A DNA stretch of 49,810 nt, taken from positions 1 through 49,810 of the forward strand of contig JAIQFV010000027.1 of assembly GCA_020073085.1 (NCBI GenBank), read 5' to 3'. A model generated the notes under the pieces. The model saw only the letters and a list, made by a program, of their open reading frames with translations. It ran no database searches and had not been told where the DNA came from. Both the position numbers and the translations under genes were made by a program. Positions 1-49,810 of this stretch are shown one piece after another. Each line of letters opens with the position of its first letter. Positions within the stretch are counted from its first letter, which is position 1. The stretch is from Terriglobia bacterium (GTDB lineage: Bacteria; Acidobacteriota; Terriglobia; JAIQFV01).

Positions 1-7
1 ATTCCAT

Positions 8-219
8 GTGTTCCCCACGCGCGTGGGGATGAACCGAAGCTGGAGCACAAGAAGGACAAGAGCAAGAGGTGTTCCCCACGCGCGTGGGGATGAACCGTCG
101 TCAGTAGTGCGAGAAATTCCTTCCGGTAAGTGTTCCCCACGCGCGTGGGGATGAACCGCTATCAATCCATCCCCAATCATACCGTGGTAAGTGTTCCCCA
201 CGCGCGTGGGGATGAACCG
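8..219 (+). CRISPR. Type I-E CRISPR array, leader-distal end (4 repeats, 3 spacers)
   Basis: Four identical 29-bp repeats start at 8, 69, 130 and 191. Each begins GTGTTCCCCAC, has a GCGC centre, and ends GTGGGGATGAACCG. They are separated by three unrelated 32-bp spacers (37-68, 98-129, 159-190), giving a 61-bp period; bases 1-7 are the end of another spacer. The repeat resembles the E. coli type I-E repeat. By analogy the last eight bases (ATGAACCG) would be the crRNA 5' handle, so transcription runs left to right and the leader and cas genes lie to the left, outside the window. The last repeat is perfect; no further repeat follows 219. Spacers 2 and 3 both end in GGTAA. Spacer 1 is purine-rich. 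Targets cannot be named without a search. Confidence 0.97.
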
Positions 220-341
220 AAAACCGACGCTGCCTCTTTCTCCGCCGAAGCATTTTGGCGTCAGGCACCGACATTCGACGATATCTCAAATCTCGCCCCG
301 TAGACTCCCTAGGTTAAGGCGCCCTAATTGCGAGAATCCGT

Positions 342-521
342 TTATCTGATTCCAAGGCGCTTCAAATGGTGCCCGTATTTGCCTACGAGCCTCTGGGTTA
401 AACGTTTTCTGGGGACTCGAATCGTGATTTTGACCCACTCGTTCAAAAGTTGAACGCTCGTGTAGACGCCAATAGTTGAAGTCTTCAAGTGTCTCTTTGT
501 CCGTTTCCGCGGCTTGGCCAT
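342..521 (-). CDS. Possible small basic protein, unknown (59 aa)
   Basis: This is a short open frame starting at ATG 521, with AGAGG eight bases upstream, a plausible ribosome binding site. The product would be 59 residues, very rich in Arg and Lys (starts MAKPRKRTKRH), with no cysteine and no motif I recognise. An upstream in-frame start at 608 would give 88 aa but has no better signal. It sits in an otherwise non-coding stretch beside the CRISPR array. It may be a chance frame: nothing but the ribosome binding site and composition supports it. Confidence 0.22.
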   Translation of the reverse strand: MAKPRKRTKRHLKTSTIGVYTSVQLLNEWVKITIRVPRKRLTQRLVGKYGHHLKRLGIR

Positions 522-623
522 GTTCAAATCCTCTCGCTTCGCTCCTGAAATGATGTGTTCGATTCGGGAATGCTCATTGGTGCCTAGTCTGAAGGGGCTC
601 TTGCTCAATGTCTAAAGCGCCCG

Positions 624-687
624 GGGTGGGCACCCTGCCTACAACGCAATTCCATGACTTTTCGTTGTAGGCCGGGTCGCCCGACCC
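624..687. repeat. REP-like cluster of palindromes
   Basis: Three inverted repeats lie within about 65 bases. GGGTG-GG-CACCC lies near 624-635. CCTACAACG (638-646) pairs with CGTTGTAGG (663-671) as a perfect 9-bp stem. GGGTCG-CC-CGACCC spans 674-687. This GC-rich nested pattern in a non-coding gap looks like an intergenic REP/BIME-type element or the folded remains of one. No transposase is nearby. Function unknown. Confidence 0.5.
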
Positions 688-786
688 AGCGATTCGGTTT
701 CGTCTACCGCCCGAGAACAATCGACAAATCACCGCCTTGGATCGTGATGTCGGGCCTTTTCACGTTCCTTTGACCCCTCTTTTTGT

Positions 787-1206
787 CTACTTCCCGACAT
801 CCTTCATGATCGCAGCGCAGGCGTCCTTGACGGCATTGCCGAGGCTTCGCGTCGATCCACTGGCGATGGAGTCGCCGTCCTTCTTGAAGACGGCGAATTT
901 GTTGTCCTTCAGCGCGTAGCCTTTGCCCCCTTCGTGATCGAGCAGCACGATGTAATCTGCCTTCTCCTGCTTCATGTTGACCGTGACGCCCGGACACCGC
1001 TCGCCAAATGTTTTGATAATCTCAGCGGTTTGAGGGCGAGCTCCGCCCTTGACCGCACCACCAAACCCATCACTGGTTCCTCCAAACCCTCCAGCGACCT
1101 CCCACGATTTGCTGTCAGTCACAAAGACACGAAGTTTTTCTTTGTCTGCGGCAAAACAGCAATTACAAATGAAAAGAAGAGACAGAAAGACTTTGGTGAT
1201 GGTCAT
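787..1206 (-). CDS. Small secreted protein of unknown function (139 aa)
   Basis: The N-terminus is a typical signal peptide: MTITK, a hydrophobic run rich in Leu, Phe and Cys to about residue 18, then a likely signal peptidase I site after CFA (residues 17-19). The mature part is about 120 residues. It has a glycine-rich stretch (about residues 39-56), one remaining cysteine (C71), and a C-terminal half with alternating charged and hydrophobic residues ending in a helix-like tail. The start at 1206 is supported by GGGAGG four bases upstream. An imperfect inverted repeat lies just upstream at 1226-1248. It is a monocistronic gene flanked by non-coding DNA. I do not recognise the family; it is probably periplasmic or exported. 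Confidence 0.75.
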   Translation of the reverse strand: MTITKVFLSLLFICNCCFAADKEKLRVFVTDSKSWEVAGGFGGTSDGFGGAVKGGARPQTAEIIKTFGERCPGVTVNMKQEKADYIVLLDHEGGKGYALKDNKFAVFKKDGDSIASGSTRSLGNAVKDACAAIMKDVGK

Positions 1207-1225
1207 GAAGCCTCCCTAGGGTAAA

Positions 1226-1248
1226 TGCCAATCCGTCCTGGACTGGCA
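1226..1248. promoter_or_regulatory. Inverted repeat upstream of the secreted-protein gene
   Basis: TGCCAATCC (1226-1234) and GGACTGGCA (1240-1248) match as inverted 9-mers at eight of nine positions, with a 5-base centre. The dyad ends 20 bases before the start codon at 1206. It could be an operator or a 5'-leader hairpin. No regulator is encoded next to it. Confidence 0.35.
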
Positions 1249-1566
1249 ACAAAGAAACACAGGTGAGCGACAACGGCCAGCCAATCACCGTAATGAGAAG
1301 AAGGGCCCGACCTGGGGGTCGCCTGGCCGGTGAGAAGTGTAGGACTCGCTAGAACGGAATTCAAGGGGAATATAGTTGGCGAAGGGAAGAACTAACGCGG
1401 GCGGGAGGATTGGCCGAAGCGGAGATTCCAAATTCCAAAGGCCAAAATCAAAGTAAACTCCATATTCCAAGCATCGAGATTATGAGATGGAAGGCCATGC
1501 AGCGCAGGCATGCAAAGAGCTCATGCCCGCGGCACCCGATGTATCCAATAAGCAAATTCGGAACAT
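1249..1566. other. Non-coding stretch
   Basis: No convincing gene is visible. Around 1424-1475 there is a short patch of 'attccaaattccaaaggccaaaat' type words, related to the dispersed AT-rich repeat seen again at 1960-2212 and 45160-45413. The rest shows nothing I can name. Confidence 0.6.
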
Positions 1567-1595
1567 GTGTTCCCCACTTAAGTGGGGTCAAATCG
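1567..1595 (+). repeat. Solitary degenerate CRISPR-repeat-like element
   Basis: These 29 bases begin GTGTTCCCCAC and continue TTAA, GTGGGG and TCAAATCG. Length and layout match the array repeat at 8-219, with 21 of 29 positions identical. The stem CCCCAC/GTGGGG is kept, while the loop and the handle differ. It lies 1.35 kb from the array. Sixty-one bases downstream, exactly one repeat-spacer unit, the flanking word GGAACATGTGT recurs (1560-1570 and 1621-1631), but the rest of a second repeat is not there. It may be a decayed or stand-alone repeat, or simply a hairpin of similar design. Confidence 0.45.
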
Positions 1596-1635
1596 TCTTA
1601 CGACTCTGGATAGCCTTGTGGGAACATGTGTGCGT

Positions 1636-1700
1636 GAGGCGAAAGCCTGGTCCCTAAGTTCGATGTGACTAATTCGCCGTGCGGAAATTTCCCCCGCACG
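1636..1700. other. Two further hairpins, possible structured RNA or terminator region
   Basis: AGGC-GAAA-GCCT (1637-1648) is a 4-bp stem closed by a GNRA tetraloop. CGTGCGG (1678-1684) and CCGCACG (1694-1700) form a perfect 7-bp stem with a 9-base loop. Together with the hairpin at 1571-1586 they make three stems in 130 bases of otherwise gene-free DNA. No known RNA family is recognised. The second stem has no T-run after it on either strand, so a plain terminator is not well supported. Confidence 0.3.
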
Positions 1701-1789
1701 AAATTGCTGACAGTTAGCCCACCGAAGACCGAAAGAAAAAGGGCCTATCCCGAGATTGACAAGGGATTTCACCTCGACCGCTCAAGATT

Positions 1790-1879
1790 TGGCGGAGGCG
1801 GTAGGATTCGAACCCACGATCCGCGTAAACGGATAACGGTTTTCAAGACCGCCGCCTTCAACCACTCGGCCACGCCTCC
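1790..1879 (-). tRNA. tRNA-Ser (anticodon TGA)
   Basis: On the minus strand the gene starts GGAGGCG at 1879 and ends CGCCTCC plus G and an encoded CCA at 1790. The 7-bp acceptor stem pairs fully. The D-arm region contains GGCCGAGTGG, the anticodon loop reads CTTGAAA (anticodon TGA, codon UCA), and the T loop reads GGTTCGAATCC. A variable arm (GTTATCCG...CGGATCG) with its own stem identifies a class II tRNA, as expected for serine. The total is 90 nt with CCA. A strong sigma70-like promoter lies immediately upstream (1892-1921). serS, encoding the cognate synthetase, lies about 330 bp upstream on the same strand. Confidence 0.97.
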
Positions 1880-1891
1880 GCAGGCCCTGTC

Positions 1892-1921
1892 AGTGTACTG
1901 GCCTGGATTCTGAATTGTCAA
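1892..1921 (-). promoter_or_regulatory. Sigma70 promoter of tRNA-Ser
   Basis: On the minus strand a perfect -35 TTGACA (1916-1921) is followed by an 18-bp spacer and a -10 TACACT (1892-1897). The expected transcription start near 1885 lies about six bases before the tRNA 5' end at 1879, the usual arrangement for a tRNA gene. Confidence 0.75.
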
Positions 1922-1959
1922 TTTGTTCAGTGCAGCCGGGGTTGAGGGAGCCTGCGGAA

Positions 1960-2212
1960 ATTCCAAAGTCCAAAAGCCAAATTCCAAATAAAAGCCAAAT
2001 TCCAATATCCAACCTCAAAACAAAACCCAAATCTCAAAATCTGAAAAACTAATCGACAATATTGTTGCCCGAGAAAAGCAAATGCCATAGAGGTTTGGGA
2101 AGCCCTTATGGAATTCCTTTGTTTGGATTTTGGACTTTAAATTTTGTTTGAAATTTGGCTTTTGGAATTTGGATTTTATTTGGATTTTGGATATTGGGAT
2201 TTAGAATTTGCC
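1960..2212. repeat. AT-rich dispersed repeat, two inverted arms
   Basis: About 1965-2015 consists of words such as attccaaagtcc, aaagccaaattcc and aaataaaagcc. About 2125-2212 carries the same vocabulary on the other strand (tttggcttttgg, aatttggatttta, tttggatattggg). The two arms are inverted around a 110-bp centre between tRNA-Ser and serS. The composition is unlike the neighbouring genes. The same family occurs between the ABC permease genes (45160-45413). Short open frames rich in FGFWxLEFG in these places are repeat translations, not genes. Confidence 0.75.
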
Positions 2213-3505
2213 TCACTGAGCCGGTTCAATCACCTCCATCCCCTCCATGTACGGCCTCAGGGCTTCGGGAATGACCACACTGCCGTTCTTCTGCTGATAG
2301 TTTTCGACAATGGCCAGCCAGGTGCGGCCCACTGCCAGTCCGCTTCCATTGAGCGTGTGAACGAAATCCACCTTGCCCTTCTCCCGTGGCCGGTACCGGA
2401 TGTTAGCCCGGCGCGCCTGAAACGCCTCAAAATTGGAGCAGGAGGAAATCTCCCGAAAGCCGTTCTGAGACGGCAACCACACCTCAATATCATAGGTCTT
2501 GGCGGAGGAGAACCCCATGTCGCCGGTGCAGAGCGTGACGACACGGTAGTGGAGGTTCAGTTTTTGCAGGATGGTTTCCGCATCCCGTGTCAGCTTTTCG
2601 TGTTCCTGGTAGGAGGTATCCGGTCGAGAGAACTTTACCAACTCCACCTTGTTAAACTGGTGCTGGCGGATCAGCCCCCGGGTATCCTTGCCGTAGCTTC
2701 CCGCTTCACTCCGAAAGCATGGAGTGTAGGCGCACAGAGAAATCGGCAGCTGGGCTTCATCAAGAATTTCATCCCGGTAGATGTTCGTCACGGGCACCTC
2801 GGCGGTCGGGATCATCCACAGGTCACGCGTCTCTTCCCCTACCTTCAGCCGAAACAGGTCCTCCGCAAATTTGGGGAGATTTCCGGTGCCGAGCAGCGAA
2901 GCGGAATTCACGATAAAGGGCGGCAGCACTTCGGTGTAGCTGTTCTCCTTGGTCTGGACATCCAGCATGAAATTGATCAGGGCGCGTTCCATCCGTGCCC
3001 CGACGCCCTTATACAGCGCGAACCGAGCGCCGGAAATCTTGGAGGCCCGTTCAAAATCAAGGATTCCCAGGGTCTCGCCCAGATCGGTATGATCTTTCGC
3101 CTGAAAATTGAAGGAGGGCGGAGTGCCCCATCTCCGTTCTTCGCGGTTCTCCTCCGCGGTCTTCCCGACCGGCACTGTCTCATGCGGGATATTGGGGACC
3201 ACGAGAAGCCAATCGCGGAGTTTCAAATCCAGTTCCCGGACTTTCAAGTCGAAGTCGGTAATTTGATCGGAAACGGCCTTCATCTCGGCGATCTTTGAAG
3301 AGGCGTCCTGCTTGTTTTTCTTCAAGACCGCGATCTCTTCAGAGGCTTTATTCCGCGTAGCTTTCAGCTGCTCCCCCTGGGTCAACAGCTCACGCCGCCG
3401 TTTGTCGACCGTTGAGAACTCTTCCAGGCTGAGAGCGATCCCGCGCTGCGCCGTTCTTTCGATTACCCGATCCGGGTGATTGCGCACAAATGAGACATCA
3501 AGCAT
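2213..3505 (-). CDS. serS: Serine--tRNA ligase
   Basis: This class II aminoacyl-tRNA synthetase of 430 residues charges tRNA-Ser with serine in the cytoplasm. The start is set at ATG 3505 ([12 protein letters not shown], the usual SerRS N-terminus), with GGGA about six bases upstream; an upstream in-frame start would add ten unconserved residues. Residues about 1-105 form the long antiparallel coiled coil that binds the tRNA variable arm. The catalytic core follows, with motif 2 around [20 protein letters not shown] and motif 3 around [19 protein letters not shown] near the C-terminus. Length matches bacterial SerRS. The gene has its own promoter at 3581-3610 and lies upstream of the gene for one of its substrate tRNAs. 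No T-box-like leader is evident. Confidence 0.97.
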
Positions 3506-3580
3506 GGTTTTCCCTTTTCGTAAGATTTTCTGCAACGAGCGGCGGAGGGCGCATCTTCTGAGCGCCTCCGTGGCGATGCG

Positions 3581-3610
3581 ACTCTAGCGCACGGAGAAAA
3601 GATCTGTCAA
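3581..3610 (-). promoter_or_regulatory. Sigma70 promoter of serS
   Basis: On the minus strand there is TTGACA (3605-3610), an 18-bp spacer, and TAGAGT (3581-3586). The start would be near 3575, leaving a leader of about 70 nt. That leader contains an imperfect hairpin around 3543-3570 (CGGAGG...CCTCCG arms). Confidence 0.65.
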
Positions 3611-3956
3611 ACAGAAGCGATTCAGAGACTCTTTCTCATTCCATACCTCAAGATCCGGACAAGCCGGAACCAAAACCCGATATTATTATTAGGAACCCAG
3701 GAACCCGGGGAATCGGTCGTCGATGGAAAGCCCTCCGCCGCAGGATCGTCCCATTCTCTTCCGATGGAAGGTTTTAAACTTACAGTATTCCTGGCCTCCT
3801 CATGGTCATTTTTTGCCCTTGTCGGCGCGACTGCTATTGATAAGTTATTCATGGGTTTTCCGGCACCCGGAAACATGCACAAGGATCATCCGGTATCGGA
3901 GATTTCAGATATAATAGGATGTTTGATGCTTCCAGCGCTTCTTTCCTTTCAAGGCC
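3611..3956. other. Non-coding upstream region of the histidine kinase gene
   Basis: No supported gene is visible; short open frames here have no ribosome binding site. A -10 consensus TATAAT sits at 3910-3915, about 42 bases before the kinase start, but no good -35 is visible at the right distance. It could be the kinase promoter or a chance match. Confidence 0.4.
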
Positions 3957-5561
3957 ATGGGACCATTCTTTCATAATCTGAGGTTGCGCACCAAGATCAT
4001 CGCGACCGTGACGGTAGTCATGATTTCCGTGCTTGCCGTGTCGACCTACATTGGGCATTTTTTCATCCAGTTACCCGTGGAAGAGGATCAGTATCATCGG
4101 GCGGTGGAGCTGACGTTTTCAAATTCAGACCGTTTCGCCCGGCGGGGAATTTTCCGGGATCCCGCCTCCCTGGCGCAGGAGTTTCAGATCATCCAGCGGG
4201 ATCATCAGGACGTCCTGGCCATTGCGGTTTACACCCACGGCCCCAGACAGGAACATTCTCTGGTCCTCGCCACCCCTCCTGTGTCTCCGCTCCTGGAGTT
4301 GGATGCGCAGCCCATGGTCCGCCAGATGTTCGAGTACGACAACCCGTTTGAGGGGGTGCAATCCATTGAAACGGGGTCCGGCAAGAGTCTCTCCTGGATT
4401 GTCAGCGCGGAGATCATCGAAGGGGGACACCCGGTCGGGTGCCTCAATCTGAAGGTCTCAAAATACGGGATCAACGTCGTCTCGCGCCAGATGATCAAGT
4501 ACAACGTGGCGGTTCTGCTCCTCGCGATTCTGGCGATTGTCGCCCTGTTGAGCCTGCTCTTCTCCCGACTCGTCAATAAGCCCATTGAACGATTGCTTGA
4601 AGCGATGGAACAGGCTGAAGCGGGGGCGCTGAACACCCGCGTGGATGTTCACCGGGATGATGAGCTGGGTACGATCGCCTCCCGATTCAACCGGATGATG
4701 GACCGGGTGACCGCGCTTAACGAAGAACTCTCCACGCGCGTGGCCGAGGCCACGGAAGAGTTGCGTGAGCGAAACATTGAACTGACGCGCATCAACGAGG
4801 AGCTCTTTGAAACCCAGCGCATGCTGGCGCGCTCGGAGCGGCTGGCCATTGCGGGACAATTGGCCGCCAGCCTCGCCCATGAGATCGGCACCCCGCTCAA
4901 TGCCATTTCAGGTCATGTCCAGCTGCTGACCAAGACGCTCGCCCCGGAAGACGAAGCGGCGCGAAAGCGCCTCAAGATCATTGAAACGCAGATCGACCAC
5001 ATCGTCCGCGTGGTAAAGGACCTCCTGGCCTCCACCCGCGACATCACGCTTTCGCAAACCCCCGCCGACTTGACCCAGTTTCTCGAAGAGATTTTACTTT
5101 TTGCAACCCCCACGCTGGACATGAAGGGAATTCACGTCGAAACCGCCTTTGATCGCACTTTGCCACGGGTCCTTTTTGACGCCCTCCGCCTGCAGCAGGT
5201 GTTTCTCAACCTGATTAACAACTCCATCGATGCCATGCCGAATGGCGGAACCCTGCGACTGCGCACGTTCCTGTCACGTAATTCCAAAGGCGAAGGGGTG
5301 GCCGGCATTGAGTACTCCGATACGGGAGGAGGCATTACGAAGGAGAACCTGTCCCGTATCTTCGAGCCGACCTTTACGACGAAGAGAATTGGCAGCGGGG
5401 CGGGGTTTGGATTGGCAATTTCGAAACAGATCATGAAGGCCCATGGCGGAACGATTTCTGCGGAGAGCCCTGAAGGCGGCGGTGCGCGGTTCATTCTGGA
5501 GTTGCCCCTTGCTGTAGCGGAACCCACCTATGCGGAATCACTTGAACATTCTCGTCGTTGA
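3957..5561 (+). CDS. Membrane-bound sensor histidine kinase (NtrB/AtoS-like, HAMP)
   Basis: This is a 534-residue kinase that autophosphorylates and passes phosphate to the response regulator encoded next. A first membrane segment lies at about residues 13-33, a periplasmic sensor region to about 180, and a second membrane segment at about 182-205. A HAMP domain and a short coiled coil follow. The HisKA H-box reads LAASLAHEIGTPLNAISG, with the phospho-accepting His at 308. The HATPase domain has the N-box LINNSIDAMP (N near 422), the G1 box SDTGGGI, and the G2 box GSGAGFGLAIS. All catalytic boxes look intact. The signal sensed is unknown, as the periplasmic part has no recognised motif. The ribosome binding site is weak (AAGG). 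The 3' end overlaps the regulator gene by 32 nt, implying coupled translation. Confidence 0.93.
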   Translation: MGPFFHNLRLRTKIIATVTVVMISVLAVSTYIGHFFIQLPVEEDQYHRAVELTFSNSDRFARRGIFRDPASLAQEFQIIQRDHQDVLAIAVYTHGPRQEHSLVLATPPVSPLLELDAQPMVRQMFEYDNPFEGVQSIETGSGKSLSWIVSAEIIEGGHPVGCLNLKVSKYGINVVSRQMIKYNVAVLLLAILAIVALLSLLFSRLVNKPIERLLEAMEQAEAGALNTRVDVHRDDELGTIASRFNRMMDRVTALNEELSTRVAEATEELRERNIELTRINEELFETQRMLARSERLAIAGQLAASLAHEIGTPLNAISGHVQLLTKTLAPEDEAARKRLKIIETQIDHIVRVVKDLLASTRDITLSQTPADLTQFLEEILLFATPTLDMKGIHVETAFDRTLPRVLFDALRLQQVFLNLINNSIDAMPNGGTLRLRTFLSRNSKGEGVAGIEYSDTGGGITKENLSRIFEPTFTTKRIGSGAGFGLAISKQIMKAHGGTISAESPEGGGARFILELPLAVAEPTYAESLEHSRR

Positions 5562-6891
5562 TGACGATCCCACCACCCTCGACTTGCTGCAGGAGGCGCT
5601 CACGGCGGAGGCCCATTCCGTGACCACCTGTCAAAGCGGCGAGGAGGCCTTGAACCTGGGGCGTACCCAGGGCTTTGATGTCGTCATCAGCGACATCAAG
5701 ATGGGGGTGGGGTTCAGCGGGCTCGACGTGCTCAAGAGCTTCCGGCAGATCACGCCCACAGCCGATGTCATCCTGATGACCGCCTTTGGTTCCATGGAAT
5801 CGACCATCGAGGCCGTCAAAGCCGGGGCCTATGACTATATCTCCAAGCCGTTCCGCCTCGAAGAGATCCTGCTGATCCTGGAGCGGCTCGTGGAGAAACG
5901 CCGCCTGCAAACCGAGAATCTCCAGTTGCGGCATCAACTGGAAGAGCGTTTTTCGCTCTCGTCGATCATCGGACGGACTCCGGCCATGCTGGAGGTATTC
6001 AAGAAGATCGGGTATGTGGCCGACGGGCGGTCCACGGTCCTGATCACCGGCGAAAGTGGGACCGGCAAGGAGCTGGTCGCCAAGGCGATCCACTACAACA
6101 GCCAGCGGGCCCTGAAGAAATTCATGGCCATTAATTGCGGCGCGCTGACGGAAACGCTCCTGGAATCGGAGTTGTTCGGTCATGTGCGGGGCGCCTTCAC
6201 CGGCGCCATGAGCAACAAGAAGGGGATTTTCGAAGAGGCCGAAGGGGGAACCGTCTTCCTCGATGAGGTCTCAGAAATGTCCACCGCGCTTCAGGTGAAG
6301 TTACTGCGCGTCCTCGATGAACAGGAAGTCCGGCCCGTAGGCGGGTCGGGATCGATCAAGTTCGATGTCCGGATCATCGCCGCCAGTAACAGGAACCTCG
6401 TGGAACTGGCAGAGGGGGGAACCTTTCGCCATGACCTGCTTTACCGGCTGAATGTCATCAACATTCATTTGCCTCCCCTCCGGGAGCGCCGGGATGACAT
6501 CCCGCTGCTCGTGGCCCACTTCCTGAAAAAATTCAGCCAGCCCCCTTCCCCGCCGATCTCGATTGCGGAGGATGCCATGGCGGTTCTCTGCTCGTATCAT
6601 TGGCCCGGTAATATTCGCGAACTGGAAAACACGATAGAGGCCGCCTCCGCTCTGACGCGGACGAGCGTCATCACCGCCAAAGAACTACCTCCCCGCGTCA
6701 TTGAATCTCCTGTCCCACCGGGCCCCGATGCCCTGTTCGCCGATTTGCCCTCCTTCGACGAGCTCGAGCGCCGCTACCTGATACGAACCCTGGAGGCCGC
6801 GGGAAACAACAAGTCGCGCGCCGCCGAAATGATGGGTGTTAACCGGAAGACCCTGACCCGCATGGTCGAGCGGCATGGGATCAAGCTGTAA
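5530..6891 (+). CDS. NtrC-family sigma54-dependent response regulator
   Basis: This 453-residue regulator activates sigma54 promoters when phosphorylated. The receiver domain covers about residues 1-120, with the acidic triple VVDDDP near the N-terminus and the phospho-acceptor Asp55 (VVISDIKMG). The AAA+ domain spans about 145-375, with Walker A GESGTGKE (near 174-181), the sigma54-contacting loop GAFTGA (221-226), Walker B TVFLDEVSEM, and an arginine-rich sensor region (LRERRDDIPLL). The C-terminus (about 410-453) is a Fis-type helix-turn-helix with NNKSRAAEMMGVNRKTLTR. All motifs needed for sigma54 activation are present. Its start overlaps the kinase gene, so the two form a clear two-component pair. 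Target promoters are not identifiable in this window. Confidence 0.95.
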   Translation: MRNHLNILVVDDDPTTLDLLQEALTAEAHSVTTCQSGEEALNLGRTQGFDVVISDIKMGVGFSGLDVLKSFRQITPTADVILMTAFGSMESTIEAVKAGAYDYISKPFRLEEILLILERLVEKRRLQTENLQLRHQLEERFSLSSIIGRTPAMLEVFKKIGYVADGRSTVLITGESGTGKELVAKAIHYNSQRALKKFMAINCGALTETLLESELFGHVRGAFTGAMSNKKGIFEEAEGGTVFLDEVSEMSTALQVKLLRVLDEQEVRPVGGSGSIKFDVRIIAASNRNLVELAEGGTFRHDLLYRLNVINIHLPPLRERRDDIPLLVAHFLKKFSQPPSPPISIAEDAMAVLCSYHWPGNIRELENTIEAASALTRTSVITAKELPPRVIESPVPPGPDALFADLPSFDELERRYLIRTLEAAGNNKSRAAEMMGVNRKTLTRMVERHGIKL

Positions 6892-6903
6892 GGAACCTCT
6901 TCG

Positions 6904-7137
6904 TTATTTCTTTTTCTCCGCAAACCAGAGGCCGCGGGAGAGCGGTCGCCCACAGAAGGGACAGTAATTCAGGCCAAAATAGCCGACCCGCCCCCGGTCG
7001 TTGGCGGAGCGGATGAAAAACTCCGTTTCCACATCATTTAAAATCCGCCCATCGGTCAGCTCATACTTCTCCTTCTGCACAATCGCCTCCTCGGATTGCG
7101 CCTGTGCCATGCCATCGCAACAAGTCACCCGGATCAT
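6904..7137 (-). CDS. Small CPFCG-containing protein, putative zinc ribbon (77 aa)
   Basis: The small acidic protein ends with NYCPFCGRPL and a lysine-rich tail. The single CxxC could bind zinc together with the CC pair near the N-terminus (RVTCCDG), or be one half of a zinc knuckle. The start is placed at ATG 7137, preceded by AAAGGGGG; a GTG at 7182 would extend it by 15 residues without a better ribosome binding site. It lies 161 nt downstream of nuoN on the same strand and could be the last gene of the nuo transcript. It converges with the NtrC-like gene, 12 nt away. The function is unknown. Confidence 0.6.
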   Translation of the reverse strand: MIRVTCCDGMAQAQSEEAIVQKEKYELTDGRILNDVETEFFIRSANDRGRVGYFGLNYCPFCGRPLSRGLWFAEKKK

Positions 7138-7298
7138 CCCCCTTTCATCAAGGAATCGATTGACCCCTCCCCCAATGGACACAGATTGAACCTATTACCA
7201 ACAGAAGAAACTGATCCACCCGGGCGCCGACCCTTCTCTTCACGGCTCCCGCTTTGCATTTTGGCGACTTGGCGTGAGGTCAATTTCGATCGTCGGGT

Positions 7299-8768
7299 TC
7301 AACGCGCGAGAAACGCGGAGGACTGGGCAAAATCGAGAATGGCGGATGGGAACAGGCCGAGATAGAACACGGCCAGGACCGAGACCACGATCACCATCTT
7401 CGTTGCCATGGAAATCTGAAGGGGGGCAGCGTCTTCCGGGGCTGGCGCCCTGCCCGGCTCCCCCGGATCGCGCATATACATCGCGATGGTTGGCCGCAGG
7501 TAGTAGTAGAGCGAGGCGGCGCTGTTGAGGAGAGCGATGAGGGTCAGCCAGTAGAGCTTCGAATTGATGGCGGCCCGGAACATGAAGAATTTGCCGGTAA
7601 AGCCAGCCGTCAGCGGGATGCCGGTGAGTCCCAGCAAGAACACGGTAAAGGCGGCCGCCAGCCAGGGGTGCCGGTAACCCAGGCCGGCAAATTCATCGAT
7701 GGTCACCCGGCGTTCGCCCGAAAGGGACCAGGCGCTGATGACCGCAAAGGCACCCAGGTTCATCACCGAATAAGCGAGGAGGTAAAACAAAATGGAGGCA
7801 ATGCCGTTCGGCGTGAGGGCGGCAAAAGCCACCAGAATGTAGCCGGCATGCGCGATGGAGCTATACGCCAGCATGCGTTTGATGTTCGACTGCAGCATGG
7901 CGGCCGTGTTTCCAATCGTCATGGTCAGCACAGCCGACACCCACAGCACCCAAAACCACTTCTGGTCCAGCGCCGGCAGGGCCACGAAGAACACCCGCAG
8001 GAACGCCGCGAACCCGGCGGCTTTGGGACCGACCGACATCCAGCCCGTGATCGGGATGGGAGCCCCCTCATAGACGTCCGGGGTCCAGATTTGAAAGGGC
8101 GCCGTGGCCACCTTGAAGCTGAATCCCACCATCATGAGCGCCGTTCCCGCGAGCACCAGGCGCAGGTCGATGCGGCCGGTCAGCAAGGCGCTCGAGATCT
8201 GCGAGAGATGAGTGGTGTGGGTCGCGCCGTAGGTCAGGGCGATTCCATAAAGCAGGAACGCCGTGGCAAAGGACCCCAGCAGAAAATATTTGATCGCAGC
8301 CTCATTGGATTTCAAGTCGGTGCGCCGGAACCCTGCCAACACATAGGTCGAGATGGAAGTGATTTCCAGCCCGATGAAGATCATGATCAACTCGTTCGCC
8401 CCGCCCATGAAACACATCCCCACCGTGGCGAAGAGCAGCAGGGCATAGTATTCGCTATGGTTCACGCCCTCGCGCACCAGGTATTGACGGGACACGAGAA
8501 TTGAAAGCCCCGCGATGATCAGAAACAAAAAGTTGAAGAAGAGGCTGAAGGAATCGACGATGATCAATCCGTTGTAATACTCCCCTTCCCCCGTAAGCAG
8601 CAGGACATTGCCGCCCAGGGCGGCCAGGACGCCGATGAAGGCGAGGGTCGAGAGCCATGACTTATGGGACTTCGCCGTAAACGGATCGAAGAGCATCACG
8701 GCAATCCCGAACAGGGTCAGGATGAGTTCGGGGAGGATCGGCAAAATGGGGACTTGAGGCAATGTCAT
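7299..8768 (-). CDS. nuoN: NADH-quinone oxidoreductase subunit N
   Basis: This is a 489-residue polytopic membrane protein of the antiporter-like family, one of the three proton-pumping subunits of complex I. The start is set at ATG 8768 (MTLPQVPILPILPEL); the open frame extends 37 residues upstream, but that part is polar and unlike the family. About fourteen hydrophobic segments can be seen. Typical features include the central TAPFQIWTPDVYEGAP motif, with a lysine (FKVATAPF) of the proton channel just before it, and the NIKRMLAYSSIAHAGY segment. It is the last nuo gene, 111 nt after nuoM. Length matches NuoN. Confidence 0.95.
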   Translation of the reverse strand: MTLPQVPILPILPELILTLFGIAVMLFDPFTAKSHKSWLSTLAFIGVLAALGGNVLLLTGEGEYYNGLIIVDSFSLFFNFLFLIIAGLSILVSRQYLVREGVNHSEYYALLLFATVGMCFMGGANELIMIFIGLEITSISTYVLAGFRRTDLKSNEAAIKYFLLGSFATAFLLYGIALTYGATHTTHLSQISSALLTGRIDLRLVLAGTALMMVGFSFKVATAPFQIWTPDVYEGAPIPITGWMSVGPKAAGFAAFLRVFFVALPALDQKWFWVLWVSAVLTMTIGNTAAMLQSNIKRMLAYSSIAHAGYILVAFAALTPNGIASILFYLLAYSVMNLGAFAVISAWSLSGERRVTIDEFAGLGYRHPWLAAAFTVFLLGLTGIPLTAGFTGKFFMFRAAINSKLYWLTLIALLNSAASLYYYLRPTIAMYMRDPGEPGRAPAPEDAAPLQISMATKMVIVVSVLAVFYLGLFPSAILDFAQSSAFLAR

Positions 8769-8879
8769 GGTCAGATCTTTATCAGTTTGTCGCGCCCCCG
8801 GATTCTCTGCGTCTGCGCGCCATGGCGTGAATTGCTTGTCGCGAAAAGACGCGCTGACGCACCGGGTCACACCCAGCAC

Positions 8880-10415
8880 CTATTTCTTTACCATTATCAC
8901 CCGCGGCGTATTCAACAATTTAGAAACGCTGGCGTCCATCTTTCGAAGGAAGAATTGGGGATAGATCCCCATCCACAGCGCCATGATCACCATCGGCACG
9001 AGGACCCATTTCTCCCGGGTCGAGAGATCCGGCAGAGTCTTGTTGACGTCGCGGGTCACCTCGCCGAAGATCACGCGCTGGTACATCCACAGCATATACA
9101 CGGCCCCGAGGATGACGCCGGTGGCCGCCAGCGTGCAATAGAGCTTCGCCCTGGCGACCGCGGCTCCAAATGTCCCTACCAGGATCAGAAACTCCCCCAC
9201 GAAACCGTTCAGCAATGGCAATCCGATCGACGACAGGGTGATGATCATGAAGATCGTGGCCAACACCGGCATCGGAGTCGCCAGCCCGCCGAACTCGCTG
9301 ATCTCACGCGTATGGCGCCGCTCATATATCATCCCGACAATGAGGAACAACGCGCCGGTCGAAATGCCGTGATTCAGCATCTGATACACTGCGCCCTCGA
9401 CGCCCTGGATGTTGAACACAAAGATCCCGAGCACCACAAAACCGAGATGGCTCACGGAGGAATAGGCGACCAGCCGCTTCAGGTCCGGCTGCACCATCGC
9501 CACCAGCGCGCCGTAGATGATTCCGACCACGGCGAGTACCACGATCAGCGGAGTGAAGGTCTGCGTTGCATCCGGAAACAGCTGGATGTTAAATCTCAGC
9601 AGGCCGTAGGTCCCCATCTTCAACAGCACGCCGGCGAGCAACACCGAGCCCGCCGTGGGGGCCTCGGTGTGCGCATCGGGCAGCCAGGTGTGCAGAGGGA
9701 ACAGCGGAACCTTGATTGCGAACGATACGAAGAAAGCCAGGAACAGCCAGATTTGAATCTGTGGGTCGATCGCCAGCCGGCCGCTGACGATATTGTCGAG
9801 GATCGCGGGGAAGTCAAACGTGGAAACCCCGGTCGCGTGGGCGTTCAAAAAGTACAAGGAGAGAATCGCCACCAGCATGAACGCCGACCCGACGGCGGTG
9901 TAAATGATGAACTTGACGGCGGCGTAAATGCGCCGGCCGTGTCCCCAGATCCCAATCAGGAAGTACATGGGCACCAGCATCACTTCCCAGAAGACATAGA
10001 ACAGGAACAGATCAAGGGAGGCAAACACCCCCACCATCCCGGCTTCAAGCAGCAGGATGAAAATGAAGAACTCCTTGACACGCTTCTCGATCCCCTTCCA
10101 GGAGGCGAGGACCGAAACCGAGGTGAGAAAGCTGGTCAGCAGGACCAGCCACAAACTGATGCCGTCAATGCCCAGGTGATAATTCATGCCGAAAGCGGGA
10201 ATCCAGGAACGGTTCTCTTCAAACTGAAAACCGGCCTCGTGAGGCACAAAATGCATGACCAGGTGGAGCGAGAAAATGAAGGTCAGCAAGGCAAAGACGA
10301 GTGCGGTACGGCGGATGGCCTCATGCTTCTCCGGGTCGAGGAGCGCCAGAACCACCGCCCCTGCGACCGGCGCCAGGATGAGAATCGTCAGGATGTGTGA
10401 GTTAATGAATTCCAT
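8880..10415 (-). CDS. nuoM: NADH-quinone oxidoreductase subunit M
   Basis: This 511-residue antiporter-like membrane subunit pumps protons within complex I. Family landmarks are the conserved Glu in the region FYVFWEVMLVPMYFLIG, the channel segment KVPLFPLHTWLPDAHTEAP, and DLKRLVAYSSVSHLGFV. The start at 10415 (MEFINSHILTILILAPV) fits the family N-terminus. It sits 61 nt after nuoL and is followed by nuoN. All key residues that can be read by eye appear intact. Confidence 0.96.
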   Translation of the reverse strand: MEFINSHILTILILAPVAGAVVLALLDPEKHEAIRRTALVFALLTFIFSLHLVMHFVPHEAGFQFEENRSWIPAFGMNYHLGIDGISLWLVLLTSFLTSVSVLASWKGIEKRVKEFFIFILLLEAGMVGVFASLDLFLFYVFWEVMLVPMYFLIGIWGHGRRIYAAVKFIIYTAVGSAFMLVAILSLYFLNAHATGVSTFDFPAILDNIVSGRLAIDPQIQIWLFLAFFVSFAIKVPLFPLHTWLPDAHTEAPTAGSVLLAGVLLKMGTYGLLRFNIQLFPDATQTFTPLIVVLAVVGIIYGALVAMVQPDLKRLVAYSSVSHLGFVVLGIFVFNIQGVEGAVYQMLNHGISTGALFLIVGMIYERRHTREISEFGGLATPMPVLATIFMIITLSSIGLPLLNGFVGEFLILVGTFGAAVARAKLYCTLAATGVILGAVYMLWMYQRVIFGEVTRDVNKTLPDLSTREKWVLVPMVIMALWMGIYPQFFLRKMDASVSKLLNTPRVIMVKK

Positions 10416-10476
10416 TTCGAACCATTCTTGTCGCGCCCGGAGCGCGACCCGCCGGGTCCATCTCCCTCGCCCACAC

Positions 10477-12438
10477 TCATCGGCCCCAGGTCAGAAACGC
10501 CACCATCAAAGCGGCTCCAACGACCACCCATGCGGCATAGCTTCTGGCCCGGCCTGACTGCAGATGACGGAGCCCCTTTCCAAAACTGCGCACAATAAAA
10601 CCACTCCCGTTGACGAACAACCCATCGATGATCAGGAGGTCCAGCAACTTCCACAGGCCCCAGGTCGAGACGAATTGGATGGGCTTCAAGAGAAGGGCCG
10701 AATAAATTTCGTCCACCCAGTACTTGTGATAAAGGAGGGAATACAGGGGTCTGAATCTTTCCGCAATCGCTTTCCCCCGCGCCGGCTTCGAAAGATAAAT
10801 AAAGAATGCCAAGGCTATTCCAACCAGGGCAATGACGACTGAGGCCATGGTGAGATTGAATTCCAAGCCATGCGGGGCTGCCTCGACGACGCCTTGCGCC
10901 TCCCCCGATGTCGCGGAACCCAGCACGGGCGCCAGATACCTTGTGAACCCTTCGACCCCGCCAAAAAGGAATTTGGGCACTTGCACGTAACCACTGAAGA
11001 TGGCCCCGACTGCCAGAAGAATCAGCGGGATCAACATCACGCGCGGGGACTCATGAACGTGGCGCCACGTTTCTTCGCTGCTGCGGAACTCTCCATGAAA
11101 GGCCACAAACACGATGCGAAACATGTACAGGGCCGTCAACCCCGCCGTAATCCATCCAATCGCCCAGAGCGCGTGCCCGTAATGAGGGGAGTTGAAGGCG
11201 TTCCACAGAATCTCATCCTTGCTGAAGAATCCGGCCAACCCCGGAATTCCCGCGATGGCCAGGGAGGCGATCAGAAAGGTCCAATAAGTGGTCCCCATCT
11301 TCCGCTTCAGGCCGCCCATCTTGAAAATGTCAAGCTCGCCCCCCATGGCGTGCATGACACTGCCCGCCGCCAGGAATAACAACGCCTTAAAAAAGGCGTG
11401 GGTCATCAGATGGAAAATCCCCATGGAGTAAGCCCCCACTCCGCAGGCCAGGAACATGTAACCGAGTTGGCTGATCGTGGAATAGGCCAGAATCCGCTTC
11501 ATGTCTTTCTGGACCAATCCGATGGTTCCGGCGAAGAGGGCGGTGATCGTGCCGACCCCGGCCACCACCAGGAGCGTGAAGGGGGCATGTGAAAACAGAA
11601 CGTTTGAGCGCGCAATCATATAAACGCCCGCCGTCACCATCGTGGCCGCATGAATCAGCGCGCTGACCGGAGTGGGTCCCTCCATGGCATCGGGAAGCCA
11701 AACATACAGCGGCAGCTGGGCGGACTTGCCCGTGGCCCCCATGAACAGCAGCAAGGTAATGATCGTGAGCGCTCCCAGTTGATGCATCGGCTCCACAGCC
11801 ATGCTGGCGGCCTTATGAAAGATGGGCTGAAAATCAAAAGTCCCGAAAAGCCAGAAGATAAAAAACACGCCCAGCGAGAAGCCAAAATCTCCAATCCGCG
11901 TGGTGATGAATGCTTTCTTTCCGGCGTCGGAGGCGCTCTTCTTGTGAAAATAGAAGCCGATGAGCAGATAAGAACAGAGGCCCACGCCTTCCCAGCCGAC
12001 AAACATCAGGACGTAATTGTTGGCCAGGACCAGGGTCAGCATGGCAAACATGAAGAGATTGATGTAGGAGAAGAAGCGATAGTATCCGCCGTGGTGGGGC
12101 CCTTCCTCATGGGCCATGTACCCGATGCTGTAAATGTGGATCAACAATCCAACCACAGTCACCACCAGCACCATCACCGACGACAACGGGTCCAGGAGAA
12201 GGTCATACCCCACGCGGAGAGTCCCCGCCTGAATCCAAGTGAAGTGCCGTTCGATCAGCGGAAAGGAGTCATTGAATGCGACAATCTCGAAAATGGCGAG
12301 CGCACAGGAAAGTCCGGTGCAACCGATGGCGACAATGGACACCCAGGCCTTCGAAAGCTTGCGGCCCCACAGGCCGTTCAATGCAGCTCCGATCAACGGA
12401 AGGATCGGAATCAGCCAAAGATGCGTCGTCGAATTCAT
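10477..12438 (-). CDS. nuoL: NADH-quinone oxidoreductase subunit L
   Basis: This is the 653-residue distal proton-pumping subunit of complex I. The N-terminal fourteen-helix antiporter domain carries FVGWEGVGLCSYLLIGFY, with the channel Glu, and AQLPLYVWLPDAMEGPTPVS, then DMKRILAYSTISQLGYMF. The C-terminal part (about residue 490 on) is the extension expected for the lateral helix and anchoring segment that lies along the membrane arm. Length is slightly above the usual 610-620. It is preceded by nuoK (80-nt gap) and followed by nuoM. Confidence 0.96.
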   Translation of the reverse strand: MNSTTHLWLIPILPLIGAALNGLWGRKLSKAWVSIVAIGCTGLSCALAIFEIVAFNDSFPLIERHFTWIQAGTLRVGYDLLLDPLSSVMVLVVTVVGLLIHIYSIGYMAHEEGPHHGGYYRFFSYINLFMFAMLTLVLANNYVLMFVGWEGVGLCSYLLIGFYFHKKSASDAGKKAFITTRIGDFGFSLGVFFIFWLFGTFDFQPIFHKAASMAVEPMHQLGALTIITLLLFMGATGKSAQLPLYVWLPDAMEGPTPVSALIHAATMVTAGVYMIARSNVLFSHAPFTLLVVAGVGTITALFAGTIGLVQKDMKRILAYSTISQLGYMFLACGVGAYSMGIFHLMTHAFFKALLFLAAGSVMHAMGGELDIFKMGGLKRKMGTTYWTFLIASLAIAGIPGLAGFFSKDEILWNAFNSPHYGHALWAIGWITAGLTALYMFRIVFVAFHGEFRSSEETWRHVHESPRVMLIPLILLAVGAIFSGYVQVPKFLFGGVEGFTRYLAPVLGSATSGEAQGVVEAAPHGLEFNLTMASVVIALVGIALAFFIYLSKPARGKAIAERFRPLYSLLYHKYWVDEIYSALLLKPIQFVSTWGLWKLLDLLIIDGLFVNGSGFIVRSFGKGLRHLQSGRARSYAAWVVVGAALMVAFLTWGR

Positions 12439-12518
12439 CTAATTCAAAAAGTCCCGCCTTGATTCCGCGTGGGCGCCCAGCCGCGCCAGGGTGACGTTCG
12501 GGCCATCCCCACGACCAT

Positions 12519-12821
12519 TTACAACTTCATTCGGTCCACTTCATCGACATTCAACGATTCGCGGTTGCGGTAGAAGGCCACGATGATCGCCAACCCCACC
12601 GCGGCCTCCGCCGCAGCAATCACCATCACAAAGAAAACGAAGATCTGTCCACTCAGCACGTTGATGTGGCGTGAGAAGGCCACGAAGGTCAGGTTGACCG
12701 AGTTCAACATCAATTCGATTGACATGAACATGGTGATCAGATTGCGCTTCATCACGAAGCCAATCACGCCCAGGCCAAAAAGAATGGCCGCGAGAATCAG
12801 AAAGTAATGCAATGGAACCAT
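12519..12821 (-). CDS. nuoK: NADH-quinone oxidoreductase subunit K
   Basis: This 100-residue membrane subunit has three transmembrane helices. The start is placed at ATG 12821 (MVPLHYFLILAAILFGLG), matching the family; the frame could extend nine residues to 12848, but that part is polar. Conserved buried glutamates sit in SIELMLNSVNLT and in the third-helix segment IAAAEAAVGLAIIV, both part of the proton path at the NuoJ/K/A interface. The C-terminus VDEVDRMKL is a usual NuoK ending. Gaps are 59 nt from nuoJ and 80 nt to nuoL. Confidence 0.96.
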   Translation of the reverse strand: MVPLHYFLILAAILFGLGVIGFVMKRNLITMFMSIELMLNSVNLTFVAFSRHINVLSGQIFVFFVMVIAAAEAAVGLAIIVAFYRNRESLNVDEVDRMKL

Positions 12822-12880
12822 GGTTGTGTGCTCTGCCCGAGAAGACATCCCCGTGGGACGTCTCCATAAAAGAAAATCCG

Positions 12881-13375
12881 TTACAACTCCCGCTTCGTCA
12901 GGACCACGGCGCCCAGGATCGCGATCAGGATCAGAACGGAAATGAATTCAAAAGGCAACAGATAGTCCGTGAACAAAACCCGTCCCACCGCCTGAGTGGT
13001 CCCCACCAGTTGCCGGCCGGTCTCGCCCACATCCAGGGGGGATCGCTTCAAGAGGATGACAATCTCCACCATAAGGCAGAGGCCGAGCGGAACGCCTCCC
13101 CACAGCAGGAGACGGTTCTGACGAGTCCCGTGGCTCTCTTCCCTGGGGTTCAATAACATGATGACGAACACAAAGAGCACCATGATGGCGCCCGCATACA
13201 CGATCACCTGCACTACGGCGAGGAATTCCGCATAGAGCATGACATAGAAAATTGAAAGCATCGCCATAACCACGATGAGGGACAAGGCGCTGTGAATGGG
13301 ATGCTTCTGGACAAGCATATTGATCGCCGCCGCGACCGCGATAAACGCAAAGATGAAAAACACTATCGTCTGCAT
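12881..13375 (-). CDS. nuoJ: NADH-quinone oxidoreductase subunit J
   Basis: This 164-residue membrane subunit has five predicted helices. The third contains the characteristic VVQVIVYAGAIMVLFVFVIM, the region of the pi-bulge and conserved Tyr linked to coupling in complex I. The start is ATG 13375 (MQTIVFFIFAFIAV). It follows nuoH directly (107-nt gap). In most operons nuoI would lie between nuoH and nuoJ, and here it does not. Confidence 0.95.
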   Translation of the reverse strand: MQTIVFFIFAFIAVAAAINMLVQKHPIHSALSLIVVMAMLSIFYVMLYAEFLAVVQVIVYAGAIMVLFVFVIMLLNPREESHGTRQNRLLLWGGVPLGLCLMVEIVILLKRSPLDVGETGRQLVGTTQAVGRVLFTDYLLPFEFISVLILIAILGAVVLTKREL

Positions 13376-13482
13376 CAGAAAACCAGTTCGTTACGGTCGA
13401 TTCATCAGTGAAACCACATCAGACCGGCATGGCTGCAGGAAAATTGTCAGCTTCCCTTCCCCTTCCCGGGAATTGAGCCCGG

Positions 13483-14526
13483 TCAAGCCCGCCAAGCCAC
13501 CACCAGACTGGTCAAGACGACATTGGCGAGCGAGAGCGGCACCAGAAACTTCCAGCCAAATGCCATGAGCTGGTCATATCGAAAGCGAGGCAAGGTTCCC
13601 CGCGTCCAGATATAAAAGAGCAGGAACGCTACGATCTTCACGACAAACCAGAACAGCGGCAATACCCCGCGCAACCACACCGGTCCAAAGGCGGGACCAT
13701 GCCAGCCGCCAAAAAAAAGCGTGGTCGCAATGGCGGAAACGGTAATCATGTTGATGTATTCCGTCAGAAAAAACATGCCAAATTTCATCGAACTGTATTC
13801 AGTGTGAAACCCCGCCACCAGTTCATTCTCTGCTTCCGGCAGATCGAACGGCAAACGATTCGTCTCAGCAATGGCGCTGACAAAATAGGTGAAGAAGCTG
13901 ATGAACAGGGGGAATACAAAGATGTTCCATTTGGGAATTATCCCGAACCACCGGCCCCCCTGGAGATCCACGATTTGTCCCAGGCTCAAGGTCCCGGTCA
14001 CCAGAAGGACGCTGACCACGGAGAGGCCAAGCGACAGTTCGTAGCTGATCATCTGCGCCGACGAACGCAAGCCACCCATCAGGGAATACTTGTTATTCGA
14101 AGCCCACCCTCCCAGCGCCACTCCATAGACTCCCACCGACGTGACCGCAAAAATAAAGAGAATGCCGACGTTGAGATCGGTGATCTGGAAGCGGACCGTT
14201 TGGGAACCAAATTGCGCCACGCTCCCGAACGGGATCACCGTGATGGAAAGCGCGGCAGGCACAAAGGCGATCAACGGAGCCAGTACGTAAATGAGTTTCG
14301 AGGCCTGCCCCGGGGTCATGTCCTCTTTCAACAGAAGCTTCAGGACGTCGGCGATGGGCTGGAGCAGCCCATGCCAGCCCACGCGGGACGGACCCCAGCG
14401 GATCTGGAGATGTGCAACCACCTTTCGCTCCAGCCAGGTGGTGTATGCCACCGCCCCGATGAGCACAGCGATGACCACGATGCACTTTAGCGTGGTGCCC
14501 AGAAGAAACAATGAGAATTCAGTCAT
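13483..14526 (-). CDS. nuoH: NADH-quinone oxidoreductase subunit H
   Basis: This 347-residue membrane subunit forms the quinone-binding chamber with NuoB and NuoD. The start is set at ATG 14526 (MTEFSLFLLGTTLK); a longer frame to 14655 would add 43 polar residues and overlap the end of nuoG. Conserved features include TWLERKVVAHLQIRWGPSRVG and QPIADVLKLLLKED near the N-terminus. The glutamate-rich loop AIAETNRLPFDLPEAENELV and the segment GFHTEYSSMKFGMFFLTEY follow. These are the usual quinone-site regions. It is followed by nuoJ without an intervening nuoI. Confidence 0.95.
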   Translation of the reverse strand: MTEFSLFLLGTTLKCIVVIAVLIGAVAYTTWLERKVVAHLQIRWGPSRVGWHGLLQPIADVLKLLLKEDMTPGQASKLIYVLAPLIAFVPAALSITVIPFGSVAQFGSQTVRFQITDLNVGILFIFAVTSVGVYGVALGGWASNNKYSLMGGLRSSAQMISYELSLGLSVVSVLLVTGTLSLGQIVDLQGGRWFGIIPKWNIFVFPLFISFFTYFVSAIAETNRLPFDLPEAENELVAGFHTEYSSMKFGMFFLTEYINMITVSAIATTLFFGGWHGPAFGPVWLRGVLPLFWFVVKIVAFLLFYIWTRGTLPRFRYDQLMAFGWKFLVPLSLANVVLTSLVVAWRA

Positions 14527-14576
14527 GCGCGTTGGGTAAAGCCGTCCAGGAGCCGAGATGGGATCATTCGATGGCG

Positions 14577-16892
14577 TTACATCTGGTATCTCTCGACAAA
14601 GGCCTGCTGCACCGCGGCACGCGGTTCCAGCTGGACCAGGGTGCGACTGTGCCATGCAAGCGAGCCGGAGGCGTAGAGCGACCGGCTCCGGTTGGACCGG
14701 ATGGACTCCGCGAGGGCATTCAAATCCGCGACGTCCGGCAAAGCCTCCCTCGATGCTGCCAGCGTGGTTTGGGGAATGGCGCCCTCGAGCAAGGCCCGCG
14801 CTGTCACCCCTTCATATCCCGGGTTGACCGCCGCAATCTCTTTCAAGACGGTGCTCCAGGGCATATGCATCCAGGTGAGTGCCCCGCAGGCTCGCGCAAG
14901 GTCGACGATAATCTCCAGGTCGGACTTCGCCTCCCCCGGCGGCAGCACCGCGCGCTGCAGGCGCTGAACCTGCCCTCCGCAATTTGTTATCGTTCCCTCT
15001 TTCTCCGCAAAGGAGGCGGAAGGCAAAACAACATGGGCGTGCCGGCCCGTTTCGGTCAGAAACAGATCTGAAACGACCAACAAATCCAGCTTTCCAAGCG
15101 TCGCCACCCGGGCAGGGCCAGGGGATCCGTCCGGCGGGCTCGATGGATCTTCCAGGGGATTGGCGCCAAACAGAATCATCGCCTTCATTCGACCGGCATC
15201 GATGGCGCCCACCATATCAGGCCCCGATAGACCGCGCTGCCGGGGAATGCTGCCCTGCCACACCTCTTCAAAGCGAGCGCGAGCCGCCTCTGCACCCGTG
15301 GGCGCATAACCTGGAAGCAGATTGGGAACCACGCCCATGTCCAGGGCCCCGCGAGAATTGGCGAAATCAGAAAGGGCCAGGTAGCGCGTCGTTCCAGCCA
15401 GCGAGGTCCCGAATTCAACGAGGTCGTGAATCGCTTTGCCTCGGACCTCCGCCCCGAAAAGGATCGCGACGTCACTGGAGGCGCGAAGCTCCTTTTCAAA
15501 CGACTCGATCGACTCCATGGAAAGTCCGGTTTCCGCCGCCACCTTCTCCAGGGCCGAACCCTCACGCCGGGCCAGATACGCCACCAGGGCCGCCTCGGAC
15601 CCCTCTTTCAATATCAAAGAGGCCACCGCTTTGCGGAGCAGTTTGATCTGTTTCGAGTTGACGATGAAAACCCGGGCCTCATGCCGTCGCACGGCAAATC
15701 GAATATTGAAGGCTACCAGCGGCTGCTGCGTGGTCGGGTCATCTCCAATCACGAGAATGGTCCGGGCCGTTTTGATTTGATCGACGTTGAACAGCCCCTC
15801 CGGCTTCGAATGCTTTGCCAGGGCAACCTCCAGCGATGCATAGTCGGCCGTGCGGTGATGGTCCAGGTTGTTCGTTCCAACAATCTGCCGCATGAATTTC
15901 TGAAGCAGATAATTCTCTTCGTTGGTGAGTCGAGGAGAACCCAGGGCCCCGATGGAGTCGGGACCGTTCTGTTTCCGGATCTCACCCAGCCGGTCCGCCA
16001 CATACCCAAGGGCTTCGTTCCAGGAGGCCGGCTGCAAGGTCCCGCCTCGACGAACCAGGGGCGTCTTCAACCGGTCCCCGCTGCCGACATAATCAAATCC
16101 GAACCGCCCTTTCACACAAAGAAACTCTTCGTTTATGCCGGTGCGATCGCGGTTGTTGGCCCGGATGATTTCATTGTTGCGCACCGACAGGGTGGTCTTA
16201 CACCCGTTGGAGCAGTGGGTGCACGTGGTCCCAAAATACTTGAGTTCCCAGGGGCGGGTTTTGTAGCGATACTGGTTGGAGGTGATCGCCCCCACCGGGC
16301 AGATGTCAATGCAGTTCCCGCAGTCTTCGCAGTCCAGCGTATCGTGTCCTGTCCCGATGATCGTCTTGACCCCGCGGCCAATCGGCTCCAGGGCCTTCAC
16401 ATCCATCCCCTCGTCGCAAATGCGGACGCACCGGTAACACAGGATGCACCGGGGAGCGTCAAAGAAGATGATGGGAGAGACCTGCTGCTCCGGCTGGTGC
16501 TCTTTCTCCTCGATGAAGCGGCTGGTTCCGGGGCCGTACTTGAAGGTCATGTCCTGCAACTCGCACTCGCCGCCTTTGTCGCACACCGGACAATCGAGCG
16601 GGTGATTGGTCAGGATGAATTCCAGAACCGCCCGGCGGGCCTCAATCACCGGTTGAGATTCCGTCCGCACCACCATGCCGTTCATACACACGGTGGTGCA
16701 GGCCACCTGCAATTTCGGCGCCTTTTCGATTTCCACCAGGCACATGCGGCAGGCCGCCTGCAACGTCAGGTCCTTGACATAACAGAACGACGGAATGCGG
16801 ATGTCATTCTGCCGGGCCGCCTCGATGAGCAGCGTGCCCGCAGGAACGGTGACCTGCCTTTCGTTGATGGTAAGCGTGACGGTCTCGGGCAT
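14577..16892 (-). CDS. nuoG: NADH-quinone oxidoreductase subunit G
   Basis: This is the 771-residue iron-sulfur subunit of the peripheral arm. Ligand sets read directly: C37, C48, C51 and C65 for the 2Fe-2S centre N1b; H97, C101, C104 and C110 for N5; C149, C152, C155, C159 with C188, C191, C194, C198 for the 4Fe-4S ferredoxin-like region (N4 plus a further set). C224, C227, C231 and C259 match the extra N7 centre found only in some bacteria. The rest is a degenerate molybdopterin-oxidoreductase fold. Having two complete CxxCxxC...CP sets in the ferredoxin-like region is notable. Gene order is nuoEF upstream and nuoH downstream. Length is shorter than E. coli NuoG (about 910). Confidence 0.95.
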   Translation of the reverse strand: MPETVTLTINERQVTVPAGTLLIEAARQNDIRIPSFCYVKDLTLQAACRMCLVEIEKAPKLQVACTTVCMNGMVVRTESQPVIEARRAVLEFILTNHPLDCPVCDKGGECELQDMTFKYGPGTSRFIEEKEHQPEQQVSPIIFFDAPRCILCYRCVRICDEGMDVKALEPIGRGVKTIIGTGHDTLDCEDCGNCIDICPVGAITSNQYRYKTRPWELKYFGTTCTHCSNGCKTTLSVRNNEIIRANNRDRTGINEEFLCVKGRFGFDYVGSGDRLKTPLVRRGGTLQPASWNEALGYVADRLGEIRKQNGPDSIGALGSPRLTNEENYLLQKFMRQIVGTNNLDHHRTADYASLEVALAKHSKPEGLFNVDQIKTARTILVIGDDPTTQQPLVAFNIRFAVRRHEARVFIVNSKQIKLLRKAVASLILKEGSEAALVAYLARREGSALEKVAAETGLSMESIESFEKELRASSDVAILFGAEVRGKAIHDLVEFGTSLAGTTRYLALSDFANSRGALDMGVVPNLLPGYAPTGAEAARARFEEVWQGSIPRQRGLSGPDMVGAIDAGRMKAMILFGANPLEDPSSPPDGSPGPARVATLGKLDLLVVSDLFLTETGRHAHVVLPSASFAEKEGTITNCGGQVQRLQRAVLPPGEAKSDLEIIVDLARACGALTWMHMPWSTVLKEIAAVNPGYEGVTARALLEGAIPQTTLAASREALPDVADLNALAESIRSNRSRSLYASGSLAWHSRTLVQLEPRAAVQQAFVERYQM

Positions 16893-16958
16893 AAGTGCGG
16901 TTCTCTCGTGATACGAAAACGCGGGCGCACATCGGTGTGCCCTTACAGCGTCCGATCC

Positions 16959-18785
16959 CTACGCGGGGACCAGTTCCTTTTCCAGCGGGCATGCACCCAG
17001 TTTCAGGTGCTCTTCGAATTCCGGCCGGAAATGTTGAATAGCGCTCATCACCGGCATGGCGGCCGCATCTCCCAGCGGGCAATGGGTGTGACCCAGAATC
17101 TTCCGGGCCACGCTGTCGAGAAGATCGATATCTTCCCTGCGGCCAAAGCCGCCGTGGTATCGGTTGAAGATCTTTTTCAGCCAGCTCGTCCCTTCGCGGC
17201 AGGGAACACACCACCCACAGGACTCATGGGAATAGAATTTTGCCAGCACCTGGGCGACCCGCACGATGCACGTGGTTTCATCCATGACAATGACGGCGCC
17301 GGAGCCCAGCATGGAACCCGCCTTGGCGATGTCCTCAAAGGTGAGCGGCGTGTCTATTTTGTCCGCGGGCAGGATCGGGGTCGAGGAGCCTCCCGGAATG
17401 ATGGCCTTCAAGCGGTGCCCTTCGCGGAGTCCTCCGGCAAAATCCTCGATCAGGGTCCGCAGGGTGGTTCCCATCGGCACTTCGTAATTTCCCGGATGCT
17501 TCACATGACCGCTCACTGAGAAGATTCGCGTTCCGCCGTTCTTCTCCGGCCCGAATTTGGCATACCACTCGCCGCCGTTCTTGATGATGTGGGGGATCGC
17601 GGAGAGGGTTTCTACATTGTTGACCACTGTCGGACAGCCGTAGAGGCCGACCACCGCCGGAAACGGCGGCTTGATGCGCGGGTAACCGCGCTTCCCTTCC
17701 AAAGATTCGAGCAGCGCGGTTTCCTCACCACAGATGTAGGCGCCCGCGCCGGTGTGGGCCGCCAGATCGAAGTCCCAGCCGCTTCCAAACACGTTTTTTC
17801 CAAGAAAACCCCGGGAGTAAGCTTCCTCGATGGCGCGGCTCACGATGTTGTAGAGGTAGCGATACTCCCCGCGGACATAAACGTATCCCTGGTGGGATTC
17901 TATGGCCCGTCCGGCGATGACGATGCCTTCGATCAACTGGTGAGGATCATATTCGAGCAAGGGCCGGTCTTTGCAGGTGCCCGGCTCGCTCTCGTCGGCG
18001 TTGCACACGATGTATTTCGGCTTCGGGGACTGGCGCGGCACAAAGCTCCACTTCATGCCGGTGGGGAATCCAGCGCCCCCGCGGCCGCGCAGGCCGGACT
18101 TCTTGACCTCCCCGATCAACTCGTCGGAACTCATGGTCTTGAGCGCCTTCTCCGCCGTCGCATACCCGCCCCGCTTCAAATAGTTCTCCATCGAGTTGGA
18201 GTCGGCATCGCTCATCCCGGCGGTCAAGACGCGCGTCGCCTTGGGATGGGCTGCGTTCTGGCGCCGGAGCGGCGTGGATTCCACCGCGACCGCGCCGGGG
18301 CTCTGCTCCGGGCCCTTAAAGGTCTTCAGGTCCGCAAGCAATTGGTCGATGCGCTCCGGAGTCAGGTTCTCATAGAAGTCATAATTCACCTGCATCGCAG
18401 GGGCCGTCGTGCAGGCGCCCATGCACTCGACCTCCTCGATCGAGAACAATCCGTCGGCGGTGACTTCGCCGGGTATCAGCCCCGTCCTCTCCTTGACGTG
18501 CTCCCAAATCCTGTCGGCACCTTTGAGCATACAGGAGATGTTGGTGCACACTTGAAGGTGGTATTTTCCACGCGGCTTCTTCGTCAGCATCGAATAGAAG
18601 GAAATCACCTCTTCCACTTCGAGCGGCGTCAGGTGGAGAAACCGCGCCACGTCGTCGACGATTTCAGGCGTCAAGTGCCCCCTCTCGTCCTGCGCGAACA
18701 TCAGCATCGGGATTACGGCGCTGCGCTTGGACGGGTAGCGCTTCACAAGGGCTTCAAATCTAATTTGCGTTTCAGGTGAAAACAT
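16959..18785 (-). CDS. nuoEF: Fused NADH-quinone oxidoreductase subunits E and F
   Basis: A single 608-residue frame holds two subunits. Residues about 1-165 are NuoE: a helical N-terminus, then a thioredoxin-like 2Fe-2S domain with ligands C80, C85, C121 and C125 (centre N1a). A variable Pro/Ala-rich linker runs to about 190. Residues about 191-608 are NuoF: GRGGAGFPTGMKW for NADH/FMN binding, GAGAYICGEETALLESLEG, and the 4Fe-4S (N3) ligands in ESCGWCVPCREG with the distal HTHCPLGD. No stop or frameshift occurs between the parts; Met191 might be a relic of the old nuoF start. It is the NADH-oxidising module of complex I. The same NuoE-NuoF arrangement is known in HoxF-type hydrogenase subunits, but the surrounding nuo genes make complex I the clear assignment. 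Confidence 0.95.
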   Translation of the reverse strand: MFSPETQIRFEALVKRYPSKRSAVIPMLMFAQDERGHLTPEIVDDVARFLHLTPLEVEEVISFYSMLTKKPRGKYHLQVCTNISCMLKGADRIWEHVKERTGLIPGEVTADGLFSIEEVECMGACTTAPAMQVNYDFYENLTPERIDQLLADLKTFKGPEQSPGAVAVESTPLRRQNAAHPKATRVLTAGMSDADSNSMENYLKRGGYATAEKALKTMSSDELIGEVKKSGLRGRGGAGFPTGMKWSFVPRQSPKPKYIVCNADESEPGTCKDRPLLEYDPHQLIEGIVIAGRAIESHQGYVYVRGEYRYLYNIVSRAIEEAYSRGFLGKNVFGSGWDFDLAAHTGAGAYICGEETALLESLEGKRGYPRIKPPFPAVVGLYGCPTVVNNVETLSAIPHIIKNGGEWYAKFGPEKNGGTRIFSVSGHVKHPGNYEVPMGTTLRTLIEDFAGGLREGHRLKAIIPGGSSTPILPADKIDTPLTFEDIAKAGSMLGSGAVIVMDETTCIVRVAQVLAKFYSHESCGWCVPCREGTSWLKKIFNRYHGGFGRREDIDLLDSVARKILGHTHCPLGDAAAMPVMSAIQHFRPEFEEHLKLGACPLEKELVPA

Positions 18786-18923
18786 GGTGTTACGAACTTT
18801 TCCCCAAAAACCGGATGGCGACCGCTCCGCGCCGGCTTTGGCACAGGACGGGAGCGTCCTACATTGCGCTTAGGATCAACGACGCCCTAGGGACGCCGCC
18901 CCCCCAATATTGCGAACACCGAC

Positions 18924-20150
18924 TCAACGATCAATCTCACCGAGCACGATGTCGAGAGAACCAATCACCGCCACCACATCGGCCACCAACCGGCCTTCGC
19001 ACATGGAGGCCAGGGACTGAAGGTTCACAAACGAGGGTCCCCGGATGTGCATCCGGACGGGTTTGGGACCGCCGTCGCTCACCAGGTAGTAGCCGAGTTC
19101 TCCTTTCGGCGCTTCGATCGCATGGTAGACCTCGCCGACCGGAGGATGAATGCCTTCCGTGATGATCTTGTAGTGATGGATCAGCGTTTCCATCTCGGTC
19201 TTCATTTTGTTCCGGTCGGGCAGAACGTACTTCGGGCAGTCGGCTCGAATCGGCCCCGCCGGGAGTCCATCCAGGGCCTGCTGGACAATTTTCTGGGATT
19301 GGCGCAGTTCCTCGACCCGGCAGAGATATCGTGCATAGACATCCCCTTCCGTCCGGGTGGGCACTCGAAAGTCAAACCTTTCGTAGCCGCAATAAGGCTC
19401 CTTTTTTCGAATGTCGTAGTTGACGCCGGTCGCGCGCAGGGAAGGACCGGAGAGCCCGATCGCGACCGCATCCCGGGCGTTGATCGTCCCCACTCCCTGG
19501 GTCCGTCGCAGCCAGATGGGATTCTTCGTGAGGAGCGTCTCGTACTCGTCCACCCGATCCGGAAACTCCTTGATGAATTTCTGGATTCGTGGAACAAGGT
19601 CGGCGGGGATCTCGCTGGGCAGCCCGCCCACGCGAAAGTAGCTGGTGGTCAGTCGCCCGCCGCAGGCGGCTTCGAAGAAATTCAGGATCTGCTCGCGCTC
19701 ACGGAAGCAGTACAGAAACACCGTCATGGCGCCAATATCCATGGCGTGGGTTCCCAGCCACACGAGGTGGCTGGCGATGCGGTTCAGCTCCACCATAATC
19801 ACCCGGACGTACTGGGCGCGGGGCGGAATCTCGTTCTGGATGCCGCAGAGTTTTTCGACGGCCATGATGTAACCGAGGTTGTTCGACATGGGCGCCAGGT
19901 AATCGGTCCGGTCGGTGATAGGCAGGACTTGTGCATAGGTCTTCGTTTCCGACAGCTTTTCCATGCCCGTGTGGAGATAGCCGATGTCGGGACGCGCCTT
20001 GATCACGGTTTCGCCGTCGAGCTCCAGCACCACGCGCAGTACGCCGTGCGTGGAGGGATGCTGAGGCCCCATGCTGAGGATCATGGTCTCAGCCTTGCCG
20101 GCCGTCGACTCGACCTGCTCGGATTCCAGATTGAAGCGCATCGTTTCCAT
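18924..20150 (-). CDS. nuoD: NADH-quinone oxidoreductase subunit D
   Basis: This 408-residue, 49-kDa type subunit lines the quinone pocket together with NuoB. It shows the family sequence MGPQHPSTHGVLRVVLELDG, where the His and later Tyr contact quinone, then PDIGYLHTGMEKL and the tail SLDIVLGEIDR. Of two in-frame starts, ATG 20150 and ATG 20141, the second has GGAA close upstream; the difference is three residues. It is separate from nuoC, unlike the nuoCD fusion of E. coli. The upstream gap is 36 nt; a 138-nt gap follows before nuoEF. Confidence 0.95.
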   Translation of the reverse strand: METMRFNLESEQVESTAGKAETMILSMGPQHPSTHGVLRVVLELDGETVIKARPDIGYLHTGMEKLSETKTYAQVLPITDRTDYLAPMSNNLGYIMAVEKLCGIQNEIPPRAQYVRVIMVELNRIASHLVWLGTHAMDIGAMTVFLYCFREREQILNFFEAACGGRLTTSYFRVGGLPSEIPADLVPRIQKFIKEFPDRVDEYETLLTKNPIWLRRTQGVGTINARDAVAIGLSGPSLRATGVNYDIRKKEPYCGYERFDFRVPTRTEGDVYARYLCRVEELRQSQKIVQQALDGLPAGPIRADCPKYVLPDRNKMKTEMETLIHHYKIITEGIHPPVGEVYHAIEAPKGELGYYLVSDGGPKPVRMHIRGPSFVNLQSLASMCEGRLVADVVAVIGSLDIVLGEIDR

Positions 20151-20186
20151 AAGCTATCTTGTCTGACGACAGCGCCGCCCGGGCCC

Positions 20187-20729
20187 TCAATCGCTCAAGG
20201 TACTGTACCAGCCTCGCTTCGTCGGCGGCTCGGGAGAGGGCGCCGTCTCTTCGTAGCCGAGCATCGGATAATCCTTCCGCAACGGATGCCCGTTCCATTC
20301 CTCGGGGCACAAAATCCTGTGCAGGTCCGGATGGTTCTCAAAAACAATCCCAAACATGTCGAACACTTCTCGTTCATGCCAATTTGCGGTGGGCCATACA
20401 GAGGTTACGCTGGCCACTTTCCCGTCCTTCTCGGAAATGCGGACTTTGAGGCGCAGTCGCTCCCCGCGGGAGAGGCAGAGGAGATGATAATTCACCTCAA
20501 ATCGCGGTTCGTCCGGCATCCGATCCACCCCGGTCAGGTCGGCGAGAAAATCAAACTGCAAGGTGTCATCCCCGCGCGCGAATAGGCAGAACTCCAGGAT
20601 CCGGCCCTTCTCCACCACCAGCGTCGTCTCACCCTGGAAATAAACAACTTCCGTAAGAGCGTCGCCGAATTTCTCCACGAATCGCTTGACGGTGGAATTG
20701 CTTTCCAATGCTGGAGGAATCGTCACCAT
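20187..20729 (-). CDS. nuoC: NADH-quinone oxidoreductase subunit C
   Basis: This 180-residue, 30-kDa type peripheral-arm subunit carries the family signature ANWHEREVFDMFGIVFENHPDLHRILCPEEWNGHPLRKDYP in its second half. A short C-terminal tail ends in KRGWYSTLSD. The start is ATG 20729. In standard operons nuoB sits between nuoA and nuoC; here only a 106-bp gap separates nuoC from nuoA, too short for a NuoB of about 160 residues. Confidence 0.95.
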   Translation of the reverse strand: MVTIPPALESNSTVKRFVEKFGDALTEVVYFQGETTLVVEKGRILEFCLFARGDDTLQFDFLADLTGVDRMPDEPRFEVNYHLLCLSRGERLRLKVRISEKDGKVASVTSVWPTANWHEREVFDMFGIVFENHPDLHRILCPEEWNGHPLRKDYPMLGYEETAPSPEPPTKRGWYSTLSD

Positions 20730-20835
20730 TGTCTATGAAAAGGGCAAGTGTAAGAATTCACAATTTTCAGCAAAAAAGCCTTCCGGCTTTCAATGCAAAT
20801 CCATTCCCGGGGCGCCGCCCGGCTTGAGTGAACCT

Positions 20836-21198
20836 TCAATTCTTATTCCAATCGAGTGCGCCCTTTTTCCAGATGTATACATACCCCGCCAGAACGACTA
20901 GAATAAAGGTCAACATCTCAAAGAATCCGAAAAAGCGCAATTCCTTGTAAATCACCGCCCAGGGGTAAAGAAAAATCACTTCCACGTCGAAGAGAATAAA
21001 CAGCATCGCCGTGAGATAGAATTTAACGGCAAAGCGTTCGTGGGCAGATCCGGTCGGACGCACCCCGCTTTCGTAAGGCATCAGTTTCTCGGGTGTGGGC
21101 TTGTGCTTCCCCACCAGATACGACAATCCGAGAATGCCCAGGCCGATCAGCGAAACAAGAATGAGTTGAATCAGAATGGGTAGATAACTTCGCAGCAT
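20836..21198 (-). CDS. nuoA: NADH-quinone oxidoreductase subunit A
   Basis: This 120-residue membrane subunit has three helices and is the first gene of the nuo operon. The family loop PYESGVRPTGSAHERFAVKFY and the second-helix ILFDVEVIFLYPWAV are present, with the conserved Asp and Glu. The ribosome binding site is weak. The promoter at 21249-21278 lies about 50 nt upstream. Confidence 0.96.
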   Translation of the reverse strand: MLRSYLPILIQLILVSLIGLGILGLSYLVGKHKPTPEKLMPYESGVRPTGSAHERFAVKFYLTAMLFILFDVEVIFLYPWAVIYKELRFFGFFEMLTFILVVLAGYVYIWKKGALDWNKN

Positions 21199-21248
21199 AG
21201 CAGATCACGGGAACGACGGGAACCGGGTGTGGAAAGGCCGAAACGAGG

Positions 21249-21278
21249 AATATACGTTTTGCTTTTGTGAGGTGTCAA
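21249..21278 (-). promoter_or_regulatory. Sigma70 promoter of the nuo operon
   Basis: On the minus strand a perfect -35 TTGACA (21273-21278), an 18-bp spacer and a -10 TATATT (21249-21254) are present. Transcription would start near 21242, leaving a leader of about 45 nt before nuoA. The spacing and boxes match those of the serS and tRNA-Ser promoters in this window. Confidence 0.75.
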
Positions 21279-21286
21279 GATTTTTG

Positions 21287-21318
21287 TTGCCAAAAATCAG
21301 ACTGATCTTCCATATAAT
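21287..21318 (+). promoter_or_regulatory. Possible divergent promoter of the gene at 21364
   Basis: A -10 consensus TATAAT lies at 21313-21318. The best -35, TTGCCA at 21287-21292, is 20 bp away, longer than usual. It points away from the nuo promoter, so the 165-bp gap may be a shared divergent control region. Confidence 0.35.
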
Positions 21319-21363
21319 GAGGGTGCCACTTATTGCCATCACCGGAGGCTCACCTAACGGACG

Positions 21364-21999
21364 ATGATCACAGGACTCAATACCGCAGTCACGTTCAAAG
21401 AACACGATTATCACGTGCAAACGGAAGACCGTGGGCGCGACAATCCCGTGATTGAATCGATAATCTACCAGGGAGGGGCCATTCTCGGCTCGAAGAAGGC
21501 CTCCTACAAGGAGTTACTGGAATCCGGATCCTTCACCGAAGATAAATTGCGAGCGCTGCTTGAACGGCAGCACTATGCCATCGTTCAGGCCATTCGAACG
21601 GGACGGGTCACGGCCCGACAGCAAAAACGGTCACGGCCCAAGGCTCGCCCTCTTCCCCCGGACACCCTGATTACACCCCATGTGGAATTGTTCAGCCCGG
21701 AGCTGGACGAGAACACCGATGAAGAGCTGCGGGAAATGCGCATCCGCATCATTGAAACTTTCAACGCCAAACCGATCCCGAATGCGGAGGTTTTTGTGGA
21801 GTTATTTGGCAAGGGGATCCAGACCCAGCGGCTCTCCGGCATCACGGATGACGAAGGCTTTCTGAGCCTGAAGATCGATGTCCCGCTTTCGCACCGGGTG
21901 GCTGCTGCCATGCTTTTCCGCGTCGACAAGCCTGACCCGAGTCAGGAACTCAAGGTCCTCTTTGTGAAAACAGAGAAAAATAGCGGGTCCAAAGTCTGA
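21364..21999 (+). CDS. Conserved-type hypothetical protein (211 aa)
   Basis: The protein has no signal peptide or membrane segment. The N-terminal half (about 1-75) has the pattern ITGLNTAVTFKEHDYHVQTED, GRDNPVIESIIYQGGAI and KASYKELLESGSF. I have the impression of a recurrent cytoplasmic family in Acidobacteria, but cannot name it. A basic linker (about 78-98, RQQKRSRPKARP) follows. The C-terminal half (about 120-205) looks like a beta-sandwich, with IIETFNAKPIPNAEVFVELFG and DDEGFLSLKIDVP, similar to carboxypeptidase-regulatory or Ig-like repeats. It is transcribed away from nuo and followed by thiS after 41 nt. The function is unknown. Confidence 0.75.
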   Translation: MITGLNTAVTFKEHDYHVQTEDRGRDNPVIESIIYQGGAILGSKKASYKELLESGSFTEDKLRALLERQHYAIVQAIRTGRVTARQQKRSRPKARPLPPDTLITPHVELFSPELDENTDEELREMRIRIIETFNAKPIPNAEVFVELFGKGIQTQRLSGITDDEGFLSLKIDVPLSHRVAAAMLFRVDKPDPSQELKVLFVKTEKNSGSKV

Positions 22000-22040
22000 T
22001 CGAACCCGCGTGACCTCAACAGGAGACGAGCCCAACCACC

Positions 22041-22244
22041 ATGATCCACGTCATCCTCAACGGCGATGAAATCCAGGTGCCGGAAAATCTTTCCCTAAGC
22101 GATTGCGTCGTCCACCTGGGATTGCCCGCGGAGAGAATCGCGATCGAACACAACCGCGAGATTATTAAACGAAAGGACTGGGGCTCCAGGGAAGTCAAGC
22201 AGGGGGACACCATTGAGATCGTGCACTTTGTGGGGGGAGGGTAG
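22041..22244 (+). CDS. thiS: ThiS-like sulfur carrier protein
   Basis: This 67-residue ubiquitin-fold protein is of the ThiS/MoaD type. It starts MIHVILNGDEIQVPENLSL, has the conserved IAIEHNREIIKRKDW segment, and ends in the Gly-Gly tail (HFVGGG) that is adenylated and then thiocarboxylated to carry sulfur for thiazole synthesis. Length and ending fit ThiS. It normally sits next to thiG (thiazole synthase), thiF or thiO; none is in this window, so its partners must be elsewhere. The ribosome binding site is poor: AGGAG is about 15 bases from the start. A sulfur carrier for another pathway remains possible. Confidence 0.82.
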   Translation: MIHVILNGDEIQVPENLSLSDCVVHLGLPAERIAIEHNREIIKRKDWGSREVKQGDTIEIVHFVGGG

Positions 22245-22552
22245 CTTCGCGCGGACCAGGATGCCCGGTATCATCCGATGGAGGGCGAGGCCGGATCCTG
22301 ACCCTCTCAAAACCCCAAGAGCATAACCATGACCTAATTCCTCCGGGCGTGGCATCACCACCTTTCCGCTTTCAGTCTCAAAATCGGTCCAAATCTTTCA
22401 GAATCCGCTCAGCGGGATCCTTCCTGAAGCACACCTCCGCAATAGTCATTTCGCCAATTCCAGATATCCTTTTTCAGTTCCATAGAATCTAAAGGGTTGT
22501 AAACGGGATCAGCAAGACCAGAAGTTGAACCCCCAAAGGAAGGTGAACATAA
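22245..22552. other. Non-coding stretch
   Basis: About 300 bases separate thiS from the VWFA-related gene. No open frame with a ribosome binding site, no strong hairpin with a T-run and no good promoter pair were found. The last 15 bases hold the ribosome binding site of the next gene. Confidence 0.55.
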
Positions 22553-23521
22553 ATGAATTCCAAGGTTTCCCTGCAACAATTGAAGCAACAATCCGGGATG
22601 CGAATGCGCATTTCGGCAATCGGGCTCACTGCGGCGGCAACGCTGGCCATTCTCGGTGCCACCTTTGTTCCGACTTCCCTTCTGGCGAAGACACCCCCCG
22701 AAGTCACTCTCACCGTCACGGTTGGTGGCGCCAAGTCGATCCCGACGCTCACCGCCTCGAACTTTGTGGTGACGGACCATGGCCAGATGCAGAACGTTCA
22801 GGTTCTGGCGGGGCCACCTCTTCAGTCACCGCTCCATGTGGCCCTGGTGGTTGAGGAAGGGACCGCTCCATCCCTGAACAATCAACTGGCCAACCTGCGT
22901 CGGTTTATCGAGCAATTGCCTGCGGGTACAGACGTCATGATCGCGACCATCGACCGCAATCACGCCAACCTGGTGGTCCCGTTTACCACCGATCTGAGGC
23001 GGGCGGCAAATTCCATTTCAATTCTCAAAGATGTCCCTTCCGAGGTTCCGCTGAGTGCTTTTGTATCGCTCTCCGATGTCATCGGGCGATTCAAGGGGCT
23101 CGACGGACGCAAAGAGATTGTGATGGTAGGTCCCGGCTACGACACTCTACAGGAAGAAATCAGTCCTTCGTCCAACATGGACCTCCAACAAGCCGAAAGA
23201 AAAGCACGAGAAGAGAACGTCGTGGTCCACACCATTTGGGTCCCTTCCGCCGTCCCATTCTCACGGCTCTTTGATTTGTCGGGATCGTCGAACATGGCGG
23301 ACCTGGCCGAGGCGACCGGAGGTCTGTCCTTCTGGAACATCGACCGCAGTGTCGTCCAAGACCTGACGGCCCGGCTCAACACCATCCAGGAGGCCTTCAA
23401 CCAGCAGTACGTTCTTCGGTTTACTCCTGATATTCCCTTCAATCAGTCCCACAACATTCGAGTCAAGTTGAAGGATGTCCAGGAAGCAAATGAGATTAAG
23501 GTGAATTTTCCCAAGCGCTAA
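22553..23521 (+). CDS. Secreted VWFA-related domain protein
   Basis: A 322-residue exported protein. A charged N-terminus is followed by a hydrophobic segment (about residues 20-44) ending at LLAK, a signal peptide or anchor. A short beta-rich part (about 48-85) is followed by a von Willebrand factor A-like fold (about 86-285): LHVALVVEEGTAPS, IATIDRNHANLVVPFTTD, LDGRKEIVMVGPGYD, VVVHTIWVP and the closing strand region QYVLRFTPD. This matches the VWFA-related family common in Acidobacteria. The metal-binding DxSxS motif is not intact: VVEEGTAPS stands in its place, so metal-dependent binding may be lost. The start is ATG 22553, with AAGGAAGG about ten bases upstream. It is probably periplasmic or surface-exposed; the partner is unknown. 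Confidence 0.85.
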   Translation: MNSKVSLQQLKQQSGMRMRISAIGLTAAATLAILGATFVPTSLLAKTPPEVTLTVTVGGAKSIPTLTASNFVVTDHGQMQNVQVLAGPPLQSPLHVALVVEEGTAPSLNNQLANLRRFIEQLPAGTDVMIATIDRNHANLVVPFTTDLRRAANSISILKDVPSEVPLSAFVSLSDVIGRFKGLDGRKEIVMVGPGYDTLQEEISPSSNMDLQQAERKAREENVVVHTIWVPSAVPFSRLFDLSGSSNMADLAEATGGLSFWNIDRSVVQDLTARLNTIQEAFNQQYVLRFTPDIPFNQSHNIRVKLKDVQEANEIKVNFPKR

Positions 23522-23538
23522 AATACCCTGACCTCAGA

Positions 23539-23599
23539 ACAGGGGGAGCGGAGCATTCAAGCCGGATGTCATGCTTATCTGACCCGTCTCTCCCCCTGT
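23539..23599. terminator. Long-loop inverted repeat after the VWFA-related gene
   Basis: ACAGGGGGAG (23539-23548) and CTCCCCCTGT (23590-23599) are perfect 10-bp inverted copies with a 41-base loop, just after the stop at 23521. No T-run follows, so factor-independent termination is uncertain; it may instead be a stability hairpin. Confidence 0.35.
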
Positions 23600-23728
23600 C
23601 CCCTTATCCTTTGACGCCTGCAGTATCTCCCTCCCCCTGGGACCTCCCTTTCAAATAAAATCTAAATTGTCTATTCCAGTCCGAACATTTCCGCTTATTT
23701 GAGCGAATATAGGGTAGGAGGCTCATTG

Positions 23729-24247
23729 ATGGAGTCCGATCCCAACGACCTGAAGATCGCGGAAAGGTTGCGGAAATGCGATGTTGAGGTGTTCCAAGAC
23801 CTCTATCGGACCCACAAGGCACGGCTGTCCAGCTTTCTGCGCCATTACTTAGGGGATGCGAGTGCCGCCGAGGATGTCGCCCAGGAAGTCTTTCTCTATC
23901 TATGGAAAAAACCGAACGGGTTTAATCCGGGGCGCGGGACCCTGAAAGGCTACCTGTTCGGGATGGCTCGCCATCGCGGCGTTGAGTGGTTGCGACAGCA
24001 CTCTTCCCGGGAGAACCCGAGTGCTTTGGAACCCATAGAAGAGGGAGTTGAGACCGGCTTGATCCTGGAGCAAGCCTTGGAAAAGATGGAGCCGGATCTG
24101 CGGGGCTTGCTCTGGCTCCGCGAAGTGGAGGGATATTCCTACTCAGAACTCTCTCAAATCCTGGAAATTCCCATGGGTACAGTGAAGTCACGCCTATTTG
24201 CTGCGCGTGAAGATCTGAGGTGTAAGTGGCATGGGCGCCGCCCATGA
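23729..24247 (+). CDS. ECF-type RNA polymerase sigma factor
   Basis: A 172-residue extracytoplasmic-function sigma factor. Region 2 covers about residues 18-88 (VFQDLYRTHKARLSSFLRHY, DASAAEDVAQEVFLYLW, GTLKGYLFGMARHRGVEWLR) for core and -10 binding. Region 4 covers about 118-168 (LLWLREVEGYSYSELSQIL, MGTVKSRLFAAREDL) with a helix-turn-helix for -35 recognition. The start is set at ATG 23729 because AGGAGG lies seven bases upstream; a TTG at 23699 would extend it without support. The next gene encodes a zinc-finger membrane protein that is probably its anti-sigma factor, so the pair likely responds to an envelope signal. Confidence 0.93.
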   Translation: MESDPNDLKIAERLRKCDVEVFQDLYRTHKARLSSFLRHYLGDASAAEDVAQEVFLYLWKKPNGFNPGRGTLKGYLFGMARHRGVEWLRQHSSRENPSALEPIEEGVETGLILEQALEKMEPDLRGLLWLREVEGYSYSELSQILEIPMGTVKSRLFAAREDLRCKWHGRRP

Positions 24248-24261
24248 GTTCGGGAGGATGT

Positions 24262-25347
24262 ATGGACTGCGAACAAGCGGGACCTTTTGTTTCAACGTTA
24301 CATGATGGGGAAAGTGTGCCCCCCGAAGCGGCACAACACATCATTGATTGTCCGACCTGCTCTCATCGGCTGCGGGATTATGCTGAAATCGCTGCGGAGC
24401 TGCGCCTGCTCGCCAGCGCCCAAAGCCACCCAGCAGAAGGCCGGATCCAACTTCCATCGCCGCCGCGAATCCGGGGACGGTGGCTCTATGCATTGACGAG
24501 GGGCGTTTCAGTCCCGCGCTTTGCGGTTGTGCTGACTGCACTGCTCATCGTCGGATTGAGTGTGGGTCTGGGATTGGCACAGAACGAGGGTCCCTGGTTT
24601 CAGTTTGACATCAGCAGCCCTGACGACACCAGCAGTGCCGGAGGTGTGTTGAGGGCCGGTACCGGTGGGCAAGGCAATCTCAATGTTTCAAAGTTGAGCG
24701 GCTCAGACACCCAAAAGGCCTCATGCCTTTTGCGTGTGCTAGAAATCAAGAGTGGATCTGTGCGACTGGAGATCCGCGTGGGATTGTTCCCCCTCGCCGC
24801 CACAAACCAGGCCATCATTGCCTCTCTCAAGACTGCTCCGCCGCAGGAGTACTGGTATGTCTCCGGAGAAACCCTCCGAATCCCCGTCAACGGCTTTGGC
24901 GACCTGAAACTAACGGGCCGAATCTCGAAAGAAAGATCCCTTGTGGGTTTCAAGGAGAGACCCCTGGTGTTGGAAGAGAATGAAGTCGCCCTTCGGGGAC
25001 CTGTTCTTGTCAAAGAAAAACAGCTTGTGTCCACGATGCCGGTGGACTTCGGGGTGACTGCTTCAGGAAACGATGCCGCAGTCGCCTTTTATGCTCCCCA
25101 GGAAGGATTATTCGTTCTGGCACTGCACCCCTTCGAGGGAGCCATCGAGGGACGGGGCTACTGGGGCCGGCTGCAGTTCAATTTAGACGGAGCGGATTAT
25201 ACAGTGTTCTCGGCAACACCGATCACGGGGGGCTCACAGCCCCGATCCGTATGGATCCACCGGTATTGGATCTCGGGAGGGGAGGATTCTCCTGTGTTCT
25301 CTGGCGATCTGTCCCATCTGCTGCAGGACATAAGAATGAAAAAGTGA
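24262..25347 (+). CDS. Probable anti-sigma factor with zinc finger and periplasmic domain
   Basis: A 361-residue protein. The N-terminus is a cytoplasmic zinc-binding anti-sigma domain with the H-x3-C-x2-C motif (H26, C30, C33, as HIIDCPTC). One membrane helix follows at about 86-106. The remainder is about 255 residues, beta-rich and probably periplasmic, unrelated to anything I recognise. It would hold the preceding sigma factor at the membrane until a signal is sensed outside. The start is taken as ATG 24262, with GGGAGG four bases upstream; ATG 24244 overlaps the sigma stop codon (ATGA) and is the alternative, adding six residues. The large external domain is unusual for this family and may be a sensor. 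Confidence 0.8.
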   Translation: MDCEQAGPFVSTLHDGESVPPEAAQHIIDCPTCSHRLRDYAEIAAELRLLASAQSHPAEGRIQLPSPPRIRGRWLYALTRGVSVPRFAVVLTALLIVGLSVGLGLAQNEGPWFQFDISSPDDTSSAGGVLRAGTGGQGNLNVSKLSGSDTQKASCLLRVLEIKSGSVRLEIRVGLFPLAATNQAIIASLKTAPPQEYWYVSGETLRIPVNGFGDLKLTGRISKERSLVGFKERPLVLEENEVALRGPVLVKEKQLVSTMPVDFGVTASGNDAAVAFYAPQEGLFVLALHPFEGAIEGRGYWGRLQFNLDGADYTVFSATPITGGSQPRSVWIHRYWISGGEDSPVFSGDLSHLLQDIRMKK

Positions 25348-25421
25348 CAGGGGGCTGTCCGGACAGTTCTTTTGGTCGCGAGTACTGATCGCCGTGTCTC
25401 TCGCGGCCCCTCCAAATTCGG

Positions 25422-25451
25422 TTGCCTCCGGTCAAAAATCTGTGCTAGCCT
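25422..25451 (+). promoter_or_regulatory. Possible promoter of the DUF465 gene
   Basis: TTGCCT (25422-25427), an 18-bp spacer and TAGCCT (25446-25451) preceded by TGC (extended -10 style). It lies 47 bases before the start at 25499. Box quality is moderate. Confidence 0.35.
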
Positions 25452-25498
25452 CTGAGGTGCGTTGGAAGTCATTGAATACCCACCCTAGGAGGTCCGTT

Positions 25499-25741
25499 AT
25501 GGCTGAGGCCACTGCCACGGATGTCATCAAAGAACGATTGATGCGGGATAGCGAGGATTTTCGCCGACTGGCTCAAAAACACTCTCGCTATTCCGAGGCA
25601 CTGGAAAAACTGGCTCACAAGTCTTATCTGACCGAAGAAGAAAAACTGGAGGAAGTGAATCTCAAGAAGCTGAAGCTCCAGATGAAGGATCAAATGGAAT
25701 TCCTGATCCAAAAGCACCGCCAGCAGCCTGTCGCCAACTGA
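25499..25741 (+). CDS. DUF465 (YdcH-like) small coiled-coil protein
   Basis: An 80-residue, charged, almost fully helical protein: IKERLMRDSEDFRRLAQKH, then SRYSEALEKLAHKSYLTEEE, then EEVNLKKLKLQMKDQMEFLI. This is the layout of the DUF465/YdcH family of short coiled coils, found widely in bacteria with no settled role. The start is ATG 25499, with TAGGAGG eight bases upstream; the longer frame from 25394 has no ribosome binding site. It is monocistronic, ending before a strong terminator at 25832. Confidence 0.85.
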   Translation: MAEATATDVIKERLMRDSEDFRRLAQKHSRYSEALEKLAHKSYLTEEEKLEEVNLKKLKLQMKDQMEFLIQKHRQQPVAN

Positions 25742-25831
25742 AGGGTCCCGCGGTTCCAATCACGAACTGCCTTTGCCGACCCACACGGTCGTCGGATCAA
25801 GTGGTTCTTACAATCCAAATATTTCGGAAAC

Positions 25832-25860
25832 AAAGTGGGGGTGAAGAGCCCCCACTTTTT
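25832..25860 (+). terminator. Rho-independent terminator
   Basis: AAAGTGGGGG (25832-25841) pairs with CCCCCACTTT (25849-25858), a perfect 10-bp stem with a 7-base loop, followed by TT (five T in a row from 25856). It sits between the DUF465 gene and psd and would end the upstream transcript. The stem also ends in A/T pairs, so it could work on both strands. Confidence 0.8.
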
Positions 25861-25960
25861 GTTTCTCCCTTCAGCCGGCCTGCACCAGGCCTGGAGCCAA
25901 ACCTGAGACAGCCCGCTTGCATATTCTCTCATCGTCAGGAAAGGTTGATTTGGGACCCGC

Positions 25961-26584
25961 ATGAGAATCGCTAAGGACGCGTGGATCTTTGTGCTTCCCC
26001 TCCTCGTCGCGACCCTCCTCCTTTATTTTTTGCACTGGTTGGCTGCCTCCGGGGTGGTCCTCGCGCTCACCTTGTTCATCCTGTATTTTTTTCGGGATCC
26101 GGAACGGAAGATCCCGAACGATCCGCTCGCGGTCGTCTCTCCCGCCGATGGTCGCGTCATGGAAGTCGAACCCGTAACTATCGAGGGGGCGTCACAGATC
26201 CGGATCGGGATCTTCCTGTCAGTTTTTGACGTCCACATCAATCGCTCCCCCATCGCCGGGCGGGTCACTTCGGTGCGATATCAAAAGGGAAGATTTGAAG
26301 CGGCCTTTAAGAAATCTGTGTCGATCGAGAACGAACAGAACCGATTGACCATCGCCGGAAGGACCGCAACCGTGGAGGTCGCTCAGATCGCGGGTTTGAT
26401 TGCACGTCGCATTGTGTGTTACAAAGGAGAGGGAGACACGGTCCTCCGCGGGGAACGCATCGGATTGATCAAGTTTGGATCCAAGACGGATTGTCTCCTG
26501 CCGCCCGACGCCGAGGTGAGGATCAAGGTTGGCGATCACGTGCGTGGGGGGGCGAGCACGATTGCCCGATTGAAGGGGGAGTAA
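25961..26584 (+). CDS. psd: Phosphatidylserine decarboxylase, short (archaeal-type) form
   Basis: A 207-residue proenzyme that converts phosphatidylserine to phosphatidylethanolamine at the inner membrane. Two hydrophobic segments near the N-terminus (about 8-45) anchor it. The core has RDPERKIPNDPLAVVSPADGRV, then IGIFLSVFDVHINRSPIAGRV with the conserved Asp-His pair. The self-cleavage site is Gly173-Ser174 in KFGSKTD, where Ser becomes the pyruvoyl group. The short length and FGS motif mark the short psd class. pssA, the preceding pathway step, follows 86 nt downstream. Confidence 0.95.
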   Translation: MRIAKDAWIFVLPLLVATLLLYFLHWLAASGVVLALTLFILYFFRDPERKIPNDPLAVVSPADGRVMEVEPVTIEGASQIRIGIFLSVFDVHINRSPIAGRVTSVRYQKGRFEAAFKKSVSIENEQNRLTIAGRTATVEVAQIAGLIARRIVCYKGEGDTVLRGERIGLIKFGSKTDCLLPPDAEVRIKVGDHVRGGASTIARLKGE

Positions 26585-26670
26585 TCAGCCGTTATGGGCG
26601 CGGGAGCGCCTGGATTCATCCCCCCGGCCGGGATCGCGGCCGGCTCCCCGGACGGCACATTCATTCTGCC

Positions 26671-27555
26671 ATGGACATGGACGACCTCAACTACGAGCCG
26701 ATGAAGGGACCCCGCCCCGCCCGGAGCAAGCGATTCCGGCGCGGTATCTACGTCCTCCCCAGTATCTTTACTACAGCCAATATCTTCTGCGGCTTTTACG
26801 CCATCATCAGTTGCATGAAAGGCGATTTCAATGCCGCGGCGGTCGCGATCGGATTGGCGATCCTGTTTGATGGCTTGGATGGACGGATCGCCCGGATGAC
26901 GAACTCCACCAGTGCGTTTGGCCTGGAATTTGATTCCCTCGCTGACGTCATCACTTTCGGTATTGCCCCCGCGGTGCTGGCGTTCATGTGGGGCATCCGT
27001 TCGGTCGTGCCAGTCGAAGGGTCCCACGCTGCCAAAAACATTAATCAAATCGGCTGGGTGATTTCCTTTGCCTATCTCATTTGTGGCGCCGCGCGGTTGG
27101 CCCGATTCAACATCCAGAGCGGGACTCCCGAGCTCACTGCCCATTTGCCCAGGAAGAAGCATTTCGTGGGGATGCCCATTCCGGCCGCGGCGGCATTCAT
27201 TGCGGCCGTCGTCCATTTCATTTCGGGCGTCTTTAAGTTCAACAGTCTCACGGAATGGCAGGTCAGCGCGGCGTGGATCGCCATCCTCGCGGTGCTCGCC
27301 TTCCTTATGGTTTCCACGATCCGGTATCCGAGCTTCAAGGAACTGGATTTGCGCAGCCGCAAGCCCTTCGTGCTGGTCATTGGAATCGCCTTGTTGATCG
27401 GGGCCATCTATTACTATTCGGAGTACGTCCTGCTCATTCTCGCATCCATTTACGCATTTTCAGGCCCGTTTTCCAAGATCCTTGGCATGCTGCATCCCCG
27501 GCGAACCATCGCAGACCGTAGTCCGCAGGAGCAGACTCATCGCGCCTCGTCATGA
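26671..27555 (+). CDS. pssA: CDP-diacylglycerol--serine O-phosphatidyltransferase
   Basis: A 294-residue integral membrane enzyme that makes phosphatidylserine from CDP-diacylglycerol and serine. The CDP-alcohol phosphatidyltransferase signature D-G-x2-A-R-x8-G-x3-D-x3-D is complete (DGRIARMTNSTSAFGLEFD followed by SLAD). About eight hydrophobic segments can be counted, with a basic cytoplasmic N-terminus. The start is set at ATG 26671; ATG 26677 is equally possible and the frame itself extends to 26416. No clear ribosome binding site is visible. With psd just upstream, the two genes form a phosphatidylethanolamine module. Confidence 0.94.
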   Translation: MDMDDLNYEPMKGPRPARSKRFRRGIYVLPSIFTTANIFCGFYAIISCMKGDFNAAAVAIGLAILFDGLDGRIARMTNSTSAFGLEFDSLADVITFGIAPAVLAFMWGIRSVVPVEGSHAAKNINQIGWVISFAYLICGAARLARFNIQSGTPELTAHLPRKKHFVGMPIPAAAAFIAAVVHFISGVFKFNSLTEWQVSAAWIAILAVLAFLMVSTIRYPSFKELDLRSRKPFVLVIGIALLIGAIYYYSEYVLLILASIYAFSGPFSKILGMLHPRRTIADRSPQEQTHRASS

Positions 27556-27670
27556 CCGAATGCCGCGTTCAACGCAGATTCGGAAGATGGGTTCTTCGCT
27601 GTGGCCACCGGTCCTTTAGCACCGTCGGCCGGAAGCAATCGTTGCGCTGCCTTGCTGGATTCTGACTCTT

Positions 27671-28654
27671 ATGACGACTCTTGACGCCGTTCGAACCGGC
27701 TTTCGCATCGCCCGTCGATATCCGGGCATCGGCGCCATTGAGACGATTTGGCGTACCGCATTCACCATCCTTGTCCTGCTGTTCATCCTCATTGGGTCCA
27801 GCTTTTTTCTCAAGAATGTGATCCTTTCCGATCCCGAGCTCAAAATGCTCCGTTCCGGCATCCCCGTTATTGTCTCAGCGGAGGTTCAACAATTGGTGAT
27901 TCGCTATGGACCGGATCTTTGGCACTTGTTTCTATTCGTCTGCATCCTGTCCGGTGTGATGTGGCTGCTGTTTGCCTCGATTTTCCGCCCGGGCATCGTC
28001 GGGATGCTCGCGGAGGCCTTCCATTTGGAACGGGAAGACGGAATCCTGAATTCCGCCGGCCGCAGTTTTGCGCGGGATCTTCGATCCTTTTGGGGCCGCA
28101 TCGGCATGGTGAATGTGACGTATATGTTTTTTTCAGCCCTCGTCGTGATCCTCAGCGCGGGGGTGTTCTGGGGGTCAATCCTGCTGGGGTCTCATCTCCC
28201 TGACGTCATCGCCCCGTGGGTGACGATTGTGTGTGTGACGGTGGGACTCACGCTGATGTTCTTCATGTGGGCCCTCATAGACCTTGTCACTGACATGGCG
28301 CAGATTGCAGTGGTCTTTGAAGGGCTTCCTTTCACCGCGTCGATTCGTCGCACCGCTGAGATCATCCAAAAGAGGATTGGCGCCGTCATTGGAATCGGCC
28401 TTATCATTTTTGTCCTGCGATGCCTGTCCGGTCTCATCTTTGGTTTACTGAACATGGCCGCTAATTTTGTTTTGGGCGCAGTGTCGACGCCGCTGGCGAT
28501 TGCGACCAGCGCGGTCTTCTGGTTTGTCCAGAGCGTTTTGTTGTATTATCTTTTTGTGGTGAACCTGGCAAGCTTTGCCTGTCTTTTCGAACCTCAAACG
28601 GTTAGTGCTTCTCATCCCCTTCCCCATCCCGAGAAAATAATCTATGAGCACTGA
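27671..28654 (+). CDS. Multi-pass membrane protein, unknown (327 aa)
   Basis: A 327-residue integral membrane protein with about six hydrophobic segments: roughly residues 30-48, 78-98, 146-168, 183-208, 240-262 and 268-300. A loop (LSDPELKMLRSGIPVIVSAEVQ) lies between the first two, and an amphipathic region FEGLPFTASIRRTAEIIQKR precedes the fifth. It resembles loosely described 'membrane protein' families of Acidobacteria; no catalytic motif is seen. Its 3' end overlaps the aminotransferase gene by 11 nt, so the two are probably co-translated. It lies 115 nt after pssA and has no clear ribosome binding site. Confidence 0.75.
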   Translation: MTTLDAVRTGFRIARRYPGIGAIETIWRTAFTILVLLFILIGSSFFLKNVILSDPELKMLRSGIPVIVSAEVQQLVIRYGPDLWHLFLFVCILSGVMWLLFASIFRPGIVGMLAEAFHLEREDGILNSAGRSFARDLRSFWGRIGMVNVTYMFFSALVVILSAGVFWGSILLGSHLPDVIAPWVTIVCVTVGLTLMFFMWALIDLVTDMAQIAVVFEGLPFTASIRRTAEIIQKRIGAVIGIGLIIFVLRCLSGLIFGLLNMAANFVLGAVSTPLAIATSAVFWFVQSVLLYYLFVVNLASFACLFEPQTVSASHPLPHPEKIIYEH

Positions 28655-29903
28655 TATTCAATCCTACTTTTCCGAAGATGCGCGGGTCATGCGCGAGAAC
28701 GTGATTCGTGCGATGTCGAAGTTTGCCCTGAAACAAGGCATCATCGCCTTTTCCGGAGGCATGCCCAATCCGGAGACTTTTCCAATCGCCGAGATTTCGC
28801 AGTTTGCCCAGGAGATCCTGCGGGACGAGGGCGCCAACGCGCTGCAATACGGTCTGACCGTAGGCCATACCAAGCTGATCGAGGCGCTGTGTCCGTTCAT
28901 GGAACGGCGGCAGGTCAGGGGGGTACGCCCTGAAAACATCATCATCACCAATGGTTCCGCGCAAGGGATCGACCTTTTGGGCCGTGTCTTCCTGGATCCC
29001 GGCGATGTCGTTCTATTTGAATTGCCCAGCTATGTAGGCGCCATCGTCTCTTACACCAACTACCGTGCCACCCTGGTCGGGGTGAGGCACGATGAGGGTG
29101 GAACCGTGCTCGAGGACCTTGAAGAAAAGATTCTGCAGGTCCGACGGACCGGGCGGCGCATCAAGCTCATGTACTCCATCCCGAATTTTCAGAATCCCTC
29201 CGGGGTGACCTTGCGATGGGAGCGTCGCCACCGGCTTCTGGAGATCCTGGAGCGTCACAACATCCTTCTGATCGAGGATGACCCGTACGGGGAAATTTAC
29301 TTCACCGGGGTGGATCCCGCCTCGCTGGTTCCGATCAAGTCGTTCGACACCGAACAAAATGTCATCTATCTGGGGACATTCTCGAAGCTGCTGGCGGCCG
29401 GGCTGCGTGGGGCCTGGACGGTGGCTCACCCCGAGATCATCCGCAAGATGGAGTTTGCCAAGCAGGTGGGGGACATCTGCGGGAGTTCCCTCGACCAGCG
29501 GATCATTTACCGGTGCCTGCGGGACAATCTGATCGACCGGCACGTCCCGGTTATCCGGTCCTTCTACGAATCCCGATGCGGGGCCATGCTGGCAGCGCTC
29601 GAAAAGTATTTTCCCGGGGAGGTCAAGTGGAACCGACCGCACGGCGGCCTGTTCGTCCTGGTCACCTTCCCCCCGGGTTTCGATACCCTCGCCCTGCTCC
29701 AGACGGCGATGGAGGAGTACAATGTGTCCTTCGTGATCGGACAGCCCTTCTTCGTGGACGGTACCGGGACCAACACGATGCGACTGGCGTTTTCCAAGGA
29801 GACGGAATCCAACATTGATGAAGGCATTCGCCGTCTGGGAGAGGCCATCCGAAAACACCTCCCGGAGATCGAGCGGTCTCCAAAAGAGGTGATTGCGCGG
29901 TAG
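28644..29903 (+). CDS. PLP-dependent aminotransferase (class I, 2-aminoadipate/LysN-like)
   Basis: A 419-residue fold-type I aminotransferase. Features seen: [16 protein letters not shown] at the N-terminus, typical of the LysN/MocR-like subgroup; [33 protein letters not shown], with the Asn that contacts PLP; the Asp in [11 protein letters not shown]; and the PLP Schiff-base Lys248 in [13 protein letters not shown]. It lacks the GntR DNA-binding domain, so it is an enzyme rather than a MocR regulator. The substrate cannot be read from sequence; aminoadipate or aromatic and branched amino acids are candidates. It overlaps the preceding membrane-protein gene by 11 nt and guaA by 11 nt. Confidence 0.9.
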
Positions 29904-31527
29904 CAAAGAGGAACCTCCTACGCCCCACGCCACTCAGGAAAAAATTCTTATCCTGGATTTTGGGTCGCAATACACCCAGCTGATTGCGCGGCGTATTCGT
30001 GAACTCCACGTTTACTGCGAAATCCTCCCCTGCACCTTCCCCTTTGAAAAGGCCATGGAACAACAGCCGCAAGGCATCATTCTTTCGGGAGGGCCGGATT
30101 CCGTGCTGGCAGAAAGCTCGCTCCGGTGTGATCCACGGTACCTCACATTGACTCAGGGCCCCGGCAAAAAATCGGCCCCTGTCCTCGGGATCTGTTACGG
30201 CCTTCAATTGATGACGCACGAACTGGGCGGGCAGGTGGGAAAGTCAGAGCGCCGGGAGTATGGCCGGGCGGAGCTCGCGGTCTGCGGGGAAAGCAAGCTG
30301 TTTGAAGGCGCCGAAAAGACCTCAACCGCCTGGATGAGCCATGGCGATCATATCGCCCAGCCGCCGCCGGGATTTAAGACCGTGGCGACCTCAGGGGACA
30401 TCATTGCGGCCGCCGAAGACACGCAACGAAAGCTTTATGGCCTCCAGTTCCATCCCGAGGTGGCCCACACGGAGCAGGGCCGCAAGATCCTGGAAAACTT
30501 CGTCCTGAAGATTTGCGGTTGCCACGGCACCTGGACGCCGGCGAGGTTCGTGGAAGAAGCGGTTCAGCGGATCCGAGAGCAGGTGGGAGAGGCGCGAGTG
30601 GTCTGCGCGCTGAGCGGCGGCGTCGATTCCACGGTCGCAGCGACCATCGTCCATCGGGCTATCGGGGATCAGCTCACGTGTATCTTCGTCAACAACGGGG
30701 TGCTCCGGAAAGATGAGTACACCAAGGTCCTGGAGCGATTGTCGAATCTGGGCTCAATACGCGAGGACAAGCGGAAATTGAACATCGTCGGTATCGACGC
30801 GAGCGGGCTCTTTCTTCAGAAGCTTCGCGGAGTCACCGACCCGGAACAGAAGCGCAAAGTCATCGGGGCCGAGTTCATTGCAGTATTCGAACAGGCCGCG
30901 CGGGAGCTGGCGTCAAAGCATCCTGCCGGAAAACCACCCCTGTTCCTGGTGCAAGGAACCCTTTACCCGGACGTCATTGAGTCGGTCTCGGTGAAGGGGC
31001 CCTCGGTCACCATCAAGTCGCACCACAACGTGGGTGGGCTCCCCGAGAAGATGAACCTGAAATTGATCGAACCGCTGCGCGAATTGTTCAAGGATGAAGT
31101 CCGTGAGGTGGGCCGCACTCTCGGCCTGCCGGAAGAAATTCTTCAACGCCAGCCCTTCCCCGGCCCGGGCCTGGCCGTCAGAATCCTCGGAGAGGTCACC
31201 GAAGACGGTCTCCGGATTCTGCGTGATGCCGACGAAATCGTGGTGGACGAAATCAAACGGGCCGGGCTGTACACCAAGATCTGGCAGTCCTTTGCCGTGT
31301 TACTGCCTGTCCAGTCGGTGGGGGTGATGGGGGATGCACGCACCTACGAGAACGTTGTCGCCATTCGCGCGGTCCATTCCCTCGACGGCATGACCGCCGA
31401 TTGGGTCCGTCTGCCCTATGAAGTCCTCGAAAAAACCTCCTCGCGCATTGTCAACGAAGTCAAGGGTGTCAACCGCGTGGTCTACGACATCTCCTCCAAA
31501 CCGCCGTCCACGATTGAATGGGAATAG
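29893..31527 (+). CDS. guaA: GMP synthase (glutamine-hydrolysing)
   Basis: A 544-residue enzyme that converts XMP to GMP using glutamine and ATP. The class I glutamine amidotransferase half (about 18-205) has ILSGGPDS, the nucleophile Cys101 in GICYGLQLM, and [14 protein letters not shown] for the His/Glu pair. The ATP pyrophosphatase half has the P-loop [11 protein letters not shown] and the dimerisation domain ending [13 protein letters not shown]. The only usable start is TTG 29893, as no ATG or GTG precedes the conserved [16 protein letters not shown] in frame; AGAGG lies just upstream. This gives an 11-nt overlap with the aminotransferase gene and about 15 unconserved residues at the N-terminus. 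Confidence 0.96.
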
Positions 31528-31540
31528 CGGGTTGGAACCG

Positions 31541-31577
31541 CGGAGGCGCCAAGGCCTTTGCGCTCTCGGCGTCTCCG
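31541..31577. terminator. Hairpin between convergent guaA and M16 genes
   Basis: CGGAGGCGCC (31541-31550) and GGCGTCTCCG (31568-31577) form a 10-bp stem with one G-T pair and a 17-base loop. It lies in the 66-bp gap between convergent genes and could end transcription from both sides, though T-runs are weak. Confidence 0.45.
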
Positions 31578-31593
31578 TGTTTCAATCAACTTT

Positions 31594-33144
31594 TCATTTC
31601 TCGAACAGCTCACTGGACGGGACAATCCGAAGCTTGTCGAGGTTCACGGTGAGCTTGAGATCGACAAGAACCTTGTCATCTCGAAGGACATCCCCGGAAA
31701 CAGGCCCCGCATATTTGATCGGGGAGGACTGGTTCTCCGCCAGCGCCGTTTTCAGAGGCTCGGCGTCGCGGGTAATGATGGCGACGTCGAAATTCTTGTC
31801 CTGGAGGTGCTTCTTGACGGCGGCATTCACCTCCTCCACCTTGAGCGCCTTCAACTCCCGCTCCACCCGGTCGGGAAAATATTCGATGCCATAGAATTTT
31901 GAATCCAGCAGTGTCCCCAACCTCCGCGAGAGGGTCTGGTTCCACAGCTTGGAATAATTCAGCAGGAATTTCCGCTGCTGCTCAAACTGCTCCTGGGTCA
32001 GTCCTTTCCGGACAAGCTGTTGAACCTGGTACAGGGCTGCGCGCAGTGCGAAATGGGCGTTCTGCGGCTCGACCGGACGAATCCACACGCTGAAGAACTG
32101 CTGGCGGCGGGGAATGTTCGGGACTGGAAACGTGGAGCCCCCATCCTGGATGAAATTCTCGACGTAGGCGTAATCGCCATAGTTCAATCCTCTCAAACCC
32201 CGAATGTAATTGAAGAGCACACCGTTCTGCGTCCGATGTTCTCCGAGGTACGAACTCGCCACCATCAAAGCGTAAAAATCCTTGTCGGCGCGCGTGACGT
32301 CGACGGGGCACCCGAACGAGATGGCGATGGCGCGATTTTCCTTCTTCACAATATCGATCTGAACATCCTTGATCGGCGCCGGCTTGGGCAGCGCGACCGG
32401 AACGACCCTCCCCGCCGGCAATTTTGCAAAGTCGGTTTTCATGTTTTGGATGAAATCCGGCCTGTAGCCTCCCGCGATACCCAGAGTGATGTTGTCGCGG
32501 GTGTAAAATTTCTTGTAGTACGCCTTCACATCGTCCAGCGTGATCGATTTCAGACCCTCCACCGTCCCTTCCGGGGTGTGGCCATAGGGATGATTCGCAT
32601 AGAGCATGGCCTCGAGTGATTGCTTGCCGAGATCCTCGTCATCATTGAACCGCAAGGTGTTCTGCAAATAATTCAGCAACTCATCTTTATTACGTTTGAA
32701 ATCACTCTCATCAAAACGGGGCTGAAGGAGAAGGTCGGCGAAGATCCTGTAAAATCTAAGGAGATTGTCCTTATGGATGTTGGCGATGAAGACGGTGACT
32801 TCCTTATCTGACTGCGGCGCAATCGATGCCGCCCATGGATAAAGCGTGTCGACGATCTGCTTGTAGGTCATGTCCCTCGTGCCGCCCTGGCCGATCATCA
32901 GGGCCGTCAGCGCGTTCAGACCTTCTTTTCCCTGGGGATCGTTAATCGATCCGGCATGGATGAGGATGCGGAAGGAAACCAGCGGGGAGTTGGCACTGGG
33001 AAGTTCCACCACCGAGGGGGAAGTCATCGCCGCCTTGGCCGGGGGAGGTGTCTTCCCGGGAGCCGTCGGCTGTGCCATCAAAGACGAACCCACGGACAGG
33101 AACAGGATGAATAGAACCATGAACAGGAGTTTGTGATGTTTCAC
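31594..33144 (-). CDS. M16-family peptidase-like protein, non-catalytic partner
   Basis: A 516-residue secreted protein. A signal peptide (about residues 1-24, ending LMAQ) is followed by a Pro/Ala-rich linker and two M16 (insulinase/pitrilysin-like) domains. The first domain aligns with M16 enzymes (LVSFRILIHAGSINDPQGKEGL, then ESLEAMLYANHPYGHTPEG-like and VKAYYKKFYTRDNITLGIAGG), but where zinc enzymes carry HxxEH it reads NALTALMIGQGG, so no zinc site exists. The second domain keeps an arginine/tyrosine substrate-binding pattern (FNYIRGLRGLNYGDYAYVE). Such inactive subunits pair with a catalytic M16 protein, here encoded just upstream with a 4-nt GTGA overlap. Start GTG 33144, GGAGG six bases upstream. 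Confidence 0.9.
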   Translation of the reverse strand: MKHHKLLFMVLFILFLSVGSSLMAQPTAPGKTPPPAKAAMTSPSVVELPSANSPLVSFRILIHAGSINDPQGKEGLNALTALMIGQGGTRDMTYKQIVDTLYPWAASIAPQSDKEVTVFIANIHKDNLLRFYRIFADLLLQPRFDESDFKRNKDELLNYLQNTLRFNDDEDLGKQSLEAMLYANHPYGHTPEGTVEGLKSITLDDVKAYYKKFYTRDNITLGIAGGYRPDFIQNMKTDFAKLPAGRVVPVALPKPAPIKDVQIDIVKKENRAIAISFGCPVDVTRADKDFYALMVASSYLGEHRTQNGVLFNYIRGLRGLNYGDYAYVENFIQDGGSTFPVPNIPRRQQFFSVWIRPVEPQNAHFALRAALYQVQQLVRKGLTQEQFEQQRKFLLNYSKLWNQTLSRRLGTLLDSKFYGIEYFPDRVERELKALKVEEVNAAVKKHLQDKNFDVAIITRDAEPLKTALAENQSSPIKYAGPVSGDVLRDDKVLVDLKLTVNLDKLRIVPSSELFEK

Positions 33145-34517
33145 TTTGCACCTCCAAAAGACAGCGTCACGACCGTCTGGTTTTCAGGGCGGAAGTACTT
33201 CTTCGCCACTTCCTGCAACTTCTCCGGGGTTACACGGTCATACAAAGCGTAATACCGGTTTACGGCCTGCGGTTCACCGGCAAGCTGGACATACAGGGCC
33301 AGCTGGCTGGCGATGCGAGACGGGGTGTTCAGGCCCATCACGTAAGAATATTTCAAAAAAGATCGGACGCGTGCCATTTGAGTCTCAGTGAACGGCTGGG
33401 TCTGCGCTGCGTCGAGGGCGGATTCGATCTCCTTCCGGACGTTCGCCCCATCTTCCGGATTCTTCACCCGGGTCGAAATCGTGAAGAGATACGGATCGCG
33501 GCGCTTTGCCCAACCTCCTCCGAGTTGGTCGACCTCCTGCTTTTCAATCACCAGTTTCTGGTACAAGGCGGAGGTTTCGGAAAACATCAATTGTGAAAGC
33601 ATATCGAGGGCGGGCCCATCCAGGTTCGTGTCGCTGAAAGCCGGCACGTGATAGGCCAGGACCACGTAAGGCAGCGTCCGGTTCTTCCAATCGATATGGG
33701 CGCCGCGGGGAGCCGTCTGCTCCTGCTCGGGGGGCACCTCCAACTTGAAGCTGCCCCGCTTCCAGTTGCCGTAGTACTTCTTTGCCATTGCCTCGGTCGT
33801 CTCCGGCTTTATATCCCCCACGATGATCAAGGCGCAGTTTTCAGGGCGGTACCACCGGTCAAAGAACTTCAGGCTATACTCGTATTGGTTGGGCATGTCT
33901 TTGATGTCCGCCAAAAAGCCCATGGTGGTGTGCCGGTAGGTATGCTCGCTGAACGCCGTGTCACGAAGCTTTTCGAAAATGGATTGAAAAGGAACCGAGT
34001 AATTCTTGTTGTACTCCCCCATGATCGATCCCGCCTCGGTTCGAAAGGCCGCTTCTGTGTACTTGAGATTCCGGAAACGGTCCGACTCCAGGTCCATAAT
34101 CGTCTCCAAGGCCGAGGAGCTGGCGTTGATGTAATAAGTGGTCACGTCGTCGGAGGTGGAGGCGTTCGTATCGGCGCCGATCGATTTAAGCGTGTCGTTG
34201 TATTTCTGCTCAGAGTATTTTTCAGTCCCGCGAAACATCATGTGTTCGAAGAAGTGCGCAAATCCCGAATGTCCCGGCTCGACTTCATTGCGCGAGCCGG
34301 TGCGGACCACCGTGTAATAGGCCACGACGCCAGGGCTGTCGTAGGGAACGACAATCACGGTCAGCCCGTTCTCCAGGACGGCTTTGTGGATTGAGAATGG
34401 AAAGATGTCGCCGGCCGAAAAAGAAATCGAGCTCCCCAAAACCATCAGGATAGAGACAAACCCCACCAAGGCAATCATTGATCTCCCGAACTGGATCGGG
34501 AGCTTGAACGAAGTCAT
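33141..34517 (-). CDS. Zinc-dependent M16 peptidase, catalytic partner
   Basis: A 458-residue exported metallopeptidase. A hydrophobic signal segment (about 14-35) is followed by the inverted zinc motif HFFEH at residues 88-92 and the third ligand Glu168 in RTEAGSIMGEYNKN, the expected spacing for M16. The second half is the inactive M16 domain. The start is set at ATG 34517, with GAGGAGG six bases upstream; the frame extends 16 residues further without support. It probably acts in the periplasm as a heterodimer with the non-catalytic partner encoded immediately downstream, as in YmxG/PqqL-type or mitochondrial processing peptidase pairs. The substrate is unknown. Confidence 0.93.
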   Translation of the reverse strand: MTSFKLPIQFGRSMIALVGFVSILMVLGSSISFSAGDIFPFSIHKAVLENGLTVIVVPYDSPGVVAYYTVVRTGSRNEVEPGHSGFAHFFEHMMFRGTEKYSEQKYNDTLKSIGADTNASTSDDVTTYYINASSSALETIMDLESDRFRNLKYTEAAFRTEAGSIMGEYNKNYSVPFQSIFEKLRDTAFSEHTYRHTTMGFLADIKDMPNQYEYSLKFFDRWYRPENCALIIVGDIKPETTEAMAKKYYGNWKRGSFKLEVPPEQEQTAPRGAHIDWKNRTLPYVVLAYHVPAFSDTNLDGPALDMLSQLMFSETSALYQKLVIEKQEVDQLGGGWAKRRDPYLFTISTRVKNPEDGANVRKEIESALDAAQTQPFTETQMARVRSFLKYSYVMGLNTPSRIASQLALYVQLAGEPQAVNRYYALYDRVTPEKLQEVAKKYFRPENQTVVTLSFGGAK

Positions 34518-35015
34518 GGATTTCCTCCTCAACAAGAATTGAATGAGCACCAGGAAAGGCCACAAGATCCGGAAAGGACTCCCTGAAACTGTTCCCTGAG
34601 TCTAGCACAGGTGGATGCAAGGGAGGGCAGCGGATCGGGATCCCGGTCTGAAAGCATCCCCCCGAATGGAATTCCACGCCCGGCCTCCCCGGAACAGGAT
34701 GCCTCACTTAAACTCCTAAACCCGAAGCACGATTCTGTCGATAAGGTTCATCGGGTTAACGAATGTCCATGATGGGGTGTTCCGCTGGTCGTTTGAGGTG
34801 TGAGAGCACAGCAGCAAGGGTGTCTGGATACCGCCCGAGACCCAGGAGGAACGGGATCCGGGGATGGCGGCCCTGCAAGCTGACGGAAGCTTTGGATCGT
34901 CTGGGAAGAGAGCCACACCTTGATTGATGGATAGGACATACGAACTGACCGGCACTCGACTCCATGGGCAAGGCTCGCGCGTTAGGGAAGCTCTATTCAT
35001 CCTGAAGGAGGCACC
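34518..35015. other. Divergent intergenic region between the M16 and wsp operons
   Basis: About 500 bases with no supported gene; a minus-strand open frame overlapping it and the start of wspA (34716-35276) is a shadow. It holds the ribosome binding site GAAGGAGG seven bases before wspA and a sigma28-like promoter (34717-34744). No clear sigma70 promoter for either operon was found. Confidence 0.5.
34717..34744 (+). promoter_or_regulatory. Sigma28 (FliA)-like promoter upstream of wspA
   Basis: TAAA (34717-34720), a 16-base spacer and GTCGATAA (34737-34744) match the flagellar/chemotaxis sigma28 consensus TAAA-N15-GCCGATAA at 11 of 12 core positions, with a spacer one base longer. It points toward wspA but lies about 270 bases from its start codon, a long leader. 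The flagellar sigma factor itself is not in the window. Confidence 0.35.
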
Positions 35016-36641
35016 ATGAGAAACTGGACTGTCCGTAGGCGAATCATCTTTGGCTTCTCTGCCGTGATCCTGATCATGATCATCCTGAGCGGCTTCGCTT
35101 ACATGCGGCTTGCTTTCATCAAAGCCGAGGCAACTCGCATTACGACACGCTACATCCCCGGTCTCTATCTTCTGGGGCAACTCGAAGCCACCTCCAATGC
35201 CAATTTTGCTTTGACGCACAAACTGGTGATCTCGGAAGATGCCAAGCAAAAACAAGTGTATCTTGCGGGGATCCAAGACAATCGAGCCAAGATCACTAAT
35301 CTATACACGCAATATGAAGCCACCATCGGCGATGTGGAGACCCAACAGCATTATGATGCCATGGTCAGCGCCCGAGGACGCTACCTCGGGCCTTCTCGAG
35401 CCCTCATGAGCGCCAGCCAGAATTCCAAAGATAAGGCGGCCTTAAGTCCTCTACTTGACCAGCTTACCCAAACGCATCAGGCATATTTGAATGTAATTCA
35501 AGAAAACGTCGAACATAACAAGCAGAACGTCGACGCGGCAGGGACCAGGATTCGAGACCTCGTGGGCGGGGCCCAAAACAGCCTGCTCCTCGGCTTACTG
35601 ATCGGTTTTCTTCTCGCCTCGACGAGTGTGTATCTACTTGTAAGGGCCATCAACCAACCCTTGCGGCAGCTCGTGGCTGCCTTCAACGTCATGCGTCAAG
35701 GAGATTTTTCTCAGCCCCTCACCCTGGTGCGGCGGGATGAATTTGGGATGCTGGCTGAAGGTCTCAATCTGATGAGAACCGCGCTGGCTTCGCTGATCGG
35801 CCAGGTGCAGCGTTCAGGCATCCAGGTGGGCACTTCCACCACCGAAATTGCCGCCAGCTTCAAACAGCAACAGACCACGGCCAGTGAAATAGCCGCCACC
35901 ACCCGGGAAGTCGGCGCCACCGCCAAGGAAATCTCGGCGACTTCAAAGGAGCTGGTGAAGACCATGAAAGATGTTACTGAAGTGGCGGAGAGAACGGCGA
36001 CCCTGGCGGGGAGCGGTCAGGCGGACCTCGCCCGTATGGATGCGACCATCCGTCAAATCACAGAGGCCTCTGGCTCTATTTCGTCAAGGCTGGCGGTCGT
36101 GAGTGAAAAGGCTGGAAACATCACCAAGGTGGTCACCACGATTGCCAAGGTGGCGGACCAAACCAACCTCTTGTCTCTCAACGCCTCCATCGAAGCCGAG
36201 AAGGCAGGCGAGTATGGGCGCGGGTTTGCGGTGGTCGCCACCGAGATTCGGCGCCTGGCCGACCAAACGGCGATCTCGACTCATGATATTGAACAGATTG
36301 TTCGGGAGATGCATGCGGCCGTCTCTGCCGGGGTCATGGGCATGGACAAGTTTTCCGAAGAAGTCCGCCGGGGCGTGGAGGTGGTCAGCCATGTCAGCAG
36401 TCAGTTGACCCAGATCATTCAACAGGTGCAGGCCCTGACCCCGAACTTTGAGTCGGTCAACGAAGGGATGCAGTCCCAATCCCAGGGCGCTCAGCAGATC
36501 AGTGACGCTCTCATGCAGTTAAGTGACGGGGTCGAGCAGACGGTGGAATCGCTCCGACAGTCGACCCTTGCCATCGGACAACTGAACGAGGCAGCGCACG
36601 GGCTGCAAGTTGCTGTCTCTCGCTTCAAGCTGGAGGACTGA
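35016..36641 (+). CDS. wspA: Methyl-accepting chemoreceptor WspA
   Basis: A 541-residue receptor. Membrane helices lie at about 10-30 and 189-209, enclosing a helical periplasmic sensor domain of the four-helix-bundle type. HAMP follows (about 210-262), then a long coiled-coil signalling domain. The hairpin tip reads [20 protein letters not shown] followed by [21 protein letters not shown]; the [16 protein letters not shown] form is characteristic of WspA rather than ordinary chemotaxis receptors. The segment [19 protein letters not shown] is also WspA-like. In Pseudomonas, WspA senses surface contact and clusters laterally, activating WspE. A strong ribosome binding site (GAAGGAGG) lies upstream. 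It is the first gene of the operon. Confidence 0.93.
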
Positions 36642-36648
36642 TTTTTCG

Positions 36649-37113
36649 ATGCTGTTCTTACTCTTTCGACTGGGAAAGGATCGATACGCCCTGGAGACAG
36701 GCTCCGTCGTGGAAGTCCTGCCGCTGGTCCACTGGAAAACCGTTCCCGGGACGGTCGCGGGGGTGGCGGGGGTGTTCAACTACCACGGCTCGCCTGTTCC
36801 GCTAATTGATCTGAGGGACCTCGCACTGTCCAAACCGTCCCGTCGCTGGATGAGCACCCGCATCATCGTCGTGGAATACACCGGCGATGTCCAGGAGCGA
36901 CATTTGCTCGGCCTGCTGGCAGAGAGAGCCACCGAGACGATCCGGCGGTCGGAAGAGGAGTTCTTCGATTCCGGGATTTCTGTGGCCTCGGCGCCGTATC
37001 TTGGTTCTGTCACCATGGACGATAGAGGGATTATCCAAAGGGTGGAGGTCAAGCGCCTGCTTCCGCCTTCCGTACTGAATGAATTGTTTCAACTGCCTTT
37101 GGAGCCGCTCTGA
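36649..37113 (+). CDS. wspB: CheW-like coupling protein WspB
   Basis: A 154-residue CheW-domain protein linking receptor and kinase. It starts MLFLLFRLGKDRYALETGSV and contains VVEVLPLVHWKTVPGTVAGV and VFNYHGSPVPLIDLRDLAL, the usual CheW beta-barrel sequence. The start is ATG 36649, seven bases after the wspA stop, with GGAGG about 12 bases upstream inside wspA. Its stop overlaps the wspC start by one base (TGATG). It is one of two CheW proteins in the operon; the other is wspD. Confidence 0.9.
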   Translation: MLFLLFRLGKDRYALETGSVVEVLPLVHWKTVPGTVAGVAGVFNYHGSPVPLIDLRDLALSKPSRRWMSTRIIVVEYTGDVQERHLLGLLAERATETIRRSEEEFFDSGISVASAPYLGSVTMDDRGIIQRVEVKRLLPPSVLNELFQLPLEPL

Positions 37114-38384
37114 TGTGCCACGCAGAGATCGAGAACCTGCTCCGCTCCGCCATCGGCCTGGATGCCAGCACCATCGGCCGGCCCGCCATTGATCAGGCCG
37201 TGCGGCACCGCATGGCCAAAAACGGGTTGAAACAAATGGGTCAATACTGCGAAAAGGTACGCAGTTCCGAGGCTGAACTGCAGGAATTGGTCGAAGCCAT
37301 CGTGGTGCCTGAGACCTGGTTCTTCCGGCACCGGGAAGCGTTTGTCGCCCTCGCAAACCTGGGGGTCAAGGAGTGGTTGCCAACCCATCCGAACGGCGTC
37401 CTGCGGCTCTTATGCATCGGGTGTTCCACGGGGGAAGAGCCCTATTCGATCGTCATCGCGCTGCTTGAAGCCGGCCTGCCTCCCGAGCGATTCCGGGTCG
37501 ATGCCATCGATATCAGCTCGCAGGCCCTTGTCGCGGCCAAGCACGGCGTGTTCCATGACAATTCCTTCCGGGAAGGGGACCTGAGCTTTCGAGAGCGCTA
37601 TTTCCGCCCCACTGCAGACGGACACCACTTGGTGGACTCCATCCGTCAGCAGGTTCACTTCCAGCAACGCAACTTTTTGGCGGAGGATTTTTATTGGGGG
37701 ACCGAGGCGTACGACATTGTTTTCTGCAGGAACGTCATCATTTATTTGGAGCGCTCCGCGCGCGAACGCGTGCTGAAATCACTGGATCGCCTCGTGGTAC
37801 CGGATGGAGTGCTGTTTCTTGGCCCTGCGGACACGTTTGTGACGATAAGCAGTAACTTCAAATCTCTTGGTTACCCGGTGGTATTCGGCTTTCGGAAAGG
37901 CAACACGATGTCCCCGGAGCATCTCCCCGCCTTTCCTCCGCAAGAAGGGGAAGGCTTCAAGAACCCCTCGGCTCCCGGCCACAAACCGGTTGCGTTTGCT
38001 GGAGCCAGACCGCGCATACCGGCGCCGCTGAAAAAGAACCCTCTTCCGGCATCCACCTCCCGGAGCCCGCGGCTGAGTGATCTGGAAGTCGCCCGCCGCC
38101 TGGCCGACTCTGGACGGTTAGGGGAAGCCTCGGACCTCTGCCGAGCGTACTTGAAGGAACAGGGCCCTTCGGCGCCCGCTTATTTTCTGCTCGGTTTAGC
38201 TCTGGACGGATTAGGAGATTCAAAGGAGGCAGGCGACTGTTACCGCAAGGCACTTTACCTGGAGCCTGATTATTTGGAGGCCCTGATTCACTTTGCCCTG
38301 TTGTCGGAAAAAAGGGGAGATCATATCAGCGCGCAACGGCTGCGCGCACGGGCATGCCGTGTCGAGGCGCGCCACAAGCGATGA
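37113..38384 (+). CDS. wspC: CheR-type methyltransferase with TPR domain, WspC
   Basis: A 423-residue enzyme that methylates receptor glutamates with S-adenosylmethionine. The N-terminal helical part and the Rossmann-like domain (about 10-265) include VPETWFFRHREAF, LLCIGCSTGEEPYSIVIAL for SAM binding, and IVFCRNVIIYL. A proline-rich linker (about 275-315) leads to a C-terminal TPR region (about 325-420) with YFLLGLALDGLGDSKEAGD and LYLEPDYLEALIHFALL. CheR plus TPR is the WspC layout, and length matches. It overlaps wspB by one base. It provides adaptation together with wspF. Confidence 0.93.
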   Translation: MCHAEIENLLRSAIGLDASTIGRPAIDQAVRHRMAKNGLKQMGQYCEKVRSSEAELQELVEAIVVPETWFFRHREAFVALANLGVKEWLPTHPNGVLRLLCIGCSTGEEPYSIVIALLEAGLPPERFRVDAIDISSQALVAAKHGVFHDNSFREGDLSFRERYFRPTADGHHLVDSIRQQVHFQQRNFLAEDFYWGTEAYDIVFCRNVIIYLERSARERVLKSLDRLVVPDGVLFLGPADTFVTISSNFKSLGYPVVFGFRKGNTMSPEHLPAFPPQEGEGFKNPSAPGHKPVAFAGARPRIPAPLKKNPLPASTSRSPRLSDLEVARRLADSGRLGEASDLCRAYLKEQGPSAPAYFLLGLALDGLGDSKEAGDCYRKALYLEPDYLEALIHFALLSEKRGDHISAQRLRARACRVEARHKR

Positions 38385-38448
38385 GGGATGACGCCCGACT
38401 CGCCGGGAGCCCCCAGGCGCGTCGTCCAATGAGAGGAAAATGTGATCC

Positions 38449-39162
38449 ATGAGCACTGATGAAGCCAGTGGCGCTCTCTCCCACCCTTCGAGTTCTCCGT
38501 TCCGAATGCTGGAGGACTGCTGGAATAAGATAGGGGTGTGGGGAGACGGTTCATGCCCTGAGATGGAGAGAATCGTCCATTGCCGGGAGTGCTCGGTGTT
38601 CACCACGGCAGCTGCTCGTCTGCTTGACCGCGACCTGTCGCCGCAGGACCAGTCGCAATGGACAAAGCAGATTGCCGCCGATCGAACGACCCTCGATCCC
38701 GGAACAACATCCGTCCTGATTTTCCGGATCGGGAAGGAATGGTTGGCGCTTCCTACCCATGTTTTCCAGGAGGTCGCGGAACAGACCACTTTGCATTCCG
38801 TGCCTCACCACCGCGAGGGGCTCCTGAGCGGATTGGTTTGCATTCGGGGCGAGCTGTTGTTATGTGCCTCTCTGGAAAAGCTGTTGGGAATTGAGAGGCA
38901 GCCCCATGAGGGACCGTCACATACGGCCAACGTGTATCGTCGGCTTCTGGTTGTGAGCGGCGGCGAGGGGCCCTTCGCGTTTGCCGTCGACGAAGTCCAG
39001 GGAGTGTCCTCCTATAAGCCGAAGGAGTTGCATCCCCTTCCCGCCACCATCCCTGAAACATCGGCGCACTATCTGCTCGGTATCCTCTCGTCGAAGGGCA
39101 AATCAGTGGGTTGTCTGCATGATGAGCTGCTATTTCATGCTGTGAACCGAGGCTGGGTATGA
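38449..39162 (+). CDS. wspD: CheW-like coupling protein WspD
   Basis: A 237-residue CheW-domain protein with an N-terminal extension (about 1-85). The extension begins with a low-complexity start, then DCWNKIGVWGDGSCPEMERI and HCRECSVFTTAAARLLDR; the Cys-rich CPEMERIVHCRECSVF pattern is typical of WspD. The CheW domain follows (about 88-230): VLIFRIGKEWLALPTHVFQEV and RGELLLCASLEKLLG. The 64-nt gap from wspC is the largest inside the operon. Its stop overlaps wspE by 4 nt (ATGA). Confidence 0.9.
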   Translation: MSTDEASGALSHPSSSPFRMLEDCWNKIGVWGDGSCPEMERIVHCRECSVFTTAAARLLDRDLSPQDQSQWTKQIAADRTTLDPGTTSVLIFRIGKEWLALPTHVFQEVAEQTTLHSVPHHREGLLSGLVCIRGELLLCASLEKLLGIERQPHEGPSHTANVYRRLLVVSGGEGPFAFAVDEVQGVSSYKPKELHPLPATIPETSAHYLLGILSSKGKSVGCLHDELLFHAVNRGWV

Positions 39163-41399
39163 AGCCGAAGAATCCCAACGATCTGAGTCACCTCTCCATG
39201 AGGGAACTCTTCCGTCTGGAGGTGGAGAACCAGACCGCCATCCTCACCCGTGGCTTGCTGCGATTGGAGCATAACCCCCAGGACTCCTCCACCTACGAAA
39301 CCTTGATGCGGGCGGCTCATTCGGTGAAAGGCGCGGCCCGCATCGTGGATCACAGTATTGCCGTCGAACTCGCCCATACAATGGAAGACTGGTTTGTCGC
39401 CGCGCAGCGAGGGAATCTGACGATTCCCCAGGAACAAATCGACATTTTGCTCAACGGTGTCGACCTCCTTACTCGATTGGCCCAGGATTCACCTCCGGAC
39501 CCGAATGTGTTGAAGGGTGAAGTGGCGGCTTTCCTGACCGCCCTGTCGTCGGTCAAGGCCGTCTCAGGCTCCCCGGCCTCGGGTTCCGTCACGTCCGCTC
39601 GACCCTCTGTTCCTGAGACTGCTTGGACCGTCCCCCGACCGGTGGCCGGCCTGAGCCGGGTCCTCCGGGTCGCGCCTGAAACCCTGGATCGACTGCAGGG
39701 ACTCGCGGGTGAGACCCTGGTGGCCTCTCGCTGGTTTGATCAATATGTGGCCACAATGAAGCAACTCAAAAACCTCCACCAGGGAATGTCCCACTCCCTC
39801 GACGTCTTGCAGAATACGCTGATGGAAGGGAAACTGAATGAACGGACAGAAGGCCATCTCATGGAACTGGTCTCCAAGACCGCGGCAAATCAGCTGGCCT
39901 TGTCCAGACATTTGGAGGAGATGGAGTCTTTCGATCGCCGGTTTATCAATCTGTCTCATCGGCTTTATGAGGAGGCGCTGGATTGTCGCATGCGCCCCTT
40001 TGCCGATGGCACTCAGGGATTCCCCCGAATGGTGCGAGATCTTGCGCGGCGACTCGAAAAGGACGTCCGACTCGAAATCAATGGTCAGGCCACCTCGGTC
40101 GATCGGGATATCCTGGAACGGCTCGAGGCGCCGTTGAGTCACCTTGTAAGAAATGCGATTGATCACGGCATCGAATCCCCGGAGGAACGGCGGCAATCCC
40201 ACAAACCGGAAACCGGCACGATCCGGCTTGAGGCCCAGCACCGGGGCGGGATGCTTGTTATCCTGGTGGCCGATGACGGGCGGGGAGTTGATCCGGAAAA
40301 CCTCCGAAAAATCATCGTGGAAAAGGAACTGGCCCGGCCGGATGTGGCTCGGAGAATGAATGCCCAGGAACTGCTTGATTTCATGTTTTTGCCGGGATTC
40401 ACCCTGAAGAACGATGTGACCGAAATTTCCGGGAGGGGTGTGGGGCTGGACGTTGTCCAGTCCATGGTTAAGGAGGTTGGGGGCACGGCGCATGCTTCCA
40501 CCCGGCCAGGCCAAGGGATGCAAATTGAGTTGCAACTCCCCCTGACGCTCTCGGTCATGCGGGCCCTGCTGGTGGAAATCGGCGGGGAACCGTATGCCCT
40601 GCCTTCAAGCCGCATCACCCGGGTTTTGAAAGTTCCCAAGGGGAAAATTGAGGTCCTGGAAGGTCACCAGTTCTTTTCCCAGGGAACTCAGCAAATCGGT
40701 TTGGTGACCGCTCACCAGGTACTGGGTTGCAAGGAATCCTGGGGTTTGAGTGATGAAATATCCATTCTCCTTCTCGGGGACGCCAGTCGAATGTTCGGTG
40801 TGGTGGTTGATCGCTTCTTGGGGGAAAGGGAACTGGTGGTTCGTCCCCTGGATCCGCGCCTTGGAAAGATCAAAGACATCGTGGCCGCCGCTCTCATGCC
40901 GGATGGCTCCCCGGTCTTGATCGTTGATGTGGAAGATTTGATCCGGTCCATCGAAACCCTGCTCAGCGGCGAGCGGTTGGCCCAGGTGCCGGAATTCAGC
41001 AGTTCAGGCGGGGTCAGGAAGCAGAAGCGTATCCTGGTCGTGGATGATTCCTTGACGGTGCGCGAATTGGAGCGAAAGCTCCTGGACAGCCAGGGTTATG
41101 AAGTGGAGGTGGCCGTCGACGGCATGGATGGCTGGAACGCTGTTCGGACCGGGCATTACGATCTGGTCGTCACGGATGTCGATATGCCCCGGCTAGACGG
41201 GATCGGGCTCGTGACTTTGATCAAGAAAGATGCCCGGCTCGCTTCCCTTCCGGTGATGGTCGTTTCCTACAAGGATCGTGATGAGGATCGTCACCGCGGG
41301 TTGGAAGCCGGAGCTGACTATTATTTGACCAAGGGGAGCTTCCATGAGGAGGCCCTGTTGCAGGCTGTCGTGGACTTGATTGGGGAGGTCGAGGCATGA
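39159..41399 (+). CDS. wspE: Hybrid chemotaxis kinase WspE (CheA plus receiver)
   Basis: A 746-residue CheA-type histidine kinase with a fused C-terminal receiver. The HPt domain (about 10-120) has phospho-accepting His54 in AAHSVKGAARIV. Dimerisation and ATPase domains follow, with the N-box LVRNAIDHGIESPEER, the G1 box ADDGRGVD and the G2 box SGRGVGLDVVQSM. A CheW domain lies at about 480-615 and the receiver at about 625-745, with Asp673 in VVTDVDMPRLDG. This order is that of WspE, which phosphorylates WspR and WspF. All catalytic residues look intact. 4-nt overlaps with wspD and wspF indicate coupled translation. Confidence 0.95.
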   Translation: MKPKNPNDLSHLSMRELFRLEVENQTAILTRGLLRLEHNPQDSSTYETLMRAAHSVKGAARIVDHSIAVELAHTMEDWFVAAQRGNLTIPQEQIDILLNGVDLLTRLAQDSPPDPNVLKGEVAAFLTALSSVKAVSGSPASGSVTSARPSVPETAWTVPRPVAGLSRVLRVAPETLDRLQGLAGETLVASRWFDQYVATMKQLKNLHQGMSHSLDVLQNTLMEGKLNERTEGHLMELVSKTAANQLALSRHLEEMESFDRRFINLSHRLYEEALDCRMRPFADGTQGFPRMVRDLARRLEKDVRLEINGQATSVDRDILERLEAPLSHLVRNAIDHGIESPEERRQSHKPETGTIRLEAQHRGGMLVILVADDGRGVDPENLRKIIVEKELARPDVARRMNAQELLDFMFLPGFTLKNDVTEISGRGVGLDVVQSMVKEVGGTAHASTRPGQGMQIELQLPLTLSVMRALLVEIGGEPYALPSSRITRVLKVPKGKIEVLEGHQFFSQGTQQIGLVTAHQVLGCKESWGLSDEISILLLGDASRMFGVVVDRFLGERELVVRPLDPRLGKIKDIVAAALMPDGSPVLIVDVEDLIRSIETLLSGERLAQVPEFSSSGGVRKQKRILVVDDSLTVRELERKLLDSQGYEVEVAVDGMDGWNAVRTGHYDLVVTDVDMPRLDGIGLVTLIKKDARLASLPVMVVSYKDRDEDRHRGLEAGADYYLTKGSFHEEALLQAVVDLIGEVEA

Positions 41400-42424
41400 G
41401 GATTGCCATCGTCAATGACACTCCGATGGCTGTCGAGGTCCTGCGACGGTTTCTGGAAGGGATGCCGGATCATGAATTGGCCTGGGTGGCCCAGGATGGC
41501 CAAAAGGCCGTGGAGCTCTGTGCGAAGGATGTTCCCGATCTGATTCTGATGGATCTGATCATGCCCGTCATGGATGGGGTTGAAGCCACGCGGCAGATCA
41601 TGGCTCGAACGCCTTGCGCCATACTGGTCGTCACGGCCTCGGTGGGGAAGAATTCGGCCAAGGTGTTTGAGGCCATGGGGGCAGGCGCCTTGGACGCTGT
41701 TCGCACGCCGATCATGGGAAGCGGTGTCAAAGCGGAAGGGGCCATTTCCCTTTTGAAGAAGATCAGCACCATCAGTCGTCTGCTCGGGAGGCCGAAGGAC
41801 CGGAAGTTGTTGCCCCCGACTGACCCAATGGCACGGCGTGTCGCCGGCCAAAGGGAACGGCTGGTCATCATTGGAGCTTCCGCGGGAGGCCCGACGGCCC
41901 TGGCCAAAATCCTGAGTGGACTGCCCATGGAGTTTCCGGCGGCCATCATCGTGGTTCAACATGTGGATTCTCAGTTCGCACCCAGCATGGTCGAATGGCT
42001 GAATGACCAGTCGGCTCTTCCGGTGCACCTCGCGAAGGCCGGAGATTCCCCACAGAGGGGAACCGTCCTGGTTGCAGGATCCAAGGATCACCTTGTTTTT
42101 GCCGACTCCACAACGCTCGCTCTCACCTCGGAACCCCGCAACTGTTCTTACCACCCCTCCATCGACGTCTTCTTCGAAAGCGCGCTGAAGCATTGGAAGG
42201 GCGAATTGATCGCGGTTTTGCTGACGGGAATGGGACAGGACGGCGCCAGGGGGTTGAAGGCGCTGCGGAATGCCGGGGTGATGACCATTGCGCAGGATCG
42301 ATTGAGCAGCGTGGTCTACGGCATGCCCAAGGCCGCCGCGGAACTGGATGCTGCTGCCCGGATCCTTCCGCTTGACAAAATCGGAGGAAGTCTGGTCAGT
42401 TCTTTTAATCTCCAGGGACCCTGA
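41396..42424 (+). CDS. wspF: CheB-type methylesterase WspF
   Basis: A 342-residue response regulator with methylesterase activity that removes methyl groups from WspA and so damps signalling. The receiver domain (about 1-125) starts MRIAIVNDTPMAVEVLRRFL, the form usual for WspF, with phospho-acceptor Asp53. The esterase domain (about 155-340) has the catalytic triad Ser162 (GASAGGPTAL), His189 (VQHVDSQF) and Asp282 (TGMGQDGARG). In Pseudomonas, loss of WspF locks the pathway on and gives wrinkled colonies; here the gene looks intact. Confidence 0.95.
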   Translation: MRIAIVNDTPMAVEVLRRFLEGMPDHELAWVAQDGQKAVELCAKDVPDLILMDLIMPVMDGVEATRQIMARTPCAILVVTASVGKNSAKVFEAMGAGALDAVRTPIMGSGVKAEGAISLLKKISTISRLLGRPKDRKLLPPTDPMARRVAGQRERLVIIGASAGGPTALAKILSGLPMEFPAAIIVVQHVDSQFAPSMVEWLNDQSALPVHLAKAGDSPQRGTVLVAGSKDHLVFADSTTLALTSEPRNCSYHPSIDVFFESALKHWKGELIAVLLTGMGQDGARGLKALRNAGVMTIAQDRLSSVVYGMPKAAAELDAAARILPLDKIGGSLVSSFNLQGP

Positions 42425-42452
42425 TGAAACCAGAGATACACCGGCAAACTCT

Positions 42453-43562
42453 ATGACTCCTACTGATGCCATGACGAGAAAACCACCCCACGCAGCCTTG
42501 AATGACGCCACCCGGGTCTTACTGGTCGATGACCAGGCCCTGGTGGGAGAAGCCGTCCGCCGCTTGTTATCCGATCAGCTGGACATCATGTTTTGTTACT
42601 GCCCCGACCCCGAGAAGGCCATCTACCAGGCCAACAAACTCAACCCCACCGTCATCCTGCAAGATCTCCTTATGCCCGGAATCGACGGGCTCACTCTGGT
42701 GCGGCGCTTTCGTTCGAACCCCGCCACGTCGGAAGTACCCATCATCGTCCTTTCCACGAAAGACGACCCGCAGGTCAAGAGTCAATCGTTTCTGGCCGGC
42801 GCTAATGATTATTTGGTGAAACTGCCGGACAAGATTGAATTGATCGCCCGAATCCGTTATCACTCCAGGGCCTTCCTCAACCAGGTGCAGCGTGCCGCGG
42901 CCTACCAGGCCCTCCAGGAGAGTGAGCGAAAACTGTCCGAGAGCAACGCGTCCCTGCTCCTGCTCAACCAGAGACTGGAGGAGGTCAATGGAAGAATATT
43001 TGAGATGGCAAGGCGAGACCCGTTGACCGGGCTGGTCAATCGGCGGGTATTGGATGACGAATTGACAAAAAATGCCGAGCGCTCCATCCGTGAAGGTCAC
43101 CCCCTGACCGCCCTGATCCTGGACCTGGATTATTTCAAATCCGTGAATGACAGCTTCGGCCACAGGGTGGGGGACGCCATCTTAATCGCTGTCGCCGAAT
43201 TCCTCGCCCGGAACGTCCGTCCTTATGATGTGGTGGCGCGCTTCGGGGGGGATGAATTTGTCATTCTGCTCCCCAGCTGTGGTCTGGAGACGGGGGTTCA
43301 AACCGGCGAGAGGATTTGCGCCCAGTTGAGAGCCTTAAAGGTTGTGGACTGTCCCCGCACGATCACAGCGAGCATAGGCGTGGCGGCCCTGCTCCCCGGG
43401 CAGTCCACTCAACGTCTTCTGGAGCGCGCTGACACGGCACTGTACAATGCAAAGAAAAACGGCCGGAATCAGGTGATCTCGGAGTTCTCCCTGCAGACGG
43501 CCGCCTCGCCTTCCGACCCGTCCCGGCCCGATGACGACCAGGACCCTCCCACCCACACCTGA
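42453..43562 (+). CDS. wspR: Diguanylate cyclase response regulator WspR
   Basis: A 369-residue output protein that makes cyclic-di-GMP when phosphorylated. The receiver domain (about 22-145) has Asp71 in LQDLLMPGIDG. A helical stalk (about 150-190) leads to the GGDEF domain (about 195-350) with the active-site motif GGDEF at 265-269. The inhibitory I-site RxxD (RPYD) sits five residues before it. Start choice is uncertain: ATG 42453 (MTPTDAM) is used and ATG 42471 is close; neither has a strong ribosome binding site. The frame itself opens inside wspF. An N-terminal extension of about 20 residues precedes the receiver. Last gene of the operon. Confidence 0.94.
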   Translation: MTPTDAMTRKPPHAALNDATRVLLVDDQALVGEAVRRLLSDQLDIMFCYCPDPEKAIYQANKLNPTVILQDLLMPGIDGLTLVRRFRSNPATSEVPIIVLSTKDDPQVKSQSFLAGANDYLVKLPDKIELIARIRYHSRAFLNQVQRAAAYQALQESERKLSESNASLLLLNQRLEEVNGRIFEMARRDPLTGLVNRRVLDDELTKNAERSIREGHPLTALILDLDYFKSVNDSFGHRVGDAILIAVAEFLARNVRPYDVVARFGGDEFVILLPSCGLETGVQTGERICAQLRALKVVDCPRTITASIGVAALLPGQSTQRLLERADTALYNAKKNGRNQVISEFSLQTAASPSDPSRPDDDQDPPTHT

Positions 43563-43942
43563 ATTCCATCCTTCCTTAACGCAGCGTTAGGCAAGCCAGA
43601 CCGGAACCCCGGATCCTGCATCTCCAGGTGAGGATCATTCCGCCCACAACGAAACGCCCCGGAGTCCTCCCTCAGTATCAATTTTGCTACGGCCCGCGCA
43701 AGGGCGATGATACAATCCGGATCGTTAGAATGAACTCTCTGAATCTGCCTCACACTGATTTCCGGCGGGAACGGTGTCGTCCGGAGGCGTGCTGAGAGGA
43801 GAAGCGGCCCTTGGTCGGTGCGCCCGAGTAGCTAGACAGCGGGATCCCCTCCTCTGCAGACTCCGATCCAGGCAACGCTCCGGTGGGACGAAGAGTTTCA
43901 GAGGGCAAGCATCGCTCTCATCTCTCGATTAGGGAACAGGGC
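43563..43942. other. Intergenic region between the wsp and ABC operons
   Basis: About 380 bases with no supported gene. TAACGC-A-GCGTTA (43577-43589) is a perfect short palindrome just after wspR but lacks a T-run. An extended -10 motif TGATACAAT (43708-43716) has no good -35 and may or may not drive the ABC operon. Confidence 0.5.
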
Positions 43943-45091
43943 ATGACCCTTGCACGATTTGTTTACAAGAATACCTTCCGTAACAAGCGCCGGAGTATCC
44001 TGACCGTCCTGAGCATCAGCTTCTCGCTTTTGCTCCTGACCCTGATGATCACGGTCTATCGAGGGTTTTATATTGACCAGGGACCGGCTGATTCAGCCCT
44101 CCGGCTCATCACCCGACACCGTGTGTCGTTGAATTTCTTCATGCCGTCTTACTATCGTGAAAAGATACGGGCTGTCCCCGGCGTGGTCCAGGTTTCTCCC
44201 CTGAACTGGTTTGGCGGCATCTACAAGGACACCAAACCTGAAAATTTTTTCGCTCAATTTGGAACTGACCCGCAGGAGATCTTCAAAGTCCACAACGAGT
44301 GGAAAATCCCCTCCGACCAGCTCACCGCCTGGCAGAGGGATCGCGCGGGAACCGTGGTTTCAACCACCCTCGCCAAAAAATACGGCTGGAAGATCGGGGA
44401 TCGCCTTGTCATCAAGGGCAATATCTTTCCAGTCGATTTGGAACTCACGATCCGGGGAATCTTTGATGCCGGGGAGGAATTCAACTCTTTGCTTTTCGAC
44501 AAAGAGTATGTGGAGGAAGCCGTGGCCTGGGCCAAAGGTCAGGCGGGCACCTTTGCGATCCGGGTGGCCTCCCCCGATGATGTTTCCCGGGTGGCCGCGG
44601 GGATTGACGATACGTTTCGCAACTCCCCGGCGCCGACGCGAACGGAAAGCGAGAAAGACTTCCTGCTCGAGTTTGTCGCGATGATGGGGAACGTGAAGGC
44701 CTTTATCCTGAGTATTGCCCTGGCCGTGACCTTCGCCATTCTGCTGGTTTCAGCCAACACGATGGCGATGTCGGTCCGCGAGCGGATTCGGGAAGTCGCG
44801 ATCTTGAAAACCCTGGGGTTCACGCAGTCGACCGTCCTGGTGCTGTTCGTCGCGGAAGCCATGTTCCTGGCTCTGGTGGGAGGCTTGCTGGGCGCTTTCG
44901 CGGCCAAAGGGCTCATCGCGGGCGCGAGCCATTCGCCCATGGGCGACATGATGGCGGGCATGAGGGTGACCGGTTTCACCTTCGTGATCTCCCTTGGTGT
45001 GGCCGCCCTGGTGGGATTCGCCAGCGCCTTCGTGCCGGCCTTCCGGGCTTCCCGCTTGAATATCGTGGAGGGCCTGAGGCACATTGGGTGA
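43943..45091 (+). CDS. ABC transporter permease, FtsX/MacB type (first)
   Basis: A 382-residue membrane permease. One N-terminal helix (about 15-40, starting near RRSILTVLSISFSLLLLTLM) is followed by a large periplasmic domain and three C-terminal helices with the FtsX-domain sequence RERIREVAILKTLGFTQSTV and a closing SAFVPAFRASRLNIVEGLRHI. The start is ATG 43943, just after AGGGAACAGGG; the longer frame to 43883 adds 20 polar residues. It is the first gene of a four-gene unit with a second permease, a membrane fusion protein and an ATPase. The stop codon lies at the edge of a repeat-rich spacer. Confidence 0.92.
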   Translation: MTLARFVYKNTFRNKRRSILTVLSISFSLLLLTLMITVYRGFYIDQGPADSALRLITRHRVSLNFFMPSYYREKIRAVPGVVQVSPLNWFGGIYKDTKPENFFAQFGTDPQEIFKVHNEWKIPSDQLTAWQRDRAGTVVSTTLAKKYGWKIGDRLVIKGNIFPVDLELTIRGIFDAGEEFNSLLFDKEYVEEAVAWAKGQAGTFAIRVASPDDVSRVAAGIDDTFRNSPAPTRTESEKDFLLEFVAMMGNVKAFILSIALAVTFAILLVSANTMAMSVRERIREVAILKTLGFTQSTVLVLFVAEAMFLALVGGLLGAFAAKGLIAGASHSPMGDMMAGMRVTGFTFVISLGVAALVGFASAFVPAFRASRLNIVEGLRHIG

Positions 45092-45413
45092 TTGCGGCTT
45101 GCGGATTGCCGATTGCGGATTTCAGATTGCGGAGTTGCGATTTTGTTCATGGTTTTGGCCTTTGGAAATTGGTCCTTGGAATTTGGGTTTTATTTGGAAT
45201 TTGGACTTTGGATTTTGGAATTTGCTCTCAACTTAATTGCAGGGTCCGTTCTTTGGAAATTGGTCCTTGGAATTTGGGTTTTATTTGGACTTTGGATTTT
45301 GGATTTTGGAATTTGCTCTCAACTTAATTGCGGGGTCCGTTCTTTGGAAATTGGTCCTTGGAATTTGGGTTTTATTTGGAATTTGGACTTTGGATTTTGG
45401 AATTTGCCTTTAG
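45090..45413. repeat. Repeat-built intergenic spacer with 91-bp tandem repeat
   Basis: From the stop of the first permease, several GATTGCGG words (about 45090-45145) are followed by a 91-bp tandem repeat. Units start at 45161, 45252 and 45343, each with TTTGGAAATTGGTCCTTGG, a run of TTTGGAATTTGG-type words, then CTCAACTTAATTGC and GGGTCCGTT. The third unit is truncated at about 45413, four bases before the next start codon. Units differ by few substitutions and no indels. The open frame across it is a repeat translation, not a gene. Confidence 0.9.
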
Positions 45414-45416
45414 ATT

Positions 45417-46577
45417 ATGGCTATTCCCATCACCTATAACATCCGGAACCTGCGGTTGCGATTGGGCGCCACTCTAATGACGGCCCTGGGCATCGCGCTC
45501 ACAGTCACCGTGGCGCTGTTCATCATGGCCTTGTTGAGTGGTTTGAATAGCGCGTTCAAGACGAGTGGAAGCCCCTTGAACGTATTAGTTCTGCGCAAGG
45601 GCTCCACAGCGGAACTGAACAGCACCGTCACCCGGGCTCAGATGCAGGACCTCAGGTATCTGACCGGGGTTTCCCAGGATAGTGCCGGGGAACCTTTGGC
45701 CTCCGGGGAAATGGTGGTCGTCATTGTTCTGCCTCGAAAGAATGGTTCTGGAGAAACCAATGTCACCGTGCGCGGGATGACCCCGGTAGGTTTCAAGCTC
45801 CGACCCACAGTGCAGTTGGCTGAAGGCCGTTGGTTTACTCCAGGGCAGCGCGAGGTGGTGGTGAGTCAATCGATCCACGAGCGGTTTGACGACACATCGC
45901 TGGGAAATTCCCTTGAATTCGGGAAGGGGAAATGGACCGTCGTGGGAATTTTCAATGCGCGGGGGACAACGCACGACTCCGAGATTTGGGCCGACGTGAA
46001 CCAGATGGGTGCGGACTTCGACCGGACCGAGTACTCTTCGGCCCTGTTGAGGGCCACGGACCCCGTGGCAGCCGACGCATTAAAGCATCGCATGAGCGAC
46101 GATCAACGGCTCAAGCTCGATGGGATGATCGAACAGGAATACTACGCGACCCAAACCCAATCCGGCAAACCCATCCAGTTTGTGGGCACGCTGGTCGCCA
46201 TCATTATGGCTATCGGATCCTGTTTCGCCGCGATGAACACCATGTACGCCGCGGTGGCATACCGGTCCCGCGAAATCGCTACGCTTCGCATTCTCGGGTT
46301 TTCCCGATCCAGCATCCTGACCTCTTTTGTCATAGAATCCGTGTTACTGTCGATCCTGGGCGGTTCGATCGGGATCCTCTTGATGTTGCCTTTCAACGGC
46401 CTGACCACCGGAACCTCAAACATGGTCACATTCAGCGAAGTCGTCTTCAACCTGAGGATCACGCCGGTCGTCGCCTCCACGGCGCTGGGGTTCGCCGTCA
46501 TCATGGGGCTCTTTGGAGGATTGGCCCCCGCCTGGCACGCCGCCAAAGAGAATATCCTGACAGCATTGAGGGATTAG
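45417..46577 (+). CDS. ABC transporter permease, FtsX/MacB type (second)
   Basis: A 386-residue permease of the same design as the one before it: an N-terminal helix (about 15-42), a periplasmic domain, and three C-terminal helices with the conserved segment YRSREIATLRILGFSRSSIL and the closing LAPAWHAAKENILTALRD. The two permeases presumably form a heterodimer. The start is ATG 45417, right after the third copy of the 91-bp repeat. The bases before it are repeat-derived and hold no good ribosome binding site (GGAATTTGCC is the best), so its translation may depend on the repeat. Followed by the fusion protein after 53 nt. Confidence 0.92.
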   Translation: MAIPITYNIRNLRLRLGATLMTALGIALTVTVALFIMALLSGLNSAFKTSGSPLNVLVLRKGSTAELNSTVTRAQMQDLRYLTGVSQDSAGEPLASGEMVVVIVLPRKNGSGETNVTVRGMTPVGFKLRPTVQLAEGRWFTPGQREVVVSQSIHERFDDTSLGNSLEFGKGKWTVVGIFNARGTTHDSEIWADVNQMGADFDRTEYSSALLRATDPVAADALKHRMSDDQRLKLDGMIEQEYYATQTQSGKPIQFVGTLVAIIMAIGSCFAAMNTMYAAVAYRSREIATLRILGFSRSSILTSFVIESVLLSILGGSIGILLMLPFNGLTTGTSNMVTFSEVVFNLRITPVVASTALGFAVIMGLFGGLAPAWHAAKENILTALRD

Positions 46578-46630
46578 AAAGTGGAGGCGGTGAAAGCACG
46601 GCGCCCTGATCACCCATTTTAGAAATTCAT

Positions 46631-47992
46631 ATGCCGATTGACACCAAATACGACGAGCTCAAAAACCTGAAGATTGACCGCGCGAGTGGAACAAACAATG
46701 CCTCGGGCTGGTCGAAACGGTACATCCTGATTGGAATCGCCGTGGTGGTGGTATTGAGCCTCTCGATGCTGGCCTACCGGGTCCTGACGCCCGCGGCCAC
46801 GGAAGTCGAGGTCACCCGCGCGGTGGTGGACAGCGCCACTTCATCTTCCATCATCCTGAATGCGGCGGGCTATATCGTCGCCCACCATAAGATCAATGTG
46901 AACTCAAAAGTGACCGGGCGCATCGCCTGGATTGGCGTCGAAAAGGGCGACAAAGTCAAACAGGATCAAGTCCTGGTCCGGCTCGAGGACCGGGAATTCC
47001 GGGCCCAGGTGGAACAGGCCCGAGGCACCGCGGCCGCGGCGGCCGCGAGATTGAAGGCCCTGGAGACCGGTTCGCGCCCCCAGGAGATCGCCGGAGCCCT
47101 TCACAACCTCGAACAGGCCCGCGCCAATCTCGTCAACGCCAAGGCGACCCTGGATCGAACCCGCGACCTCGTCGCCCAGGGCGTCTTCACGCACCAGCAA
47201 CTCGACGACGCCATCGGACGCTATGACTCCGCCAGGGAGCAGGCCAGCTCGCTTGAGAAAGTTTATGAGTTGGTGCGTATCGGTCCGCGCCAGGAGGACA
47301 TCGATCAGGCCCGGGGCCAGCTCGTCGAAGCGCAGGGACAGCTTAATTACGCGGAGACATTGCTGGACGCGACACTCATTCGCGCGCCCGTCAGTGGAAC
47401 CATTCTTGAGCGCACCGCGGAGAAGGGCGAACTGGTCACGTCGCAATTCGCCAGCGGGGCGGAAGGCGGTCCGCGTGGTTCCGTCGTGACCCTGGCGGAC
47501 TTGAATGACCTCCAGGTCGAACTCGACATCAGTCAGGACGACTTCGCCAAACTCACCCCCCAACAGCGGGGGATCGTCACGACCGACGCGTTTCCAGACC
47601 GAAAGTACGATGGGACCATCGACGAAATCTCCCCGGAAGCAAACCGCCAGAAAGCCACCGTCCAGGTCAAGGTCAAGATCCTAAGTCCGGACGAATACCT
47701 CCGACCCGAAATGAATGCGAAGGTGGCGTTTTTGCCGAGCCAAGGAGATAACAAAACGCCCCGCGGATCGAATGCGGCGCTTGTCCCTCAAAACGCCGTC
47801 CGCGATCGTGAGGGGAAGAAGTATGTCCTGATCGCGTTCGACGGGAAGGTTCTGGCCCGCGAGGTCCGGATGGCGGGTCAGCGCAGCGGGGGCGTCATGG
47901 TCGAGGGACTGACGGGCGGCGAAAATATCATCGTGAACCCACCGGCCGGATTGAAAGAAGGGAACCGGATCCGGCTGAAGGAATCCAAGTGA
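46631..47992 (+). CDS. Membrane fusion (HlyD/MacA-like) protein
   Basis: A 453-residue periplasmic adaptor. An N-terminal membrane anchor (about residues 31-52) is followed by a lipoyl/barrel-sandwich part ([20 protein letters not shown]), then a long alpha-helical hairpin (about 110-225) rich in Ala, Glu and Arg. The lipoyl half then returns ([20 protein letters not shown]), and beta-barrel and membrane-proximal domains end near [12 protein letters not shown]. It would bridge the FtsX-type permeases to an outer-membrane channel for export. No outer-membrane component is in the window. Next gene starts 13 nt after its stop. Confidence 0.9.
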
Positions 47993-48005
47993 AAGGACCT
48001 TGTTG

Positions 48006-48725
48006 ATGCCGACCGTTGCAGAGGAGCCGAAGGGAACCGCCGCCATTCCCAAAAGGATTGTTCAGGCGCGCGGTGTAAGCCGCGTATTCCGGCGCGACAG
48101 TTTTGAGGTCAAGGCTTTGGATGAGGCTTCCCTGGAGATCACGGCGGGGGACTTCCTCGCTTTGATGGGTCCCTCGGGCTCCGGCAAGACCACCCTGCTG
48201 AATCTGATTGCGGCCATCGATCATCCCACCTCCGGTGAACTCTTGGTCATGGGGGAGAATATCTTCCGGCTCAACGACAAGGAAATTTCACGCTGGCGCA
48301 ACGAGCACATCGGCTATGTCTTTCAGACCTTCAATCTGATCCCGGTCCTCACCGCGGCGGAAAACGTGGAACTCCCTTTGCTGCTGACGGGTCTTTCCAA
48401 ATCCCAGAGGAAAGAGCACGTCACCACCTCGCTGAAGCTGGTGGGGCTTGAAGATCGAGTGAACCATTTGCCCAAGCAGCTTTCCGGCGGCCAGGAACAA
48501 CGCGTCGCGATTGCCCGCGCCATTGTGACGGATCCGACCCTTGTTCTGGCGGATGAGCCGACCGGCGACCTGGACAGCCATTCCGCCACTGAGGTTTTGG
48601 AGATCCTGAAACGCCTCAACGAGGACTTCCACAAGACCATCGTCATGGTGACCCACGATCCCCATGCCGCCGCTTACGCCCACACCACAAGGCATTTGGA
48701 GAAGGGACAATTGTTGCCAGCGTGA
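48006..48725 (+). CDS. ABC transporter ATP-binding protein (MacB/LolD-type)
   Basis: A 239-residue ATPase. Walker A is GPSGSGKTT (near residues 55-62), the Q-loop [12 protein letters not shown], the signature [15 protein letters not shown], Walker [12 protein letters not shown], and the H-loop VTHDPHAA. The signature has Glu where LSGGQ(Q/R)QRV is common, a mild variation. The start is placed at ATG 48006; two TTG codons just before could also be used. AAAGG lies nine bases upstream. Last gene of the operon; its stop is 27 nt from the RHS fragment. Confidence 0.95.
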
Positions 48726-48752
48726 GACGAGGTGTCGGGTGTTAGGTGTTAG

Positions 48753-49810
48753 TTGGGCACTTCGTATACGACCCGTGGCAACGTGACGTCGGTTCAGAGG
48801 TGGCTCAATGGGACGTGGTTGACGACCAGCCACCAATATGACGATGCCGGCAATGTCGTGCAAACGACCGATCCACGGGGTTTTTCCACGACATTCAGCT
48901 ATGCCGACTCATGGGGCAACTCAAGCTGTGCGCCATCCCTCGGGAAGGCGGCCGCCTATCTGACCACCCTGACGACTCCCGCCGCGCCGAATGTCCCCAC
49001 GGGGCTGGTCACGCACTACACCTATGATTCGTGTCGGGGAAAACCGCTGTCGACCTCCGATCCCAACGGGCAAACGACAAGCTACGCTTACAACGATTCG
49101 CTGGATCGGCTGACTCACGCCTCATTTCCCGACGGAGGGGGCATGACGTTTGTCTACGCCGACATCTTCCCCAATCTGACGGTCGAAACGAGACGCGATA
49201 AGGATTCATCAAATGATCAAGTGATTAGAACTCTGACGAAATACGATGGTTTGGGCCGGGTGATTCAGACGCAGTTGGAGAGCGATCCGCAAGGGATCGT
49301 CTATGTCGACACCACCTACGACGGGCTGGGGCGCAAACACACGGTGTCGAATCCGTATCGATTGACGACCGATCCGACTTACGGGATCACCACCTTTGGC
49401 TACGACGCCCTGTCGCGGATCACGTCGGTGACGACGCCGGATGGGGCGGGGATGGCGACCGGCTACAGCGGGAATGCCACCACGGTGACCGATCCGGCCG
49501 GCAAATCAAGGAAGAGCTTGAGTGACGGGCTGGGCCGTTTGACCCAGGTGATCGAAGACTCTCTTGGATTGGGGTATCCGACCAATTATACTTATGATGC
49601 GCTGGACGATCTGAAAACGGTCATGCAAGGGGGCCAAACGCGCAGCTTTTCCTATGATTCCTTGAAACGCCTCACCACCGCTACCAATCCCGAGAGCGGA
49701 ACAGTGAACTACACCAGCTATGACGGCAATGGGAACCTGCTCTCGAAGACCGATGCGCGCGGGATCATCACGAGTTATCAGTATGATGCCTTAAATCGCC
49801 TGACGAATAA
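48753..49810 (+). CDS. RHS/YD-repeat protein, 5'-truncated, runs off the window
   Basis: From TTG 48753, directly after an in-frame TAG at 48750, the frame stays open to the window end (352 codons and two bases). The product is a series of degenerate YD repeats, for example HQYDDAGNVVQTTDPRG, TKYDGLGRVIQTQLESDPQG, FGYDALSRITSVTTPDG and YQYDALNRLTN, as in RHS/polymorphic-toxin wrapping shells. No signal peptide or N-terminal domain exists; the reading frame starts in the middle of a repeat, 27 nt after the ABC ATPase gene. It is therefore either a displaced 3' fragment or a gene cut by rearrangement. The C-terminal toxin part, if any, lies beyond the window. Confidence 0.85.
   Translation, partial: MGTSYTTRGNVTSVQRWLNGTWLTTSHQYDDAGNVVQTTDPRGFSTTFSYADSWGNSSCAPSLGKAAAYLTTLTTPAAPNVPTGLVTHYTYDSCRGKPLSTSDPNGQTTSYAYNDSLDRLTHASFPDGGGMTFVYADIFPNLTVETRRDKDSSNDQVIRTLTKYDGLGRVIQTQLESDPQGIVYVDTTYDGLGRKHTVSNPYRLTTDPTYGITTFGYDALSRITSVTTPDGAGMATGYSGNATTVTDPAGKSRKSLSDGLGRLTQVIEDSLGLGYPTNYTYDALDDLKTVMQGGQTRSFSYDSLKRLTTATNPESGTVNYTSYDGNGNLLSKTDARGIITSYQYDALNRLTN

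Follow-up and report, generated by a model that had tools for sequence, protein, structure and literature searches.

The window, a stretch of 49,810 nucleotides from the genome of a soil acidobacterium of the Terriglobia, carries on its minus strand (positions 7299-21198) an operon for complex I with the gene order nuoA-C-D-EF-G-H-J-K-L-M-N (Table 1). Identified against NCBIfam and Pfam, its 11 reading frames encode 12 of the 14 core subunits, the numbers differing because NuoE and NuoF are fused into one protein. The sequence-only reading had described the subunits that remain as intact; every one of them matches NCBIfam or Pfam families, with the A, H and J proteins matching only their own subunit families in NCBIfam, and that reading had left unmentioned that E and F form a single ORF. 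The three genomes of the order all have the fusion, as does a distant genome (G107), and it is absent from the operons of family f2 in which both genes were read. The true start of nuoH is probably the internal Met 44, near position 14526. The region upstream of nuoA that holds the operon's promoter-like site is conserved across three genomes of the order. Two plus-strand ORFs just upstream of the operon, at 21364-21999 and 22553-23521, have no Pfam match.

Table 1 Features of the complex I operon and of the detached genes (plain positions refer to the window; other loci are given by contig or locus handle).
Feature	Location	Strand	Evidence or note
Promoter-like site of operon	21249..21278	-	TTGACA-18-TATATT, 11/12 consensus matches
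nuoA, 120 aa, first gene of operon	20836..21198	-	NuoA families only, E 9e-34
nuoA-nuoC gap, 106 bp, usual nuoB position	20730..20835		N-free, NuoB similarity not significant
nuoC, 180 aa	20187..20729	-	TIGR01961 above cut-off
nuoD, 408 aa	18924..20150	-	TIGR01962 above cut-off; motif GYLHTG
nuoE-nuoF fusion, 608 aa	16959..18785	-	TIGR01958 at 11-154, TIGR01959 at 188-593, both above cut-off
nuoG, 771 aa	14577..16892	-	TIGR01973 above cut-off
nuoH, 390-aa ORF	13483..14655	-	NuoH families E 1e-130, match from about residue 46
nuoH-nuoJ gap, 107 bp, usual nuoI position	13376..13482		N-free, NuoI similarity not significant
nuoJ, 164 aa	12881..13375	-	NuoJ families E 2e-36
nuoK, 109 aa	12519..12848	-	NuoK families above cut-off
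nuoL, 653 aa	10477..12438	-	Proton_antipo_M and Proton_antipo_N
nuoM, 511 aa	8880..10415	-	Proton_antipo_M
nuoN, 526-aa ORF, last gene of operon	7299..8879	-	Proton_antipo_M
Lone nuoB	C7:176235-176783		NF005012 259 bits, cut-off 116
Lone nuoI	C3:18418-18996		TIGR01971 140 bits, cut-off 113
Detached nuoB (often nuoI-nuoB) followed by PF02636 gene, other genomes	L182, L183, L184, L185, L188, L191, L195, L205; G119:C23:59821-61193		

nuoB and nuoI are missing from this order. As the sequence-only reading had it, nuoA is followed directly by nuoC and nuoH directly by nuoJ; the two gaps have exactly the lengths it gave, and a similarity search for remnants of nuoB and nuoI found nothing significant in either, leaving the operon with neither gene nor a trace of one. 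The genome (5.79 Mb, 98.7% complete) is a draft in 68 contigs, which would lend some colour to the idea that the absence is an artefact of assembly or binning, yet the gaps are free of Ns and the same junctions recur in other assemblies, including a genome of three contigs, and we give this explanation practically no chance. An assembly gap, or an intact nuoB or nuoI at these positions in another assembly, had been named as the observations that would tell against the absence; neither was found, and two further genomes of the order share the A-C and H-J junctions.

Both genes are present elsewhere in the genome, as had been supposed, each as a solitary gene. The lone nuoB is flanked by peptide ABC transporter genes and truA, whereas the lone nuoI lies in a stretch with a nucleotidyltransferase gene on its upstream side and a gene for a sigma-54 response regulator on its downstream side, and it has a promoter-like upstream sequence that is its own and is kept in the order. 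The lone nuoI probably starts at Met 31 of its long ORF, because relatives have stop codons upstream of that residue. NuoB carries cluster N2 and NuoI carries clusters N6a and N6b; the ligand cysteines of these, four for N2 and eight for N6a/N6b, are all present in the lone proteins, and the 12 are invariant across all aligned rows. The best structural match of the two proteins is Thermus thermophilus NDH-1 (Nqo1-14; 2fug chains 6 and 9), from which the present arrangement differs in its solitary nuoB and nuoI and its fused E and F. In gene trees, the lone NuoB and NuoI cluster with orthologues of sister families, where NuoB still sits in the operon. The proposed search of the genome thus recovered both genes, but its preferred outcome, a pair or a place within a second nuo cluster, was rejected for this genome: both are solitary, and the second cluster has a set of its own.

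That second complex I has nuoAB on contig C40 and nuoCDHIJKLMN on contig C4, its own B and I included, and may be of the 11-subunit type without an N-module. Other Oxidored_q6 matches lie in a hydrogenase-4-like cluster on contig C19 and also on contig C11. Because a second NuoB and NuoI exist in the genome, the window operon could conceivably use these, with the lone copies serving another role; a pair of residues at N2 speaks against this. Mitochondrial NDUFS2 has Arg85 near N2, whereas Thermus has threonine there and a compensating arginine in NuoB/Nqo6 (PMC8042128, PMC3750175); the position of Arg85 was confirmed with a chain numbered as mature NDUFS2. The window NuoD has threonine at the equivalent position and the lone NuoB has arginine, as in Thermus thermophilus NDH-1, and the second complex is reversed, with arginine in its NuoD and threonine in its NuoB. 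Because these residues are opposite within one genome, the lone NuoB appears to be the partner of the window NuoD. The lone NuoI would likewise belong with the window complex, by orthology and counts. Relatives with a single complex retain only the lone B and I, and we consider it very improbable that the window operon borrows from the second complex.

The same switch recurs more widely. Scored by the motifs GYLH[T/R]G in NuoD and AG[R/T] in NuoB, 59 NuoD/NuoB sets paired by genome and complex type comprise 35 Thr/Arg, 22 Arg/Thr and 2 with tryptophan in NuoB, and a like-with-like pair occurs in 0 of the 59; the two states mostly correspond to two clades, with the NuoB-Arg/NuoD-Thr sets forming one large clade, so the 59 sets are not 59 independent events and few independent events are seen across taxa. 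The residue contrast within this genome is a stronger argument than the cross-taxon counts.

The reading we favour, with a probability of about 0.93, is that of an ordinary NADH:quinone oxidoreductase whose NuoB and NuoI would be supplied in trans from two single genes elsewhere. The window operon would supply 12 core subunits, NuoB (N2) and NuoI (N6a/N6b) would be made from the solitary genes and join the Q-module in trans, and the three transcription units would be co-expressed to yield a functional enzyme. All 14 core subunits of a canonical NDH-1 are encoded (12 in the window, one on contig C7, NuoB, and one on contig C3, NuoI), with the N-module subunits NuoE, NuoF and NuoG above the cut-offs of TIGR01958, TIGR01959 and TIGR01973, and with the 4 + 8 cysteines of N2 and N6a/N6b. 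The 11-subunit type without an N-module does not fit, E, F and G being in the window operon, nor does the duplicated-nuoM (2M) type, as a single M lies between L and N. With nuoB and nuoI on other contigs, this is a split-cluster complex I, defined as one whose subunits are not all within clusters of genes 250 bp apart (PMC12361115). An operon without both genes is also what would be expected of a degenerate or alternative complex that functions without NuoB and NuoI, but the remaining subunits are intact and conserved, and all genomes examined in the class keep the lone genes, whose cysteines do not vary; this makes such a complex hardly credible.

The sequence-only reading had judged two separate, precise losses from one operon to be unusual. 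The layout is no peculiarity of this genome, as it is common to the class. Each of the three genomes from the order shows it. Family f2 belongs to the same class; 11 of its operons were read from A at least as far as J, and B and I are missing from all 11. One more f2 operon, ending after D, lacks B, and NuoB and NuoI are encoded outside the operon in 14 of 14 f2 genomes. In the three-contig f2 genome (G094), nuoD, nuoI and nuoB lie on one contig at 3.79, 4.68 and 4.87 Mb, at spacings of 186 kb to about 0.9 Mb. In five f2 genomes (G049, G061, G094, G103 and G139; 99% complete), NuoB, NuoI and NuoD are each matched once, and the lone copies therefore have no other complex there; in G023 and G112, too, B, I and D each have a single match. 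NuoI was counted at E <= 1e-20, a threshold at which NuoI of the second type is missed, but one NuoD per genome indicates one complex despite this.

Comparison with related genomes for the ancestral order, which had also been suggested, was informative. In families f21 and f60, nuoB lies between A and C and nuoI is already absent from the operon, and family f32 also keeps nuoB in place; the A-C gap is 20-160 bp in relatives without nuoB versus 506-911 bp in those with it. Trees of NuoD, NuoB and NuoI place f21, f60 and f32 with f1 and f2 at moderate support (SH-aLRT 81-99), the NuoB clade of f1 and f2 having an SH-aLRT of 81 and losing support in a second tree built from other rows. Given the gene order in f21 and f60 together with these trees, the layout would have arisen stepwise, with nuoI departing first and nuoB later. 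The two events are thus separate, as had been claimed, but, judged from gene order and trees, they are successive relocations and not losses; a second, separate move of NuoB is possible. The fission of the operon is real and lineage-wide; what is uncommon is the order of the genes, and the enzyme looks complete, not broken. The neighbour of nuoI is a full MetH in f2 and an S-methyltransferase/MTHFR fusion in distant families, and with this difference an ancestral nuoI-metH linkage was partly rejected.

Detachment of the same genes is seen in other lineages. In another group of Acidobacteriota (f18, f41, f48, f54, gp22 and f51), nuoI and nuoB share a site apart from the operon; in f5, f26 and f56 each has its own locus off the operon. 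The Methylomirabilota operon likewise lacks B and I; in one genome (L206), 8 kb separate a lone nuoI from a lone nuoB of the Arg type, both on a different contig from the operon and with no other nuo matches between them. Other rearrangements occur as well: the operons of f7, f58, f33, f24, f15 and f46 have no recognisable nuoG, nor nuoI (L116, L118, L119, L121, L134, L135), and the complex I genes of f23 fall into two clusters at distant sites, one of A-D (partly E-F) and one of H-M (L196-L199, L122-L125).

In at least nine genomes, from several families of Acidobacteriota, a gene for a PF02636 methyltransferase of the MidA/NDUFAF7 family lies closely 3′ of the detached nuoB; positions around the nuoI-nuoB pairs were taken from HMM and tblastn matches, given spurious ORFs at high GC. 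The NuoD of the nuoI-nuoB-midA genomes has arginine wherever it was read, and PF02636 was not found in genomes that have only Thr-type NuoD. In G150, midA lies directly upstream of nuoC of the second complex (L217:6062-7159). The association is imperfect, as G101 has an Arg-type NuoD without midA; the f51 pair also lacks it. In the genome of the window, about 9 kb separate midA (L219:1852-3042, contig C4) from the cluster of the second complex, and the second-complex NuoD near midA has the methylatable arginine both here and in G150.

Complex I loci that are split have been described before. A 2025 survey found that most clades contain both split and single-cluster loci (PMC12361115), with full subunit sets spread beyond one cluster as here, and work cited there indicates that nuo gene order is dispensable for assembly in Escherichia coli; which genes leave in Terriglobia is absent from its text. 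Nitrospina gracilis NUO-2 similarly has nuoB2 outside any operon, but there nuoF2 is alone too, nuoI is in a cluster and the cofactor sites of NuoF and NuoG are altered (PMC3578206). Acidobacterium capsulatum 161 belongs to the same class and has been cultured; the paper on it names nuoAC and nuoE-N and describes a second complex with duplicated nuoM, while its authors treat NDH-I as one nuoA-N operon and leave the layout undiscussed (PMC11636273). We found no description of the Terriglobia layout in the open-access literature and, as far as that literature shows, it is a new case of the known split loci.

As to why the genes moved, neutral operon fission is the default. Alternatively, with the composition of the complex the same, the moves may have been selected because they place two Fe-S subunits of the Q-module under separate control, for example by iron or oxygen. 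These two subunits are also absent from the operons of the second Acidobacteriota group and of Methylomirabilota, and in A. capsulatum the nuoAC and nuoE-N transcripts differ in their response to oxygen (PMC11636273). Against selection, inspection by eye of the sequences upstream of nuoA, nuoB and nuoI in three genomes revealed no regulatory motif common to the three units, the neighbours vary by family (peptide ABC transporter/truA, glnB-glnD, metH), and other parts relocate in other lineages, such as nuoG or H-N. We regard selected moves as unlikely, if worth weighing. A more specific proposal, that uncoupling recurred in Terriglobia, the second Acidobacteriota group and Methylomirabilota as separate dosage or timing of the Q-module Fe-S subunits is advantageous, is doubtful and put forward tentatively; if it were true, nuoB and nuoI would serve as points at which the assembly of complex I is controlled.

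These results call for caution in calling complex I incomplete from one operon, as the genes for two essential Fe-S subunits invariably lie outside the operon in these bacteria. The Arg-Thr switch between NuoB and NuoD offers a simple sequence test for pairing in genomes with several complexes, and the nuoI-nuoB-midA cluster of other Acidobacteriota connects complex I beyond Proteobacteria and mitochondria with the NDUFAF7/MidA family of arginine methylases.

Follow-up and report, generated by a model that had tools for sequence, protein, structure and literature searches.

The DNA analysed here, called the window, is a stretch of 49,810 nt from a Terriglobia bacterium whose genome (the source genome, G000) is 5.79 Mb in size and 98.7% complete. 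On its forward strand it carries an operon in the order permease 1, permease 2, HlyD-type adaptor and ABC ATPase. Permease 1 (MacB_PCD + FtsX; 43883..45091) has a GTG start and ends with the TGA at 45089-45091, permease 2 (MacB_PCD + FtsX; 45417..46577) begins with an ATG that is conserved in its orthologs, the closest of which are found in Acidobacteriota MAGs, and the HlyD-type periplasmic adaptor (46631..47992) and the ATPase (48000..48725, start TTG as listed) complete the operon. The spacer between the permease genes is repetitive and begins within the permease 1 stop codon, as the original prediction had it: an array of GATTGCG-type heptamers (45090..45139, forward strand) overlaps the TGA. 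It is followed, on the same strand, by TTTGGAA-type heptamers organized into a 91-bp unit, the first copy of which (45160..45250) contains a register-breaking TTTTA, the second (45251..45341) is 97% identical to the first and the third (45342..45407) is 100% identical and comprises the first 66 bases only. The array at 45160-45407 was scored by TRF as 2.7 copies of 91 bp with 96% matches (score 475), and at period 7 the same program resolved the 91-bp unit internally into 7-bp units, so that it consists of tandem heptamers in intergenic DNA. With one mismatch allowed, the pattern TTTGGAATTTGG was counted 26 times in the window, where 0.49 occurrences would be expected, and 0 of 100 shuffles reached 26. 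The three units predicted at 45161, 45252 and 45343 are thus recovered at 45160, 45251 and 45342, in the same 91-base register with a one-base shift, but the third is incomplete. The repeat had also been said to run to within four bases of the ATG at 45417; this was not borne out, as the match stops at 45407 and leaves nine bases, CTTTAGATT (45408..45416, forward strand), which are at best a degenerate heptamer.

It was further proposed that the ribosome binding region of permease 2 is derived from the repeat. The leader is indeed repeat-derived, yet the repeat supplies no recognisable Shine-Dalgarno (SD) sequence: an SD core (GGAG, GAGG or AGGA) is absent at -18 to -5 of the ATG. Such an absence is not unusual for this gene, since only 30 of 92 permease 2 orthologs have a core and 62 lack it. 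The array fills the leader up to nine bases before the ATG, and it could be imagined, in line with the idea behind the original prediction, that the number of 91-bp units tunes permease 2 expression as a translational or phase-variation switch; the accessible text of a study on Beggiatoaceae proposes that heptamers upstream of start codons act in translation (PMC4679880). Against such a switch stand the leader without SD core and an RNA without special structure, with z -1.25 for the spacer and z 0.03 around the permease 2 start. A frame of 115 codons (45092-45439) opens with TTG right after the permease 1 stop, crosses the whole low-complexity array and terminates 23 bases inside permease 2; it is probably due to chance, as pure TTTGGAA arrays contain no stops in all frames.

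The change in operon spacing that had been anticipated is evident when orthologous loci are compared. The permeases are 325 nt apart here, while in the 92 of 94 orthologous loci that were measured the median stop-to-start gap is 13.5 nt; 67 gaps are of at most 25 nt, 15 of 26-100 nt, nine of 101-200 nt and one exceeds 200 nt, these counts being slightly inflated by duplicate genomes (L053/L132 and L059/L133, probably also L091/L136 and L090/L135). In the congener (G001) the gap is 51 nt long, begins with TTGCGG after the same TGA and holds a single TTTGGAATTT, and no 91-bp unit or inverted match was found in it, which also speaks against a switch operated by unit number. The operon orthologs of this congener (L247) are 95% (ATPase), 76% (HlyD), 70% (permease 2) and 67% (permease 1) identical to those of the source genome, and many other gene pairs compared between the two genomes show more than 80% identity; judged from these sequences, the permeases may have undergone unusually fast or mosaic evolution.

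Occupied versions of the junction exist among the relatives next to the near-empty ones. In the genome G003 the gap measures 458 nt and consists of a TTCCGAG array, an ORF for an IVP (23S-rRNA-intervening-sequence protein, a four-helix bundle) and the inverse array, which stops seven bases before the ATG. This IVP has 125 aa and matches PF05635 (E 1.6e-36) and TIGR02436 (E 2.3e-34), and the cassette folds with z -6.88 (0/100 shuffles). Inverted arrays scoring above all 100 shuffles were detected at the junctions of L139, together with an IVP, and of L140, L071 and L138, where they are ORF-less. From the gap contents it follows that, in different lineages, at least three or four kinds of repeat have come to lie at this junction.

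The 91-bp unit belongs to a dispersed family. It gave 77 matches in the source genome and, in its two nearest relatives, 62 (the congener) and 45 (a family relative, G002), and among 38 other class members drawn, three (G008, G011, G020) held six weak matches altogether. Many copies are inverted pairs, '-' and then '+', in which a TTCCAAA array, a spacer and a TTTGGAA array follow one another; 43 clusters of the family, many of the '-+' type, were counted in 36 stretches around copies, of which two belong to the window. One complete, ORF-less pair lies in the window itself at 1938-2217, with a left arm of TTCCAAA heptamers (1939..2023, minus strand, ortholog in the congener) and a right arm of TTTGGAA heptamers (2112..2217, plus strand), and the region 1935-2220 folds with z -4.24 (0/200 shuffles). 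A third fragment of the family (ATTCCAAATTCCAAAGGCCAAAATC) lies unpaired at 1425-1465 in left-arm orientation. The array between the permeases has the right-arm orientation only and offers no inverted ends able to pair. Tandem amplification of arms is found elsewhere as well, in four copies at L039 and L034 and in three at L015, and at L023 only the right arm is present while its counterpart in the congener (L216) has both.

Could such an array have grown in place? According to this explanation, replication slippage in T/G-rich low-complexity DNA would have produced first the heptamers and then the 91-bp block, with no mobile ancestry, as for the heptamer STRRs of cyanobacteria. The period-7 substructure and the near-identity of the 91-bp copies would agree with it, as would the 7-bp insertions and deletions seen between orthologous copies, and the short TTTGGAATTT in the gap of the congener is a possible seed. 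However, copies at unlinked loci are up to 98% identical over 48-50 bases and, as read by eye, share the register-breaking TTTTA; because this interruption is common to them, the copies are taken to be related by descent. Independent slippage would yield neither the common TTTTA nor the inverted-pair arrangement, and we regard growth by slippage without mobile ancestry as unlikely.

The comparison with the congener informs on the age of the family. Both flanking genes lay within the G001 stretches for 18 of the 43 clusters, and 17 of these 18 comparable copies are at the same place in both genomes; as the G001 stretches were picked for holding copies, this means that many copies are old, and not that absence is rare. 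With the same selection of stretches, no active transposition was seen. The spacers between the arms have diverged between orthologous copies, and the arms have stayed heptamer arrays. Per-locus compensatory change of the arms was considered as a sign of selected hairpins and rejected as proof of function: in 11 orthologous pairs complementarity was 35.4 within and 36.2 between genomes, being higher within in 5 of 11 (p 0.85). True arms pair better than random ones within the source genome (p 0.0006), and not clearly so within G001 (p 0.09). The absence of locus-by-locus co-evolution weakens the idea that a hairpin is selected at each locus. Among 14 copies with classified neighbours, from stretches picked for holding copies, seven lie between codirectional genes, seven between convergent genes and none between divergent ones. 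The family thus occurs also downstream of genes, with half of the classified copies between convergent ones, which is hard to combine with a role in translation, and a switch based on unit number seems very improbable to us.

Some loci of the family show further features. The locus L039 (2036-2551) contains four heptamer arrays in alternation with a REP-like palindrome (AACCCCGATGAATCGGGGT); this palindrome is similar to the inverted sequences that flank a Y1 transposase gene at L277. At L041 an insertion into a palindrome was noticed by eye, and part of this palindrome resembles a parS site. A gene pair at L034 (6682-8015) that resembles HigB/HigA toxin-antitoxin genes is enclosed by a left and a right arm with 1.1 kb between them, and the protein encoded between the widely spaced arms of L010 resembles hemerythrin types. 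L010 and L034 were considered as ORF-bearing elements and rejected, and their arms were read as belonging to two separate copies that flank ordinary genes.

The gene that does recur between such arms encodes an IVP. PF05635 has 13 matches in the source genome, 12 of them above the cut-off and, in a scan of the whole genome, none within the window; there was also no match in 14 control genomes. One of these genes (C5:152697) sits between TTCCAAA and TTTGGAA arms, a setting found for a single gene in each of G001 and G002 as well, and IVPs are encoded in related cassettes, e.g., L031 and L250 of G003. Inverted arrays are present on both sides of 9 of the 13 source-genome matches, each with a repeat of its own, and 4 of the 13 are without them. 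In order to quantify this arrangement, the 500 bases left of each gene were aligned to the reverse complement of the 500 bases right of it (SW score), and the null was formed by 841 permuted left/right pairs. The acidobacterial sample comprised 62 IVP loci, of which those drawn from the phylum, one per genome, were among the best-scoring matches listed (99 of 199 genomes had matches; the rate among weaker members may differ), and of the 57 with full flanks 49 had matching inverted arrays with SW of at least 15 and 37 exceeded 18.5, the 99th percentile of the permuted pairs. Among controls from the same genome, SW of at least 15 was seen for 4 of 196 genes (220 aa or longer) and for 5 of 329 ORFs (100-160 aa). 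The arrays at IVP loci have mostly period 7, some period 8. On plasmids, 16 of 18 IVP loci reached SW 14 versus 5.9% of permuted pairs, this set being 18 of 27 matches, 15 from Cyanobacteriota and one each from Bacteroidota, Pseudomonadota and Gemmatimonadota. The more alike two IVPs are, the more alike their arrays tend to be (Mantel r 0.252, p 0.0005 over 64 loci; r 0.216, p 0.0005 once close pairs are removed), a correlation for which descent of entire cassettes from a common ancestor accounts no less well than recognition. By eye, in these 64 loci the upstream arm on the IVP coding strand is usually G-rich (AGTGGTC, GGGACCT, CAGTTCT), with exceptions that include the TTCCAAA family. Three of the plasmid cassettes (L259, L265, L266) lie inside CRISPR operons, two between cas6 and cas4 and one between cas10 and a cmr3-type gene, and at L257, on a plasmid of Nostoc edaphicum, a cassette lies in opposite orientation between two ribonucleotide reductase subunit genes.

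The GATTGCG heptamers at the left end of the spacer are also dispersed, with 26 matches in G000, 37 in G001 and four in G002 (E up to 1), of which many are weak. The match at C7:44129-44170 of G002 is the arm beside the IVP gene of L208. With GATTGCG likewise dispersed and one of its matches forming an arm at an IVP locus, we read the window spacer as composed of arms from two families.

A different enzyme could be considered responsible for the dispersal. In such a scheme the family would be a REP/REPIN-like palindromic element moved by Y1 (IS200-like) transposases and the IVP a mere passenger. Y1_Tnp matches are numerous (19 in G000, 36 in G001 and 10 in G002), inverted flanks with SW of at least 18.5 occur at 13 of the 19 Y1 loci examined, and some heptamer arrays alternate with REP-like palindromes, as at L039. 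Yet the Y1 flanks are other palindromes with little 7-periodicity (0.33-0.64 at lag 7), whereas the array-bearing flanks of IVP genes mostly reach 0.5-0.96 at lag 7, or another short lag, e.g., 8, in a comparison made over slightly different lengths of sequence. Among the best inverted matches at the 19 Y1 loci no TTTGGAA arrays were found, and the Y1 transposase was rejected as the linked gene; of all the explanations considered, dispersal by Y1 with the IVP as passenger is the one to which we give least credence. Reverse transcriptase (PF00078), with five matches in G000, one in G001 and none in G002, was likewise discarded as a constant companion.

IVS elements, MITEs, heptamer repeats and REPINs are already known, and against this background the array in the window is an ordinary relic. 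The IVS in the rRNA of Coxiella burnetii, as presented in the accessible part of PMC4990558, is likewise a small element with inverted ends forming a stem around an IVP-type (S23) ORF; the same source regards such IVSs as selfish and states that RNase III removes them from the RNA, and a mobile origin had been suggested before. It lies in a 23S rRNA helix, whereas the elements considered here occupy gaps between protein genes, in many cases within operons, the window array between two permease genes; their ends are 7-8-bp arrays with a different repeat per IVP subgroup, and the copy in the window has neither an ORF nor a partner arm. Inverted ends that pair in RNA, characteristic of IVSs, are lacking in the window array and present in the 1935-2220 pair and in the G003 cassette. 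With MITEs, e.g., the Porphyromonas gingivalis MITE with an internal minisatellite (PMC4596501, from the text available), the family has in common many short ORF-less inverted copies and one ORF-bearing relative; many dispersed copies with terminal inverted repeats are found in the family too, while the window array itself is one-armed. The difference lies in the only recurring internal ORF, which encodes an IVP and not a known transposase, with one ORF-bearing relative per genome. The heptamers of cyanobacteria and Beggiatoaceae (TAACTGA) are also dispersed tandem repeats of intergenic DNA, often near start codons, but in the accessible portion of PMC4679880 they are almost only direct repeats and no IVP-related terms appear, whereas the arrays described here are paired, inverted and linked to IVPs. 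REPIN/RAYT systems (PMC3116915) likewise consist of palindromic elements scattered over intergenic DNA, to which a small gene is linked; the family described here is linked to an IVP instead of a Y1 transposase and its arms are heptamer arrays. Avd, an accessory protein of diversity-generating retroelements, is described in the accessible part of PMC10053308 as a four-helix bundle related to PF05635, and the IVP of L152 is a weak match to the Avd model (26.8 bits against a cut-off of 80).

Taken together, we estimate at roughly 0.7 the probability that the array between the permeases is a one-armed, tandemly amplified relic of a dispersed family of inverted-heptamer elements tied to IVP cassettes. 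An element of this kind would have landed, by a past transposition, in the tiny gap between two co-transcribed permease genes, its left partner arm would then have been lost, and the remaining right arm, in TTTGGAA orientation, would have been triplicated in tandem as a 91-bp block. Because no relative has a complete TTTGGAA pair at the permease junction, the loss of the left arm at this site is something we infer; the array may alternatively have arisen by capture of a fragment or by local growth of heptamers through slippage. The family would belong with the cassettes in which an IVP gene lies between inverted 7-8-bp arrays, and most of its copies would, MITE-like, have lost the IVP gene or never had it. 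In transcripts, complete pairs would form long hairpins that RNase III might cut as in rRNA IVSs, and it is proposed that such cutting would make an insertion between operon genes tolerable. The one-armed copy in the window could form no such hairpin. Its role is probably limited to that of a long spacer and SD-less leader keeping permease 2 apart from permease 1, although effects on permease 2 translation are possible; we think that the array is a by-product of insertion where harm is small, and presumably neutral.

A broader reading is offered tentatively, on the basis of the co-variation of IVPs and arrays over 64 loci and of the occupied versus near-empty versions of the junction. The IVP genes outside rRNA may constitute a widespread mobile element, in which the protein would recognise its own short-period repeat and the array at both ends would match the IVP lineage. 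Such elements might have spread, perhaps in the form of RNA or aided by host factors, into operon gaps, including those of cas, ribonucleotide reductase and transporter operons, leaving behind ORF-less pairs and one-armed relics. Co-inheritance alone could also be the source of the correlation between IVPs and arrays. A literature search that covered few subscription papers and no bioRxiv preprints turned up no title or opening of an abstract describing IVP genes between heptamer arrays, which is not proof of novelty.

The array in the window is minor in itself and illustrates the appearance of such an element once one arm is gone. IVPs (S23, four helix bundle) were originally noticed in rRNA intervening sequences. 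In the accessible text of PMC4990558 the IVP-type protein is called hypothetical, and PMC10910872, of which part was available, names the 23S rRNA IVP in the legend of a figure that deals with associations of CRISPR adaptation modules. With IVPs placed regularly between inverted short-period arrays at gene junctions, and with protein and repeat changing in step, their function becomes amenable to a direct test of binding. As far as can be judged from sequences, the array-flanked cassettes also suggest an explanation for the IVP genes that lie beside cas genes.
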